The notes beneath the pieces were generated by a model. That model was not told the DNA's origin and ran no database searches. It saw only the letters and a program-made list of their open reading frames with translations. 64,000 nucleotides of DNA from Zwartia hollandica (lineage in GTDB: Bacteria > Pseudomonadota > Gammaproteobacteria > Burkholderiales > Burkholderiaceae_B). The first letter of the stretch is position 1, and every line of letters begins with the position of its first letter. Both the position numbers and the translations under genes were made by a program. Where the stretch lies: assembly GCF_019923725.1 (NCBI RefSeq), contig NZ_JAHXRI010000010.1:520636-584635 (forward strand), written 5' to 3'. Positions 1-64,000 of the stretch are shown here, in pieces.

Positions 1-1770
1 TTCAATCTTTTTACCTACCACCATCATCAGATCGGCCAACTCATCGATCACGACAACAATCGTCGGGAGCTCTTTCAAGGGCTCGGGTGCATCGGGTGTG
101 AGTGAAAATGGGTTCGGGATCGGTTCTTCGCGCTTGATGGCGTCGCGTATTTTGTTGTTATAGCCGGTCAAGTTACGCACGCCTAATTTACTCATCAGGC
201 GATAACGCTTTTCCATTTCCCCGACACACCAGTTCAGCGCGTTTGCAGCCTGCCGCATGTCCGTCACAACCGGTGCAAGCAAATGAGGAATGCCTTCATA
301 GACGCTCATCTCGAGCATCTTTGGATCAATCAGAATCAAACGCGTCTGAGAAGCGTCAGCTTTGTAAAGAAGCGACAGAATCATCGCATTGATACCGACA
401 GATTTCCCAGACCCCGTTGTACCCGCCACTAGCAAGTGTGGCATCTTAGCCAGATCTGCTACCACTGCGTGACCAGCAATATCTTTACCCAACGCCATGG
501 TCACAACGGAACTACTGGAGTGATAGACCTGCGAACCCAGAATCTCAGAGAGCTTTACCATTTGCCGTCTTGGATTGGGCAGTTCAAAACCCATCAAATT
601 CTTGCCTGGGATCGTCTCCACCACACGGATACTGACCAAACTCAACGCACGCGCAAGATCTTTCGCCAAGTTAACGATTTGGCTTCCCTTAACTCCTGTT
701 GCAGGCTCGATCTCGTAGCGCGTAATAACCGGGCCGGCTTGTGCCGCAACCACTTGCACCTCGACACCGAAGTCAGCAAGTTTTTTCTCGATTAACCGCG
801 AAGTGAATTCAATTGTTTCAGCAGAGACCGTCTCAAAAGCCGGTTCGGGCTGATCCAGCAAACTCAATGCGGGCAAGTCACCGGGTGCTACGGGTTCCAA
901 AAATAAGGTTTGCTGTTTCTCTTTTTGCAAACGCTCGGACTTTTGCACCTCAACGATTGCTGGCTCGATGCGTATGGGCTGCTCATGCACGGTTTTTTCG
1001 TGCTTAGCTTCGACTTGCTCATGACGCACGGCCTGCGCCACCTGCCCTGCGCGTCGATCCTGACGCGCAGTGCGAATCGTAGTGAACTTAAGCATCACCC
1101 ACTCAAGCGCCGCCCCCACTTTTTCAGCGACGGTCATCCAAGAGAAACCAAAAAACAAACTTGACCCAATCACGATCATTGCGATCAAGATGATCGTGCT
1201 ACCAGCAAAACCAACGGACTGTGCCAGAAAGCCAGACCATACGTGACCGATTACACCGCCCGCTCCACTGTTGTAATCCATGCGTCCAGGCAACTGCAGC
1301 CCCAGAGAGCTCAACCGGTACGCCTCCAGCCCAACAGACCCAAGTAAAGCGACAAAAAACCCAATCCCCTGCTCCCACCTGACGCGAGCGAGAGTTTCTG
1401 GTTCGCCGCGCGTACGAAGCTGCGCCGCAAGACGCAGATAACCCGCTCGCACGCGATGAATCAGCAATATGACCCACCACCACGCCGAAAACCCAAAGAG
1501 GTAGAGCAAGATGTCCGCCAAATAGGCTCCGATCAAACCCCCACGATTGTGGAGCTGTTCGGCATCGCGGCCTACGGAGTGAGACCAAGCTGGGTCGGCG
1601 GCATTCCACGTGGCCAGCACCAAGGTCAGCCAAGCAGCCAGCGCCGCGAACAAAATCCAGCGCGCTTCCCTCGCAATGGATAGGAGCCGCGTTTGTAACG
1701 CTGATGGCCCATTTCGGGTGTTTCGGGTCGTGCGCGAAGGGCGCGTCGTGGCGGGAGAGAGTCGAGGCAT
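1..1770 (-). CDS. ftsK: DNA translocase FtsK, N-terminal 590 residues (runs off left edge)
   Basis: Septal DNA translocase that moves chromosome dimers and termini through the closing septum and activates XerCD. Read on the minus strand from the ATG at 1770, the frame is open to base 1 (590 codons, no stop). The first ~200 residues hold several hydrophobic segments of a 4-TM membrane anchor (for example around residues 35-55 and 85-110). A charged, Glu/Gln-rich linker follows. The motor domain has Walker A GTTGSGKS at residues 450-457 and a Walker [10 protein letters not shown] near residue 576. The gamma DNA-reading domain lies outside the window. The linker is short for an FtsK. It is divergent from trxB with 43 bp between starts. 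Confidence 0.95.
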
Positions 1771-1779
1771 GGAGAACAT

Positions 1780-1785
1780 TATAAT
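1780..1785 (+). promoter_or_regulatory. TATAAT box in the ftsK/trxB divergent gap
   Basis: The 43-bp gap between the ftsK and trxB starts contains ATTATAAT, which reads as a TATAAT -10 box on both strands (1780-1785 for trxB, 1778-1783 for ftsK). I see no convincing -35 at normal spacing on either side, so the promoter call is tentative. The trxB leader also carries an AGAGGG ribosome-binding site. Confidence 0.4.
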
Positions 1786-1801
1786 TTGCAGGTCAATATA
1801 G

Positions 1802-3407
<1,606 letters not shown>

Positions 3408-3425
<18 letters not shown>

Positions 3426-5468
3426 GTAGTCCACCATCTGTTGGGTGACAGCAAGTGGTGCAGGCGTGAGCAAGGAAACCACGACAATCACAACAAACGC
3501 CACGGGTGCACCAAAAACGCCAGCAGCGATCGGCTGAATGTGCCACCACAAATCTACTGGTACTCCGGTTGGGACACCGAGCACCAGCTCTCGCAGCCAA
3601 GGTTGCGCTTGGACCATGTAGTAGATCGTGACGCCCAGCCCCGTCAGCATTCCACTCGCTGCCCCATATTTATTGGCGCGCTTCCAAAATACTCCCATGA
3701 CCAATACAGGGAAGAAAGAAGCCGCGGCAAAGGAAAACGCCGCTCCGACTAGAAACAAAATATCGGCCGGCGTGCGCGTTGCTGCCCATGCGGCAGCAAA
3801 AGCGACAACCAGTAAAAGCATTTTAGAAAGAATCACTTGTCGCCCTGCACCCATTCGGGGAGACACCACTCTAAACAAGGTGTCATGCGACAACGCATTG
3901 GATAACGTTAACAACAAACCATCGGCTGTCGACAGTGCAGCAGCCAGCGCTCCCGCAGCAACAAGTCCCGAAATGACATAGGGTAAGCCTCCGATCTCTG
4001 GCGCAGCGAGCACCACAACATCGGCGCCTAGTTGTACCTCTGCAAGCTGCACAATCCCATCCTGATTGAGATCCACGATACTGATTAAAGAGCGATCTAC
4101 AGCAGACCACGCGTTGACCCAGGCCGGGAGCTGAGCATAAGGAATACCCACCAAGTCGGAATAGATTTCGAACTTAATCAAAATCGCTAAAGCGGGTGCC
4201 GTCATGTAGAGCAAGAGGATAAACAGCAACGACCAAAACACCGACTTTCGCGCCTCGCTCACCGAAGGAGTCGTCAGAGATCGCATCAAAATATGCGGCA
4301 ACCCTGCTGTGCCAAGCATCAAACACAACACAATCGCCAAAAAGTTATTACGCGCTGCGTCGGAGCTTACGGGATTTTTACTCGCAAACGGATCCGCGTG
4401 AGGGACAGGCGGAGATGCCCGAGCACTGAAGTCTTCGCGGGCCTTCGTCCAAACAGTACGTGCTGATTCAATCGAGCTAGGATAGCTTGCATACTCGCGC
4501 TCGAGCGAGCGTATTTCGGCCATTGGCGCATCATTGGCTCGGGCACGCAACAAACGCCAGTGCAACCGCTGCTTTTCTTCCTCGAACGAGGAGGGCAACG
4601 CATCAATGCGTACTTGCATCGCATCCGCACGGGTTTGCCAAAGCGCTCTAACTTGTCTTTCTGCTTCATCGTGGGTGAGTTCGCGCTCACGCTCGGTCAC
4701 TTGCTGTAAGACTGCACTTGCTGCCACCTGAGGTATGGGCTCACCCGTCTGCTTAACTGCCAGCCACACAACTGGCACCAAGTAGGCGATCACCAAGATG
4801 ATGTACTGACCGACCTGAGTCCAGGTCACAGCGCGCATACCACCTAAAAACGAACAGACAAGCACGCCTCCTAGCCCAATAAAAATACCTAGCTCGAAGG
4901 AAATACCGGTCATTCGGGTGGTGATAATGCCAACGCCATAAATCTGTGCCACCAAATAAATAAACGAGCACAGTACCGCGCACAGCACGCCGATCAGGCG
5001 CGTGAGGTTACCCTCGTAACGCGCACCGAGAAAATCCGGAATCGTGTATCCACCGAACTTGCGTAAATAAGGTGCAAGAAAAAGTGCGACCAACACGTAG
5101 CCTCCGGTCCAGCCTAGGATATAGGCCAAACCGTTGTATCCAGTCAAATATAGTGTTCCGGCAATTCCGATAAAAGAAGCCACTGACATCCAATCAGCCG
5201 CTGTTGCCATCCCGTTGTAGAACGCTGGCACGCGTCGACCCGCTACGTAATACTCAACTGGGTCTGAGGTCCTGCACATGATGCCAATACCGGCATAGAG
5301 CGCGACGGTCGACAACAAAAAAACATAGCCAATCCATTGGCGCGCTAACCCGAGCACCTCAAGGACCGACAACAGACCAACAAGAGCAACGAACCCCAAG
5401 GAATAAGCCGCATAACCGCGAAAAAGCTGTGCGGATTGGGATCGAGGTCCCTTAGTGCTCAGCCGCAT
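3408..5468 (-). CDS. sodium:solute symporter, large subunit (VC_2705 subfamily)
   Basis: Inner-membrane transporter of the SSS family (TC 2.A.21), 686 residues, of the subfamily found almost always beside a DUF4212 small subunit. The substrate is unknown; acetate or other short carboxylates would be typical. The SSS core is seen in the N-terminal helices (RRVPAFYNGMATAADW near 78-93) and the later GALAAALSTADGLLLTLSNA stretch. Two insertions stand out: a ~130-residue charged, helical loop at about 240-375, and a canonical EF-hand-like loop DLNQDGIVQLAE at 466-477. The start is the ATG at 5468, whose A is the last base of the DUF4212 TAA stop (TAATG). Confidence 0.9.
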
Positions 5469-5752
5469 TAACGCTCCTGCTCTCGACGAAGGCGTTCGCG
5501 GCGATCCAGGCGATCCATACCCCACGCATACAAACCAATAATCAACAGAAAGCAGAATTGCGCACCGAAGGCCGCCATCCAAAACGGAAAGGGCCAATCA
5601 AATACGAAGAGACCCGTGAGCCCGCGCGCGAAATAGGCCGGTACGAAGGTAACAAGCAGCCAGACCAAAAGCAGACACAGAATCAAGAGCAGATTGCTGC
5701 GCCAATAATTGACGGAGCGGTCACGCGTTTTGGGGGGGAGATTGGGAGTCAT
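5468..5752 (-). CDS. symporter small subunit, DUF4212 family
   Basis: A 94-residue membrane protein with two hydrophobic helices (about residues 20-40 and 55-75), the NYWRSN motif before helix 1, and an Arg/Glu-rich tail. It is the partner family (TIGR03647/DUF4212) of the downstream VC_2705-type symporter, and the genes overlap by one base. I chose the ATG at 5752 over the in-frame TTG at 5761. It probably forms one transporter with the large subunit. Confidence 0.88.
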   Translation of the reverse strand: MTPNLPPKTRDRSVNYWRSNLLLILCLLLVWLLVTFVPAYFARGLTGLFVFDWPFPFWMAAFGAQFCFLLIIGLYAWGMDRLDRRERLRREQER

Positions 5753-6074
5753 GATGTTCAAAGAATACTCGAGCCAACCGTGTAAACGACAACGGCCGAC
5801 ACGAATGTGCCAGCCGTTGCGCTTTTCTTATATTTTGACACCACAAGCTTTACGCCCGCAGAGTAATGTCCCCTCACCTGCATGCAAAGGATTCTGCACG
5901 ACACTGGACGTCGATACATCAGGGTATGCCCTAGTTTTGCACTAAATAAGGGAGTTTTTTGGTGAATTTGCGACATTCGTGCCCCCAAAAAGATCATCAC
6001 TGTTGTTTCGAGCCTGCCTCGGGGCTCCACTTGCTAGACTAGCGGTCACCCCCTCGTTTTATCAGGTAGCACCC
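5753..6074. other. 322-bp divergent intergenic region, no gene seen
   Basis: Gap between the symporter operon (minus) and the DUF1841 gene (plus). It must hold promoters for both. An imperfect palindrome AGGG-TATG-CCCT lies at about 5922-5933 and A/T-rich stretches lie around 5820-5840 and 5940-5960. No near-consensus promoter, riboswitch or convincing small gene is visible. Confidence 0.5.
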
Positions 6075-6503
6075 ATGTTTAACCCATCCCGCGATCAAGT
6101 TCGTCAGTTTTTTATCGACGCATGGAACAAACACAAAACACAGCAAATTCTGAGCCCACTCGAAGCGATTGCGTTGGACTGGATTGAGCAACATCCCGAG
6201 TACCACGACGCCTTAGAACGGCCGGACTCTATGGCTCGCGAGTTCAATGTAGAGGAAGGAAAAACAAACCCCTTTCTACATCTGTCGATGCACCTCGCCA
6301 TTGCAGAGCAACTGTCGATTGACCATCCGCGGGGAATTCGCGATGCCTTTGACAAACTTGCCTCGCGCACAAATCAACACGAGGCCACACATGAGATCAT
6401 GGAATGCCTAGGTACGGTCGTGTGGGAATCTCAGAGGCTAGGCAAAGCGCTGGACAGCGATGCCTATATTGAACTCATTCGTCAGCGGGTCAGTCGAGAT
6501 TAA
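6075..6503 (+). CDS. DUF1841 family protein
   Basis: A 142-residue soluble protein, matching DUF1841 by its N-terminus MFNPSRDQVRQFF and the central NPFLHLSMHLAI stretch. The family is common in beta- and gammaproteobacteria and has no assigned function that I know. His-rich positions (HLSMH, HEATHE) are conserved in the family and could bind metal, which is inference. The ATG at 6075 is used because the upstream in-frame extension has no family resemblance. It converges on the cytochrome gene with 18 bp between stops. Confidence 0.8.
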   Translation: MFNPSRDQVRQFFIDAWNKHKTQQILSPLEAIALDWIEQHPEYHDALERPDSMAREFNVEEGKTNPFLHLSMHLAIAEQLSIDHPRGIRDAFDKLASRTNQHEATHEIMECLGTVVWESQRLGKALDSDAYIELIRQRVSRD

Positions 6504-6521
6504 CGACCGACCTCTGAACAA

Positions 6522-6884
6522 CTAGCGACGAACCGCGAGTGGACTGGGCTGAGCAGCCAACCAAGCCGACACGTTGTCGACGTCTTGCTTAGACAACTGC
6601 TTAGCGAACGCACCCATGACTGCGTTCTTGCGCACGTTTGCCGAAGCAGGAGCGCCCGAAGCACCGCGCTGATACGAGCGCAACGCTTGCACTAAAAAGT
6701 CAGCATGCTGACCAGCGAGGATGGGGTAGGACGGATCGATAGACTTGGCGCCATCTGCTCCATGGCAAGATGCGCAGTTCAGTTTCTCCCAGACAGCTTT
6801 ACCAGCAGCCAAGTCGGCGGCATGGCTCGTCGCAGCCGCAGCAAACAATACAACTGAACCAAGGGCGAGCGAAGTGAGTTTCAT
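6522..6884 (-). CDS. monohaem class I cytochrome c, periplasmic
   Basis: A 120-residue protein with a Sec signal peptide (hydrophobic core LALGSVVLFAAAA, likely cleavage after SHA at about 22). One haem site CASCH lies at residues 37-41 and a Met ligand candidate follows in NAVMGAFAKQLS. It resembles the small c4/c553-type electron carriers. It follows another small cytochrome gene by 12 bp on the same strand, so the two probably form an operon. The redox partner cannot be told from the sequence. Confidence 0.88.
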   Translation of the reverse strand: MKLTSLALGSVVLFAAAATSHAADLAAGKAVWEKLNCASCHGADGAKSIDPSYPILAGQHADFLVQALRSYQRGASGAPASANVRKNAVMGAFAKQLSKQDVDNVSAWLAAQPSPLAVRR

Positions 6885-6896
6885 AGGGGCCCCCGA

Positions 6897-7289
6897 TTAT
6901 TTGAGCGAAGAGTAATAGGCAGCTAAGTCAGCGATGTCTTGTGCCGACAGACTTTTAGCAATGGCATCCATCGTGGGATGTGTGCGTTCGCCCGAAGCGT
7001 ATGCACGCAAGGCTACCTGAAGGTACTTGTCATTTTGTCCGGCGATTTTAGGCACCGAGTAGACCTCCGGAAAACTTGCCTTGTAACCGACAATGCCGTG
7101 GCAGCCAATACACATGGACACCTTGGACTTGGCGGCTTCAACGTTACCTTTCGGCTCGTCGGCAGCCGATGCTGGCAGAGCAAGCAGACAGGTGGCGGCA
7201 ACCGCCGCGGTAGCGATCTGGCGCGCAAGCGTGACGGCCTGGTGCGAAAGACCCTTTGATAAGCTTAGCGTAGTGTTCGAAAACTTCAT
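6897..7289 (-). CDS. monohaem class I cytochrome c, periplasmic
   Basis: A 130-residue protein with an unusually long N-terminal region before the signal hydrophobic core (about 25-40, ending LPASAA). The haem site CIGCH is at residues 60-64 and a Met ligand candidate lies in HPTMDAIAKSLS. It is the first gene of a two-cytochrome unit. The next gene is a diverged relative with the same xAxxLSxQD C-terminal helix, which suggests an old duplication. It is divergent from the moxR gene. Confidence 0.87.
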   Translation of the reverse strand: MKFSNTTLSLSKGLSHQAVTLARQIATAAVAATCLLALPASAADEPKGNVEAAKSKVSMCIGCHGIVGYKASFPEVYSVPKIAGQNDKYLQVALRAYASGERTHPTMDAIAKSLSAQDIADLAAYYSSLK

Positions 7290-7319
7290 ATTGGACTCTT
7301 GGTCTGGCAGGGAAATGAC

Positions 7320-7336
7320 CCGGGATCAAATCCCGG
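7320..7336 (-). promoter_or_regulatory. perfect hairpin in the leader of the cytochrome pair
   Basis: CCGGGAT-CAA-ATCCCGG, a 7-bp perfect stem with a 3-base loop, ends 31 bases before the ATG of the 6897-7289 cytochrome gene. No U-tract follows in either direction, so it does not look like a terminator. It could be an mRNA leader structure or an operator. Function unknown. Confidence 0.4.
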
Positions 7337-7426
7337 CCGCAAAACGTGAGGATTGTACGATAATTGGGGAAATTACACTTTCAATTCCAACAAAATCACC
7401 CCATCCTCTTATCATTTTAGCCACCG

Positions 7427-8317
7427 ATGACCAACGCTCACCCCGCTTCAGACCTGACCACCCGTTTCGATGGCACAGCCCGTTATGTGGCCACCGATGA
7501 CCTGAAACTAGCGGTTAATGCTGCACTGACGCTTCAGCGACCTTTGCTCATCAAGGGCGAGCCAGGAACCGGTAAAACGATGCTTGCGGAAGAGGTCGCA
7601 AGCGCCTTAGGACGGCCTTTGCTTCAATGGCATATCAAATCGACGACTAAAGCCCATCAAGGACTATACGAATACGACGCCGTATCGCGCCTGCGCGACT
7701 CGCAGCTCGGCGACGAGAAGGTCAAAGACATCCGGAACTACATCATGCAGGGCGTCCTTTGGCAAGCATTTGACTCGCCCGAGCCTGTTGTCTTGCTAAT
7801 CGACGAAATCGACAAAGCCGATATCGAGTTTCCAAACGACTTGCTGCGCGAACTCGATCAAATGGAGTTCCATGTTTACGAAACGCGCACAACGATTAAG
7901 GCTCGGCACCGCCCGTTGGTGATCATCACCTCGAACAATGAGAAAGACTTGCCAGATGCCTTTTTGCGTCGGTGCTTTTTTCACTACATCCGCTTTCCCG
8001 ATCGCGACACGCTGCGAAGCATCGTCGATGTGCACTTCCCTAACCTGCACGCCGAAGTCTTGCGCGCGGCACTCGACACGTTTTTTGCGTTACGTGAAGC
8101 GCCAGGCCTCAAGAAAAAACCATCGACGTCTGAATTTTTGGACTGGCTGCGCCTCTTGATCGCAGAGGATGTGACAGCCGCCGAAATCGATGCACACGCG
8201 GCGACATCGATCCCTATGCTTGCCGGTGCCTTACTCAAAAATGAACAAGATCTTCAACTACTCGAGCGTCTAGCCGCTGTCACACGGAACAGCACGCGTC
8301 GTCCAACGGGATCTTAA
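7427..8317 (+). CDS. MoxR-family AAA+ ATPase
   Basis: A 296-residue AAA+ ATPase with Walker A GEPGTGKT at residues 44-51, Walker B LLIDEIDKAD near 125, and sensor-1 IITSNNEKDLPDAFLRR near 165. MoxR proteins pair with von Willebrand A (VWA) proteins and act as chaperones that insert metals or cofactors, or assemble complexes. A VWA gene lies two genes downstream. The acetyltransferase gene begins 2 bases after the stop. No clear Shine-Dalgarno precedes the ATG, and a TATCAT -10-like box ends only 11 bases upstream. Confidence 0.92.
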   Translation: MTNAHPASDLTTRFDGTARYVATDDLKLAVNAALTLQRPLLIKGEPGTGKTMLAEEVASALGRPLLQWHIKSTTKAHQGLYEYDAVSRLRDSQLGDEKVKDIRNYIMQGVLWQAFDSPEPVVLLIDEIDKADIEFPNDLLRELDQMEFHVYETRTTIKARHRPLVIITSNNEKDLPDAFLRRCFFHYIRFPDRDTLRSIVDVHFPNLHAEVLRAALDTFFALREAPGLKKKPSTSEFLDWLRLLIAEDVTAAEIDAHAATSIPMLAGALLKNEQDLQLLERLAAVTRNSTRRPTGS

Positions 8318-8319
8318 GC

Positions 8320-8928
8320 ATGGCGGTTTCCCAAACTTTTCGTGTTGCGCCCGCGCCTTGCACATTGCGTGGCCACGGCCTGCGGCTGGAGCCGCTCGGC
8401 CATCAGCACCTTGATGGCCTGAAAGCCGCGGCGCGCGACGGTGAACTCTGGACGCTGCGCGTGACATCCGTTCCCGAACCGGATAAAACGGCTGCCTACA
8501 TCGATACAGCTCTGGCAGAAGGCACTCGGCTCGCATTCGCCGTCATCGATGAGTCAACCGAAACCGTCATCGGCTGTACGAGCTACCACGACATCGTCCC
8601 TGCCGTGGCGCGCCTCGAGATCGGCTACACCTGGTACGCAAAAAGTCGTCAACGTACGTACGTCAATACGGCATGCAAACTCATGCTGATGACACACGCG
8701 TTTGACACCTTGGGTGCAGCGGTCGTCGGCTGGCGTACCGATAACTTCAACTATGCCTCGCGACGCGCCATTGAAAGACTCGGTGCAAAGCTCGACGGAA
8801 TCCTGCGCCACCATGCTTTGCGGCGCGACGGTACAGTGCGCGACACCGTTATGTACAGCGTCATCGCGGGTGAATGGCCCGAAGTGCGCGATCACCTGAC
8901 CTACCAACTTAAACGCCATGCTGGTTGA
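8320..8928 (+). CDS. GNAT-family N-acetyltransferase (RimJ/RimL-like)
   Basis: A 202-residue GNAT enzyme. The N-terminus LRGHGLRLEPL and the acetyl-CoA loop region RQRTYVNTACKLMLMTHAF are typical of RimJ/RimL-type acetyltransferases; the loop has Tyr where many relatives have Gly. The substrate is unknown. It is packed between moxR (2-bp gap) and the VWA gene (11-base overlap), so it is almost certainly co-transcribed with them. That placement inside a MoxR/VWA unit is unusual and may mean it modifies a component of that system, which is inference. Confidence 0.85.
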   Translation: MAVSQTFRVAPAPCTLRGHGLRLEPLGHQHLDGLKAAARDGELWTLRVTSVPEPDKTAAYIDTALAEGTRLAFAVIDESTETVIGCTSYHDIVPAVARLEIGYTWYAKSRQRTYVNTACKLMLMTHAFDTLGAAVVGWRTDNFNYASRRAIERLGAKLDGILRHHALRRDGTVRDTVMYSVIAGEWPEVRDHLTYQLKRHAG

Positions 8929-10087
8929 TTTTTTTTATCACCTTCGCAGCCAGAAGCTTCTGGTTTCGGTCAAAGAGTATCTGACACTGCTCGAAGCGCT
9001 GTCGAGTCCCATCATGCCGCCCACACTAGAGGATTTCTATTTTCTCTCGCGCACCACGCTGATCAAGGATGAAACCTTATTCGACCGTTTTGATCGAGCC
9101 TTTGCAACGTATTACCGAAACCTAGAGCAGAAGCTACCCGCGGGTAAAAAAATTCCTCTGGACTGGCTCATCAGCAAGCTTGAAAAAAACCTCACACCAG
9201 AACAAAAAGCAAAACTAGAAAAGCACGGCTGGGACAAGCTCATGGAGATGTTCAAGGAACGACTCGAAGAGCAAAAAGCCCGTCATGAGGGCGGTAACAA
9301 ATGGATCGGTACAGGCGGTACTTCGCCGTTTGGTAATGGTGGAGTCAACCCTGAGGGCATCCGCGTGGGTGGCTCGGGCGGCGGGCGCTCGGCCATCAAG
9401 GTGTGGGACGAGCGCAATTTTCGTGATTATGACGATTCAATTGAACTGGGCACACGCAACTTTAAAGTGGCACTGCGTCGACTACGGCGCTTTGCCCGCG
9501 AAGGATCGGACTTTGAACTAGATTTGGGTGACACCATCACCAGCACCGCCCGCAATGCGGGCTATCTAGATATCAAGATGGTGCCCGAACGTCATAACAA
9601 CGTCAAAGTGTTGATGCTGCTTGACGTGGGTGGCAGCATGGATGATCACATCGCTCGTGTGGAGGAACTGTTTTCCGCGGCAAGTAGCGAGTTCCGCAAC
9701 CTCGAGGTGTATTACTTCCATAACTGCCCCTACGAGCATCTATGGAAATCCAATCGACGACGTCAGATGGAACGCTTCGAAACGTGGGATGTTCTGCGTA
9801 AGTTCAATGCAGATTGGCGTTTGATTTTTGTTGGAGACGCTACCATGAGCCCCTACGAGATTTTGCAACCAGGCGGTTCGGTCGAACACTACAACAAAGA
9901 GCCCGGCGCGGAATGGCTACAGCGCATGGTAAGTGCTTGGCCCAAATCCGTCTGGTTGAATCCCGAACCGCAAGCCTCCTGGCAGTACCGTCAGTCGATT
10001 GCCCTGATTCGCAATATCGTGCAAGACAAGATGTTCCCGGTGACGGTCTCAGGCATCGAACAGGCTATGCGACTGCTTTCGAAGTGA
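8918..10087 (+). CDS. VWA-domain protein, CoxE-like
   Basis: A 389-residue cytoplasmic protein. The N-terminal half has helical segments and a charged stretch (about 85-125), then a Gly/Ser-rich linker (125-160). The VWA domain begins near 228. Its MIDAS metal motif reads DVGGS at 236-240, with Gly in place of the first Ser of the usual DxSxS. CoxE-type VWA proteins work with MoxR-type ATPases, as CoxD/CoxE do in CO dehydrogenase maturation, so it is the expected partner of the ATPase two genes upstream. It overlaps the acetyltransferase gene by 11 bases. Confidence 0.87.
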   Translation: MLVDFFYHLRSQKLLVSVKEYLTLLEALSSPIMPPTLEDFYFLSRTTLIKDETLFDRFDRAFATYYRNLEQKLPAGKKIPLDWLISKLEKNLTPEQKAKLEKHGWDKLMEMFKERLEEQKARHEGGNKWIGTGGTSPFGNGGVNPEGIRVGGSGGGRSAIKVWDERNFRDYDDSIELGTRNFKVALRRLRRFAREGSDFELDLGDTITSTARNAGYLDIKMVPERHNNVKVLMLLDVGGSMDDHIARVEELFSAASSEFRNLEVYYFHNCPYEHLWKSNRRRQMERFETWDVLRKFNADWRLIFVGDATMSPYEILQPGGSVEHYNKEPGAEWLQRMVSAWPKSVWLNPEPQASWQYRQSIALIRNIVQDKMFPVTVSGIEQAMRLLSK

Positions 10088-10096
10088 ACCTATTAC

Positions 10097-10119
10097 GAAC
10101 CGGACACTCCAACCGGTTC
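10097..10119 (+). other. hairpin between VWA gene and M16 peptidase gene
   Basis: GAACCGG and CCGGTTC form a perfect 7-bp inverted repeat with a 9-base loop, 10 bases after the VWA stop. What follows is C-rich, not a U-tract, so it is a poor intrinsic terminator. It may be an mRNA 3' stabiliser or a processing site that separates the two messages. Confidence 0.4.
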
Positions 10120-10142
10120 CACTCCCTTTCAGGAATGCCCGT

Positions 10143-12896
10143 ATGTTGCACCAATTTAGCGCTCTAAAAAATATTTTAGCTGGCGTAGCGCTGGTTCTGC
10201 TTAGTGCAAGTGGATGGGCTGCTAATCCACCTGCTGGGGTCACCGCACTGCAGTCGGTGGAAGGTGTCACAGAATACCGCCTGAATGCGAACGGCCTAAG
10301 AATCCTGCTGGCACCGGACGACTCGAAACCCAGCACAACCGTCAACATGACGTACTTAGTGGGATCGCGTCACGAAAACTACGGCGAATCAGGCATGGCC
10401 CACCTTCTCGAGCATATGTTGTTCAAGGGAACACCCAATATGCCGAATGCGCTGGCGGAGTTTTCCAAACGCGGCTTGCAAGCAAACGGTACGACCACGG
10501 TCGACCGCACCAACTATTACGCAAGCTTCTCGTCAAACCCAGCAACGCTGGCTTGGTATTTATCGTGGCAAGCCGATGTGATGATTAACGCAAGCATCAA
10601 ACGCGAAGATCTCGACACAGAAATGACGGTCGTGCGAAATGAAATGGAAAATGGCGAGAACAACGCTTTCAGAATCCTGATGCAGCGAATGCTAGGCGTT
10701 TCTTACGAGTGGCATAACTATGGCAAGACAACCATCGGTGCGCGTTCTGACGTAGAAAACGTCGACATCCCAAAGCTACGTGAATTTTATAAAACATACT
10801 ACCAACCCGATAACGCCGTATTAGTCATCGCCGGGAAATTCGACCCAGAGGCCGCATTAAAAGATATTGTTCAATCTTTTGGCAGTATCCCCAAGGCAAC
10901 TCGAAAGCTCCCCCCCGAATACACCGTTGAACCCGCTCAAGATGGCGAGCGTCGCGTGACGCTACGCCGCACTGGCGGCTCGCCTCTTGTCGCCGCGATG
11001 TACCACACACCATCGGCTGCGCATAAAGACTTTGCTGCCTTGGATCTGGCCAGCATGATTATTGGTGACACGCCCTCGGGCCGACTTTATAAGGCACTCG
11101 TCGCAAATAAATTAGCAGCAGGCGTGTTCGCTTTTACGATGGATCGAACTGCGCCAGGCAGCGTCATCTTTGGTGCAAACTTACAAACAGACATGGATCA
11201 AGCGCTAGCGCTCAATACACTGACCGCAACGATTGAAAGCATCGCAAAGCACCCCTTCACCACTGAGGAGCTCGAGCGCGTGCGTAACCAATGGCTTAAA
11301 GCATGGGATCAAGGTTTCAGCGATCCACAAAAGATAAGCGCCACGCTCACGGAAGCCATCGCTCTCGGTGACTGGCGTCTATTTTTTGTGATTCGCGATC
11401 GTATTCGTGCGGCCACGCTGGTGGATGTTCAGCTGGCTGCCGAGCGCTTTCTGGTGCAATCCAATCGCACAGAAGGCGTCTATATCCCTACGGATAAGCC
11501 AACCCGTTCTCCACAGCTCAGCAAGCCAAATTTACAAGAGGAATTAAAAGATTACACCGGTGATACGGGTCTGAAGCAAGCATCCGCATTTGATCCGGAC
11601 CCAAACAATATTGATGCACGTACGCAACGTAAAACCGTAGCCTTGCAGAAGGGTAAGCTCCAACTCGCCCTACTGCCCAAAGAGTCTCGCGGTGATCGCG
11701 TGAACGTCGCCATTCAAATGCAGTTCGGTGACGTCGACTCACTCAAGGGTCAACGTTTAAACACCATTGCTGTGGCGGAACTACTTTTGAAAGGAACGCC
11801 AACACAAACACGCCAGCAAATCACTGACCGTATCGACGCATTGGGCGGGCAGGTCGGCGTATCGGGGGCGGGCGGCGGCCTTGTCATACAGCTGTCAACC
11901 ACTGCAAAACATATCGATGAGCTCACAAGTTTTGTGCTTGAGGTCATACAACAGGCAAACTTCGCCCAAGAGCAGCTCGACGAATACGTAAGCAAAACGA
12001 CCACAAGCATTAAGAGCTCTATGACTGAGCCCAACGCGATCGCCTCGCGCATGCTCGCTCGCCATAGCAACCCTTGGCCAAAAGACGATATTCGTTACAC
12101 GCCAAGCTTCGAGGAGTCTTTGACGGCCGTCGCTGGACTGACACGAGAGCAGTTGGTCGCATACCATCAGAAATTCTTTGGTGTGTCGCAAACGTCAGCC
12201 TCAGCGGTCGGCGCCTTCGATGCAGCCAAACTCGAGCAGACGCTTGTACAAGCGCTTGGCAAATGGAATGCAGGCGCTGCCTATAAGAGAACGCCTGAGC
12301 CCTACCGAGACATTAAGCCGGCCCAAATGCAAGCGGAAACGCCTGACAAAGCCAATGCGTTCTACATCGCGAGCAGTATGCTCAAGCTGCAAGACACTGA
12401 TCCTGACTTCACGGCACTATCTTTGGCAAACTTTATGTTGGGTGGATCCGAGACCTCTCGGCTCTGGATGCGTATTCGCGAGAAGGATGGCCTCTCCTAC
12501 AATGTACGCACCCGCCTGAGTGTCTCGTCCTTCGAGCAAAGCGGCTCGTTGTCGGTCTATGCAATCTTTGCACCGGAAAACAGGGTCCGCATTGAGTCTG
12601 GGATTCGCGAGGAGTTCGAGCGTGCCCTCAAAGACGGGTTTACCGAGACGGAAGTGAAAGAAGCGATCGCCGCTTTGTTGAACTACCGCAAACTCTCTCG
12701 CGCGCAAGACGCGAATCTGGTGACCGGCTGGATAACCTACATGGACACCGGCCGGGATTTCAAATGGTCAGCCGAGTCCGACAAGAAAGTTGCCGCACTG
12801 ACTGTTGAACAAGTTAATGCGGCGTTACGTAAGTATGTGCAGCCACAAAACTTTAGCAGTGTGGCTGCAGGCGACTTTAGGAGAAAAACTCCTTAA
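10143..12896 (+). CDS. M16 (insulinase-family) zinc metalloprotease, periplasmic
   Basis: A 917-residue two-repeat M16 peptidase. A signal peptide ([16 protein letters not shown], ending near residue 27) sends it to the periplasm. The first M16 domain has the inverted zinc motif HLLEH at 87-91, with the distal Glu in the [12 protein letters not shown] stretch. The second repeat (about 480-917) lacks HxxEH and would be the structural half, as in pitrilysin-like enzymes. It digests peptides or unfolded proteins; the natural substrate is unknown. The last 20 bases overlap dnaJ on the other strand. Confidence 0.92.
12838..12869 (-). terminator. strong hairpin just beyond the dnaJ stop, inside the M16 gene
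   Basis: TGCAGCCACA and TGTGGCTGCA form a perfect 10-bp stem with a 12-base loop, starting 7 bases past the dnaJ stop codon on the minus strand. No U-tract follows on either strand, so it is not a classic terminator. Its position suggests a 3'-end stabiliser or a weak stop for dnaJ messages. Confidence 0.4.
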
Positions 12897-14007
12897 CGCG
12901 ATCTGTCCAGGACTTACTTTGCGGCGAGTGGCGTTCACCGCCCTCGCCAAGCGAAGCCTCGAACTGTCGCAAGATTGTCTTTTGAGCGTCGTTAAGCTTG
13001 ACTGGCGTCTCGACCACGACATGGCAATACAAGTCGCCGGGATACGCGCCGCGTACGCCCTTGACGCCCTTTCCACGCAAGCGGAAAGTTTTCCCCGACT
13101 GTGTACCTTCGGGAATCGAAATCTCAGCCTTGCCGCTGAGCGTAGGAACCTGAATCTCGCCACCTAGCGCCGCTGTGGTGAAGGGGATCGTCAACTCACA
13201 ATGCAAGTCGTCATTGTCCCGCTGAAAGATCTTGTGCTGCTTGATGTGAATCTCAACAAACAGATCACCGGATGGCCCACCATTGATGCCAGGCTCGCCG
13301 TTTCCTGACGAGCGAATACGCATTCCGTCATCAATACCAGCTGGAATCTTGACCTGCAGCGTCTTGTTACGACGTGTACGACCCACACCATCACACGACA
13401 CGCAAGGGTCCGTGATTTCTTTGCCACTACCATGGCATGTTGGGCAAGTCTGCTGCACGCTAAAAAAGCCCTGCTGCATCCGAACGGCACCTGAACCGCC
13501 ACAAGTACGGCAGGTTTTAGGCGAGGTGCCGGGTTTAGAGCCACTCCCTTTACACACCTCGCAGTTTTCCCAGCTTGGCACGCGGATTTCCGTATCAAAG
13601 CCGGCGGCCGCCTGCTCGAGCGTGATTTCCATCGAATACTTCAGATCTGCGCCACGGTATACCTGAGGTCCACCGCCACCACCGCCTCGCTGACGCGCAC
13701 CACCAAAAATCTCACCAAAGATGTCACCAAACGCATCACCAAAGCCAGCACCGCCCGCACCACCCATCCCTGCAGCATTCGGGTCAACGCCCGCATGCCC
13801 ATAGCGGTCGTAGGCCGCACGCTTGTTTTCATCGGAGAGAATTTCATACGCCTCTTTGGCTTGTTTGAATTTCTCTTCGGCCTCCTTGCTATCCGGATTA
13901 CGGTCGGGATGGTATTTCATCGCTAGCTTGCGATAAGCCTTTTTCAGGTCATCATCCGAAGCGTTTTTGGCCACACCAAGGGTTTCGTAGAAGTCGCGTT
14001 TTGCCAT
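12877..14007 (-). CDS. dnaJ: chaperone DnaJ (Hsp40)
   Basis: Co-chaperone that delivers substrates to DnaK and stimulates its ATPase. The 376-residue length is typical. A J domain with HPD at 33-35 is followed by a Gly/Phe-rich segment, then four CxxCxGxG zinc repeats ([32 protein letters not shown]), then the C-terminal substrate-binding domain. It lies downstream of dnaK, separated by a terminator-like hairpin. No sigma-32 promoter of its own is visible, so it depends on read-through from dnaK. Its stop lies inside the end of the convergent M16 gene. Confidence 0.97.
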
Positions 14008-14036
14008 GATCTCAGGCTCGTCAAAAGGTGAAACAG

Positions 14037-14074
14037 AAAAAGCTTGCCCGGGATGCTCTAAAAGAGTCCCGGGC
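14037..14074 (-). terminator. terminator/attenuator between dnaK and dnaJ
   Basis: Read on the minus strand, GCCCGGGA pairs with TCCCGGGC around an inner CTCT/AGAG stem, and five T's follow four bases after the stem. This is a good intrinsic terminator between dnaK and dnaJ. Since dnaJ has no visible promoter, it probably works as a partial terminator that sets the DnaK:DnaJ ratio. Confidence 0.75.
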
Positions 14075-14097
14075 GGTTGCTACTGACGTCTAGGCGA

Positions 14098-16041
14098 TCA
14101 CTTCTGGTCGCGTTTGACTTCTTTAAACTCGGCATCGACAACGTTGTCATCCGCTGGCTTGCTTGAACCTGGCTCTGCACCGCCAGGGGCACCACCCGCC
14201 GCAGCTTGCGCTGCTTGTGCATCGGCGTACATCTTCTCGCCAAGTTTTTGTGAAGCCGTGGAAAGCGCTTCAACTTTGGCATCAATCGCAGCCTTGTCGG
14301 CGCCGTTCTTCAAGACTTCTTCAACTTCAGCGATGGCTGCTTCGATTGCTGTTTTTTCAGCAGCTTCAAGTTTGTCGCCATACTCTGTCAACGACTTACG
14401 TGTCGCGTGGACCAAGCCGTCAGCACTGTTACGCGCCAAAGCCAGTTCCGCCATACGGTGGTCTTCCTCGGCATTTGCCTCGGCATCCTTCACCATGCGC
14501 TGAATTTCTTCTTCAGTCAGACCCGAGTTTGCCTTAATGGTGATCTTGTTCTCTTTGCCGGTACCTTTGTCTTTGGCAGAGACGTGAACAATACCGTTCG
14601 CATCAATATCAAACGTCACTTCGATCTGCGGCGTACCACGTGGTGCGGGTGGAATACCTTCAAGATTAAACTCACCGAGCGTCTTATTACCTGCGGCGAT
14701 TTCGCGCTCGCCCTGGAACACTTTAATGGTCACGGCTGGCTGGTTATCATCCGCGGTCGAGAAAACTTGCGAGTGCCGGGTCGGGATGGTCGTGTTCTTG
14801 GTGATCATCTTGGTCATCACACCACCAAGCGTTTCAATACCAAGCGACAACGGCGTCACGTCGAGCAACAACACGTCTTTACGATCACCAGACAATACCG
14901 AGCCCTGGATTGCAGCACCGGCTGCAACTGCTTCGTCAGGGTTCACGTCTTTACGTGGTTCGCGACCAAAGAACTCTTTGACCTTCTCTTGCACCTTAGG
15001 CATACGTGTCATGCCGCCGACCAAAATCACGTCGTCGATTTCACCGACTTTCACACCTGCATCTTTAATCGCGATGCGACAAGGGTCCATGGTGCGAGCG
15101 ATCAACTCCTCCACTAGCGACTCGAGCTTAGCGCGTGTCATCTTGAGGTTCAAGTGCTTGGGGCCAGAAGCATCAGCAGTAATGTAGGGCAAGTTGATTT
15201 CAGTTTGCTGGGCTGAGGACAGCTCAATCTTGGCCTTTTCAGCCGCTTCTTTCAAACGCTGTAGTGCCAAAACGTCTTTACCCAGATCAACACCCTGCTC
15301 TTTCTTGAACTCGGCGATGACGTATTCGATGATGCGCTGGTCGAAGTCTTCTCCGCCCAGGAACGTATCACCGTTGGTCGACAACACTTCAAACTGTTTT
15401 TCGCCGTCCACATCTGCGATCTCGATAATCGAGATATCAAACGTGCCGCCGCCCAAGTCAAACACAGCAATCTTGCGATCGCCTTTTTCTGACTTGTCCA
15501 TCCCGAAGGCCAACGCAGCTGCGGTTGGCTCGTTGATGATCCGCTTGACATCCAGACCAGCAATACGGCCTGCGTCTTTCGTCGCTTGGCGCTGGCTGTC
15601 GTTGAAGTACGCAGGCACGGTAATCACGGCCTCGGTCACTTCTTCGCCCAAGAAGTCTTCGGCAGTTTTTTTCATTTTGCGTAAAACGTCTGCAGCAACC
15701 TGCGAGGGTGCGAGCTTTTTGTTTTGTGCCTCAACCCAGGCATCGCCGTTTTCAGCCTTGACGATTTTGTAAGGCATCAAGTGGATGTCTTTCTGCACCG
15801 CGTCTTCCGTGAACTTACGTCCAATCAGGCGCTTAACGGCATAGAGTGTGTTGGTAGGATTAGTGACTGCCTGACGCTTTGCAGGTGCGCCAACGAGCGT
15901 CTCACCGTCTTCCATGTAAGCGACGATTGAGGGAGTCGTGCGAGCGCCTTCTGCGTTCTCGAGAATTTTGACCTGACCGCCGTCCATGACGGCAACACAA
16001 CTGTTGGTCGTGCCAAGGTCGATACCGATAATCTTACTCAT
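14098..16041 (-). CDS. dnaK: chaperone DnaK (Hsp70)
   Basis: ATP-dependent Hsp70 chaperone, 647 residues. The N-terminus [18 protein letters not shown], the [11 protein letters not shown] phosphate-binding segment and the C-terminal acidic DAEFKEV tail (after a Gln/Ala/Gly-rich stretch) are all present. It lies after grpE with its own heat-shock promoter, whose -35 sits next to the grpE stop codon. A terminator-like hairpin separates it from dnaJ. Confidence 0.98.
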
Positions 16042-16112
16042 GGTGAATTACCTTTAAAGAAATCAGAATAGGGGGAATGCTTTAAAACTTAAATGCTTAG
16101 ATGTTTCGTAAT

Positions 16113-16137
16113 TGGGGGCTAGTCGAACAATTTCAAG
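16113..16137 (-). promoter_or_regulatory. sigma-32 heat-shock promoter of dnaK
   Basis: On the minus strand, CTTGAA (16137-16132) is followed after 13 bases by CCCCCA (16118-16113). This fits the sigma-32 consensus CTTGAA-N11-16-CCCCATNT. The -35 lies one base beyond the grpE stop codon, so dnaK has its own heat-shock start in addition to any read-through from grpE. Confidence 0.85.
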
Positions 16138-16138
16138 A

Positions 16139-16723
16139 CTAGGAAGATACGGTCACGAGTGCCGGGCGCAATACACGATCAGCGATCAAATAACCCTTTT
16201 GCAAGGTCTGCACGACAGTATTGGGCTCTTGTTCAGCAGGAACAGTCGCTATTGCTTGGTGCTGATGCGGATCAAACTTGGTTCCAGCCGAGGGCGCAAT
16301 TTCCTTCAAATGGTTTTTCTCGAAAGCGCTCACCAGTTGTTTGAGCGTCATTTCGATCCCTGCACGCATATCGTCGGTGCTCTGTTCGGTCTGGGCTAGC
16401 GCGGCTTCAAGACTGTCTTTCACCGGCACAAGCCCCTCAGCAAACGACTCAATCCCAAATTTACGTGCCTTGGAGACTTCGTCTTGGGCCCGACGACGAA
16501 CGTTTTCCATCTCGGCGTGCGCACGCAGCACTTGGTCCTTGTATTCAGAAAGCTGTGCCTGAGCAGTCACCAACTCGGCCTGCAGTTGCGCAATCGGATC
16601 AAGCGGTTGCGCCTCTGCTTGGGCGGTTGCGTCAGACTGCCCCTGTGCGGCGCCATGCTCAGCCGACTTGTCGAACGACGAATCGCCAGATTGGTTGGCA
16701 GTCGGATCTTGGTGAGCGGTCAT
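16139..16723 (-). CDS. grpE: nucleotide exchange factor GrpE
   Basis: Releases ADP from DnaK. 194 residues: an acidic, Gln/Ala-rich N-terminus (about 1-45), a long coiled-coil helix containing [12 protein letters not shown], then the beta domain with [12 protein letters not shown] and the C-terminal [17 protein letters not shown] signature. It has a sigma-32 promoter immediately upstream. GGAGA a few bases before the ATG at 16723 is the ribosome-binding site. Confidence 0.96.
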
Positions 16724-16760
16724 TGAATTTCTCCAGAAAATGCTTTGGTTGACTCAAAGT

Positions 16761-16785
16761 TGGGGGCAATCCCCTCAGATTCAAG
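16761..16785 (-). promoter_or_regulatory. sigma-32 heat-shock promoter of grpE
   Basis: On the minus strand, CTTGAA (16785-16780) is followed after 13 bases by CCCCCA (16766-16761). It has the same elements and the same 13-base spacing as the dnaK promoter. It lies 38 bases upstream of the grpE ATG. No CIRCE (HrcA operator) sequence is seen here. Confidence 0.85.
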
Positions 16786-16863
16786 GTCAAAAAACACAGT
16801 TTCTGGAAAAATTCGGTCGTTTTTTAGCCGAACATTGACTAAAAATTCATGACGAGCAAACTT

Positions 16864-17934
16864 TTACTTAGCCAGGCGAGTCGGCCAGCCTTGCAACTGC
16901 GACTCCACCAAATCGGCCAAGCCGAGCATCCAAGCTGGATCGTCGTTTAATGCAGGGATGTAACGAAACTGCTTACCCCCCGCATGAAGGAAGGTCTCGC
17001 GCACTTCAATACTGATTTCTTCAAGTGTTTCAAGACAATCCGCCAAGAAGCCAGGACACACAACATCGATCTCTGTCACTCCTTGCTGCGCCAGCTTCTC
17101 GAGCGTGGGCTCAGTGTAAGGTTCAAGCCACTTGGCTGGACCAAACCGGCTCTGGAAAGTGACTAAATACTGGTCGTCATTTAGGCCTAATAACGCGGCC
17201 AGCGCGCGAGCCGTTTCGTAACTATCGCGACAGTACGGGTCGCCCATATCCACGCATTGACGCGGCAACCCATGAAAACTCATCACTAACTTTTGCGGAC
17301 GACCTTGCGCCTGCCAAAGCGCCGAAATCTTATCGGCTAATGGTTGTAAAAACCTTGGGTCTGTGTGGAATCTCTTAACAAACCGCAAAGCAGGCTGGTT
17401 GCGCATATGGCCCGCCACGCGCGTGGCTTCGTCGACGACGGTAGCCGTCGTACTGGAAGCGTACTGGGGATACATAGGTACCACCAAAATATGCTCACAA
17501 CCGCTATCGCGCAGCTTGAGCATCGCGTTCTGTATAGACGGTTTGCCATAGCGCATGCCGGTCTCAACCTGAACGTCAAGCCCACGGTCTGACAAGATGC
17601 GCTGCACCCCAGCGGTCTGACGCTGCGTGTAAACCAATAGCGGCGAGCCGCCCTCCATCCATATGCTTTGATAGCGCGGCGCCAACTTGCGCGGACGCGC
17701 CAGCAAAATCGGGCCATTCAAAATAGGCCACCACAGTAACTTGGGGATCTCAATGACGCGGGGGTCCGACAGAAACTCGCGTAAATACTTGCGGATTGCT
17801 GGGGCGGTTGGGGCTTCGGGCGTGCCGAGGTTGACCAACACCACACCGACGCGCGGGCGCACGAAAGGCTCCGGCCAAGTGAGGAAACGCTTGCCATCAG
17901 CGCGTGCGCGCTTAGGTTCGGGCCAAAATCGCAT
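16864..17934 (-). CDS. hemH: ferrochelatase
   Basis: Inserts Fe2+ into protoporphyrin IX, the last step of haem synthesis. 356 residues from the ATG at 17934. Signatures: VGVVLVNLGTP near 29-39 and the catalytic SFHGLP with His at 221. The start lies one base after the hrcA stop, so hemH is probably the second gene of an hrcA-hemH transcript. A longer frame starting inside hrcA is less likely. An N-terminal ~28-residue basic stretch precedes the domain, as in other betaproteobacterial ferrochelatases. Confidence 0.94.
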   Translation of the reverse strand: MRFWPEPKRARADGKRFLTWPEPFVRPRVGVVLVNLGTPEAPTAPAIRKYLREFLSDPRVIEIPKLLWWPILNGPILLARPRKLAPRYQSIWMEGGSPLLVYTQRQTAGVQRILSDRGLDVQVETGMRYGKPSIQNAMLKLRDSGCEHILVVPMYPQYASSTTATVVDEATRVAGHMRNQPALRFVKRFHTDPRFLQPLADKISALWQAQGRPQKLVMSFHGLPRQCVDMGDPYCRDSYETARALAALLGLNDDQYLVTFQSRFGPAKWLEPYTEPTLEKLAQQGVTEIDVVCPGFLADCLETLEEISIEVRETFLHAGGKQFRYIPALNDDPAWMLGLADLVESQLQGWPTRLAK

Positions 17935-17935
17935 G

Positions 17936-18955
17936 CTAATACCGTTCGGAAGGGTGATGGCTAAGCGCGCTGGAAAGTAAGCGCGCGGTGATATCAACGA
18001 TGGGAATCACACGCTCATAGGCCATACGGGTCGGACCAATCACGCCCAGTGTGCCAATAACGTGACCATCGATGCTGTAGGGTGCTGTAATAACCGACAA
18101 GTCCTCGGTAGGGACGAGCTCGGAGTCGCCCCCGATATAGATTTGTACGCCTTGCGCACGGCTCGAAACCTCAAGCAACTGCATGAGATCAGTCTTCTTT
18201 TCAAAAAGAGAAAACGTTTTTCGTAGGCGGTCCATGTCACCGGCCAATTCATTGACGTCCAACAATTTGCGCTCGCCTGAAATGACAACGGTTTCGCTTT
18301 CGTCGGCGGCCTGGGCACCTGCCTCGACGGCGGCTTGCATCAAGCGGGACATATCCTCTTGAAGGCGCGCCAAGTCATGCGAGAGGGTTTGACGCACTTC
18401 CGCAAAGGACTTGCCCGCAAAATTATGATTAAAGAAGTTTGCGGCCTCGATGAGTGCGGTGTTGCTATAGTCCCGAGGCGTCAGCAAAATACGGTTCTGC
18501 ACATCGCCATCGGGGGTCACAATAATCAGCAGAATCCGTTTTTCTGACAAACGAATAAATTCGATCTGTCTAAACACCTGGGCACGACGCGGCGACAACA
18601 CCACGCCGGCAAATTGCGTCAAACTCGAGAGCATAGAGGCCGCAGCGTTGACCGCACGTGAAGGATCAGAGGCCGACTGCAATTCGCGAACATTGGCCGT
18701 GGAAGCTAACTCAAAGGGCTGTGCAGTGAGCATCGTGTCGACAAACAGCCGGTAACCGCGTGGGGTAGGAATCCGGCCTGCCGAGGTATGGGGACTGTGA
18801 ATCAGACCAAGCTCTTCGAGATCAGCCATCACATTGCGGATGGTCGCGGGGGACAGGTCAAAGAGTTTGGAGAGCGTACGCGAGCCGACGGGTTGACCGT
18901 CGTCGATATAGCGTTCGATTAATGCTTTAAGAAGGGTACGGGCACGATCATCCAT
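17936..18955 (-). CDS. hrcA: heat-inducible transcription repressor HrcA
   Basis: Repressor that binds CIRCE operators, usually at groESL. 339 residues. An N-terminal winged helix-turn-helix ([30 protein letters not shown], about 22-52) is followed by the GAF-like HrcA core, ending with the [22 protein letters not shown] signature. No CIRCE element is seen near grpE, dnaK, dnaJ or hrcA in this window, so its targets (probably groESL) lie elsewhere. Divergent from nadK. Confidence 0.95.
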
Positions 18956-19018
18956 GATTGCCCTATTTTACCTTCCCCGACCCTATAATCGGGTAGTTTT
19001 TCGACGATCAGGGGTCGC

Positions 19019-19918
19019 ATGCACTTTCCCACCATCGCGCTTATTGGCAGATATCAAGACTCGGGCCTCCACGCTCCGCTGCGCGCCCTCGCGACCCTGC
19101 TTGGGCAGGATGGCCGCAAAGTGCTAGTCGAGGCAGATACAGCCCGTCACACCGGCGTCAGCGAGTACCCGACTGCAACGTTTGCACAAATTGGACAACA
19201 GGCTAGCCTCGCGATCGTGATGGGCGGAGACGGCACAATGCTTGGCGCAGCACGCCACCTCGCTCCGTTCGATGTGCCGGTCGTCGGAATCAACCATGGC
19301 CGTCTTGGCTTCATCACGGACATTCCAGTCGAAGCGGCTCAGGTTGCCCTCACAGATCTTTTGCAAGGCCGTTACGAAACTGAAAAGCGCATGCTCTTGA
19401 GCGCTACGGTCTGGCGCGGCGACCAACAGATGTACACCGCCACTGCTCTCAATGATGTCGTACTTAACCGTGCAGGTCGTGGGGGAATGATTGAAGTGCG
19501 GGTCGAGATCGACGGCACTTACATGTACACGCAGCGTGCAGACGGACTGATTGTTGCCACCCCAACGGGCTCCACTGCCTACGCCTTATCTTCGGCCGGT
19601 CCGATTTTGCACCCAGAAATTAGCGCCATGGTGCTCGTTCCCGTGGCACCACAAACGCTCTCAAATCGCCCGATTGTGGTCCCGGCCAACGGCGTCTTGA
19701 ACATGACACTCACGGCCATGGGCCGTGTCGATGCGGGCGCGAGCGTGCATTTTGATATGCAGACTTGGTCTGACTTAGTGCCCGGCGATCGGATCGTCGT
19801 GCAGCGCGCGGCACATACTATTCGTTTTTTACATCCGGCCGGCTATAACTTCTTTTCCACACTGCGTCGCAAGCTCGACTGGAACCGCATGCCGCGCTCC
19901 GGCAACGACGGGGACTAG
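19019..19918 (+). CDS. nadK: NAD kinase
   Basis: Phosphorylates NAD+ to NADP+. 299 residues. The nucleotide-binding GGDGTML is at 69-75, followed by NHGRLGFITD near 98 and the conserved TPTGSTAYALSSAGPI region. AGGGG upstream of the ATG serves as ribosome-binding site. A TATAAT box lies 29 bases upstream (18984-18989) without a good -35. recN follows after 5 bases, so the two are co-transcribed, an arrangement common in proteobacteria. Confidence 0.96.
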   Translation: MHFPTIALIGRYQDSGLHAPLRALATLLGQDGRKVLVEADTARHTGVSEYPTATFAQIGQQASLAIVMGGDGTMLGAARHLAPFDVPVVGINHGRLGFITDIPVEAAQVALTDLLQGRYETEKRMLLSATVWRGDQQMYTATALNDVVLNRAGRGGMIEVRVEIDGTYMYTQRADGLIVATPTGSTAYALSSAGPILHPEISAMVLVPVAPQTLSNRPIVVPANGVLNMTLTAMGRVDAGASVHFDMQTWSDLVPGDRIVVQRAAHTIRFLHPAGYNFFSTLRRKLDWNRMPRSGNDGD

Positions 19919-19923
19919 CGCCC

Positions 19924-21573
19924 ATGCTGCGCGCTCTGCAAATCCGTGACTTTGTTATTGTCACCCAGGCGGATATTGATTTTGCGTCTGGTTTTACCGT
20001 GTTCTCTGGCGAAACGGGCGCTGGCAAATCCATACTAATCGATGCGCTAGCGCTGACGCTCGGGGAACGCGCGGATGTCTCTGTTTTGCGGCAGGGCGCC
20101 GAACGCGCCGAGGTCAGTGCGATTTTCGATACTCCGCCCGAACTCCAGCACTGGCTGACCGAGCATGACCTGCACGCCGGAGACGAACTCGTTTTGCGCC
20201 GCGTGATTGACGCTCAAGGACGTAGTCGCGCCTATATAAACGGTACAACAGCGACCGTCACGCAATTGCGTGAAGTGGGCGAACGTTTGATCGACATCCA
20301 CGGTCAGCACGCACACCAAAGTCTGCTGCGTCCGGACAACCAACGCGATATGCTGGATGCGCATGGCGGTCATCAGACGCTTCGGCAACACGTGACGAAC
20401 GCTTGGAAAGCCTGGCGAAAAGTCGAACGACAACTCTCGCTAAGCGAACAGGATGCCAGCGTCATTGCAGCAGCTCGCGAAAAGCTCGAATGGCAAACAG
20501 CGGAACTCGATCGTCTGAGCCTCGGACCGACCGAGTGGCAAGACATCTCATCTGAACACACCCGCCTTGCGAACGGACAGGCCCTCATCGATGGAGCCGC
20601 GCAAGCGCTGGCTGCGCTCGACGAAAGCGAAGGTTCGGCGCACCATCAAATCGCAACAGCCGTGCAACGTATTAACCAACTGTTGCGCCATGATCCTGCC
20701 TTGCAATCTGTCTATGAGGCTCTCGAGTCGGCGCGTATTGGCGTAAGTGAAGCGGTATCAGATCTCAATGCCTATCTGTCGCGTGTCGAACTCGACCCAG
20801 CAAGGCTTGCAACGGTCGAAGAGCGCATGCGAACAATTTTTGATCTGGCGCGCAAGTTCAAAACCGAACCAGACCAACTCTACGGGTTACATCAAACACT
20901 TCACGGCGAGCTCAAGTCTCTACAGGCGTCTGCCGACATTGAGGCGCTGCGTGCAACAGCCGCTGCGCTCAAACAAGACTACGACCAACATGCGCAAACT
21001 CTTTCCGCCGCTAGGCAAAAGGCGGCAAAAGACTTAGGTAAGCTTGTGGGCCGCGCTATGCAAACCCTAGCCATGGAAGGCGGGCAATTCACTATCTCGC
21101 TCACCGAAGCCCCCGCTTCGGCCCAAGGCCAAGATCATGTTGAGTTTCTAGTCGCAGGCCACACCGGCACAACGCCAAAACCACTCGCTAAAGTCGCGTC
21201 CGGCGGCGAGCTCGCAAGAATCTCGCTCGCCCTCTCGGTCATTGCCAGCCGTGCGGCAAGAGTTCCCACACTGATTTTTGACGAGGTTGACAGCGGTATT
21301 GGTGGCGCGGTCGCTGAAGTCGTTGGTAACTTACTGCGTGAACTCGGACAGCGCCACCAGGTGCTTTGCGTCACCCACTTACCTCAGGTAGCCGCCCGAG
21401 GCCAACATCACTTCCAAGTCAGTAAACAGCAGACCAAAGGCGTAACGAGTTCAAGCATCCTGGCTTTAAATGACGCCGCTCGCATTGAAGAAATCGCCCG
21501 CATGCTCGGTGGAATCAAAATTACCGACACGACGCGCAAGCACGCTTTAGAAATGTTGAACATAGGATCCTGA
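19924..21573 (+). CDS. recN: DNA repair protein RecN
   Basis: SMC-like ATPase that acts in double-strand break repair. 549 residues. Walker A GETGAGKS is at 29-36. A long central coiled coil (about 150-360) follows, then the ABC signature ASGGELARISLAL and Walker B LIFDEVDSGIGG near 460. It starts 5 bases after nadK. In E. coli recN is an SOS gene with LexA sites, but none is seen here, so expression would follow nadK. Confidence 0.96.
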   Translation: MLRALQIRDFVIVTQADIDFASGFTVFSGETGAGKSILIDALALTLGERADVSVLRQGAERAEVSAIFDTPPELQHWLTEHDLHAGDELVLRRVIDAQGRSRAYINGTTATVTQLREVGERLIDIHGQHAHQSLLRPDNQRDMLDAHGGHQTLRQHVTNAWKAWRKVERQLSLSEQDASVIAAAREKLEWQTAELDRLSLGPTEWQDISSEHTRLANGQALIDGAAQALAALDESEGSAHHQIATAVQRINQLLRHDPALQSVYEALESARIGVSEAVSDLNAYLSRVELDPARLATVEERMRTIFDLARKFKTEPDQLYGLHQTLHGELKSLQASADIEALRATAAALKQDYDQHAQTLSAARQKAAKDLGKLVGRAMQTLAMEGGQFTISLTEAPASAQGQDHVEFLVAGHTGTTPKPLAKVASGGELARISLALSVIASRAARVPTLIFDEVDSGIGGAVAEVVGNLLRELGQRHQVLCVTHLPQVAARGQHHFQVSKQQTKGVTSSSILALNDAARIEEIARMLGGIKITDTTRKHALEMLNIGS

Positions 21574-21594
21574 GCGGGATCGCCCAACGTCGCC

Positions 21595-22014
21595 CTAAAC
21601 GCAGTCTTTGCAGACCCCGTACAACACCATATCGTGACTTTCGAGCCTATAACCATTGGCTCGGGCAATCTTGTGCTGGCGCTTTTCAATTTCTTCGTCA
21701 GCAAATTCAGTCACCTTGCCGCAATGGGTACAAATGAGGTGATCGTGATGATCTCCGTCATTGAGCTCAAAAATCGCTTTGCCTCCATCAAACTGGCTTC
21801 GAGCCAAGATGCCCGCCTGCTCAAACTGGGTCAACACCCGATAAACGGTGGCTAGCCCAATATCAATCTTGTCGTTGAGCAAAGAGCGGTAGATATCCTC
21901 AGCACTCAGGTGTCTTTCACCAGATTTGCGGAACATATCGAGAATTTTTAGTCGTGGAAACGTGGCCTTGAGGCCGACATTTTTAAGGTCGCTTTGGTCG
22001 TTCTCGGTATCCAA
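21595..22014 (-). CDS. fur: ferric uptake regulator Fur
   Basis: Fe2+-dependent repressor, 139 residues. The N-terminal winged helix contains [18 protein letters not shown] (about 52-70). The metal and dimerisation region has the [11 protein letters not shown] motif (Cys95, Cys98) and a second pair Cys135 and Cys138 in the last residues. It is divergent from bamE, a pairing seen in many betaproteobacteria. Confidence 0.95.
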
Positions 22015-22098
22015 GAAAAATCCCCTGTTTTGCCTACTAGGCTTGCGATTAAGGCTTTATGATAGCGTCTTTGGTTGCGAAACCTATAGAGGTCTGCA

Positions 22099-22686
22099 GT
22101 GTTCACATCTCGTACTCTCACTTCTTACCTGCGCGCCAGCCTGTTGGGGGTCGTCTGCGTAGCTGGCTTAACTGGTTGTTCCTCCACGCAATGGGGCTTT
22201 CCGTACAGGGTGGGCATCCAGCAAGGTAACTGGGTCACCAAAGATCAGGTCTCGCTTTTGCGCCCAGGCATGTCGCGCGAGCAAGTACGCTATGCGCTTG
22301 GCACTCCGACTCTAGCCAGCGTCTTGCATGCAAACCGGTGGGACTATCCTTACTACTACCGGGCAGGCAATGGTAAGGTCGAAGAACGCGTGCTCACAGT
22401 TATCTTTGAAGGCAGTCAGCTTGCCAGCTGGCGCGGCGACGAGCAACCAGATCTGCAGCCCTTCCAGATCGCGCGCGAAGAAATTCGAACCTCACAAAAA
22501 GAGGCTGCACAGCATCAGCTGAACATGACGCGCGAAGCGAACGATGCGGCGGCGGCCTCGGGAGCGTCAGCCCCGGTAGAAATTTTGCCAGGCGTGACAT
22601 TCGGTCAAACAACCGGCGACATAACACCGTCTGACCCATCGGCTTCGCCGGCCGCTCCGCTTGAAACACCAATGCCCCTGCGTTAA
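22099..22686 (+). CDS. bamE: outer membrane assembly lipoprotein BamE (SmpA/OmlA family)
   Basis: Lipoprotein of the BAM complex that folds outer-membrane beta-barrels. It begins at a GTG with AGAGG upstream. The lipobox LTGC places the lipidated Cys at 27. The BamE core covers about 40-115, with [25 protein letters not shown]. At 195 residues it is long for the family: the last ~75 residues form an Ala/Ser/Pro/Thr-rich tail with no visible fold, a feature of betaproteobacterial members. Confidence 0.92.
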
Positions 22687-22718
22687 ACCGTTATTCACCT
22701 ATACAACAAGAGTTCATC

Positions 22719-23510
22719 ATGCGTATTGCAATCGCCGGAGCCAGTGGTCGTATGGGCCGTATGCTCATTGAAGCCGTCACCCAATCCACTGATTTAAAGC
22801 TTACGGCTGCGTTGGATATCGCTGGTGCGCCTATGCTGGGTCAAGACGCGACCGCCTTCTTGGGTAAGCTCAGTGGGGTTTTAATCACAGATCAGTTATC
22901 TGCACTCAAACAGGCGGATTGCCTGATTGATTTCACGCGCCCGGAGGGCTCACTCGAGCACCTGAAGGCCTGCGTGACACACGGCGTCAATATGGTTATC
23001 GGAACGACGGGGTTTGACGATGCAGGCAAAGCCGCCATCAGTGAAGCAGCCAAATCGGTTGGTATTGTGTTCGCACCCAACATGAGCGTCGGCGTCAATG
23101 CAACGCTCAAACTGCTTGATATGGCCGCTCGCATTCTGAACTCGGGCTACGACGTAGAGGTCTTTGAAGCACATCACCATCATAAAGTGGATGCTCCCTC
23201 AGGTACTGCGCTCAAAATGGGCGAAGTCGTTGCAGACGCTTGGGGCAAGAAGCTAGACGACATCGCCGCCTGGACCAGGCACGGCCACACGGGTGCACGC
23301 AAGCCGGGTGAGATTGGTTTCTCCGTTGTACGAGGTGGTGACATCGTCGGCGACCACACCGTTTATTTCTGCGGTGTCGGTGAACGCATCGAGATCACCC
23401 ACCGTTCAAGCAGTCGCGCGGGCTATGCCGAGGGTAGTTTGCGTGCCGCACGCTATCTTGAAGGCAAAAAATCCGGCTTGTTTAACATGCAGACGGTGCT
23501 CGGTCTCTAA
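22719..23510 (+). CDS. dapB: 4-hydroxy-tetrahydrodipicolinate reductase
   Basis: NAD(P)H-dependent second step of the DAP/lysine pathway, 263 residues. The N-terminal Rossmann motif GASGRMGR is at 7-14. The catalytic and substrate motif is [16 protein letters not shown] (about 149-164). It follows bamE by 32 bp and is probably read from the bamE promoter or a local one. It converges on murB with 46 bp between stops. Confidence 0.96.
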
Positions 23511-23556
23511 GCAAGCAAACAGCCACCCCTACCGTTCTGCCCTCTGGATGACGGCA

Positions 23557-24660
23557 TCAAGCAGCAGGTGCGACAGGCTCCATTTCAAGTTCGACACCGA
23601 ACCTCTCTTGAACGCTTGAGCGTACCGCACGCGCAAGCGCCAGTACCTCGTGCGCATGCGCTCCGCCGTAATTGACTAAAACCAAGGCTTGACGGGCATG
23701 CATGCCAACGGCCCCAACCCGACGCCCCTTCCATCCACACTGGTCAATTAGCCAGCCAGCTGCAAGTTTGTAACTGCCATCAGGCTGCGGATAAGAGACT
23801 AATGTTGGCTCTGTCAGCTTTAGCGCGTCATGCTGCGCTGCCGTCACCACAGGATTCTTGAAAAAACTGCCCGCATTACCTAGCTCGGCCGGATCGGGCA
23901 GCTTGGCACGACGTATGGCACACACTGCGTCGAATACTTGTCGTGCGGTCGGCATGGCGGTGTCGGCCGCCCCAATCCGAAAGTGTCTTTGAAGGTCTGG
24001 GTACTGAAGCACAGGCTGCCAGACCTTGAGCAGCCGAAAGCGTACGGAAACAATCAGCCAAGTTCCTTGCGCGGCCCGCTTGAAAATGCTGTCACGGTAG
24101 GCAAACTCACACTCGGCACGCGTCAGTGTGATCAAGACGCCTTGGGGAATGTTCCAGGCAGTAACCGACTCGATACGGTCTTGCAGCTCAACACCATATG
24201 CACCGATGTTCTGCACCGGCGCCGCCCCCACCGTTCCGGGGATTAAGGCGAGGTTCTCCAACCCCCTCCAGCCACGCTGCGTGGCGTGACACACCCACTC
24301 GTGCCAACCTTCTCCGGCGGCCACATCAACGAGCCAGCAGTCAGGCAAGTCATCAGCCAGTGCAATGCCCTTGAACTCGACTTTTAAAACCAAAGCAGAA
24401 AACTCTGGGGGCAATACAACGTTGCTGCCACCGCCTAATACAAATACCTGAGGAAACTGGCGCGCGAGCTCAGTTAGGCCGGACAGTTGCGTTGTGTTGT
24501 GCAACAAAATTAGGCTCTGCGCTCGGCAAGCAAGCCCCAAGGTATTTTGAGTTGATAGCTCCACCGACTCAACCCGCACGTCTGTCTTGGCCCCGAGGTG
24601 TGCCGCAAAGATCGACTCGGCAACTTCCACAATAGGCAGAGGGACTGGCGGGTTTGACAT
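23557..24660 (-). CDS. murB: UDP-N-acetylenolpyruvoylglucosamine reductase
   Basis: FAD/NADPH enzyme that forms UDP-MurNAc in peptidoglycan synthesis. 367 residues from the ATG at 24660; an upstream extension of 29 codons is not supported. FAD-binding VLGGGSNVV lies near 76, with [20 protein letters not shown] in the core and the catalytic Ser in [10 protein letters not shown]. It is the type I form. Its start codon overlaps the probable -35 of the divergent tRNA-Gly promoter. Confidence 0.95.
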
Positions 24661-24684
24661 AGGGGTGGGAGGGTATGCTATAGT
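24654..24684 (+). promoter_or_regulatory. probable promoter of tRNA-Gly
   Basis: A perfect -35 TTGACA (24654-24659) overlaps the murB start region and is followed after 19 bases by TATAGT (24679-24684). The spacing is slightly long. It would start a transcript about 75 bases upstream of the tRNA. Confidence 0.5.
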
Positions 24685-24764
24685 CTTGGTCTTCGTGAAT
24701 CGTACTTGAATGCAGTGCTGAAAGGCACTAGAAATTTTGCACTTCAAGAACGGTAAGCGGCAAA

Positions 24765-24840
24765 GCGGGAGTAGCTCAGTTGGTAGAGCGCAACCTTGCC
24801 AAGGTTGAGGTCGCGAGTTCGAGACTCGTCTCCCGCTCCA
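24765..24840 (+). tRNA. tRNA-Gly (GCC anticodon)
   Basis: 76 bases with the 3' CCA encoded. The acceptor stem is GCGGGAG/CTCCCGC with discriminator U. A D-loop (AGCTCAGTTGGTAGAGC), a five-base anticodon stem around CTTGCCAAG (GCC) and a T-loop GTTCGAGA are all present. It is followed at once by an intrinsic terminator, so it is a single-tRNA unit. Confidence 0.97.
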
Positions 24841-24849
24841 AATTCTGGC

Positions 24850-24879
24850 AAAAGCCTGATCTGTCGATCAGGCTTTTTT
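24850..24879 (+). terminator. intrinsic terminator after tRNA-Gly, probably bidirectional
   Basis: GCCTGATC-TGTC-GATCAGGC is an 8-bp perfect stem (24854-24873) preceded by AAAA and followed by TTTTTT. It ends tRNA-Gly transcripts. On the other strand it lies 18 bases past the end of the convergent Bug receptor gene with a shorter U-run, so it can serve both. Confidence 0.88.
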
Positions 24880-24896
24880 CTTGCCCAGACAAAACA

Positions 24897-25883
24897 TCAG
24901 TCAAGTTTGGCGCCAGAAGTTTTGACAACTTCGCTCCAACGCTTAACTTCATTATCAACAAACGCACCGAACTGAGCGCCTGTTAGGTCTGGAAATTCAG
25001 CGCCGTTTGTTGCCCACACCGTACGGATCGTCTCGTCTTGCGGCAGTTTTTTCAGTGCCGCGATGATTTTATCTGTGACAGCCGCTGGGGTATTTTTGGG
25101 TGCCCACAAAGCGTACCAGGTGCTAACCACGTACTGAGGAAGCCCAATTTCAGCTGTCGTGGGCACATCAGGGATAGCAGGGTTACGCTTTTCACTTGCA
25201 ACAAAGAGAGGCGTAATACGCCCTGCTTTGATTTGCGCAGAGGACGAACCTAATCCGTCAAACATCATATCTACATCTCCTGCAATCAAGCCTTGCATAG
25301 CAGGACCCGCACCGCGGTAGGGGATGTGCGCGATGTCGGTTTTCGACTGGATCTTGTACAACTCACCCGCGAGATGGTGCGATGTTCCGCTACCAGCAGA
25401 GCCATAGTTCATTTTGCCTGGATTCGCTTTTACCTGCGCCAAGAACGCCTGGTAGTCTTTGCCGGGGACTTTCTTGGGGTTCACGACCAACACTTGCGGC
25501 ACACGCGCAATCACTGCCAACGGGATAAAGTCCTTCTGAATGTTGTAATCCAGCTTTGGGTACATTGACGGTGCAATCGAATGGTGCACTGCTCCAACAA
25601 ACAAGGTATAGCCATCAGCCGGCGCCTTGGCTGCAGCCGACGCACCGACTGTACCGCCCGCACCGCCACGATTATCGATAATGAATTGCTGACCCAACTC
25701 TTTGCCTAACACTGCAGCAAGGGGGCGAGCGAAGGCATCAGTCCCGCCACCAGCAGGAAACGGCACGATGAGCGTGACTGGCTTGGTCGGCCAGTCGGAC
25801 TGCGCCCAAGTAGGCCCGGCCAGTAGCGCTAGTGCGCCAACACCCAAATGCATTAGCGCTCGGCGCGTCATCATTGTTTTCAT
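24897..25883 (-). CDS. tripartite tricarboxylate transporter receptor (Bug/TctC family)
   Basis: A 328-residue periplasmic binding protein. The signal peptide ends about WAQS (residue ~24), after a twin-Arg-like TRR start. Mature signatures are PVTLIVPFPAGGGTDAFAR and the ADGYTLFVGAVHHSIAPS region typical of Bug proteins. These bind carboxylates or related small organic molecules; the ligand is unknown. No TctA/TctB membrane genes are nearby, as is usual for the many orphan Bug proteins in Alcaligenaceae. GGAGACGACG precedes the ATG at 25883. Confidence 0.92.
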   Translation of the reverse strand: MKTMMTRRALMHLGVGALALLAGPTWAQSDWPTKPVTLIVPFPAGGGTDAFARPLAAVLGKELGQQFIIDNRGGAGGTVGASAAAKAPADGYTLFVGAVHHSIAPSMYPKLDYNIQKDFIPLAVIARVPQVLVVNPKKVPGKDYQAFLAQVKANPGKMNYGSAGSGTSHHLAGELYKIQSKTDIAHIPYRGAGPAMQGLIAGDVDMMFDGLGSSSAQIKAGRITPLFVASEKRNPAIPDVPTTAEIGLPQYVVSTWYALWAPKNTPAAVTDKIIAALKKLPQDETIRTVWATNGAEFPDLTGAQFGAFVDNEVKRWSEVVKTSGAKLD

Positions 25884-26039
25884 CGTCGTCTCCAGATTGT
25901 CTCGAACAAAAAATCCACGGACCATCCCTTGCCGACATGGCAAAGGCTTCGTCCTGAGGTTATAGCCAGTATAGTTTGAGTCAACCAAGTTAAAAAGACC
26001 TTTTGTAGTATGATCTGCGCCGGCGTAACGCTTAATGTT

Positions 26040-26113
26040 GGCGCAATGGCAGAGTGGTTATGCAGCGGATTGCAAATCCGTGTAGCTCGGTTCGATTCCG
26101 GGTTGCGCCTCCA
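26040..26113 (+). tRNA. tRNA-Cys (GCA anticodon)
   Basis: 74 bases with CCA encoded. The acceptor stem is GGCGCAA/TTGCGCC with discriminator U. The anticodon loop ATTGCAAAT gives GCA, and the T-arm TCGGTTCGATTCCGG is normal. A TATGAT -10-like box lies at 26009-26014. No terminator follows: the MFS transporter start codon is only 10 bases downstream. Confidence 0.96.
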
Positions 26114-26123
26114 GTAGATAACA

Positions 26124-27380
26124 ATGACAAGCGTGAGCTCTAGCCCCTCCCCTTCTGCAATGCCCACAGGCTTCGTGGCGTTGCGTATCGTTCTCGTGTT
26201 TGCCGTTGGATATTTTCTATCCTACGCCATGCGCTCGGTCAACGCTGCCATCGCACCCCTCTTAGTTTCAGATCTGAATCTCTCAGCCAGCGAACTGGGC
26301 TGGCTCTCTTCGGCCTATATTCTTTCCTTTGCCGCGATGCAAATCCCTGTGGGGGTCTGGCTCGACCGATACGGCGCGCGCAGAACTGAATCTGCGTTGC
26401 TGTTGATTGCAGCCGCCGGAGCCGCACTGACGGCCATTGGAGAGACGCTCTTGATCCAGTCGCTGGGACGCATCCTCATAGGAATCGGCGTATCGGCCTG
26501 CCTGATGGCCTCCTACTCCTACTTCCGACGATGCTTTCCACCTGAGCGGCAGCCGCGTCTAGTGATGTATATGTTGATCTCAGGCACCTCGGGCGCCTTA
26601 ATGGCCAGTCAACCCGCGCTAGCGCTAGCAGAATGGGTCGGCTGGCGACATGTTTTTAGTCTCACGGCCCTGCTCTTTCTCTTTAGCGCTATCGCCATAT
26701 TTGTCTTCACCGGCGACCTCGACCGTCAGACCAGTGCGAGCAAAACACAAATCTCAAATGCTGGTTTTTTCTCGCTTTGTCGACATCCATTTATGCTTCG
26801 CGTCTTACCAGCGACCGTGTTTACAATCGGTGGTTTTGGCGCGCTACAAACCCTTTGGGCGGGTCCCTGGTTTACACAAGTGTTGGGAATGAGCCCTGAC
26901 CGAGCAAGTCAAACCCTGCTCTATATGAATGCCAGCATTCTGTGCTCCTATTTTTTAATGGGCGAATTGAGCCCGCGGCTCATCAAACGCGGCGTTTCCT
27001 TACTGAACCAGTCATTAGGCGCGCTGATCTGGCTGCCTGTGTGTTTAGGCATCATCACGTTTTGGCAACACTCTGCATCCTGGATCCTATGGTTGATTAT
27101 TGCCCCGGCCATACCGGCGATGTTCTTACTCCAGACGCAAGCTGCGCTCGAGTTTCCCAGAGAAGTCGCCGGACGCGTGCTGACAACCTATAACCTGCTG
27201 GTATTTGCGGGTACGTTTATTGTTCAATGGGGCTTTGGTGCGCTGACCGATTTGTTTCAGCGTCTAAACAACAACCCGAGTCAGTCGCTCACTTACGCCA
27301 TGACCTGTCTGGTCATACTCCAAGCGGGCGGCCTACTGTGGTTTTTTGTAAAAAAACCTGATGGATCAATCCGTACTTGA
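26124..27380 (+). CDS. MFS transporter
   Basis: A 418-residue membrane protein with about 12 hydrophobic helices. The loop 2-3 motif GVWLDRYGARR near residue 76 is the MFS signature. It resembles sugar/organic-acid or uptake carriers of the major facilitator superfamily; the substrate is unknown. The ATG at 26124 is 10 bases after the tRNA-Cys CCA and has no Shine-Dalgarno. An alternative in-frame ATG at 26160 has none either. The end overlaps the next gene by 20 bases. Confidence 0.88.
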   Translation: MTSVSSSPSPSAMPTGFVALRIVLVFAVGYFLSYAMRSVNAAIAPLLVSDLNLSASELGWLSSAYILSFAAMQIPVGVWLDRYGARRTESALLLIAAAGAALTAIGETLLIQSLGRILIGIGVSACLMASYSYFRRCFPPERQPRLVMYMLISGTSGALMASQPALALAEWVGWRHVFSLTALLFLFSAIAIFVFTGDLDRQTSASKTQISNAGFFSLCRHPFMLRVLPATVFTIGGFGALQTLWAGPWFTQVLGMSPDRASQTLLYMNASILCSYFLMGELSPRLIKRGVSLLNQSLGALIWLPVCLGIITFWQHSASWILWLIIAPAIPAMFLLQTQAALEFPREVAGRVLTTYNLLVFAGTFIVQWGFGALTDLFQRLNNNPSQSLTYAMTCLVILQAGGLLWFFVKKPDGSIRT

Positions 27381-28005
27381 TGCGATCGCCCGCTGGCCGA
27401 ATGTGCCGGTGGTCTACGGCTGGCTTTCCCTCAGTGCACGCGGGGCTTGGCGTCTGCACCCTCTGGGCGATGCGCAACTTGGGGGCGAAGGCACAGGTAT
27501 CACCAACACCCAAATCTTGGGGTTTATTGGTCGGAACTATTCGAACGAGCCTAACGGACAGTGGTTTTTTCAAAATGGTCCACAACGCGTGTACGTTCGA
27601 TTAGACGCTGCTCCGCTGATCCTCCACCTGCGACCAGATCTCAACGCACTTGTCACGCATAACGAGCTCATCGTCAAAACAATCACACAGTGGTTTGCAG
27701 ACGATCTCGGGCAACTTTATGCCCAAACCGATCTAGGGCCTGCCCGTGTTGATGATCGCGACCTGCTGGGCCTTACCGAGGTGCTTCGAAGCGAAACGGG
27801 TAAAACAGCGCTCGAAGTCCTGGACAACCTTTCCCAGCACGACGACCTGTCCTCCCAACAAACGGGGATGATTCGTTTATTTGACCCTTTGGCGCAATAT
27901 GCGGCCCTAAGTAAGCCTGCCCCCCTACAGCGCATCTTGCAAAGCGACCTTGCAAAGACTTTGGGTTTTGTAATGAATCCTGCACCAATACGCACCGATT
28001 CGTAA
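27361..28005 (+). CDS. conserved protein of unknown function (cytoplasmic)
   Basis: A 214-residue protein without signal peptide or membrane segment. The N-terminal ~100 residues look like a compact beta-rich domain (PNVPVVYGWLSLSARGAWRL, QWFFQNGPQRVYVRLD) and the C-terminal half is helical. I do not recognise a named family with certainty. It overlaps the MFS gene by 20 bases and precedes the NUDIX gene by 24 bp, so it belongs to that transcript. Confidence 0.75.
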   Translation: MDQSVLDAIARWPNVPVVYGWLSLSARGAWRLHPLGDAQLGGEGTGITNTQILGFIGRNYSNEPNGQWFFQNGPQRVYVRLDAAPLILHLRPDLNALVTHNELIVKTITQWFADDLGQLYAQTDLGPARVDDRDLLGLTEVLRSETGKTALEVLDNLSQHDDLSSQQTGMIRLFDPLAQYAALSKPAPLQRILQSDLAKTLGFVMNPAPIRTDS

Positions 28006-28029
28006 TCATTAGCCTTAAAATACAGGTCT

Positions 28030-28620
28030 ATGAGCCACGATCCCGACTTCTATTTCCCTGCACCACGTCTGCAAAAATTCTGCGGACAATGTGCGACTCC
28101 CATTACGCGTCGTATTCTCGAAGGCGATAATCGGGAACGGGATGTGTGTGAAGCCTGCGGCGCAGTCCATTACCAAAACCCCAGACTTGTGGTCGGCACC
28201 CTGCCAATCTGGAACGACAAAATCCTTTTATGCCTGCGAGCAATTGAGCCGCGCGCCAACACCTGGACTTTACCGGCTGGCTTTATGGAGCTTGGGGAAA
28301 CCATTGGCCAAGGTGCTGAACGCGAGACGCAAGAGGAAGCCGGAGCGCAAATAACGCTGGGCAAACTCTATACGGTTGTTGACATACCCCACGTCGATCA
28401 AGTGCACGTGTATTTCCTAGCGCACGCGATCAGCCCAGATCTTGATCCCGGTCCAGAAACCCTTGAGGCACGCTGGTACGGCATTGACGAAATCCCCTGG
28501 GATAATCTGTCTTTTCGCTCTGTCTCAACAACGCTCAAACACTATCTGCGCGAGCGCGAGATCGGCCACTTTGACACCCACCATTACTCTTTGTTCGCAG
28601 CCAACCGGCCAGGCGACTGA
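28030..28620 (+). CDS. NUDIX hydrolase with N-terminal zinc ribbon
   Basis: A 196-residue protein. The N-terminal zinc ribbon CGQC...CEAC (about 19-47) resembles that of NudC-type NADH pyrophosphatases. The NUDIX box [23 protein letters not shown] (near 83-105) is complete (Gx5Ex7REUxEExGU). It hydrolyses a nucleoside diphosphate linked to another group; the substrate is not known. The gene precedes aat by 25 bp. Confidence 0.92.
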
Positions 28621-28645
28621 GTGCAAAGGCCCGCTTGAGCCTGCC

Positions 28646-29386
28646 ATGAGACTGACCTGGCTCGACCCCGACACCCCCTTTCCTAATCCGGAAGAAGCGC
28701 TGCAGGAGCCCGCCGGGCTATTAGCCGCTGGGGCTGACTTATCAATCCCACGTTTACGCGCCGCCTATCGCCAAGGCATCTTTCCTTGGTTCTCGGCAGA
28801 CGAGCCGCCGCTCTGGTGGTCGCCCGACCCAAGAATGGTGCTGCAGTGCGACTCATTGCATCTGTCCCACTCCTTGGGCAAGCGCCTGCGACAAATCGCT
28901 CGCGCGCAAGCCGCTGGGGACTACTCCACCGTCGTCAAAGTCGACACGGCTTTCACCGCCGTTTTGCGCGCTTGTGCCCGACCAGCCCACAATGGACAGC
29001 CCGGCACCTGGATCACTAGAGAAATGCAATTGGCTTACGAGGCCTGGCATTTACTAGGACACGTGCACAGCCTAGAAACGTGGATGGATGGAGAGTTGGT
29101 AGGAGGGTTATACGGCGTGAGCCTCGGGCGTATGTTTTTTGGCGAATCGATGTTTAGTCGAGCGACAGATGCCTCTAAAATCGCCTTGGCACACTTGGTC
29201 TGGTTCTTAAAGAATCAAGGGATCCCGTGGGTTGACTGTCAGATGCACACTGCGCACCTAAGCACCCTAGGGGCAGCACCCATCCCCAGGCAGCAATTCA
29301 TCGCACATGTCCAACAATACACCTCGATGCCTGATATCGTTTGGCATCCAGGTCGCCTGGACCAAGCAGGTATATTGCACCTATGA
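28646..29386 (+). CDS. aat: leucyl/phenylalanyl-tRNA--protein transferase
   Basis: Adds Leu or Phe to N-terminal Lys or Arg, creating an N-degron for ClpS/ClpAP. 246 residues from the ATG at 28646. Family signatures include [28 protein letters not shown] (about 45-72), [25 protein letters not shown], and the C-terminal [12 protein letters not shown]. Its stop overlaps the bpt start (ATGA), so the two transferases are translationally coupled. Confidence 0.96.
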
Positions 29387-30126
29387 GCCAACTGAAAGAA
29401 CTCCCCTTTGCGGCACTGCAGTTTTATGCGACTGCGCCGTATCCATGCAGCTACTTGCCGCAGCAACAAGCTCGCTCGCAAGTCGCTGCGCCGGGACATT
29501 TGATTCATGCCGATACCTACTCCCAATTGATAGATCAAGGATTTCGGCGCAGTGGGCTATTCACGTACCGCCCTCACTGTGACAATTGCCGCGCCTGCCT
29601 GCCCGTCCGTGTTGACACGACTCGCTTTACACCGAACCGCACCCAACAGCGCACCCTCAAGCGCCATCAACAACTACGTCCACTGGTCGCCGAACTATCC
29701 TGGTCCAGCGAACACTACGCGTTGTATGCCCGCTATCAAGCGCTGCGTCACCCTGGTGGTGGCATGGATGATGACAGTCGCACGCAGTACAGCGAATTTC
29801 TATTAGCCAGCCGTGTGAACACTCGCTTGGTCGAGTTTCGAGAAGAAGATGGCACCTTGCGTATGGTGTCTATCATCGATGTACTCGAGCAAGGGCTCTC
29901 GTCGGTCTACACCTTCTATGATCCAGATGCGACAGGTAGCCTGGGCACCTATAGCATTTTGTGGCAAATCCAACAGTGCCGCCAACTCGGACTGCCATGG
30001 CTCTATCTAGGTTATTGGATCGAAAAGAGTGCAAAAATGGCATACAAAGCAGCATTTGGTCCGGCGCAGTACCGCTATAACGGAACCTGGCACGATCAGC
30101 CGCCACTCCCTGATGTTTCACTCTGA
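29383..30126 (+). CDS. bpt: aspartate/glutamate leucyltransferase (bacterial ATE, Bpt)
   Basis: Transfers Leu to N-terminal Asp or Glu, the second N-degron branch. 247 residues from the ATG at 29383, which overlaps the aat stop. The N-terminal Cys-containing stretch [10 protein letters not shown], then [12 protein letters not shown] (CxxCxxC, about 63-74), and [16 protein letters not shown] near the C-terminus match the ATE family. With aat it supplies both known bacterial N-degron tagging activities. Confidence 0.94.
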
Positions 30127-30147
30127 CCCTATTTCTTAACGGTTGTC

Positions 30148-31197
30148 ATGTCGATACTCTTTCAAGCCTACCCTCTGGCCCGTCAAGCCCTTTTTGCCAT
30201 GGATGCCGAAGCGGCACACGAGGCAACGCTCAGCGCCTTGCAACGCGCCTACGATTGCTCATTCACAAGAGGGTTGATGCACAACCGAGTGGTTGCACCC
30301 ATGACATTGATGGGCCTGGCCTTACAAAACCCTGTGGGGCTCGCTGCGGGCCTAGATAAGAATGGTGCCCACATTGATGCGATGGGAAATTTGGGGTTTG
30401 GCTTTGTTGAGGTGGGTACAGTGACGCCCCGCGCGCAACCTGGCAACCCAAAGCCACGTATGTTCCGCATACCCGAGGCACAGGCGCTGATTAATCGCTT
30501 AGGTTTTAACAATCAAGGGCTTGACACTTTTTTGAGTAACGTCCAGCGCAGCACGTGGCGCACACAAGGTGGTGTCATTGGTTTGAACATCGGCAAAAAC
30601 GCCGATACGCCAATCGAACGCGCTGCAGACGACTACCTCATTGGCTTGGCAGGAGTCTATCCGCATGCCGATTACATCACCGTCAATATCTCCTCGCCCA
30701 ACACAAAAAATCTCCGGGCTCTACAAGGTGAACAGGAACTCGACGAACTGCTATCGCAGCTTGCTCATCGCAGACAAGAGCTTGCTGCACAATATCAGCG
30801 ACGTGTTCCGCTCGCCGTCAAGATTGCACCCGACCTGACAGAAGAGCAGATCGACATCATCACCGAGGTACTTCCTCGCCATGGCATTGACGGCGTCATC
30901 GCTACGAATACGACTATCGCACGCGATGCTGTGCAAGGGTTGGCGCACGCTCAAGAAGCGGGTGGTTTATCGGGCGCCCCGTTGCATGCACGCTCACTCG
31001 AAGTGATTGCACGACTGCGCGCAAAGCTTGGACCGGACTTCGCCATCATTGGTGTGGGTGGAATCGTTTCTGGTAAACATGCGGCTGAAAAAATCTCCGC
31101 CGGTGCGAATGCCGTGCAGCTCTACACCGGTTTGATTTATAAGGGGCCCGCATTGGTCGGTGAGTGTGTTCGCGAGATTGCAAAACTAGGTAAATAA
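30148..31197 (+). CDS. pyrD: dihydroorotate dehydrogenase, class 2 (quinone)
   Basis: FMN enzyme of pyrimidine synthesis that passes electrons to quinone at the inner membrane. 349 residues. The N-terminal amphipathic helical region (1-40) typical of class 2 is present. Other signatures are [10 protein letters not shown], the catalytic Ser in [12 protein letters not shown], and the FMN phosphate site IGVGGIVSG. It closes the MFS-to-pyrD run and is followed by a strong terminator. Confidence 0.96.
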
Positions 31198-31206
31198 GAC
31201 GACCCA

Positions 31207-31240
31207 AATAAAAAAACCACCCGAGGGTGGTTTTTTTATT
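31207..31240. terminator. bidirectional terminator between pyrD and phasin
   Basis: A perfect 16-bp inverted repeat: CCACCC-GA-GGGTGG flanked by AATAAAAAAA and TTTTTTTATT. The A/T arms give a U-tract on both strands, so it ends both pyrD (plus) and the phasin gene (minus, stop at 31254). Confidence 0.92.
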
Positions 31241-31253
31241 GCGGCGTTGTAGC

Positions 31254-31829
31254 TTAGGCTGAACGACGACCACGAGTAGCGGACTTAGCAGCTTCTGCAG
31301 CTTGACCAGCTGCTTTGAAGGTTGCGTTCGCAGCAGCAGCAAGATTCTTCTCGGCAACTTCAGCAGCCTGCTTGGCAGCTTTAGTCATCGAGTCGTAAGC
31401 CGAACTGGCCTGAGCCATCGAGTTCTTCAACATGGCCACAGCACCTTCAGAACCCGCTGGAGCACTCTTGGTGAACTGCTCGATTGCGTCCTGAACATGC
31501 TTCTGCCCTTCAGCAATCTGCGACTCGCTCAGTTTGGCCAAGTCAGCCTGCACTGTTGAAACGATGTCGTATACATGCTTGCTGTAAGCCATCGCTTTTT
31601 CTGCGCTTGGCTGGACCAGACCTGACGAAAGCGACAAAGCTTCTTGTGCGTCTTTTACGCCAACAACTTGCTGCGAAGTAGCCGACACTTCGTCGATCGT
31701 AGCTTTCAAGGCCTTGAGGTTGAGGTCAACAAGCTTCTCGAAACCTGAAAAAACTGAACCCTGAACAGCCACGAATGCATCGATGGCCGCTTTTTGACTA
31801 TTTAGGACCTGCTGAGGAATTGCAGACAT
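31254..31829 (-). CDS. phaP: phasin family protein
   Basis: Coats polyhydroxyalkanoate granules. 191 residues, Ala/Lys-rich and almost wholly helical, with the phasin signature near the N-terminus (QKAAIDAFVAVQGSVFSGFEKLVDLNLKALKA). The C-terminal 30 residues are Ala-rich and end basic (KSATRGRRSA). It starts at the ATG 31829 with GGAG upstream. The promoter is near-consensus and overlapped by a palindrome. Strong expression is expected, as for phasins in other Burkholderiales. No PHA synthase gene is in the window. Confidence 0.9.
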   Translation of the reverse strand: MSAIPQQVLNSQKAAIDAFVAVQGSVFSGFEKLVDLNLKALKATIDEVSATSQQVVGVKDAQEALSLSSGLVQPSAEKAMAYSKHVYDIVSTVQADLAKLSESQIAEGQKHVQDAIEQFTKSAPAGSEGAVAMLKNSMAQASSAYDSMTKAAKQAAEVAEKNLAAAANATFKAAGQAAEAAKSATRGRRSA

Positions 31830-31890
31830 GGTGTTCTCCAAAATGAATTAAATGTTTGTTTGCTGCGATATGTTGCAGTGCACAAGTGTC

Positions 31891-31918
31891 ATTTTAGGCT
31901 GAAAAAATGCCGTGTCAA
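31891..31918 (-). promoter_or_regulatory. strong sigma-70 promoter of the phasin gene
   Basis: On the minus strand, TTGACA (31918-31913) and TAAAAT (31896-31891) are separated by 16 bases. This is the best sigma-70 promoter in the window and lies 62 bases before the ATG. A perfect palindrome overlaps its -35. Confidence 0.8.
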
Positions 31919-31931
31919 CAAATATTTGTTG
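31916..31931. promoter_or_regulatory. 16-bp palindrome overlapping the phasin -35 (operator candidate)
   Basis: CAACAAATATTTGTTG is a perfect palindrome whose inner edge shares three bases with the TTGACA box. This position suits a repressor such as PhaR, which represses phasin genes in other bacteria, but the binding protein is inferred. A second, weaker CTGC-N8-GCAG repeat lies in the leader at about 31862-31877. Confidence 0.6.
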
Positions 31932-31992
31932 CGGCGCACCAAAAAACCACAATATTTTTATGTGGTTAAGTTAATCTTATAATTGTGAGTGT

Positions 31993-32817
31993 TTACTGCG
32001 CACTCGTTGCCCCAGTTTCATAGCCTAAAGCTTCTGAAATTGTGGCTGCCGTTGCAACCAGCTGTGGAATCCAAGCATCTTGCAGACGACTTGATGGCGC
32101 AGAAATAGACAAGCCAGCCACCAACTTGCCGGCGTCGTCATAAATGCCCGCGGCAATACAGCGCACTCCCATCTCAAGCTCTTCATTGTCTCGCGCATAG
32201 CCTAACTGCCGAACAAGTGAGAGTTCGCGTTCTAGGGCTTCAAGACTTTTGATGCTATTGGCAGTGCCCCCTGCCAGGCCGGTACGTGTGGCATAGGCTC
32301 GCAATTGCCGCGCGTCCACCGAGGAAAGAAACAGTTTGCCGTTGGACGTGAGATGCAAGGGTGCGCGACCACCAATAGCGCGCACTACCTGCATGCCCGA
32401 GCGTTCGCTCCAGGCGCGATCGATATACACGATTTCGTCACCCTGCTGCACGGAGAGATTAACTGTCTGACCGGTCAAGGCGTGCAACGCCCGCATGGCA
32501 TCAATAGCCGCCTCTCGAACGTTTAGGCGCCCCTTCACCAGCGAGCCTAGCTCTAGCAAGCGCATGCCTAGCTGATACAAGCCGCTATCCACGCGTTCAA
32601 CGTAACGCCCGATTACTAAATCATTGAGGATGCGATGAGCGGTCGAGGTGTGTAACCCGGTGGTTCGGGCCAGATCTTTGAGTGGAACGGGATCTGGTTG
32701 AGCCGCTAAAGCATCAAGCAACTGTGTGGCTCGACCTAAAACCTGAATCGCCATCTCAGCAGATCCCGAGGAAATAGGGGGCGACAAGACTGTGGAAGAT
32801 GAAACGGTGCGCGACAT
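31993..32817 (-). CDS. IclR-family transcriptional regulator
   Basis: A 274-residue regulator. An N-terminal ~25-residue Ser-rich lead is followed by a winged helix-turn-helix (VPLKDLARTTGLHTSTAHRILNDLV, about 44-68). The IclR effector-binding domain follows (QQGDEIVYIDRAW, MGVRCIAAGIYDD). The effector is unknown. It lies between the phasin gene and divergent fhs (151 bp), so fhs is a candidate target, which is inference. Confidence 0.93.
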   Translation of the reverse strand: MSRTVSSSTVLSPPISSGSAEMAIQVLGRATQLLDALAAQPDPVPLKDLARTTGLHTSTAHRILNDLVIGRYVERVDSGLYQLGMRLLELGSLVKGRLNVREAAIDAMRALHALTGQTVNLSVQQGDEIVYIDRAWSERSGMQVVRAIGGRAPLHLTSNGKLFLSSVDARQLRAYATRTGLAGGTANSIKSLEALERELSLVRQLGYARDNEELEMGVRCIAAGIYDDAGKLVAGLSISAPSSRLQDAWIPQLVATAATISEALGYETGATSAQ

Positions 32818-32968
32818 GGTGGGTTGATGTAGTCAGTAACCGCTGCGGCAGTGCAGCATAAGGAATTCTATCTCATATTATGAAACGCACTGCTTCTTGC
32901 GTCAAATCTCGCATCCAAGCGCTGCTTGCTAGGTATCATCACCCCATTCTCTTTTAAGGCAACCTCTC

Positions 32969-34642
32969 ATGCGCTCTGACCTCGACATCGCTCAAGCCGC
33001 ACACAAGCGACCAATTCTTGACCTCGCCCCAGAACAAGCAGGTATTCCCAACGAGGCGTTAGAGCCTTACGGCAGATTCAAGGCGAAGCTATCCCTTGAA
33101 TACATCCGCACTCTCGATTCAAGACCGGACGGAAAATTAATTCTGGTCACAGCGATTTCGCCAACTCCCGCGGGCGAGGGCAAAACCACGACGACCGTGG
33201 GTCTCGGTGACGCTTTAAATTACATCGGTAAACGCGCCATGATCTGTTTGCGTGAACCCTCGCTTGGTCCAGTGTTTGGCATGAAAGGGGGTGCGGCCGG
33301 CGGAGGCATGGCACAAGTCGTTCCCATGGAAGATATCAACCTGCACTTCACGGGTGACTTCAATGCCATTGCGCTCGCCAATAATTTGCTGGCGGCCTTA
33401 ATCGATAACCACATTCACCATGGCAATAAGCTGGGCTTTGATGTGCGACGTATTAGTTGGCGCCGTGTCGTGGATCTAAATGATCGCGCCTTACGTCAAA
33501 TCGTAGTCGGCTTGGGTGGCACCGCAAACGGCTTCCCGCGTGAAGATCGCTTCGACATTGTTGTCGCCTCCGAAGTCATGGCGATCTTTTGCTTAGTCAA
33601 AAATCTAAAGGAACTAAAAGAACGATTAGCAGACATCGTCGTAGGCTATTCCTTAGCTGGCAAACCAATTCGCGCACGCGACCTACAGGCACAGGGTGCC
33701 ATGGCGGCTCTGTTGAAGGAAGCGCTGGCTCCGAACCTCGTCCAAACGCTTGAGAACAACCTCGCTCTGGTACACGGCGGACCGTTCGCCAATATTGCGC
33801 ATGGGTGCAATACCGTCCTGGCGACCTCAACCGCGCTCAAGCTCGCCGACTATGTCGTCACCGAAGCCGGCTTTGGTGCCGACCTCGGTGCGGAAAAGTT
33901 TTTAGATATCAAGTGCCGCAAAGCGGGCTTGAAACCTTCTGCCGTGGTGCTGGTCGCAACGGTACGCGCGTTGAAGTATCACGGCGGGGTCGAGGTAAAA
34001 GATGTTGGCTCAGAAAATCTCGAGGCCCTGCGCCTAGGTCTAGTGAATCTCGAGCGCCACATACATAACATCACTAAAAATTTCGGTTTGCCTTGTGTTG
34101 TGGCGATCAACCATCGCACAGAGGATACTGCGGCGGAAATCGCCCTGCTCCAAGCGACAGCCGCCTCACTTGGCGTGGAAGTTGTCCTGGCAGAGCACTG
34201 GGCAAAAGGTGGCGCTGGCGCAGCCGAACTCGCTCGCGCAGTTGTCAAACTGTGCGAGCGACCCAATCACTTCAAGTTTCTCTATGAAGATCAGGCGACG
34301 CTTTGGGATAAAGTTCAAACCATTGCAACCAAAATCTACGCAGCAGCAGGTATCTCGGCTGATGCAAAAGTCCGGGCACAGTTCGCGCAACTGGAAGCGG
34401 AAGGTTATGGTCACCTCCCAGTATGCATTGCGAAGACACAATATTCATTTTCAAGCGACGCGAAACTACGCGGCGCCCCAAGTGATCACCTATTGAATAT
34501 TCGGGAAGTACGCCTCGCAGCAGGTGCGGGGTTCGTCGTGGTCGTGTGTGGCGACATCATGACGATGCCGGGGTTACCCGTCGTGCCAGCAGCCAATGGC
34601 ATCGACATCAACGATGCCGGAGAAATCACCGGCCTATCGTGA
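32969..34642 (+). CDS. fhs: formate--tetrahydrofolate ligase
   Basis: ATP-dependent formation of 10-formyl-THF from formate, feeding one-carbon metabolism. 557 residues. The P-loop [15 protein letters not shown] is at 66-80, followed by [18 protein letters not shown] and the typical C-terminal [10 protein letters not shown]. The frame is intact. Divergent from the IclR regulator; a TATCAT box lies at 32934-32939 but without a clear -35. Confidence 0.97.
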
Positions 34643-34665
34643 CCGCTTACCGTAATCGCTAGACG

Positions 34666-35481
34666 CTACTTTGTCACCGGAGGCTCGTACCGTGCGCCCA
34701 ACCGCAAGGCTTCCGCGCGCAAAAACTCCAGCGCCTCTAGGGCAGCCGCCGCATCGCCTTTGACGCCAAGCTCAATATGCGGAACGCTCCCACCCTCGCC
34801 AACGGAGGGAAGACTGAAAGCCTTCACCGTTGGCCATTTTTGCTCTAGCGCCTCGAGCGCGGGGGTGATTCTAGATTCGGGTAGGCCGTAAACGATAAAG
34901 GAATGCTCCGCGCGATCTTCCTTGTTATGCAGATGCGCATAACGCGTGTCCAGCATCGACTCAAGCATGGGCCATGCCATGACAGGAAAGCCTGGCACAA
35001 AGGTATGGTCGTGAATAAAAAAACCAGGGATCCGATTGAAGGGGTTCGGCACTGCCTCACAACCTTGGGGGAAGAATCCCATCTGCAGACGTTGTTGGTT
35101 TTCAGGCGCATTCATATCGGCTGACCCCTGACCTTTCGCAGCGTTCTCAGCACAACGAATCGTGATTTGTTCTTTCGCAAAATCGTTAAGCTCGAGTGGC
35201 ACACCCAAGGCGGCTGCCGCAGCTTGCCGCGTGTGATCATCCGGCGTGGCCCCAATACCACCGCAGCTCAACACAATATCTCCGGAAGCAAAGCTGCGTT
35301 TGTAAGCCGCTGTGAGGGCCGCACGATCGTCGGACAAAATTTCAACCCAGGACAGCTGTAGCCCTCGAGCCCCCAGTAATTCCACAACTTTTGGAAAATG
35401 CTTGTCTTGCCTGCGCCCCGAGAGGATTTCGTCGCCAACAACGATAAGACCGAAGCGAGATTTTTGTGTAGAGGCAGGCAT
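34666..35481 (-). CDS. CinA-like / molybdopterin-binding (MoCF) domain protein
   Basis: A 271-residue protein with one MoCF-type domain: GLIVVGDEILSGRRQDKHF at about 12-30 and the SCGGIGATPDDHTRQAAAAALG signature near 75-96. This corresponds to the N-terminal domain of CinA without the C-terminal nicotinamide-nucleotide amidohydrolase half. CinA N-terminal domains have ADP-ribose pyrophosphatase activity in some species. The exact role here is unknown. It converges on fhs (23 bp). Confidence 0.88.
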   Translation of the reverse strand: MPASTQKSRFGLIVVGDEILSGRRQDKHFPKVVELLGARGLQLSWVEILSDDRAALTAAYKRSFASGDIVLSCGGIGATPDDHTRQAAAAALGVPLELNDFAKEQITIRCAENAAKGQGSADMNAPENQQRLQMGFFPQGCEAVPNPFNRIPGFFIHDHTFVPGFPVMAWPMLESMLDTRYAHLHNKEDRAEHSFIVYGLPESRITPALEALEQKWPTVKAFSLPSVGEGGSVPHIELGVKGDAAAALEALEFLRAEALRLGARYEPPVTK

Positions 35482-35564
35482 AAACGTTCCAAAAAAGTAT
35501 CAATCAGGTACAGCCGACATTTCAGCACAAATGTTGCCCGACATGTCACGCGGGCCTCAGCAAA

Positions 35565-36380
35565 CTAGTCAAATGCAAGGTTCTCTTGGCGCAGGCGACG
35601 CAGGGCGGCCAGGCCAAAATGTGTGTAGATCAAGCCCGAAAATACGGGTAAAAATACCCACGCAGGGGGTAAGAGATTTAACAGCGCGCAAACTAAGCCA
35701 ATAACCCAGAATCCTGTGCTGTGGCGAGCAATCAGCTCCGTACGTTCGGCGGCGCTGGCATGATCGACGATCGCATCGAGTCGCATCATGCGCGAAAACG
35801 CAAACGTCCACCACAACAACGAAACCAATAGACCCAGCGGCGGAAACAGCCAAAACGGCAAGGTCAACAGCCAACCGACCATAAATAGCACGCTGACCCA
35901 GAGCGCATTCCAGAGGCTCACGATGAAAGCATGTTGGCCTGCCACCTGGAGATCACTGTAATGATGGCGAGACACATGTCGCACCACAATCGGCATCACA
36001 AAGACGGCGGCGACAGCCAAACCGAGGATTCCTGTTAACGGTAACAAGATCGCTGCAACCATTAAAGGCAACAACCACGCCTTGATTGCTGCAAGCGAGA
36101 ACAGTCCCATGGACTGCAACCATTGCGCCGCGACCAGCAAGGGTGTGGTTGCACTCAGCTGTTGATCAAGCCAGTCGGTCAAGGGGCCTAAAGCCAAAAA
36201 CAACACTAACAGGGCACCTACCATCATCAACATAAATGGCAAAAGTAACGCGAGCAACATCTTTGGATGGAACTGAGATAGTAGGGCGCGACCAAAGGCG
36301 TCTCCGACACCAGTCAGCCCCGCAGAGCGGGGGCTGTTCGGAAAAGCTCGGTCAGAAATCGGCTTGGGGGGTTGCATCAT
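35565..36380 (-). CDS. EI24 domain membrane protein (CysZ-like)
   Basis: A 271-residue inner-membrane protein with about five to six hydrophobic helices (first near 40-68, others around 115-150, 180-205 and 230-255). EI24/CysZ features include the FWLFPPLGLLVSLLWWTFAFSRMMR stretch. CysZ of enterics is a sulfate permease, but most betaproteobacterial EI24 proteins are uncharacterised, so no substrate is claimed. The start could be either of two adjacent ATGs (36380 or 36377). Confidence 0.82.
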   Translation of the reverse strand: MMQPPKPISDRAFPNSPRSAGLTGVGDAFGRALLSQFHPKMLLALLLPFMLMMVGALLVLFLALGPLTDWLDQQLSATTPLLVAAQWLQSMGLFSLAAIKAWLLPLMVAAILLPLTGILGLAVAAVFVMPIVVRHVSRHHYSDLQVAGQHAFIVSLWNALWVSVLFMVGWLLTLPFWLFPPLGLLVSLLWWTFAFSRMMRLDAIVDHASAAERTELIARHSTGFWVIGLVCALLNLLPPAWVFLPVFSGLIYTHFGLAALRRLRQENLAFD

Positions 36381-36445
36381 AAACTTGTCGCGTGGAGTGA
36401 ATTAAAACCCGGCTATCATAGACAAACAAACACCTCAGTGCATCG

Positions 36446-36826
36446 ATGACATTACATCTACCTGGCACCACAGCACTCATTGAGCAGCTCAAACAGCCTG
36501 CTCAACGTCTCGCCCTGTGTTTTTGCGCGGCATGGTGCGATGCGTGCAAAGCCTACAAACCAAAGCTCGAAGCGCTCGCGTCAGCACATCCGGACATCTG
36601 CTTCGTCTGGATCGATATCGAAGATCATCCAGACTTGTTGGGCGATGAAGATGTTGAGAACTTTCCCACCATTGGCATTTTGGATGGAGGAAGCGTACGT
36701 TTCATGGGCACGATCTTGCCACACATCGAACATCTCGAACGATTGCTCGAAGCGATGCGCGCACCTGGCAAAGCCCAGGCTTGTAGGCTACCTGGCGATT
36801 TGTTAAGTCTTTTGACGCGTGCCTAA
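36446..36826 (+). CDS. thioredoxin-fold protein with WCDAC active site
   Basis: A 126-residue thioredoxin-like protein with no signal peptide. The active site is WCDAC (Cys31, Cys34), not the WCGPC of thioredoxin 1. The cis-Pro region FPTIGIL is present near 75. It is probably a cytoplasmic disulfide reductase or thioredoxin variant; the partner is unknown. Divergent from the EI24 gene by 65 bp and convergent with the helicase gene. Confidence 0.88.
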   Translation: MTLHLPGTTALIEQLKQPAQRLALCFCAAWCDACKAYKPKLEALASAHPDICFVWIDIEDHPDLLGDEDVENFPTIGILDGGSVRFMGTILPHIEHLERLLEAMRAPGKAQACRLPGDLLSLLTRA

Positions 36827-36848
36827 ACCACACAAACCATCGTCTAAC

Positions 36849-38303
36849 CTACGTTTTTTTGATTGCTGCGCCAAGCAACAGCCCGACGGGGCGTTTCCCA
36901 AGCAAGGCCGGCTTTTTTCCGGTTGACGCCGGCGCCTGTGCAGCTGCAGCGACAGCCGCCGCCGACGGCTCATAAGGTTTTAAAAAAAACTCATCGATCG
37001 GCTTGACTGGTGCGCTGTAGCGACTTGGGCGTGCGCCCCGCTCGTTACCGGAGCCTCGGGCTTCGGCACGCGGCCCACGCTCCGAACGCTCTGTGCGCTC
37101 AGAGGCGCGTGCAATCAACTCGCCTGGAATTTGTAAGGTGCCACGTGTGACAGGCGTCTTGATGAGTTTTTCAATATCTAGCAGATACTTTTCTTCGGCA
37201 GGTGAAAACAAAGAGATCGCTTCGCCCTTAGCACCCGCACGCCCAGTTCGGCCAATACGATGGACATAGTCTTCCGCGCTATGCGGCAAGTCATAATTGA
37301 TCACACAAGGCACGCCGGCCACGTCCAGACCACGCGCAGCCACATCGGTCGCCACCAATACCTCGAGCTCGCCGGCTTTGAAGGCGTCAAGCGCTTTCAT
37401 GCGGTCAGCCTGGGATTTATCGCCGTGAATGGATTCGGCTCGCACACCATCCAGTTCAAGCTGACGCGCTAGACGCCCTGTCCCAATTTTGGTGTTGGAA
37501 AACACAATCACTTGCTTTAACCCGCGAGACTTAACGAGATGCACTACCGCCGCACGCTTCGCATCGCCCGACATCGCATAAGCAATTTGCGTCACTGTAT
37601 CGGCCGTGGCATTTCGCTTAGCAACCTCAATCTCCACAGGACTATTGAGGTAGGTGCGAGCGAGCTTACGAATTTCGTTACTGAACGTCGCCGAAAACAA
37701 GAGCGTTTGTCGCTGCGCCGGCAAGAGGCGAATAATCCGTTCGAGGTCGGGCAAGAAGCCCATATCTAACATGCGATCGGCTTCATCCAGGACCAAGATA
37801 CCCACTTGTCCAAGATTCACATTGCGCTGCTCGACGTGATCAAGCAGCCGTCCGGGCGTTGCAATCAACACTTCACAACCATTGCGTAGCGCCTCTTTTT
37901 GAGGGCCGATGTCGACACCGCCGAACACAACCGTCGAGCGCAACATCGTCTGTTTACCGTAACGCTTAACGCTCTCAGCAACCTGATCGGCGAGTTCACG
38001 CGTGGGTGTCAAAATCAATGCACGCACGGGGTGTCGAGCGGGCGATGCGCTCGAGTTGGCGTGTTGCATCAGTCTGTGCAGAATGGGTAACGTGAACGCA
38101 GCTGTCTTGCCCGTTCCAGTCTGGGCCGCCCCCATCACATCGTTGCCCGCCATCACCGAGGGCAAGGCTTGAGCCTGGATGGGCGTTGGCGTGGTGTATC
38201 CGGTATCTGATACCGCCTGCAACAAGGCAGGATGCAGTCCGATCTCGGCAAAAGTGAGGGTAGCCGGCTCAGGCTGTAATACGGTTTGAGTGTTTGAAGT
38301 CAT
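36849..38303 (-). CDS. rhlE: DEAD-box RNA helicase, RhlE family
   Basis: ATP-dependent RNA helicase of 484 residues. Motifs in order: Q motif (TYTTPTPIQAQALP region, about 35-48), AQTGTGKT, PTRELADQ, DEADRMLDMGF, LFSATFS, and HRIGRTGRAG. The C-terminal ~90 residues are Arg/Glu/Gly- then Ala-rich with no fold, as in RhlE. It likely acts in ribosome assembly or RNA turnover. The start is the ATG at 38303 (MTSNTQTVLQ); 110 further in-frame codons upstream lack family resemblance. Confidence 0.93.
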   Translation of the reverse strand: MTSNTQTVLQPEPATLTFAEIGLHPALLQAVSDTGYTTPTPIQAQALPSVMAGNDVMGAAQTGTGKTAAFTLPILHRLMQHANSSASPARHPVRALILTPTRELADQVAESVKRYGKQTMLRSTVVFGGVDIGPQKEALRNGCEVLIATPGRLLDHVEQRNVNLGQVGILVLDEADRMLDMGFLPDLERIIRLLPAQRQTLLFSATFSNEIRKLARTYLNSPVEIEVAKRNATADTVTQIAYAMSGDAKRAAVVHLVKSRGLKQVIVFSNTKIGTGRLARQLELDGVRAESIHGDKSQADRMKALDAFKAGELEVLVATDVAARGLDVAGVPCVINYDLPHSAEDYVHRIGRTGRAGAKGEAISLFSPAEEKYLLDIEKLIKTPVTRGTLQIPGELIARASERTERSERGPRAEARGSGNERGARPSRYSAPVKPIDEFFLKPYEPSAAAVAAAAQAPASTGKKPALLGKRPVGLLLGAAIKKT

Positions 38304-38362
38304 TGAATTATTTAAGAAATCACCCACCAGTGTACCGCAGCTAGCCCAATAAACCGCAGGTT

Positions 38363-38695
38363 TTAGGCAAGGAATAGCCAACGCGCGGTCCAAAGGACCG
38401 CCATTCCAGACACAATCAGGACAAAACTGTTCCGCGTCCAGCAAAATAGAGCCGTGGCGACCACTGCGGCAAACAGCCTCAAGTCCACTTGCGGCCCGAG
38501 CTCTGGGTGCCAGGGCAGCAGCTCCGGCACAATGATTCCGGTCAACGCTGCCAGGGGCGCATACCTTAGCGCACGCTGCAAGCGATCGGGCAGAGGCAAA
38601 AGATGGCCAAACAGCACATATCCTGTTCGGCAAATCAAACTCGTGGAGGCGAGCAAGACAATGGCTGAGTAGACATACCAGGACTGCTCAATCAC
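38363..38695 (-). CDS. azlD: branched-chain amino acid exporter small subunit AzlD
   Basis: A 110-residue protein with about four hydrophobic helices of the AzlD family (RALRYAPLAALTGIIVPELL, LFAAVVATALFCWTRN). It starts at a GTG (38695) whose last bases form the azlC stop (GTGA overlap), so the two subunits are coupled. With AzlC it exports branched-chain amino acids or related compounds. Confidence 0.88.
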   Translation of the reverse strand: MIEQSWYVYSAIVLLASTSLICRTGYVLFGHLLPLPDRLQRALRYAPLAALTGIIVPELLPWHPELGPQVDLRLFAAVVATALFCWTRNSFVLIVSGMAVLWTARWLFLA

Positions 38696-39447
38696 GATCC
38701 TGACCCCGTCGTTGTGATGTTCCGATGAAGCTGAGACTCTGCCCACATTCCCGCAGCAATACCGACCACCGTCGACGCCACCAAACCCATACGCAATGGC
38801 CAGGGCTGGGTCAGCCAAGCTGTGGCGCCGGCGGCCAACACCGAGATCATTGCAGGTCGCGTTTTGATGAGTGGCAACATTAACGCCATCAATGCCAATA
38901 CTGCTGCGAACTCCAGCGACCACGAAGCTGGAACCGACGCACTCAACGTAATTCCGATCAGTGAGGTTAACTGCCACATGGCCCAGCAGGGAATGGTGGC
39001 ACCAATAAAAAACCACAATTGCTCTGTATTGCCCTTCTGGGGGGCAGCCCCAAACCGCCCAATGAACGTCACAAAAACAATATCGACATTCATGAACCCT
39101 AGCAGCAAACGCTTAGGCCAGGGCATGTGTTTGAAATACGGATGCATCGCTGCACCAAAAATGAGAAACCGCAAGTTCACGATGATGCCTGCACCGAAAA
39201 TCAGCCAAAGTGGTGCGCCAACAACCAATAACGGTATCGCCGTCAGCTGAGCCGAACCCGCATAAACCAGGAGTGACATCACAGCCGCCGCAGGTGCGGA
39301 AAGCCCCGACTTCACCATGGCGACACCGGTGACGATGCCCCAGATTGCCAGCGCGATAAGCCCCGGCGCAATTGCGCGCGCGCCCTCAAAAAACGCACGG
39401 CGTCTGAGCGTGCGTAGAGCGATCGAATCCAATGGTTTAGCAGCCAC
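38692..39447 (-). CDS. azlC: branched-chain amino acid exporter large subunit AzlC
   Basis: A 251-residue membrane protein with the AzlC signature FFEGARAIAPGLIALAIWGIVTGVAMVKSGLS (about 19-50) and further helices. The family exports branched-chain amino acids. The gene is coupled to azlD by a 4-base overlap. A 121-bp gap separates it from the divergent zinc-finger gene. Confidence 0.92.
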   Translation of the reverse strand: MAAKPLDSIALRTLRRRAFFEGARAIAPGLIALAIWGIVTGVAMVKSGLSAPAAAVMSLLVYAGSAQLTAIPLLVVGAPLWLIFGAGIIVNLRFLIFGAAMHPYFKHMPWPKRLLLGFMNVDIVFVTFIGRFGAAPQKGNTEQLWFFIGATIPCWAMWQLTSLIGITLSASVPASWSLEFAAVLALMALMLPLIKTRPAMISVLAAGATAWLTQPWPLRMGLVASTVVGIAAGMWAESQLHRNITTTGSGS

Positions 39448-39568
39448 GTATCAGTTCAACGACAAACGACAATGCGAAAATTTGAGGGGTTTTTATCTTT
39501 CGATTGCGCTATTGTAGACCGTGCAGTTGTTACAATGATTGCAACACGTTATTTTCACGAGACGCGCA

Positions 39569-39778
39569 ATGACACAAGCATCTAGCTCCACTGAAAACCA
39601 ACAAGCGATCATGCTGACGGGTGACGACTTACCCCTGCATTGCCCCGGTCCGAAAGCTCCGCTCTGGAGCATGCATCCACGCGTTTTTCTTGATGTCACC
39701 AAAACCGGTGTTGCCAAGTGCCCGTATTGCAGCACCGAATACCGCCTGGCACCTGGTGCAGTTGTGCACGCTCACTAG
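39569..39778 (+). CDS. zinc-finger protein (zf-CHCC, NDUFS6-like)
   Basis: A 69-residue protein with a CHCC zinc site: CPGPKAPLWSMHPRVFLDV then CPYCSTEYRL. This is the small zinc-finger family related to the mitochondrial complex I 13-kDa (NDUFS6) subunit and is common in betaproteobacteria. The ATG at 39569 follows GACGCGCA with no strong ribosome-binding site. A TACAAT -10-like box lies about 30 bases upstream. The next gene begins about 10 bases after its stop. Confidence 0.88.
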   Translation: MTQASSSTENQQAIMLTGDDLPLHCPGPKAPLWSMHPRVFLDVTKTGVAKCPYCSTEYRLAPGAVVHAH

Positions 39779-39788
39779 GCTGCCCACC

Positions 39789-40220
39789 TTGCCCGTTATC
39801 TTTGCCACCCCAGAAGAAGCCGAACTCGCCTTCTACGATGCCCTTGAGCGTGCAGACTTGCCTCGCCTAATGCAGGTCTGGGCTGAGGATGAAGAGGTTA
39901 TCTGTGTACACCCGGGTGGCTTACGTGTAGTGGGGCTACATGCTGTAAAAGAATCCTGGCAAGAGATACTGGCCAACGGCGGATTGCGCATTCGCCCGTC
40001 GATGACCGTGTCGTCGCACAGCATGATGGGCGCTGTGCATTCTCTGATCGAGCAAATCTCCGTCAAGAGTGCAGATGGCACAGAAGTTGCACATTGTTAT
40101 GCAACCAACGTCTATCACAAAGGTCCAACTGGATGGAAACTGGTCATGCATCACGCCTCGGCTGCGCCCGTGGAGGCAGGCATGCTCGATCTTCACGACA
40201 AACCAGGGCTTCTGCATTAA
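39789..40220 (+). CDS. SnoaL/DUF4440-like NTF2-fold protein
   Basis: A protein of about 143 residues with an NTF2-like fold: TPEEAELAFYDALERADLPRLMQVWAED at the N-terminus and GWKLVMHHAS at the end of the last strand. Such proteins are small enzymes or ligand binders; the role is unknown. No ATG fits. The TTG at 39789 is the most likely start, and the earlier in-frame ATG at 39657 would overlap the zinc-finger gene almost wholly. It lies 10 bp after that gene, so they share a message. Confidence 0.75.
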   Translation: MPVIFATPEEAELAFYDALERADLPRLMQVWAEDEEVICVHPGGLRVVGLHAVKESWQEILANGGLRIRPSMTVSSHSMMGAVHSLIEQISVKSADGTEVAHCYATNVYHKGPTGWKLVMHHASAAPVEAGMLDLHDKPGLLH

Positions 40221-40230
40221 GCACCCCCTC

Positions 40231-41304
40231 GTGAGCGCCCATCTCGATCTCTCACCTTGTCCGACTCCCGCTTGGCTCCCCGAAAGGCAGTCACAAACAC
40301 TCTTCGGTGCTTTGCTTGCACCTACAAACCGCATCCGTTTTTTTCGTGAGCGCGTCGAAACACCAGACGGCGATTTCATCGACTTTGATTGGAACTCGCC
40401 ACTCCTTCCTCGCGCCCCCAAACAGGCGCGTGATGCGACGCTGATTCAAACTGCCGCAACAGACTGGCTCGATGACTCTGGACGTCAGGCGCTTGGCCAA
40501 GCTCAGGCGAGCCCCGCACTCGTTTTACTGCATGGCCTCGAGGGAAGCAGTAAAAGTCGCTATGCACAATCCATCACCCAATACTTTCGGCAGGCGGGCT
40601 GGACGGTCGTCGTCGCGCACTTCCGTGGCTGTTCGGGTTTTGCAAACCGCTTGGCGCGCGCGTATCACTCGGGAGACTCAGCCGAGATTCGCTTCATCCT
40701 TCAGACGGCACACGCAAGACTTCCCGCAGGGCACTGGCACGCAGTCGGCATATCCCTCGGGGGCAACGCGCTGCTTAAATACCTAGGCGAGTCACCAACC
40801 GAGGTGGCCTGGCTCAAAGCAGCTGCTGCGATCTCGGCACCATTGGATCTTGTCGCCGCTGGAAACCACCTGTCGGATGATCGATTCAACCGCGAGATTT
40901 ATTCACGACACTTCCTGCGCACCCTTAGGCCGAAAGTACTCAAAAAAGCGCAAAGATTTCCTGGTGTGATCGACACCCTACGCATCCAGCAAGCTCGCAC
41001 GCTACGAGACTTTGATAACGCCTACACGGCACCGATGCATGGCTTTGCAGATGCCCTTGATTACTGGACACAGTCTTCAAGTATGCGTTGGCTTACTCAC
41101 ATTCACATTCCCACGCTCGTGCTCAACGCGCGCAACGATCCTTTTTTACCTCAAGCTGCCTTGCCAGGCCCACAACTCGGCAGCGCGCAGATAGAATTTC
41201 ACCAGCCCGCACAAGGCGGACATGTTAGTTTCGTTACGGGAGGTTGGCCGGGGCATCTTGGTTGGCTACCAAGACGTATCGAAAGATTTTTTACCGCTCG
41301 CTAA
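40231..41304 (+). CDS. alpha/beta hydrolase, YheT family
   Basis: A 357-residue serine hydrolase. Signatures: LLHGLEGSSKSRYAQ at about 99-113, the FRGCSG stretch at 131-136, the nucleophile in GISLGG (Ser175), the acid in LNARNDPFLP and the catalytic His in GGHVSFV near the C-terminus. The substrate is unknown (UPF0017/YheT esterase-like). The GTG at 40231 is chosen because it lies 10 bp after the previous stop; a frame starting earlier lies within the SnoaL gene. Confidence 0.88.
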   Translation: MSAHLDLSPCPTPAWLPERQSQTLFGALLAPTNRIRFFRERVETPDGDFIDFDWNSPLLPRAPKQARDATLIQTAATDWLDDSGRQALGQAQASPALVLLHGLEGSSKSRYAQSITQYFRQAGWTVVVAHFRGCSGFANRLARAYHSGDSAEIRFILQTAHARLPAGHWHAVGISLGGNALLKYLGESPTEVAWLKAAAAISAPLDLVAAGNHLSDDRFNREIYSRHFLRTLRPKVLKKAQRFPGVIDTLRIQQARTLRDFDNAYTAPMHGFADALDYWTQSSSMRWLTHIHIPTLVLNARNDPFLPQAALPGPQLGSAQIEFHQPAQGGHVSFVTGGWPGHLGWLPRRIERFFTAR

Positions 41305-41316
41305 GCCCTGCAGGCG

Positions 41317-42849
41317 TTATTTAAATCGCTCTAGCAAACGTCGGTCGTCTGATATTTTTGTCGTCAGCGTACGGATCTGGCCATCAATTTGCGACTGCAC
41401 ATAGAAGTCTTGCGACTGCGCACGGGCTTGCTGCAACTGCGTCACAGCGGCTGGTAAGGCGCCCACCCTTTCATAATATGCCGCCATCGACTGCTTAGCC
41501 GCAATCGATTCACCGAGTCTGTCCTGCGAGACGGCGAGCATCTTATAAAAATCTGGCTCTTCGTTTGGCCAGCGTTTAATTTGCGCCTGTAAAAAAGTGA
41601 CGGCTTCTCTATCCTTGTTCGTGCCTTGCAAAGTTTGTGACACGCGCAGCGCGAAAGAACGTCGACTCGGCCAGCGCTTATTACCCGCCTGAGCGGCCGT
41701 CAACGCAGCCGCGTATTGCCGGTTGGCAATATCAATGTCAATTTTCTGCAAGTCCAAATAGGGTGATGAAATTTTGAACGACTGTGCCTGTTGTAGCGCT
41801 GCGGCCGCCGCCGCCGGATCCTGACGAGCGAGTGCTGCGAGCGAGACCCCATACCAAGCGGCGACGCGACGCGGCGCACTCTCGCCAGCTCCGGCTTGAC
41901 CGCCTGGTGCCCGCGCTTCCTCTTCCAGCTGATCGAGCGCCTGACGCAAAGCGCGTGGATCCAGCGCCTGCAAAACCCTCGCCTTCGCACGTACGAACCA
42001 AAACTCATCCGACCCTTGGAATTTACCTGAGGGATATTGCCGAATGCGGTTTTGCATATCCGTCATCCGCTGAATACTCAACGGATGGGTCGTTGCATAC
42101 ACACCACCACCACGCCCTTCGTTGAGCGATGATGCATTCATCAGTCTGCCAAACATTAGCGCCATACCGTTAGGGTCGTAACCAGCCTTACGCAACATTT
42201 CCACCCCCGTGCGATCAGCTTCCTGCTCCGCATCGCGAGAGAACCCAAGTTGACGGTCAATCATCGCGGCCTGCCCAAACGCCGCGATACCCATCGCAGC
42301 TTGCCCTCCGCCTGGGATCATCGCTGCCAGTATCGCTGCAACCAAGGTCGCCAACGCAAGGTGACCACCCTGGGTTTGCTGAGTCAATCCGCGCGCAATA
42401 TGTCGTTGGGTGACGTGTGCGATTTCGTGGGCCACCACACCAGCAAGCTCAGACTCTGCTCCCGCCAAGACGATCAAGCCAGTCTGCACTCCAATAAACC
42501 CCCCTGGCATCGCAAACGCGTTGACGACTGGATTTCGCACGCCGAACACATCTACCTGAGGAGCACCTCCGGGGGCGAATGCGGCAATTTTGCGTCCCAT
42601 TTCGTTCAAATACTGGCTTAAATCCGCGTCGTTGATGTATTCCGGATCCCGTCGCCCCTGCACCATGATGGCTTCACCTAAGCGTCGCTCCACAGAGGGG
42701 GACAACTCAGCCGCAGCCGGCGAGCCCAGAGTTGGCACAGCCGCGGGCTGTGCCGGGGACACCGCTGGAAAGCACAAAAGTGCAGAAACCGTCCAAATCA
42801 CGCACTTAGACGGTAGTGTTTGATGAGTTTTTGAATGTTTTAGAGCCAT
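41317..42849 (-). CDS. M48 metalloprotease with TPR region, BepA-like
   Basis: A 510-residue periplasmic zinc protease. The signal peptide is ~33 residues ending PAVSPAQ. The zinc motif HEIAH is at 141-145 and the third ligand Glu lies in SRDAEQEADRTG. The C-terminal half (about 270-500) is helical and Ala/Gln-rich, with TPR-like repeats. BepA degrades stalled outer-membrane proteins at the BAM/Lpt machinery, and this architecture suggests the same job. Divergent from galU by 67 bp. Confidence 0.9.
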   Translation of the reverse strand: MALKHSKTHQTLPSKCVIWTVSALLCFPAVSPAQPAAVPTLGSPAAAELSPSVERRLGEAIMVQGRRDPEYINDADLSQYLNEMGRKIAAFAPGGAPQVDVFGVRNPVVNAFAMPGGFIGVQTGLIVLAGAESELAGVVAHEIAHVTQRHIARGLTQQTQGGHLALATLVAAILAAMIPGGGQAAMGIAAFGQAAMIDRQLGFSRDAEQEADRTGVEMLRKAGYDPNGMALMFGRLMNASSLNEGRGGGVYATTHPLSIQRMTDMQNRIRQYPSGKFQGSDEFWFVRAKARVLQALDPRALRQALDQLEEEARAPGGQAGAGESAPRRVAAWYGVSLAALARQDPAAAAAALQQAQSFKISSPYLDLQKIDIDIANRQYAAALTAAQAGNKRWPSRRSFALRVSQTLQGTNKDREAVTFLQAQIKRWPNEEPDFYKMLAVSQDRLGESIAAKQSMAAYYERVGALPAAVTQLQQARAQSQDFYVQSQIDGQIRTLTTKISDDRRLLERFK

Positions 42850-42916
42850 AAGCTTATGATAGCGGCTGTCGAGATATGTTCCGCCCTTTGGGCGAATTTT
42901 TGCAAGGAATCAAAAA

Positions 42917-43753
42917 ATGCGCCCTGTACGCAAAGCGGTTTTTCCAGTTGCCGGACTTGGAACCCGTTTTTTACCAGCTACCAAGGCAATGCCTAAAGAG
43001 ATGCTACCAGTCGTAGACAAGCCCTTGATTCAGTACGCGGTCGAAGAAGCCGTTGCGGCCGGTATTACAGATTTGATTTTTGTGACCGGGCGAAACAAGC
43101 GTGCGATCGAGGACCACTTCGACTCGGCTCCAGAAATGGAACATGAATTAGCGCGTAAAGGCAAGGCTGAACTCCTTGCAATTGTTCAGGAAATCTTGCC
43201 TTCGAACGTCAGTTGTATCTACATCCGACAATCTGCCCCACTTGGACTTGGTCATGCAGTCTTAACCGCCGCCCCAATCGTGGGCGATGAGCCTTTCGCA
43301 GTTCTTTTAGCTGATGATTTGCTCGATGCTGAGCGTCCGGTGATGGGGCAGCTTATTGATGCCGCCCTCACCTACCAAGGCAGCATTCTGGGCGTACAAG
43401 AAGTGCCTTTAAGCGATACCGACAAGTATGGCATTGTGGCAACGGAACCAGCCGGTCCTCGCACAGAGCGTGTCAGACACATCGTTGAAAAGCCAAAGTC
43501 AGATGTTGCCCCCTCCACCCTGGCTGTGGTCGGTCGCTATGTTCTGGACGCTAGAATTTTTGCGCATTTGCGTCAAACACAAGCGGGTGCGGGCGGTGAG
43601 ATCCAGCTCACAGACGGAATCGCCTCCCTACTCAAAGAGCAACCGGTATTCGCTCATCGCTATGAAGGGATTCGCTACGACTGTGGCAACAAAGAGGGAA
43701 TGTTCAGAGCCACTGTGGCGCTCGGTCGTAAGTACCACGGTCTCATTCCCTGA
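42917..43753 (+). CDS. galU: UTP--glucose-1-phosphate uridylyltransferase
   Basis: Makes UDP-glucose for envelope polysaccharides. 278 residues. The nucleotidyltransferase signature [20 protein letters not shown] (about 13-32) is followed by LADDLLD and VEKPKSD. The last 11 bases overlap the convergent ctaG gene. A purine-rich CAAGGAATC precedes the ATG. Confidence 0.96.
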
Positions 43754-44588
43754 TTTTTCCAAGGGGCCGAGGTTTGGCCCCTCCCCAGCGGCCATTTGCA
43801 GACAGCCGCATGAGTGTGCGCAAGGCCACCAAGAGACCGATCACCTCGGTCATCGCTGCCGGTATCCACATGGTCAGCCCGCCAATCATCTGATCGGCTT
43901 GGGCGCTCATCGCAATCGCGCGGCCGCACAAGTCAAACAAAGGGTATAAATCTCGCTCCGTGAAGGCAATCACGGCGCCCGCGACCATCTGTGGCGCCAT
44001 CGTCAAAATCGGAGAGATCACGCGGCCACCCGGCGTCATTGCCGCGGGCGGATTCGGTCGACGGTCTAGAATTAAATTCCAGTACATAAAACCGGTAATG
44101 ACAACCGACCAGTTCATGAGACGGTACAGCCGCCAGTCCAACATCGAATAAAACTGTACCGAAGGGATCAGCCAGATCACAACCAAAAATACGAACAAGG
44201 CCGGAACAAAAATGGGGTTAGTCAGAACTGACACGACCCCTCGGCCCAAAATTGTTTGATTGAACCGAAAGAGCGCACGACGCAACGTCTGTGGCAGCCC
44301 AGCGCGCATGACTGAACCGGGGTACGCTGCCATCACGATCAGAGGTCCAAGATGGTGCAGCACCAGATGTTGAATTCGGTGCATAAAAAACATACGCTCG
44401 GCGTAGTAATCGAGCATCGTGTGCATCGATAGGTACAGCATGACCCAGCCAGCCCAAAAGAATACTTGGCGTGTGCGCGATACACGACGCACGCGCACGC
44501 CCCGTACAAATAGCCACGCGCTAAGTGCGAAGCACAACATTAAGACGGGCGACGATTCCCAGGGTCTAAGCCAGCTCAGCCAATCCAT
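43743..44588 (-). CDS. cytochrome c oxidase assembly protein CtaG (caa3 type)
   Basis: A 281-residue integral membrane protein with about seven hydrophobic helices of the caa3_CtaG family: [23 protein letters not shown] (about 88-110) and a [15 protein letters not shown] stretch near the C-terminus. Members help assemble haem-copper oxidases or insert copper. No oxidase gene is near. It starts at the ATG 44588 and overlaps the end of galU. Confidence 0.85.
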
Positions 44589-44678
44589 CACACAACCTTT
44601 TAAATGATCGGAGATCAGCACACAATCTACGCTTCGAATTGTAGTATGTTGAGGTCAATCCATCTAACCGAATGTCTT

Positions 44679-46031
44679 ATGACCCACGAGCACAAATCAA
44701 CTAGCGCCTTCACTCGCCGCCGCCAGCAGATTCTAAGTTGGATGCGCAGCATGGGCGGCGGAATCGCCATCTTGCCCACGGGTCCGGAAATTGGACGCAA
44801 CCGAGATAATCATTACGCGTTTCGACACGACAGTGATTTTTTCTACCTCTCTGGCTTTACCGAGGCAAACGCTTGGTTGGTGTTGATTGCCGGTGAGACC
44901 GACAGCAGTATTTTGTTTTGCGAGCCAAAGGATCCGCTGATGGAGACGTGGACTGGCAAACGGTGGGGGCCCGATGCCGCTGCGGAGCACTTTGGTTTTG
45001 ATCGAGCCCTCCCCACAACCGACCTCGATACTCAAATCCCTTTATTGATGGCAGGTTTAAAAAACCTGTTTACCAACACCGGGCGCAGTCGGTCACCACA
45101 CTACCTAACCCAACTGCGTACTTGGCTCGAGAAAGCTCAGACAACGTTACGCGGCACGCGCGCTGCGCCTACGCAGTGGCTCGATATTGGCGAACCGCTG
45201 AGCGAGATGCGCCTCATTAAGGACGCCAGCGAACTGGACACGATGCAACGCGCAGCCACGATCTCGGCACTTGGGCATACCCGCGCTATTCAAGCTGCAC
45301 AGCCGGGCATGCACGAGTACGAGCTCGAAGCCGAACTTTTATATGTGTTTCGCAAGCACGGCGCCCAATCAGTTGCCTACGACAGTATCGTTGCCGCCGG
45401 TGCCAACGCGTGTACCTTGCACTACCGCGCGGGCAACACAGTCATGCGCGACGGCGATCTTGTTCTTATCGACGCAGGTTGCGAACTTGACGGCTACGCC
45501 TCGGACATCACACGCACCTTTCCCGCTAATGGTCATTTTTCAGCGGCTCAAAGGGCACTCTATGAAATCGTTCTTGCGGCGCAGCATGCAGCTACCGCCT
45601 GCGTATCGCCCGATCACCACTGGAATGCCGCACATGAAGCTGCGGTGCGCGTCTTAACGCAAGGGCTCCTCGATGAAAAGCTGTTAACTGGGACTCTTGA
45701 ACAAAACATTGAAACCGAAAGCTTTAAACGCTTCTACATGCATCGCACAGGGCATTGGCTGGGTATGGACGTGCATGATGTCGGAGATTATCGTACCCCT
45801 CCGGCTGGTGCAGGCGAACGCGGTTGGCGCACGTTAATGCCAGGCATGGTGCTGACGATCGAACCTGGTCTCTACGTGACCCCATCGCCAGACATACCAG
45901 AGATATTTTGGGATATTGGCATTCGAATTGAAGACGATGCAGTCGTGACGCAACACGGCTGTGAATTGCTGACTAGGGGTGTACCCGTAGAGATTAGGGA
46001 CATCGAGGACTTGATGCAGCAGAGAGATTGA
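44679..46031 (+). CDS. pepP: Xaa-Pro aminopeptidase
   Basis: M24B metallopeptidase that removes N-terminal residues before proline. 450 residues from the ATG at 44679. The N-terminal creatinase-like domain contains FRHDSDFFYLSGF. The metal ligands are in LIDAGCELDGYASDITRTF (Asp265, Asp276), HRTGHWLGMDVHDVG, LTIEPGLY and GIRIEDDAVV, all present. It is divergent from ctaG. The transglutaminase-like gene follows by 41 bp. Confidence 0.94.
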   Translation: MTHEHKSTSAFTRRRQQILSWMRSMGGGIAILPTGPEIGRNRDNHYAFRHDSDFFYLSGFTEANAWLVLIAGETDSSILFCEPKDPLMETWTGKRWGPDAAAEHFGFDRALPTTDLDTQIPLLMAGLKNLFTNTGRSRSPHYLTQLRTWLEKAQTTLRGTRAAPTQWLDIGEPLSEMRLIKDASELDTMQRAATISALGHTRAIQAAQPGMHEYELEAELLYVFRKHGAQSVAYDSIVAAGANACTLHYRAGNTVMRDGDLVLIDAGCELDGYASDITRTFPANGHFSAAQRALYEIVLAAQHAATACVSPDHHWNAAHEAAVRVLTQGLLDEKLLTGTLEQNIETESFKRFYMHRTGHWLGMDVHDVGDYRTPPAGAGERGWRTLMPGMVLTIEPGLYVTPSPDIPEIFWDIGIRIEDDAVVTQHGCELLTRGVPVEIRDIEDLMQQRD

Positions 46032-46072
46032 CGTAAAACAAAGATCTGGAATCCTTGGAACAGAGACCTATC

Positions 46073-47203
46073 ATGTTCGATCCCGTTCAATTTGAAACGT
46101 TAGGCGGCATTTGTGTTGTCACTCACAGCAAGTCGCACGCAGAAGAAATTAGTCGCGACCTAGGTAAGTGGTGCTCAGACCTGAATATTCGTCAATATCT
46201 GGATTCGACGATCTCGCAACATCAGAATCTTTGGGTTGCGCGAATGTATGCGAGCGCCTTACTCAAAGAGAGTGCGCCTAATGCTGACGTTCGCCTCCTT
46301 GCGGATAGCTTTGGGTTTTCGACCGAAAGCTCTGACGACGAACTGTTCAAAGAAATCGTATTTTCGAAGGCGCTCAGTCCAGTTGCCTCGAGTTTTCCAA
46401 GTATTGAGGAATTTTTCGCAGCCCTGCGAGTGCGCAAAAACATTGCACTCATCGCACGACGCACCGAGTTGTGGTTCAGCATTGACGAAGATACGCGGCC
46501 CTCTACGCATTGGCGACAACTCAGTGGAGACGGTTTTGCATTGATCGCCGGTCAGCCGCTTAGCCAAGCGCTGGAGCTCGCACTTTGCCCCGATGCCTCT
46601 GGGCAAAGTTACGGCTTCGCCTGTCGGCAAGCTTCTGAGTACCTCATGCTTGCGGGCTTAGCGCAAGAGCTCGAGACGACCAACCCACAACTTCTAGAAA
46701 CGATCGAGCGCCGCTGGAGTGAACAACCACTCCGAGGTGATACCTTCATTAACGCATTTTTAACTGAGCGTGGCTCTCGCGAACATCCATTTCCAAAACA
46801 TCATTACGTTCCCGGCAGTCGAGTTTGGTTCAAAAACCCGGATGAGAACTCCACAGATGTGGATGGGTTTGAGGGCTCTTGGGTGGTGTACATGGGCGCC
46901 GGAAAGTTTGTGAATCTGTGGGACAAAAAAAGTCCCTACGACATTGAGACAAAATGTTTTGAGGTGTATCACTGGCGCCACTGCGTCGAGCGCACAGACG
47001 CTGGCATCTTGCGCATGAATGAAGATCGTGTCAAAGACATGATGGCAGCATCAATGGCTGATCCTGCAGCTAAACATGAGATCTTGCATCAAATGATGGA
47101 GTACCGTGCCCCCGTGCGCGTCTACGGTGAAGGTGGCTGTATCGATCTCACCCGTGAACAGGCCCGCTGGGTCTGTCCTCAAACAACCAACATCAGTATT
47201 TAG
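46073..47203 (+). CDS. transglutaminase-like protein, distant Tgl (spore transglutaminase) relative
   Basis: A 376-residue protein, no signal peptide or membrane helix. From memory, residues 109-283 align in order with Bacillus subtilis Tgl: SIEEFFAALRVRKNIAL (109-125) with its SIAEL...LRMNIV, HWRQLSGDGF with YWRVSPEGAL, PLSQALELA with PPSKAIRDIA, YGFACRQA (Cys184) with YAFECATA (catalytic Cys116), and PGSRVWFKNPD...GSWVVYMGAGK with LGDCLYFKNPE...GENVILLGEDK. By the ungapped end of this alignment, Tgl Glu187 is Ser269 and His200 is Leu282. It therefore keeps the Cys but lacks the known dyad partners. It has ~70 extra N-terminal residues and a different C-terminus. The ATG at 46073 is 41 bp after pepP. 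Confidence 0.6.
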   Translation: MFDPVQFETLGGICVVTHSKSHAEEISRDLGKWCSDLNIRQYLDSTISQHQNLWVARMYASALLKESAPNADVRLLADSFGFSTESSDDELFKEIVFSKALSPVASSFPSIEEFFAALRVRKNIALIARRTELWFSIDEDTRPSTHWRQLSGDGFALIAGQPLSQALELALCPDASGQSYGFACRQASEYLMLAGLAQELETTNPQLLETIERRWSEQPLRGDTFINAFLTERGSREHPFPKHHYVPGSRVWFKNPDENSTDVDGFEGSWVVYMGAGKFVNLWDKKSPYDIETKCFEVYHWRHCVERTDAGILRMNEDRVKDMMAASMADPAAKHEILHQMMEYRAPVRVYGEGGCIDLTREQARWVCPQTTNISI

Positions 47204-47643
47204 CCTTTTAGATCTAGGCCATCTAGCAACCCAAGCGCGGTCCAAACATAAATCACGACCATCGCAATCCCGAACATGAAGGCGACGGTACCGATCAACA
47301 GCGTGAAACTCGCCACCAGCACCGGACCCCAGCCACTCGGCTTGTCTCGCACAAGGCCTGGGTTATACAAAGCGTCGAAGCGCTCATCACGCATCAGGCA
47401 CAAGACGATTGCCTCGACGAACCCATCTAACGTTGGGATAAATAATAAAAAAAACGCTGGGTTTTCCCACCAAGTCTCGGCAAAACTACAAGCAACCATC
47501 AGAGACACGGAAATTAGGGAAACAAGCCAAGCGTAGGGGCGCTTCAAATACCACCAATGTGCGCCTACACAGCCCAAGACTGCGGCCAGAAGCCCAACCG
47601 TGACCTTGTTTCGAAATGCAGGCGCTGCTTGCTGAATAGACAT
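47200..47643 (-). CDS. TM2-domain membrane protein
   Basis: A 147-residue membrane protein with four hydrophobic segments. The first two form a TM2-like hairpin: FRNKVTVGLLAAVLGCVGAHWWYLKRPYAW (about 10-39) matches the TM2 pattern of Gly-rich helix, Gly-Ala-His and Tyr-Leu. The function of TM2 proteins in bacteria is unknown. It converges on the transglutaminase-like gene and shares 4 bases (TTAG) with its stop. Confidence 0.78.
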   Translation of the reverse strand: MSIQQAAPAFRNKVTVGLLAAVLGCVGAHWWYLKRPYAWLVSLISVSLMVACSFAETWWENPAFFLLFIPTLDGFVEAIVLCLMRDERFDALYNPGLVRDKPSGWGPVLVASFTLLIGTVAFMFGIAMVVIYVWTALGLLDGLDLKG

Positions 47644-47739
47644 AGGACCTGAAAAAAATGAAAATCACTTCCGCGGAATCCGAAGAATAGCCTATCGGCA
47701 TCTAAGGATTCAACTAAAGACCTTAGTCTGCGCCCACGA

Positions 47740-47745
47740 TAGAAT
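47740..47745 (+). promoter_or_regulatory. -10-like box giving a possible leaderless ubiH-type mRNA
   Basis: TAGAAT ends only 5 bases before the ATG at 47751, so a transcript from it would start at or next to the start codon. The gene has no Shine-Dalgarno, which fits leaderless translation. There is no clear -35. Confidence 0.35.
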
Positions 47746-47750
47746 GCGGT

Positions 47751-48923
47751 ATGCCCTCCAATGACTCCACGTGCGAATTCGATGTTGCCATCTTAGGTGG
47801 CGGCCCGGTCGGGTCCGCCTTGGCTTTGCTGCTCGCCAAATTGAGCCCCGCACCAGAGCGCATCGTTTTATTACAGTCAGATTCAGCCTCTCGTTATGGC
47901 TACGCGCCAGAAACTGACCCTAGAGTCCTAGCGGTCAATCACGGCAGTCGCGTTCTGCTCGAATCGTTGAATGCGTGGCCAGAACGGTGCGCAGACATTC
48001 GAACCATTCACGTCTCACAACGTGGTCGGCTTGGAAGCACGCTCATCAAACAGACAGACTTTGGCGTACCGCAGCTAGGTTGCGTGGTGCGATACGGCGC
48101 GCTTATCCAACAGCTTACCCATGCGGTTAAGGCAAGCGGTGTCTCCGTGCGCCACGCAGCGACGGCGGAAATCGTTTGTCAACACGCCGCCACCGTAGAG
48201 CTCTCGCATGGACAAGACACTCTGCATGCGGCAATCGCTGTGCAGGCAGACGGAGGGAATCCTACCGAAATTCGTCGTACCTATAAACAAATGGCCTTAC
48301 TCACCAAAGTGCGGGCCAGTATTCCGCGTGCGGGTTGGGCGTTCGAACGGTTTACCCGTGAAGGTCCGTTAGCCGTTTTGCCGCACCCAGAGGCAGCCGA
48401 TCAACAGTCCGTCGTCTGGTGCTGTACACCCGAGCGCGCCGAACAGCTACACAAGCTCAACCCTAAAGACTTTTCACTGGCGTTGACACAAGCGTTCGGT
48501 ACACGACTGGGCTCGCTCGAGGTCCAGGATAAGGTGTCTATGTTTCCGCTGGCGTTAAGCGTGCGCGCCACTCCCGTTGATGGCCGCATCATCGCCATTG
48601 GTAACGCGGCACAAACGCTTCATCCTGTCGCGGGTCAAGGCCTCAATCTGGGGTTGCGAGACGCAGCAAGCCTGGCCATTGCCTTGCGTGACTGGATGGT
48701 GCTCTCGAACCAGCAACCCTCCGCCGCACTCAGGCAATTTTTACAAATGCGTCAACCTGATCGCCAGCTCACCACCAGACTGACAGATTTAATGTCGCGC
48801 GTATTCACCTCGGGTTGGCCCGTGGTGGAACATTCCGCCGGACTAGCCTTGCTAGCGATGGATATGCTTCCAGGGCTGCGCGCACCCTTAGCGAGACACC
48901 TGTTGCAAGGTTTAAGGCTTTAG
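47751..48923 (+). CDS. FAD-dependent monooxygenase, UbiH/UbiF/COQ6 family
   Basis: A 390-residue flavoprotein hydroxylase. FAD-binding VAILGGGPVGSALALLLAKL lies at about 9-28. The C-terminal FAD site GNAAQTLHPVAGQGLNLGLRDA is near 282-303. The family hydroxylates the ubiquinone ring; whether this is C5, C6 or C8 (UbiI, UbiH, UbiF) cannot be told. No Shine-Dalgarno is seen before the ATG. dusB follows by 46 bp. Confidence 0.9.
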   Translation: MPSNDSTCEFDVAILGGGPVGSALALLLAKLSPAPERIVLLQSDSASRYGYAPETDPRVLAVNHGSRVLLESLNAWPERCADIRTIHVSQRGRLGSTLIKQTDFGVPQLGCVVRYGALIQQLTHAVKASGVSVRHAATAEIVCQHAATVELSHGQDTLHAAIAVQADGGNPTEIRRTYKQMALLTKVRASIPRAGWAFERFTREGPLAVLPHPEAADQQSVVWCCTPERAEQLHKLNPKDFSLALTQAFGTRLGSLEVQDKVSMFPLALSVRATPVDGRIIAIGNAAQTLHPVAGQGLNLGLRDAASLAIALRDWMVLSNQQPSAALRQFLQMRQPDRQLTTRLTDLMSRVFTSGWPVVEHSAGLALLAMDMLPGLRAPLARHLLQGLRL

Positions 48924-48957
48924 TCTTAGGCGAACGCGTCACCACCCCTCAACCGAT

Positions 48958-48963
48958 TACAAT
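48958..48963 (+). promoter_or_regulatory. -10-like box just before dusB
   Basis: TACAAT ends 6 bases before the dusB ATG at 48970, so a transcript from it would start at the start codon. dusB has no Shine-Dalgarno either. No good -35 is seen. Weak evidence. Confidence 0.3.
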
Positions 48964-48969
48964 TTGCGC

Positions 48970-50016
48970 ATGCAGATCGGTGCGTGGTCCCTTCCCAATA
49001 ACGTGTTCGTTGCGCCTATGGCTGGCGTAACAGATCGCCCTTTTCGTCAACTTTGCAAAAAGCTTGGTGCTGGCTACGCCGTATCTGAAATGGCCGCAAG
49101 TAATCCTCAGTTATGGCAGACGGTGAAGTCCTCGCGCCGACTGAATCATGATGGCGAAATAGACCCGGTTGCCGTGCAGATCGCTGGGGCAGATCCTACG
49201 ATGATGGCACAGGCTGCTGTCTTCAATATTGGCAAGGGTGCGCGCATTATTGATATCAACATGGGCTGCCCCGTTAAAAAAGTGTGTCACGTCGCTGCTG
49301 GCTCAGCACTGCTACGCCACGAGGACTTGGTTGCACGCATTCTTGATACTGTGGTTCAAGCCTGTCTGCCGTACGGTGTGCCCGTTACACTTAAAACGCG
49401 CACTGGCTGGAGCCGCGAAGATCGCAATGCACTGCGTATTGGTCAAATCGCCCAAAACGCAGGGATCGCCGCACTGACGCTGCATGGCCGTACGCGTGAA
49501 GACCTTTACTTAGGTGAAGCAGAGTACGACACCATCCGAGCGGTAAAGGCAAGCCTCACGATACCTGTTGTCGCGAACGGCGACATCGATAGCCCTGAAA
49601 AGGCACGGGATGTTCTCGCCTATACGGGTGCTGACGCTGTGATGATTGGTCGCGCAGCGCAAGGACGGCCTTGGATTTTTCGTGAGATCGCGCACTTTCT
49701 GCGTACCGGACACCACCTGGCACCACCGAGCTGGGATGAGATGCGAGACTTACTGCTGACGCACCTTGCGGATCATTACCATTTTTATGGCGAGCGAACC
49801 GGCGTGCGCACAGCCCGAAAGCACATTGGGTGGTACGTTGAGGGTCTGCCTGGCGGTCGAACCTTTGCAGACCATATAAACCGTTTAGAAAGCACTGCCG
49901 AACAAGCCGCGGCAGTTGAGCGTTGGTTTACTTCCCAAAGCAATGTTTTGCCACACACAGCCCCGTCAAACTGCGACAATGCCACAGACAAAACGCTTCA
50001 ACAACAGGCCGCCTAA
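48970..50016 (+). CDS. dusB: tRNA-dihydrouridine synthase B
   Basis: FMN enzyme that reduces uridine to dihydrouridine in the tRNA D-loop. 348 residues. The N-terminus FVAPMAGVTDRPFR (about 13-26), the catalytic Cys in NMGCPVKKV, and the FMN phosphate site GADAVMIGRAAQGRPWIF are present. It leads fis, as in E. coli. The ATG at 48970 is chosen over the in-frame TTG six bases upstream. Confidence 0.95.
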   Translation: MQIGAWSLPNNVFVAPMAGVTDRPFRQLCKKLGAGYAVSEMAASNPQLWQTVKSSRRLNHDGEIDPVAVQIAGADPTMMAQAAVFNIGKGARIIDINMGCPVKKVCHVAAGSALLRHEDLVARILDTVVQACLPYGVPVTLKTRTGWSREDRNALRIGQIAQNAGIAALTLHGRTREDLYLGEAEYDTIRAVKASLTIPVVANGDIDSPEKARDVLAYTGADAVMIGRAAQGRPWIFREIAHFLRTGHHLAPPSWDEMRDLLLTHLADHYHFYGERTGVRTARKHIGWYVEGLPGGRTFADHINRLESTAEQAAAVERWFTSQSNVLPHTAPSNCDNATDKTLQQQAA

Positions 50017-50037
50017 GCGTTAGACAGTCCACACACC

Positions 50038-50283
50038 ATGAAACAATACAATGCCCTGCAAAACTCGGTCCGCGACACGCTAGAACGTTATCTGGCTGAC
50101 CTCGGTGACACAGATCCAAGTGGTCTGTATGACATGGTGATCCAATGCGTAGAGCGACCAGTATTACAAATTGCGATGCAACACGCAGAGGATAACCAAT
50201 CAAAAGCTGCTGACATGCTTGGCATGACGCGCAACACGCTTCGCAAGAAACTCCTTTCTCACAAACTACTTTCAGAAAAATAA
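50038..50283 (+). CDS. fis: DNA-binding protein Fis
   Basis: Nucleoid-associated protein that bends DNA and regulates growth-related promoters. 81 residues, shorter than E. coli Fis (98). The C-terminal helix-turn-helix [19 protein letters not shown] (about 53-71) is nearly canonical. It sits between dusB (21 bp) and purH (7 bp). Confidence 0.93.
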
Positions 50284-50290
50284 GCCTGCA

Positions 50291-51880
50291 ATGAAAATTA
50301 AAACAGCCTTGCTCTCCGTTTCGGACAAAGACGGTATCGTTGAATTCGCCCAAGCGCTTGCTGCACGCGGTGTGCGACTTCTCTCCACGGGTGGTACCGC
50401 CAAACTACTCGCACAGGCTGGACTCAAAGTCACCGAAGTTGCCAAGCACACCGGATCGCCAGAAATTCTTGACGGTCGCGTTAAAACATTGCATCCGAAG
50501 ATTCATGGTGGCTTGCTAGCGCGTCGCGATAGCGATGAACACATGGCGACGCTCAAAAAACACAAGATCGATCGGATTGATCTACTCGTCGTCAACCTCT
50601 ACCCTTTTCGCCAAACAGTCGCCAAGCCTGACTGCACCTTTGCCGACGCGGTAGAGAATATTGATATTGGTGGTCCGGCGATGCTACGTGCCGCGGCCAA
50701 AAATCACGGCACAGAAGAAGGTGGTGTCACCGTTGTCATCGATCCAGCTGACTACCCTGACGTGCTTAAAGAAATTGATGCACGCGGCTCGACTTCTTTT
50801 GGGCTGCGCTTAAAGCTTGCGACCAAGGTCTATGCCCATACCGCTGCCTATGACGGCGCGATCGCGAATTATCTGAGCAGCCTGACCGAGGCCGAACCTA
50901 GCCAGGACGCTGTGCCTGCCCGCAGCACGTGGCCAAACGTTCTGACGCTTCAGGTGCATCAGCAACAAGTGTTGCGGTATGGCGAAAATGCGCAGCAACT
51001 TTCGGCGTTTTATACCGACCCTAGTCGACCAGTTGGCTTGCTAGGTAACTTTGTTCAGTTACAAGGCAAAGAACTCTCTTATAACAATATCGCAGATTCC
51101 GATGCCGCCTGGGATTGTGTGCGCAGCTTCACCTCCCACGCGTGCGTCATCGTCAAACACGCGAACCCTTGCGGCGTCGCTACAGCCGACAGTACGCTTG
51201 AGGCCTACAAAAAGGCTTTCAAAACCGACCCCACCTCGGCCTTTGGCGGCATCATTGCATTTAATCGCAAGGTCGATCTTGCGACCGCACAAGCCATCAG
51301 CGGACAGTTCGTTGAAGTCCTGCTAGCCCCCGCCTATGACAAGGACGCCCTGGCGCTGCTCGCAGCCAAGAAGAATGTACGCGTGCTGCGCGTTCCGATG
51401 GGCACGGGCCAGAACGATATCGATGTCAAACGCGTCGGGGGTGGTTGGCTCATCCAGACACCAGACTCAGGAACGACGGCCGCCAAAGACCTGCGTGTTG
51501 TCACAACAAAACAGCCGACGCCACAACAAATGGCAGATCTACTCTTCGCCTGGAAGGTCGCGAAGTTTGTGAAGTCCAATGCAATCGTCTTCTGTGGCGA
51601 TGGCATGACACTTGGAGTGGGTGCCGGGCAAATGAGCCGAATCGATTCTGCCCGTATTGCGTCCATTAAAGCAGAGAACGCCGGGCTGACATTGAAAGGC
51701 TCAGCTGTCGCTTCCGATGCATTTTTCCCCTTCCGCGATGGGCTTGATGTCGTAATCGATGCAGGTGCGACCTGCGTGATTCAACCAGGCGGTAGCATGC
51801 GCGACGACGAGGTAATCGCCGCTGCGAATGAGCGCGGCATCGCCATGGTGTTGACCGGCATGCGGCACTTTCGTCATTAA
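50291..51880 (+). CDS. purH: bifunctional AICAR transformylase / IMP cyclohydrolase
   Basis: Last two steps of IMP synthesis. 529 residues. The N-terminal cyclohydrolase domain ([18 protein letters not shown] and [13 protein letters not shown]) is followed by the transformylase domain with VKHANPCG (Lys and His of the active site) and [10 protein letters not shown] near the end. It starts 7 bp after fis and precedes ruvC by 12 bp. No Shine-Dalgarno precedes the ATG. Confidence 0.97.
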
Positions 51881-51892
51881 CACACTGACTCT

Positions 51893-52444
51893 ATGAGGAT
51901 TCTTGGCGTTGATCCGGGCTTACGCCGAACTGGTTTCGGTGTCATTGACGTACAAGGCGCCAAGCTATCGTATGTGGCAAGTGGGACCATCGTCGTCCCA
52001 ACCGATGTGACCCTGCCGCTGCGCTTGAAAGTCATCCTCGATAATTTGCGTCAAATCGTCGAGGACACTAAGCCAGATGTTGCTGCGCTCGAAATCGTTT
52101 TCATGAATACGAATCCAGCAAGCACATTGCTACTGGGCCAAGCCCGAGGTGCAGCACTCTGTGCGCTGGCGGATCGGGATCTGGCCGTTCACGAATACAC
52201 CGCACTACAAATAAAAAAATCGGTCGTCGGTGCGGGCCGTGCGGCGAAAGAGCAAGTTCAAATGATGGTGCAACGGCTATTACGGTTAGACGGCATTCCT
52301 GCTCCAGACTCGGCCGATGCACTCGCCTGCGCCATCTGTCATGCCCATATCGCACCACTGACCGAGAAACTTAGTCAAATGAACTACCAAACTCGCACCT
52401 CACGTGGCCGTTCACGCGTGCGGGCCGGGCGCTTACTGGGTTAG
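51893..52444 (+). CDS. ruvC: Holliday junction resolvase RuvC
   Basis: Endonuclease that resolves Holliday junctions with RuvAB. 183 residues. Catalytic acids: Asp7 in [13 protein letters not shown], Glu in ALEIVF (about 67), and the Asp pair in [12 protein letters not shown] near the C-terminus. It lies in the purH-ruvC-ruvA run. The C-terminal ~25 residues are basic ([13 protein letters not shown]). Confidence 0.96.
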
Positions 52445-52470
52445 CTTGCCCATTTACTCAAGGATTCTGG

Positions 52471-53043
52471 ATGATAGGTCGTCTCACCGGTACATTGTTT
52501 GAAAAGATGCCTCCGCGTATAGGGCTAGATGTGCAAGGCGTGGGCTACGAGATCGATGTCTCGATGACTACGTTTTACGCACTACCTGAGTTAGGCGCAC
52601 AGGTCACTCTTCTTACCCACCTCACTGTGCGTGAAGATGCACATATTCTCTATGGCTTCTCTACAGCCGAAGAGCGCGCAACCTTCCGCGAACTCATCAA
52701 AGTGAGCGGTATTGGTGCCCGTACCGCGCTCGCAGTCCTGTCGGGCATGTCAGCCACCGAGCTCGCGCAAGCGATCACACTTCAAGAACCCGCTCGCTTA
52801 ATGCGCGTTCCAGGCATTGGTAAAAAAACGGCCGAACGCCTTCTGCTCGAAATGAAGGGCAAGCTCGGCGCAGATCTAGGCGTACAGCCAACAAGCGTAG
52901 CAGGGACTCAGAACGATGTGCTACATGCGCTCACCGCCCTTGGATACTCTGAACGCGAAGCGCTAAGTGCCTTAAAAGGCCTGCCGGATGGTGTGAGCGT
53001 CTCGGATGGCATTCGCCTCGCTTTGAAGGGACTATCCCGCTGA
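52471..53043 (+). CDS. ruvA: Holliday junction branch migration subunit RuvA
   Basis: Junction-binding subunit that loads RuvB. 190 residues. The N-terminal OB fold ([30 protein letters not shown]) is followed by two helix-hairpin-helix motifs ([16 protein letters not shown] and [16 protein letters not shown]) and a C-terminal RuvB-contact domain ([15 protein letters not shown]). An AAGGA ribosome-binding site is present. ruvB is 5.4 kb downstream, not adjacent. Confidence 0.96.
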
Positions 53044-53096
53044 GCCAGTCGCACGGACAACTGTTACGGACTTTAATTTTTTGACCGGATTCTAAT

Positions 53097-54428
53097 ATGA
53101 GCCACATCATTCACCGCTCTCTGCTCAAAACACCGCTAACGGCTGCGCGTGCGCAAGGCATTCATATTTATGATCAGAACAACAAGGCCTACATTGATGC
53201 CAGTGGCGGCGCAGCAGTGTCTTGTTTGGGTCATGGGCATCCCGACGTGCTTGCTGCCATGCATGCACAGATCGATCAACATGCCTATGCACACACTGGT
53301 TTCTTTACCTCAGACGTTACTGAGAAGCTTGCTAATCATCTGATTCAACACGCACCAAAAGAGCTTGGTAACGTCTACTTCGTCTCAGGCGGCTCCGAAG
53401 CGATTGAAGCATCTTTAAAATTAGCGCGGCAATACTATGTCGAGATTGGTCAGCCCGAACGAACAGTCTTTGTCGCAAGACGGCAGAGCTACCACGGCAA
53501 CACCCTGGGTGCGCTGGCTATTAGCGGCAATGAGCAACGGCGCAAACAGTTTGCCCCCTTACTCATGGACGTACCGCGAGTGGACCCGTGCTATGAATAT
53601 CGCGACCGTTTGCCTAGCGAGACCCAAGACGCTTATACCGCGCGTCTACTGAAAGAAATAGAAGATGTTTTCGTCTCTACTGGACCAGAAAAAATCATTG
53701 CTTTCTGTGCAGAGACCGTGGGCGGTGCGACTGCAGGTGTTCTACCACCCACCCCGGGCTATTTCCGTGGCGTACGAGACCTATGCGACCGTTACGGTAT
53801 TTTGCTGATTGCTGACGAAGTCATGTGCGGAATGGGGCGAACAGGCACGCTCTATGCTTTTGAGCCCGAAAAAATCGTCCCCGATATTGTCGTCATCGCT
53901 AAAGGCTTGGGTGGGGGCTATCAGCCGATCGGCGCTTTTCTAGCGCACAACCGAATTATTGATGCACTACGTCAAAAAAGCGGTAGCTTTCAGCACGGCC
54001 ACACCTACCTTGGACATCCAGTCGCTTCAGCTGCAGCCCTCGCCGTCCAACAAGTCATTAAACGCGACAACCTACTCGCACAAGTGCGCGCGCGAGGCGA
54101 ATATCTGACAGGCGCTTTGCAGGCGCGCTTCCGCGATCACCCCTTTGTTGGCGATATTCGCGGGCGCGGACTTTTTATGGCACTTGAGCTTGTACAGGAC
54201 CGTGTGTCAAAAGCACCTTTTGACCATCGCAACAAACTACACGCAGTCGTTAAATCACAAGCCTTCGAGAACGGCCTGTTGGTCTACCCGATGGGCGGAA
54301 CCATTGACGGTGAGCGAGGCGACCATGTGCTGCTCGCCCCACCATTCATTACCTCTGAGGCCGATTTAGATCGAATCGTTGACTTGCTCGCGCTCTCGAT
54401 CGACCAGTCAATCAAGAGCTTGGGCTAA
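53097..54428 (+). CDS. class III aminotransferase (PLP)
   Basis: A 443-residue PLP enzyme of aminotransferase class III. DASGGAAVSCLGHGHP (about 35-50), GGSEAIEASLKLAR, the DEVMCGMGRTG cofactor Asp, and the catalytic Lys in VIAKGLGGGYQPIGAF are present. Members use omega-amino acids or diamines as donors; the substrate is unknown. It starts 53 bp after ruvA and opens the block between ruvA and ruvB. Confidence 0.92.
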   Translation: MSHIIHRSLLKTPLTAARAQGIHIYDQNNKAYIDASGGAAVSCLGHGHPDVLAAMHAQIDQHAYAHTGFFTSDVTEKLANHLIQHAPKELGNVYFVSGGSEAIEASLKLARQYYVEIGQPERTVFVARRQSYHGNTLGALAISGNEQRRKQFAPLLMDVPRVDPCYEYRDRLPSETQDAYTARLLKEIEDVFVSTGPEKIIAFCAETVGGATAGVLPPTPGYFRGVRDLCDRYGILLIADEVMCGMGRTGTLYAFEPEKIVPDIVVIAKGLGGGYQPIGAFLAHNRIIDALRQKSGSFQHGHTYLGHPVASAAALAVQQVIKRDNLLAQVRARGEYLTGALQARFRDHPFVGDIRGRGLFMALELVQDRVSKAPFDHRNKLHAVVKSQAFENGLLVYPMGGTIDGERGDHVLLAPPFITSEADLDRIVDLLALSIDQSIKSLG

Positions 54429-54442
54429 GTAGGGCTGCGGTA

Positions 54443-55420
54443 TCAATCGATTTTTGCACCTGAGAGTTGGACGGCCTGCGCCCAGTTCTTTACCTCGGCA
54501 TCGATTACTTTTTGAAACGCCTCGGGTGTGCTGTTGTTTACTTGCCCTCCCATATCTTGCAGTCGTTGCGTCATGCCAGGCTCGGCAACAATACGTCGGA
54601 TATCCGCCGAAATTTTTTCACGTAGCGCCACTGGCATCGAAGCTGGACCGTACAACCCAAACCAAGTGGCGGCGGTAAACCCAGGCATCCCCGCCTCAGC
54701 GGTGGTTGGCACACCATCGAGCGCAGCGACACGCTCACCATGGGCAAGTGCAATAGCACGCAACTTACCCGTTTTGATATATGGCAAGGCTGCCGACAGT
54801 GTCACGAAAGCGATTTGAACCTGACCGCCCATCAAGTCTGTCAACATCGGCGTGTCGCCTTTATAGGGCACGTGCACTAACGGTGTCCCTGTTTTCGCTT
54901 TAAACAGTTCACCCGCCAAATGCTGTGGTGTACCGTTGCCGGTGGACGCCATCGTTAAGCCGTTTTTTTGGGCCTTCGCATAATCAATCAATTCCTTCAG
55001 CGTCTTCGCCGGAACGGCAGGATTCGTCACTAGCACCAACGGTATGGTAGACACCAAGGTAATCGGCCCAAAGTCCTTAATGGGATCGTAATTAAGCTTG
55101 CGGTAGAGGCTCGCGCTAATTGTGTGCGCTGCCGTCGTCATGTAGAGCGTATAGCCATCGCCGGGCGCGCGCGCCAACGCCTCGGCCGCGACGGTGGTTC
55201 CCGCTCCAGGCTTATTGGTCACAACCACCTGTTGCTTCCAAGCGGTCGTTAGTTTTTCCGCCAGCATCCGCGCGATCACATCGGTAGCACCACCAGCAGG
55301 GTAAGGCACCACGATCGTGACTGCCTTCTCTGGGTAGGCAGCCAAAGCCGTTGCACCATAGACAAAGAATCCAACAAACCAGCCAAGAAGCGCTTTACCG
55401 CAAAGCTTACGAATATTCAT
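54443..55420 (-). CDS. tripartite tricarboxylate transporter receptor (Bug/TctC family)
   Basis: A 325-residue periplasmic binding protein with a signal peptide (~27 residues, ending TALAAYP). Bug signatures: AVTIVVPYPAGGATDVIARM and GDGYTLYMTTAAHTISASLYR. AGGTG lies 6 bases before the ATG at 55420. Ligand unknown. It converges on the aminotransferase gene (14 bp). Confidence 0.92.
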   Translation of the reverse strand: MNIRKLCGKALLGWFVGFFVYGATALAAYPEKAVTIVVPYPAGGATDVIARMLAEKLTTAWKQQVVVTNKPGAGTTVAAEALARAPGDGYTLYMTTAAHTISASLYRKLNYDPIKDFGPITLVSTIPLVLVTNPAVPAKTLKELIDYAKAQKNGLTMASTGNGTPQHLAGELFKAKTGTPLVHVPYKGDTPMLTDLMGGQVQIAFVTLSAALPYIKTGKLRAIALAHGERVAALDGVPTTAEAGMPGFTAATWFGLYGPASMPVALREKISADIRRIVAEPGMTQRLQDMGGQVNNSTPEAFQKVIDAEVKNWAQAVQLSGAKID

Positions 55421-55446
55421 GTCAATCACCTCTAGGTCTAGTAGTT

Positions 55447-56466
55447 TTAACTATCCTGCTGCTCACGCCAGGCTAGCAAACGCATCACACCTTCGCGCAT
55501 TTGCACCACCGGCTTCCAGCCAATCACCTCCCCCGCTTTGTCATGGGGAATATGAAAAGCACCACCCGAAGTCAAACGAACCTTGCCCGGAGGATCCGGA
55601 CGCACTTCCGGTTTGAGATCGCTCTTGCAATACTCGAGCACAAGCTGAACAAGCTCCCCGGTGGTAATCGGTGCAGGTCCAGACACGTTGACCGCCACGT
55701 CGGTCGCAGTGCTCTGCAAGGCAGCCACGTTTGCGCGCGCAACATCGGAGACATGCACAAAGTGTTTGGTATCTTTACCATCGCCGGGTAATACCGGCGC
55801 CTGGCCTTTGCGCACAAGGTCGTAAGTCTCCATGATGTATAACGAGTTCGCTGCACGATAGTGCTGACGTTCGCCATACACGGTCGAGTAACGCAACACG
55901 ACGTAATCCTGTCCTGCGCTTTGATAATAGTGGCGACACAACTGCTCGCCCATGATTTTTGAAGCGCCATACAGAATCGCCGCAGGTGGTGCCCCAACAG
56001 AATGAAAGGGTATCTCTTCGGACAGCGCACCTTTGATTCCCGAGCCATAGCCGTACACTGCGTTCGAAGAAGCGAAGATGATTTTTTTAACGCGGTTAAC
56101 ACGGCAAGCTTCTAACATATTCTGCGCACCACGAATATTGACATCAACTGCCTGCCAAGGCGTTTGAGAAAAACCAAGCGTCATGTAGGCCGCCAGATGA
56201 ATCACGCCATCCACACCTTCGGTTGCAGCAAGCAAATCGGGCAAGCGCATCAGGTCAGCACGCACAATCTTAATGCGTGGCTCATTCTGCAAGTGGGCGA
56301 TGGCATCCATCGATCCAAAAGAGAAGTTATCTAATAACAGTACCTCACGTGCGCCTTCTTTCAACAGCAAATCGGCCGTATGCGAGCCAACCAAACTGGC
56401 CGCCCCCGCAATCAGTATGCGCGAATCTTTGATGTTGAGCGCTTTACCTTGTTTGACAGTCGTCAT
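55447..56466 (-). CDS. NAD-dependent epimerase/dehydratase (extended SDR)
   Basis: A 339-residue extended short-chain dehydrogenase. Rossmann GAASLVGSHTA lies at about 21-31 and the catalytic YGASK with upstream Ser in SSNAVYGYG. The substrate is unknown; UDP-sugar epimerases are the closest type. Upstream of the Bug receptor on the same strand (26 bp), so possibly co-transcribed with it. Confidence 0.88.
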   Translation of the reverse strand: MTTVKQGKALNIKDSRILIAGAASLVGSHTADLLLKEGAREVLLLDNFSFGSMDAIAHLQNEPRIKIVRADLMRLPDLLAATEGVDGVIHLAAYMTLGFSQTPWQAVDVNIRGAQNMLEACRVNRVKKIIFASSNAVYGYGSGIKGALSEEIPFHSVGAPPAAILYGASKIMGEQLCRHYYQSAGQDYVVLRYSTVYGERQHYRAANSLYIMETYDLVRKGQAPVLPGDGKDTKHFVHVSDVARANVAALQSTATDVAVNVSGPAPITTGELVQLVLEYCKSDLKPEVRPDPPGKVRLTSGGAFHIPHDKAGEVIGWKPVVQMREGVMRLLAWREQQDS

Positions 56467-56490
56467 TGTCTCCAACCCTGTATCTATGTT

Positions 56491-57411
56491 TTAAGTGGCA
56501 GGTGCTAAGTAAATCGGTGCGACAGATTCTAGCGGAGTCGGCACAACGCCGAGCCGCGGATCCATCGGCAACGCTGCGACATTATCTTTTGTCAGCGATG
56601 CCAAATTATCACGTGACAATAATGGCTCGCCAGGCAGCAACTCAAAGGCGAACGCCTGTAAGCGACCCAGGCTCATCGGCAAGTTCAGCACCATACGCGG
56701 GTGGCCGCTCCAGAGCGCAGCAAGCTTGACCAACTCACCGAGCGTGTAGACACGCGGCCCCGCCAACTCGAACGTTTGATTGAGTGCAAACGGCGCCTTA
56801 ATCACATTAAGAATCGCATCCGTGACATCGGATACATAGACGGGTTGCATTTTTGCGTAGGCGCCGGCCATGGGCAGTATCGGCAAGTATTTCGCCAACC
56901 CAGCAAACATATTCATGAACTGATCTTGCGGCCCAAACACAACCGAGGGTCTAAAAATCGTATAGCTCTCATGCTCGGCGTCTGTATAGGCTTCTTTAAT
57001 TGCCACTTCGCCTGCTGCTTTTGAGCGTAAATAACCGCTTGGACCCTGCGCATCGGCACCGAGTGCGCTGATGTGGATGAACCGCGGCGTTTCTGCACGA
57101 CGACAGGCTTGAGCGATACGCTTAGGAAGCTGCACATGAGCGCGATCAAAGTCTGGACCGAAAGGGTCGCCACCGCGACTATGCAAAATGCCGACTAGGT
57201 TCACCACCACGTCGCAGCCGCTCACGAGACGATCGAGCGTCGCCTCGTCATGAACATCGGCCTGCATCACCGTGACGGTGGGATGCACCATCAACTCACG
57301 TCCTCGTTTGTATTGACGCGTGGGCACATGCACAACATGCCCTTGCGCAACGAGCCGACCCACTAGGTGGCGTCCGATAAAACCAGCACCGCCAATCACG
57401 AGTACGCGCAT
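56491..57411 (-). CDS. SDR protein, complex I NDUFA9-like family
   Basis: A 306-residue atypical SDR. The Rossmann motif IGGAGFIGRHLVGRL lies at about 6-20. The family is called NDUFA9-like from the mitochondrial complex I subunit, but bacterial members are uncharacterised and their substrate is unknown. It follows the threonine dehydratase on the same strand by 29 bp. Confidence 0.86.
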   Translation of the reverse strand: MRVLVIGGAGFIGRHLVGRLVAQGHVVHVPTRQYKRGRELMVHPTVTVMQADVHDEATLDRLVSGCDVVVNLVGILHSRGGDPFGPDFDRAHVQLPKRIAQACRRAETPRFIHISALGADAQGPSGYLRSKAAGEVAIKEAYTDAEHESYTIFRPSVVFGPQDQFMNMFAGLAKYLPILPMAGAYAKMQPVYVSDVTDAILNVIKAPFALNQTFELAGPRVYTLGELVKLAALWSGHPRMVLNLPMSLGRLQAFAFELLPGEPLLSRDNLASLTKDNVAALPMDPRLGVVPTPLESVAPIYLAPAT

Positions 57412-57440
57412 GTCGTCTTACTCCCTTAAACCATCAATAC

Positions 57441-58412
57441 TCAAGACTGAGTCAAAAAGCCTGCATAGGCCGCTAAATCAACGTTTCCACCACTCAAAAT
57501 CACCCCAACCCGTGCGCCTTTTTCAACAGGCAAGGCACCATGCATCAGCGCTGCCGCGCCTAGGCATCCGGTTGGCTCCACCACTATTTTCATACGTTCG
57601 GCAAAAAATTTCATGGTTGCGATCAGTTGTGGATCCGTGACCGTTAAGATATCTTTCACACGCTGTTTAATCACACCAAAAGTCAATTGACCCAAATAGA
57701 GCGTCAACGCACCATCCGCAATTGAACGCGGCGGTTCAATACGGATCACCTCACCTTTGCGTAACGACTGCTGACCATCATTGCCCGCCTCAGGTTCGAC
57801 ACCAAATACTTTGCATTTCGGGCTGAGTACGCTTGCTGCCAAGGCACTGCCCGCCAACAGTCCTCCACCGCCCAGGCACACCAACAAATAGTCTAATTCA
57901 CCCACATCTTCGAGCAACTCCAGTGCGGCCGTTCCCTGACCCGCGATGACGTGCAGATGGTCGTATGGTGGAATGATTGCCATACCCGTTTTTTCTTGAA
58001 TTTCACGCGCAACGACCTCTCGGTCCTGCTTGTAGCGGTCATAACTAACCACCGTGGCACCGTATTCTTGCGTCGCCGCCTTTTTTGCCGCCGGTGCATC
58101 GTGCGGCATGATGATCGTGGTGGCGACACCCAAGAGCTTTCCAGCCAAGGCTATCGCCTGTGCATGGTTGCCCGAAGAATAGGTCAACACGCCTGCGCGG
58201 CGTTGTTCGGGCGATAAATTAGCGATCGCATTGTAGCCACCGCGAAATTTGAAGGCGCCCATGCGCTGCAGGTTTTCGCACTTAAAAAATACCTTGGCGC
58301 CTGTCAAGCGATCCGCCGTTGCGGAAGTCAATACCGGGGTGCGATGGGCCACGCCCTTCAGGGTCTTGGCGGCGCTCGCAACATCTTCGTAGGTGGGCAA
58401 CACTAAGGACAT
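57441..58412 (-). CDS. threonine/serine dehydratase (PLP, fold type II)
   Basis: A 323-residue PLP lyase that deaminates threonine to 2-oxobutanoate, or serine to pyruvate. The catalytic Lys is Lys55 in GAFKFRGGYNA. SSGNHAQ (about 79-85) and the phosphate-binding GGGGLLAG follow. At this length it lacks the ACT-like regulatory domain of biosynthetic IlvA, so it is the catabolic/short type. First gene of a minus-strand run; divergent from ruvB by 98 bp. Confidence 0.9.
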   Translation of the reverse strand: MSLVLPTYEDVASAAKTLKGVAHRTPVLTSATADRLTGAKVFFKCENLQRMGAFKFRGGYNAIANLSPEQRRAGVLTYSSGNHAQAIALAGKLLGVATTIIMPHDAPAAKKAATQEYGATVVSYDRYKQDREVVAREIQEKTGMAIIPPYDHLHVIAGQGTAALELLEDVGELDYLLVCLGGGGLLAGSALAASVLSPKCKVFGVEPEAGNDGQQSLRKGEVIRIEPPRSIADGALTLYLGQLTFGVIKQRVKDILTVTDPQLIATMKFFAERMKIVVEPTGCLGAAALMHGALPVEKGARVGVILSGGNVDLAAYAGFLTQS

Positions 58413-58510
58413 AGCTTTCCTCTGATTTCGGGGTAAAAGTGTGGGATAGTGTACGATTGTCTAAGCGTCTTTGTGCGACCCGCGCCCCTAACGGATTTTT
58501 TAATCGACAC

Positions 58511-59578
58511 ATGGCCATACAGTCCGACTCCCTAAGCTCGCGTGCCGAGGCTTCACGCCTGGTCGCACCCCAAGCCGTTACCCCCAACGAAGAGTCCATC
58601 GAACGGGCGTTGCGCCCCCGCGCGCTAGAAGAGTATGTGGGACAGCAGCGCGTGCGCGATCAGCTTCAGATCTTTATTGCTGCCGCGCGAAACCGACAAG
58701 AATCACTAGACCATGTGCTGCTCTTTGGTCCACCCGGCCTAGGGAAAACCACGCTGGCCCACATCATTGCGCACGAAATGGGCGTTAATTTGCGCCAAAC
58801 TTCGGGACCCGTTCTAGAAAGACCCGGCGATCTAGCCGCCTTGCTGACCAATCTAGAACGAAACGACGTGCTGTTTATCGACGAAATACACCGGCTATCC
58901 CCCGTTGTAGAAGAAATCCTTTACCCCGCCCTTGAAGACTTCCAGATCGATATTCTGATCGGCGAAGGTCCGGCCGCACGCAGCGTCAAACTCGACCTGC
59001 AGCCCTTCACACTTGTCGGTGCCACCACCCGCGCCGGCATGCTCACCAATCCGCTACGCGATCGCTTTGGTATCGTCTCGCGGCTTGAGTTCTATACCCC
59101 CGAGGAACTGACCCGTATCGCCACACGCAGTGCTGGGTTACTGCAGGTACCCATCACGCCAGACGGTGCGTCGGAAGTGGCTCGTCGAGCCCGCGGTACG
59201 CCCCGCATTGCAAACCGCCTACTGCGCCGCGTCCGCGACTATGCCCAGGTCAAAGCCGACGGCACAATTGATGCAACGGTGGCTAACGCCGCCCTCTCAA
59301 TGCTTGAGGTCGATCCGCAGGGCCTAGACCTGATGGACCGCAAGCTTCTTGAAGCCATTGTGCACAAATTTGACGGCGGACCTGTTGGCGTCGATAGCCT
59401 CGCTGCCGCTATAGGCGAAGAGCGCGACACCATCGAGGATGTGATCGAACCCTATTTGATCCAGCACGGCTACTTGCAGCGTACGCCGCGCGGCCGGATG
59501 GCTACACAGACGACGTGGCGACACCTCGGACTGACGCCACCCAAAGCTTCCGCGAGCGATGGCCCCTTGTTTAGCTAG
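58511..59578 (+). CDS. ruvB: Holliday junction branch migration ATPase RuvB
   Basis: Hexameric AAA+ motor of RuvAB. 355 residues from the ATG at 58511. Walker A GPPGLGKT is at 73-80, Walker [10 protein letters not shown] and sensor [18 protein letters not shown] follow, then the C-terminal winged helix ([16 protein letters not shown]). It converges on recQ with 24 bp between stops. Confidence 0.97.
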
Positions 59579-59602
59579 TCGTATCGCGGTTTCAGACGCC
59601 GA

Positions 59603-61486
59603 TCAGGCATCCTCAAATGCCTCAATGCAAGCCAGAATCGACTGGCCATAGGACTCGAGCTTGCGCGCACCCACGCCGTTGACGTGCGCCAAAGACTCTA
59701 AATCAGTGGGTCGCGCAAGCGCGATTTCCTTGAGTGTTGCATCGTGAAAAATGACATAGGCGGGCACACCATGGCTACGGGCAATCTCAGCTCGCCAAGT
59801 GCGCAAGGCCTCAAAAATTGGTTGCACTAAAGCTGGCAAATCGGCACCAACAGACTTGCCGCGCGCAGCTGACGGACGCACAGGTCGATCAGCTTCTCGC
59901 CTGAGCATGAGGGTGCGCTCGCCCTTAAGCACCGCCCGACTCGCGTCTGTCAGAGCGAGCGTGCCATAACCTTCTTGATCCACCATTAAAAGTCCGTGCG
60001 CGAGCAATTGCCTGAGCACGCTACGCCAGCCCTGCTCTGTAATATCAGGACCAATTCCAAATACGGAAAGTTCCTGGTGATCATGTTCGAGTACGCGAGG
60101 AGTTTTTTTACCGCGCAAGACATCAATCAGATGCCCCGCGCCGTAGCGTTGGCCCCGCTCTTTCCAAAGACGGTAGATCGCCGACAACATCTTCTGTGCG
60201 GCCACTGTTCCATCCCACGCTTGAGGGGGCGTTAAGCAGTTGTCACAATTACCGCAGGCCGTAATGGTTTGCCCAAAATACTGGAGCAGGCCCACACGCC
60301 TGCAAGCGATCGTCTCGCATAGTCCGAGCATCGCGTCTAGTTGACTGCCCAAGCGGCGCCGGAACGCATCGTCGCCCGTCGATTCATCGATCATGCGGCG
60401 CTGCTGCACGACATCCTGTAAACCATAAGCAAGCCAAGCCGTTGCTGGCAGACCGTCTCGTCCAGCTCGGCCGGTTTCTTGGTAATAGCCTTCAACAGAC
60501 TTCGGCATATCGATATGCGCCACAAAACGGACATCTGGCTTATCGATACCCATTCCAAAGGCAATCGTTGCCACCATCACCAAGCCATCTTCGCGTAAAA
60601 ACCGTGATTGATTTTGTGCGCGCACGGCTGTACCTAACCCGGCGTGATAGGGCAATGCCTGTATGCCCTGCGTGCATAAATAGGCCGCGGTATCGTCCAC
60701 TTTGTTGCGAGACAAACAATACACAATGCCAGAATCCCCGCGATGCTCCTCGCGTAGCAACTGCAGCAGCTGTTTGCGGACATCCTGCTTTTCAACAATG
60801 TGATAGCGGACGTTGGGTCGGTCAAAGCTGGCAACAAAGTGACTTGCCTGTGTTAACGCTAAACGATCGACGATCTCGCGTCGCGTGACATCCGTCGCGG
60901 TCGCCGTCAGTGCAATACGCGGCACGTTTGGCCAGCGCTCGTGCAGCATCGACAACCCAAGGTATTCAGGACGGAAATCATGTCCCCACTGGGAGACGCA
61001 ATGCGCCTCGTCAATCGCAAACAACGCAATCTGACCACGCTCAAGCAACTGCATACAACGATCAGTTAGGAGGCGTTCGGGCGCCACATACAACAGGTCA
61101 TACTCACCGCGCAGAAACGCTTGCTCGACGTCCCGCGATACCTGCCAGTCCTGGGTTGAATTAAGGTAGGCTGCGCGAACGCCGAGCTCAGTCAGGGCGT
61201 CTACCTGGTCTTGCATCAGCGCAATTAAGGGCGAGATAACGATACCCGTTCCTGGGCGCACAAGAGCAGGCACTTGGTAGCAGAGGGACTTTCCCCCTCC
61301 GGTTGGCATTAAAACGAGTGCGTCTCCGCCCTCAATGACATGTTCGACAATGGCTGCTTGATCACCCCGAAAGGATTCATAGCCAAAGACGCTTGCCAGC
61401 ACGCGCCGCGCACTTTTATTTGAGGAAACTCCTCCTGCGTCCACAGAAGGGGCGACATCGACCGTAGCGGTCTGCGACTTAGACAT
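59603..61486 (-). CDS. recQ: ATP-dependent DNA helicase RecQ
   Basis: 3'-5' DNA helicase in recombination and repair, 627 residues. Walker A TGGGKS lies at about 62-67, DEAH in FAIDEAHCVSQWGHDF, the zinc site in ACGNCDNC, then winged helix and the C-terminal HRDC domain (about 545-627). The N-terminal ~25 residues are a Thr/Ser/Val-rich extension. Divergent from the response regulator by 96 bp. Confidence 0.96.
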   Translation of the reverse strand: MSKSQTATVDVAPSVDAGGVSSNKSARRVLASVFGYESFRGDQAAIVEHVIEGGDALVLMPTGGGKSLCYQVPALVRPGTGIVISPLIALMQDQVDALTELGVRAAYLNSTQDWQVSRDVEQAFLRGEYDLLYVAPERLLTDRCMQLLERGQIALFAIDEAHCVSQWGHDFRPEYLGLSMLHERWPNVPRIALTATATDVTRREIVDRLALTQASHFVASFDRPNVRYHIVEKQDVRKQLLQLLREEHRGDSGIVYCLSRNKVDDTAAYLCTQGIQALPYHAGLGTAVRAQNQSRFLREDGLVMVATIAFGMGIDKPDVRFVAHIDMPKSVEGYYQETGRAGRDGLPATAWLAYGLQDVVQQRRMIDESTGDDAFRRRLGSQLDAMLGLCETIACRRVGLLQYFGQTITACGNCDNCLTPPQAWDGTVAAQKMLSAIYRLWKERGQRYGAGHLIDVLRGKKTPRVLEHDHQELSVFGIGPDITEQGWRSVLRQLLAHGLLMVDQEGYGTLALTDASRAVLKGERTLMLRREADRPVRPSAARGKSVGADLPALVQPIFEALRTWRAEIARSHGVPAYVIFHDATLKEIALARPTDLESLAHVNGVGARKLESYGQSILACIEAFEDA

Positions 61487-61582
61487 AAAAAAACATGAGC
61501 AACGGCATGACTGGATTGTAGTGGATACACTTGCTCAAACGGGCAAGACGCTGCACACTATACGAAAAGGGAATTGCAAACC

Positions 61583-62284
61583 ATGTCCGAGGTGCGTACC
61601 AAAATTTTGGTGGTAGACGACGATCCGGCACTTCGCCAGTTACTTGCCGACTACCTCAACAAGCACGGCTTTGATACCTTGCTTGCGCCGGACGCACGCA
61701 ATCTTGACACCTTAATTCAACGTTTTACCCCTGCACTGCTCGTCTTGGATCGCATGATGCCAGGTGGTGACGGGGCTGAAGCACTGCGCACCCTTCGGGC
61801 ACAAGGCGAAGATGTTCCGGTGATTCTCCTGACGGCACGCGACGAGTCAGTCGATCGCATCATTGGACTCGAAGCAGGTGCGGACGACTACGTTGGAAAA
61901 CCCTTTGATCCGCGAGAGTTACTCGCCCGCATTCAAGCCGTCTTGCGACGCAAAGTCAGCTCGCACGCACATAAACGCAACGCGCCCATCACGTTTGGCG
62001 ACTTTACCTTTGACCCAGTCATGCGCCAGTTGCGCAAGCATGGTCAAACCGTCAAGCTCACCGGCGGTGAAATAAATCTGCTGGAGGCCCTTTTGCAAAG
62101 TGCGGGTAAGCCATTGTCTCGCGAGCGGCTCATGACGCTTGCACGCGATGATGAGGCGGGCGAGCGAAGCGATCGCGCGATTGATATCGCCATCCTCCGT
62201 CTGCGACGAGTGCTCGAAGACGACCCTAAACAGCCTCGCTGGATTCAGACGGTCTGGGGCACGGGCTACCGCTTTTCACCTTGA
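61583..62284 (+). CDS. OmpR-family response regulator
   Basis: A 233-residue regulator. The receiver domain has acidic DDD at 12-14, phosphoacceptor Asp56 in LVLDRMMPGGDG, Thr in LLTARDE and Lys in GKPFDP. The C-terminal winged helix ends WIQTVWGTGYRFSP. It is coupled to the downstream kinase by a 4-base overlap. It is OmpR-like; RisA of Bordetella is the obvious comparison, but the target genes cannot be told. Confidence 0.93.
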   Translation: MSEVRTKILVVDDDPALRQLLADYLNKHGFDTLLAPDARNLDTLIQRFTPALLVLDRMMPGGDGAEALRTLRAQGEDVPVILLTARDESVDRIIGLEAGADDYVGKPFDPRELLARIQAVLRRKVSSHAHKRNAPITFGDFTFDPVMRQLRKHGQTVKLTGGEINLLEALLQSAGKPLSRERLMTLARDDEAGERSDRAIDIAILRLRRVLEDDPKQPRWIQTVWGTGYRFSP

Positions 62285-63777
62285 AAAACACCTTCTCACT
62301 CGGACCACAATCTCTGCGCGCTCGCCTGATCGCGCTGCTGCTTGCGAGCGTTCTGGCAGGGCAAGTCGCGACGCTATACCTCGTGTCGCAATATCAACGC
62401 AATCATGCACAAACGGTCGCGTTAGACCTCATCGCCACAACTATTCGAGCGCTGCATTTCTCGATGGAGCACGCAGCTCCTGCCGATCGCGCCGAATTCG
62501 TGCGCCAAGCCTCGGAAGGCCAATGGCGGTTATGGACCCGCCCACTTCCAAATGATGTAAGACTTCTGCGTCGGCCGACTCCGGCGAGCACGGAGTCGGT
62601 ACGGATTCAATCTGCCCAAGAGAGACAGGCGAATACTCAGTCAAGCACACGCCGGCTAACCAACCGTGCGCCAGACGATTCGGCTTCGCGTCCAAACGAT
62701 AGTGCCCAGGGTGAACGCGCCACGAGTGCGAGCGACCGAAGCATCAACAGCTTATTGGAAAGTCTTAACGAGCGTCTAAGCGGTGATAGCCGTATCGCCG
62801 TATCGTACGGGCAGCCACCGGAGCTTTACATCTCCCTTCCGCAATTTACCGAACCGGTGCCCGGACGCCTGCGCGACTGGCTTGTGATCCCCCTTGAGCA
62901 GCTCAAGCCACCACTGGCGAGCTCACTTATTGCTTATTGGCTCATGGGCCTGCTGGTCATCATGCTCGTGGGTGTGCTGTTTTCGTGGCATATCACCAGA
63001 CCTATTACGCGCCTCATGCAAGCCACAGACAAGCTAGCAGCCGGCACGCCAGCACCCGTGGACCCAACCGGGCCCACTGAGCTGAGGGTGTTGGGCGAAC
63101 GCTTTAACGCCATGCTAGCGGCACTGCGCGCTTCAGAGTCGACAAAACGCACGCTGCTAGCAGGCCTGCCGCACGACTTGAAAGCACCGCTTTCACGCAT
63201 GTGGCTGCGGGTCGAAATGTCAGAAGAGCCGACCCTAAAAGAAGGGATGCGAAGCGACTTGCAAGATATGCAACACATCGTCGACCAGTTTGTTCACTAT
63301 CTACGAGGGACCGACCTCGGGTCCTACCGCTTCACCATATTCTCGTTGGATCAATGGCTACGTGAACGTATTAGGAACTGGCAGCAAACCGGTCAGACCA
63401 TTGTGCTTGAGGGTCCGCCCGCGCGGGCCTCCATTCACGCTGACCAGGTAGCACTTTCTCGCCTGTTGGACAACCTGATTGGAAACGCCCTACATCACGG
63501 CGCCCCGCCAGTGCATATCAGCCTAAGAACAGAGGGGCTAATCGCCGCACTGACGGTGTCCGATCACGGCCAAGGCATTCCCCAAGCGCTTCGCGCGGAG
63601 GCACTTAAGCCGTTTGTTCGGCTCGATGAGGCCCGCACCCGCTCAGGTAATGTCGGTCTTGGGCTTTCGCTGGTTGACTCAATTGTGCTTGCACACGCAG
63701 GCACGCTGACTCTGGATCAGAGCCCAGCGGGCGGGCTGCAAGTCAAGGTTAGACTGCCCATTCTGGCTAGGGACTAA
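62281..63777 (+). CDS. EnvZ-type sensor histidine kinase
   Basis: A 498-residue membrane kinase. TM1 is at about 14-36 and TM2 at about 213-236, enclosing a periplasmic domain whose 98-155 segment is polar, Ser/Arg/Gln-rich and looks disordered. A HAMP domain follows, then H-box LPHDLKAPLSR (His298), N-box NLIGNALHHG, and G boxes DHGQGIP and GLGLSLV. It begins at a TTG overlapping the regulator's TGA stop (TTGA); the first ATG (residue 62) would remove TM1. Partner of the upstream OmpR-type regulator. Confidence 0.92.
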   Translation: MKNTFSLGPQSLRARLIALLLASVLAGQVATLYLVSQYQRNHAQTVALDLIATTIRALHFSMEHAAPADRAEFVRQASEGQWRLWTRPLPNDVRLLRRPTPASTESVRIQSAQERQANTQSSTRRLTNRAPDDSASRPNDSAQGERATSASDRSINSLLESLNERLSGDSRIAVSYGQPPELYISLPQFTEPVPGRLRDWLVIPLEQLKPPLASSLIAYWLMGLLVIMLVGVLFSWHITRPITRLMQATDKLAAGTPAPVDPTGPTELRVLGERFNAMLAALRASESTKRTLLAGLPHDLKAPLSRMWLRVEMSEEPTLKEGMRSDLQDMQHIVDQFVHYLRGTDLGSYRFTIFSLDQWLRERIRNWQQTGQTIVLEGPPARASIHADQVALSRLLDNLIGNALHHGAPPVHISLRTEGLIAALTVSDHGQGIPQALRAEALKPFVRLDEARTRSGNVGLGLSLVDSIVLAHAGTLTLDQSPAGGLQVKVRLPILARD

Positions 63778-63863
63778 ACCGCCGCTTGGGCTGTTCCAAG
63801 TCGGATCGCGTCTGTCGTGGCAAAATGTATCTTTAATGCCCCAATTTCCCACTAAAAACCGGT

Positions 63864-64000
63864 ATGACCCAAGAATCCTCCGCCCCCGTTACAACGAATT
63901 TTCTACGCAACATTATCGATGCCGATCTCGCTGCCAGAAAGTTTGAAGGAAAGCGTTGGGCGGGTGGTCCTGGGCCCGCCTCTGTGCAGGCCAGCGGGGA
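63864..64000 (+). CDS. glnS: glutaminyl-tRNA synthetase, N-terminal fragment (cut by window edge)
   Basis: Only 45 codons are inside the window, starting at the ATG 63864. TNFLRNIIDADL matches the GlnRS N-terminus (NFLR-IID-DL) of proteobacteria. The HIGH motif region lies outside, so the call rests on this short stretch. Confidence 0.65.
   Translation, partial: MTQESSAPVTTNFLRNIIDADLAARKFEGKRWAGGPGPASVQASG

Follow-up and report, generated by a model that had tools for sequence, protein, structure and literature searches.

A homologue of the Bacillus transglutaminase Tgl is encoded in the window (the whole 64,000-nucleotide stretch of DNA analysed here), and within the genomes sampled this TGL protein is almost confined to bacteria with cyanophycin synthesis genes. 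A link between the protein and cyanophycin is very probable. Its most plausible role, to which we give a probability of roughly 0.4, would be that of an accessory cysteine amidase or transamidase serving cyanophycin or its granule; the reaction, the substrate, the role of Glu267 and catalysis itself are what we infer. The main interest of the locus is the co-occurrence and the occasional operon linkage with cyanophycin genes, and not the adjoining pepP and TM2 genes or the residues His303 and Cys304, all of which the earlier note had brought forward.

The gene sits on contig C2 of a 3.2 Mb genome. Its reading frame begins with the ATG at 46073, a start backed by close relatives with the same start position, and ends with the stop codon at 47201-47203. 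The gene, its N-terminal extension and its immediate neighbours are:

46073..47203, + strand: TGL-fold protein (P0001), 376 amino acids
46073..46327, + strand: N-terminal extra region, about residues 1-85, an alpha/beta segment preceding the Pfam TGL match, which starts at residue 85
44604..46031, + strand: pepP-like Xaa-Pro aminopeptidase, upstream, ending 41 nt before the ATG of the TGL gene
47200..47643, - strand: TM2-like protein, downstream and convergent, its end overlapping the TGL gene by 4 nt

The identity of the upstream neighbour is taken from its orthologue at locus L025, which matches Peptidase_M24 and AMP_N, and the downstream protein reaches 27.1 bits with Pfam TM2, slightly under the cut-off of 27.9. 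These neighbours, to which the earlier note had attached weight, lose their significance on comparison: pepP is the upstream gene at 6 of the 81 loci and TM2 the downstream gene at 5, all of them near relatives of the window, and a functional link to either was rejected on this ground. A Pfam tally of the adjacent ORFs (115/154) has no dominant family, the largest having at most 5 members. DUF1854 and an ABC transporter, with 3 members each in this tally, correspond to NCBIfam families associated with cyanophycin metabolism (NF052234, NF052233), and it was these two rows that gave the cyanophycin lead. Over 44300-48200, predicted promoters and terminators were no more numerous than in shuffled sequences. 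As to a mobile origin, tblastn gave no match at E 0.001 in the two collections covered, plasmids and phages.

The window protein is a Tgl homologue by Pfam, by family profile and by fold. Pfam TGL (PF20085) covers residues 85-311 (E=7e-22; score 78.3 bits, cut-off 23.7), and all 71 sequences of A2 match the same family, whose seed may itself contain such sequences. A more independent test is the search of the PDB with a profile of the 71 relatives, which retrieved the Tgl chains 7c9j (5.8e-12) and 4p8i (4e-5); the window sequence alone retrieved 7c9j only, with E=0.28. The AlphaFold2 model (pLDDT 94.7) has a Tgl fold, the same two structures being its only Foldseek matches under 0.001 (7c9j, 4.4e-8; 4p8i, 6.1e-8). 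Their TM-scores are 0.65 and 0.59 by target and 0.38 and 0.41 by query, with an rmsd of 6.7-6.8, and this loose fit may be expected from the extra N- and C-terminal parts. Cys184 opens a helix in the model, Ser269 lies within a strand, and the N-terminal extra region consists of strands 13-17, 43-50 and 53-60 and helices 20-36 and 62-67. The relationship to Tgl that the earlier note had proposed thus stands, and a chance alignment is ruled out by the PDB profile and Foldseek matches. The protein does not reach the Bacillus-type equivalog NF002869 in the NCBIfam scan (20.5 bits against a cut-off of 307).

Residue conservation was counted in two sets. The pattern-found set comprises the window and the best 80 named relatives of 435 confirmed stretches (81 sequences), collected with the motifs G[FY]EGSWVxY and R[VL]WF[RK]NPD. 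Selection by these motifs guarantees that the columns inside them are conserved, so a second set was assembled without the motifs. An even draw of 349 genomes from the order gave 37 Pfam TGL matches; without the one in genome G714, 36 remain, the window's included. Of these, 28 belong to the window's own subfamily (subfamily 1; one is truncated at a contig end) and 8 to a subfamily 2, the two subfamilies being 17-21% identical. The positions concerned are:

46619..46621, + strand: codon of Ala183, at Tgl Glu115; Ser or Ala in subfamily 1, Gly in subfamily 2
46622..46624, + strand: codon of Cys184, at the Tgl nucleophile Cys116, facing the Cys of the FEC motif in the alignment
46871..46873, + strand: codon of Glu267, at Tgl Arg185, two residues ahead of the Glu187 site; invariant
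46877..46879, + strand: codon of Ser269, at Tgl Glu187 (QGEN); invariant (27/27 and 8/8)
46916..46918, + strand: codon of Leu282, at Tgl His200; subfamily 1 has Phe or Leu here, subfamily 2 Tyr or Phe
46961..46975, + strand: Glu297-x-x-His300-Trp301; Glu297 and Trp301 invariant in both subfamilies (27/27 and 8/8)
47138..47155, + strand: C-terminal motif Cys356-Ile-Asp358-x-x-Arg361

Cys184, which had been placed at Tgl Cys116 from the sequence alone, is indeed found there in the alignment and is Cys in 81/81 sequences of the pattern-found set and in 36/36 of the genome draw (28/28 in subfamily 1 and 8/8 in subfamily 2). Since it stands opposite the Cys of the FEC motif, Ala183 falls on the Glu115 site. 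The replacements of Glu115 by Ala183 and of Glu187 by Ser269 are likewise borne out by the alignments with the PDB chains, and that of His200 by Leu282 rests on an ungapped extension of the 7c9j alignment block, two residues past the block end. In B. subtilis Tgl, the catalytic dyad is Cys116 and Glu187, and Glu115 is able to substitute for Glu187; E115A, C116A and H200A have no activity and E187A retains about 60% (accessible part of PMC6490927). Measured against the Bacillus enzyme, therefore, the window protein has the nucleophilic Cys and has neither Glu187 nor its substitute Glu115, nor His200 of the back entrance.

Glu267 is present in all 27 subfamily 1 sequences reaching the position and in 8/8 of subfamily 2. 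His300 is His in 27/27 of subfamily 1 and Gln in 8/8 of subfamily 2 in the genome draw, and the 81 sequences of the pattern-found set have 72 His, 7 Tyr and 2 Gln in this column. Cys356 and Asp358 are found in 27/27 of subfamily 1 (Cys356 in 79/81 of the pattern-found set) and are absent from subfamily 2, Arg361 alone being common to both. The C-terminal Cys and His residues remarked on in the earlier note are present in the sequence, but His303 (53/81) and Cys304 (9/81) are not conserved in the pattern-found set, and as new active-site residues these two are ruled out.

Both the Glu and the His sites of Tgl are replaced in both subfamilies, with constant new residues standing instead, so that, as judged from the alignments, their loss is old and fixed. 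The conservation of Cys184, together with Glu267 and Ser269 in 35/35 sequences over the two subfamilies, favours a rebuilt rather than a decayed site, one of the possibilities raised beforehand. Substitution rates between close relatives are consistent with this: L025 compared with L026 and L027 gives a dN of about 0.026 and a dS of about 0.37-0.40, and for the window against L025 dN is 0.19 with dS saturated. Decay of a single gene is ruled out by the constancy of Cys184 and the low dN/dS, and the active-site change is a trait of the whole family. Four public MAG records with a TGL gene (L026, L028, L032 and L036) are titled Bordetella parapertussis and on the tree group with other Alcaligenaceae or with unclassified betaproteobacterial MAGs, and with the window; these titles look like mislabels.

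A Tgl relative in such an organism had been thought unexpected. It is no oddity: besides the 435 confirmed stretches, TGL (PF20085) is present in 35 of the 349 genomes of the order, from 15 families. When 398 genomes were drawn evenly from the whole phylum, 4 had TGL, all from the window's order. CphA (PF18921) and the DUF1854 protein are present in 128 and 116 of the 349 genomes, respectively. CphA occurs in 33/35 genomes with TGL against 95/314 others (p=6.5e-14) and DUF1854 in 31/35 against 85/314 (p=1e-12), with genomes treated as independent in both comparisons. Counted by genus, CphA is found in 21/23 genera with TGL against 39/125 without it (p=6e-8, genera treated as independent), and when the draw is restricted to the window's own family, in 5/5 genomes with TGL against 1/6 without (p=0.015). 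The 35 TGL genomes comprise 28 with subfamily 1 (27 with CphA), 6 with subfamily 2 only (all 6 with CphA), and G714. The two exceptions are G714, whose protein is of a different kind, and G568, whose subfamily 1 copy is cut by a contig end. In the window's genus, CphA is present in all 32 genomes, so that the 5 of them without TGL are uninformative on the co-occurrence. Another genome of this genus, G022, carries two divergent TGL copies (L006/L029 and L042), which share 51% and 42% identity with the window protein. Only 33 of the 128 cyanophycin genomes of the draw have TGL and 95 are without a match, and a two-subfamily profile found nothing in 80 of these 95 in a search run without a positive control. 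TGL is therefore optional in cyanophycin genomes.

Physical linkage is seen at some loci: of the 28 that carry subfamily 1 in the draw, 4, from 4 families, adjoin cph genes. In G538 the order on one strand is cphA-cphA'-TGL, TGL following cphA' with a 4-nt overlap, and in G748 it is ABC-DUF1854-TGL, likewise on a single strand, the genes lying 6 and 22 nt apart. In G733 TGL is convergent with an adjoining cphA', and in G673 with an adjoining DUF1854 gene. A rough binomial estimate puts the probability of this count by chance at 0.001-0.003; most loci were covered for about 6-7 kb per side, G511 and G568 by short contigs only, and the window's own locus was excluded. At 8 of the best 80 named loci, cph genes lie in flanks of up to 5 kb; one of the 8, L055, and G538 are a single contig. 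Mapping the linkage onto a quick tree of 109 sequences (with SH-aLRT support only and several long branches) takes no fewer than 6 changes, compatible both with the genes having come together repeatedly and with several losses of a single ancient linkage. No locus is cph-linked in the clade of the window, which fills 30 rows of this tree. The window genome itself carries three CphA-type genes and an ABC-DUF1854 pair on contigs other than C2, and its main cph cluster is on C18 (L118). Apart from the C18 cluster, a further CphA-type gene on C23 directly precedes a malate synthase G gene (L119:5389-7557 and 7654-9864). In the accessible literature on cyanophycin together with transglutaminase or DUF1854, no report of a link between cyanophycin and TGL was found; the accessible part of a Polynucleobacter study names transglutaminase-domain proteins (PMC7522526).

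From these observations a function can be proposed. A branch of Tgl-fold proteins, here found in one (beta)proteobacterial order, would serve nitrogen storage in cyanophycin, the protein acting in the cytoplasm as a cysteine amidase or transamidase. The amide attacked by Cys184 would probably be that of the beta-aspartyl-arginine side chain in cyanophycin, or else one in a granule protein; a thioester would form at Cys184, as in Tgl, and the acyl group would then be handed to water or to an amine. With both base glutamates of Tgl lost, the leading candidate for a new acid/base, or for binding of the arginine side chain, is the invariant Glu267. In subfamily 1 the front-entrance residues of Tgl are rewritten (Arg185 to Glu267, Asn188 to Trp270 and Tyr171 to Trp252, the equivalents being placed via the 7c9j alignment with a constant offset of one), and a conserved acidic Glu267 at this front, glutamine-side entrance would suit an arginine-rich substrate. 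Catalysis by Cys184 is reasonably likely, and any single named reaction is doubtful. A second route in the chemistry of cyanophycin, in which its beta-aspartyl-arginine amides are hydrolysed or transamidated by a cysteine enzyme of Tgl fold whose acid/base has moved to another place, is rather unlikely. If it existed, this route would supply part of the missing degradation, or primers, or granule cross-links, in betaproteobacteria without a recognisable cyanophycinase; and activity of the protein would mean that a Tgl-fold site can function although its Glu dyad is missing. Members of subfamily 2 (L108, L109, L110, L111, L112, L113, L114 and L115) have about 420-450 amino acids, and in 5 of 7 members checked the N-terminus is strongly hydrophobic and signal-peptide-like. 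Such N-termini do not fit simply with a cytoplasmic polymer and count against the proposed function.

The loss of the Tgl base residues may also be read as loss of catalysis, with the protein binding or organising the cyanophycin granule or its synthetase and the conserved residues lining a binding groove. By analogy, the finding that mutation of Glu115 or of His200 alone abolishes the activity of B. subtilis Tgl (accessible part of PMC6490927) would speak for this, as does the optional, accessory nature of the gene in cyanophycin genomes. A pure binder would, however, be expected to lose the Cys somewhere, and in two very divergent subfamilies Cys184 is constant throughout; such a catalytically dead protein is thus a less than likely explanation. 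At the other extreme, the protein might remain a true transglutaminase that cross-links proteins like Tgl through a rebuilt site, with an indirect connection to cyanophycin such as shared nitrogen-rich lifestyles. Homology, fold and nucleophile are all as in Tgl, and subfamily 2 keeps Tyr (7/8) and Asn (7/8) at two of the front-entrance positions. The rewritten entrance of subfamily 1 and the replacement of the catalytic Glu187 by Ser269 nevertheless argue against it, and the adjacency to cph genes in several branches sits poorly with an indirect connection, so that this explanation is quite improbable.

A further alternative is a lineage-specific depolymerase, or a primer-making hydrolase, that cuts the poly-aspartate backbone or the side-chain amide. 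In the accessible part of a survey by Sharon et al. (PMC10206079), 903 of the 1,614 genomes with CphA1 are betaproteobacterial, and a recognisable cyanophycinase is present in only 2.8% of the 903, a scarcity that these authors call unanticipated and for which they propose unknown isozymes. The same-strand overlap of TGL with cphA' in one genome (G538) would suit such a role. Known degradation enzymes were compared in 80 genomes, namely the 35 with TGL and 45 of the 95 with CphA and without TGL, chosen non-randomly by taking the genera of TGL genomes first and then going down the list. Cyanophycinase was over the cut-off in 2/35 genomes with TGL against 7/45 without (p=0.29) and IaaA in 4/35 against 13/45 (p=0.10); IadA was over the cut-off in 0/80, with weaker matches in 21. 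All three enzymes were missing in 28/33 genomes with TGL and CphA against 30/45 without TGL (p=0.11, not significant), and the window genome has none of the three over the cut-off. The idea that TGL genomes are poorer in known degradation enzymes than other cyanophycin genomes is thus unsupported, and a hidden cyanophycinase of this kind is unlikely. Since 95 of the 128 CphA genomes have no TGL match, the protein is a candidate for one lineage-specific part of degradation only, not a general answer. Because this conserved cysteine protein accompanies the cyanophycin system and sometimes shares its operon, the question of the missing cyanophycinase becomes directly testable.

Among known systems, the cyanophycin-degrading CphB/E/I (S51), IaaA and IadA have only the proposed pathway in common with the window protein: the Pfam and NCBIfam scans list TGL families for it, and neither gave a match to S51 (cyanophycinase, TIGR02069) or to the other two. 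The G714 protein (L116:551-1888), in which an eCIS-core (PF13699, 1.4e-30) is fused to a TGL domain (PF20085, 2e-13), shares that domain with the window protein and resembles an effector of the injected type whose Tgl site seems closer to the classical one; unlike the window protein, it has GEN and GH, with Glu and His at Tgl-like places as seen by eye, and its genome has no CphA match. The closest comparison is with the Bacillus spore-coat protein-glutamine gamma-glutamyltransferase Tgl (4p8i, 7c9j; PF20085). The two are alike in fold, in the order of conserved blocks and in the Cys nucleophile at a helix start, and they have in common the Arg121 region and the PGD..F.NPD and YLG blocks. They differ in that the window protein replaces the Glu115, Glu187 and His200 sites, has a rewritten substrate entrance and bears added N- and C-terminal parts. 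Finally, Bacillus Tgl goes with spore formation, whereas the family of the window protein is linked to cyanophycin genes instead.
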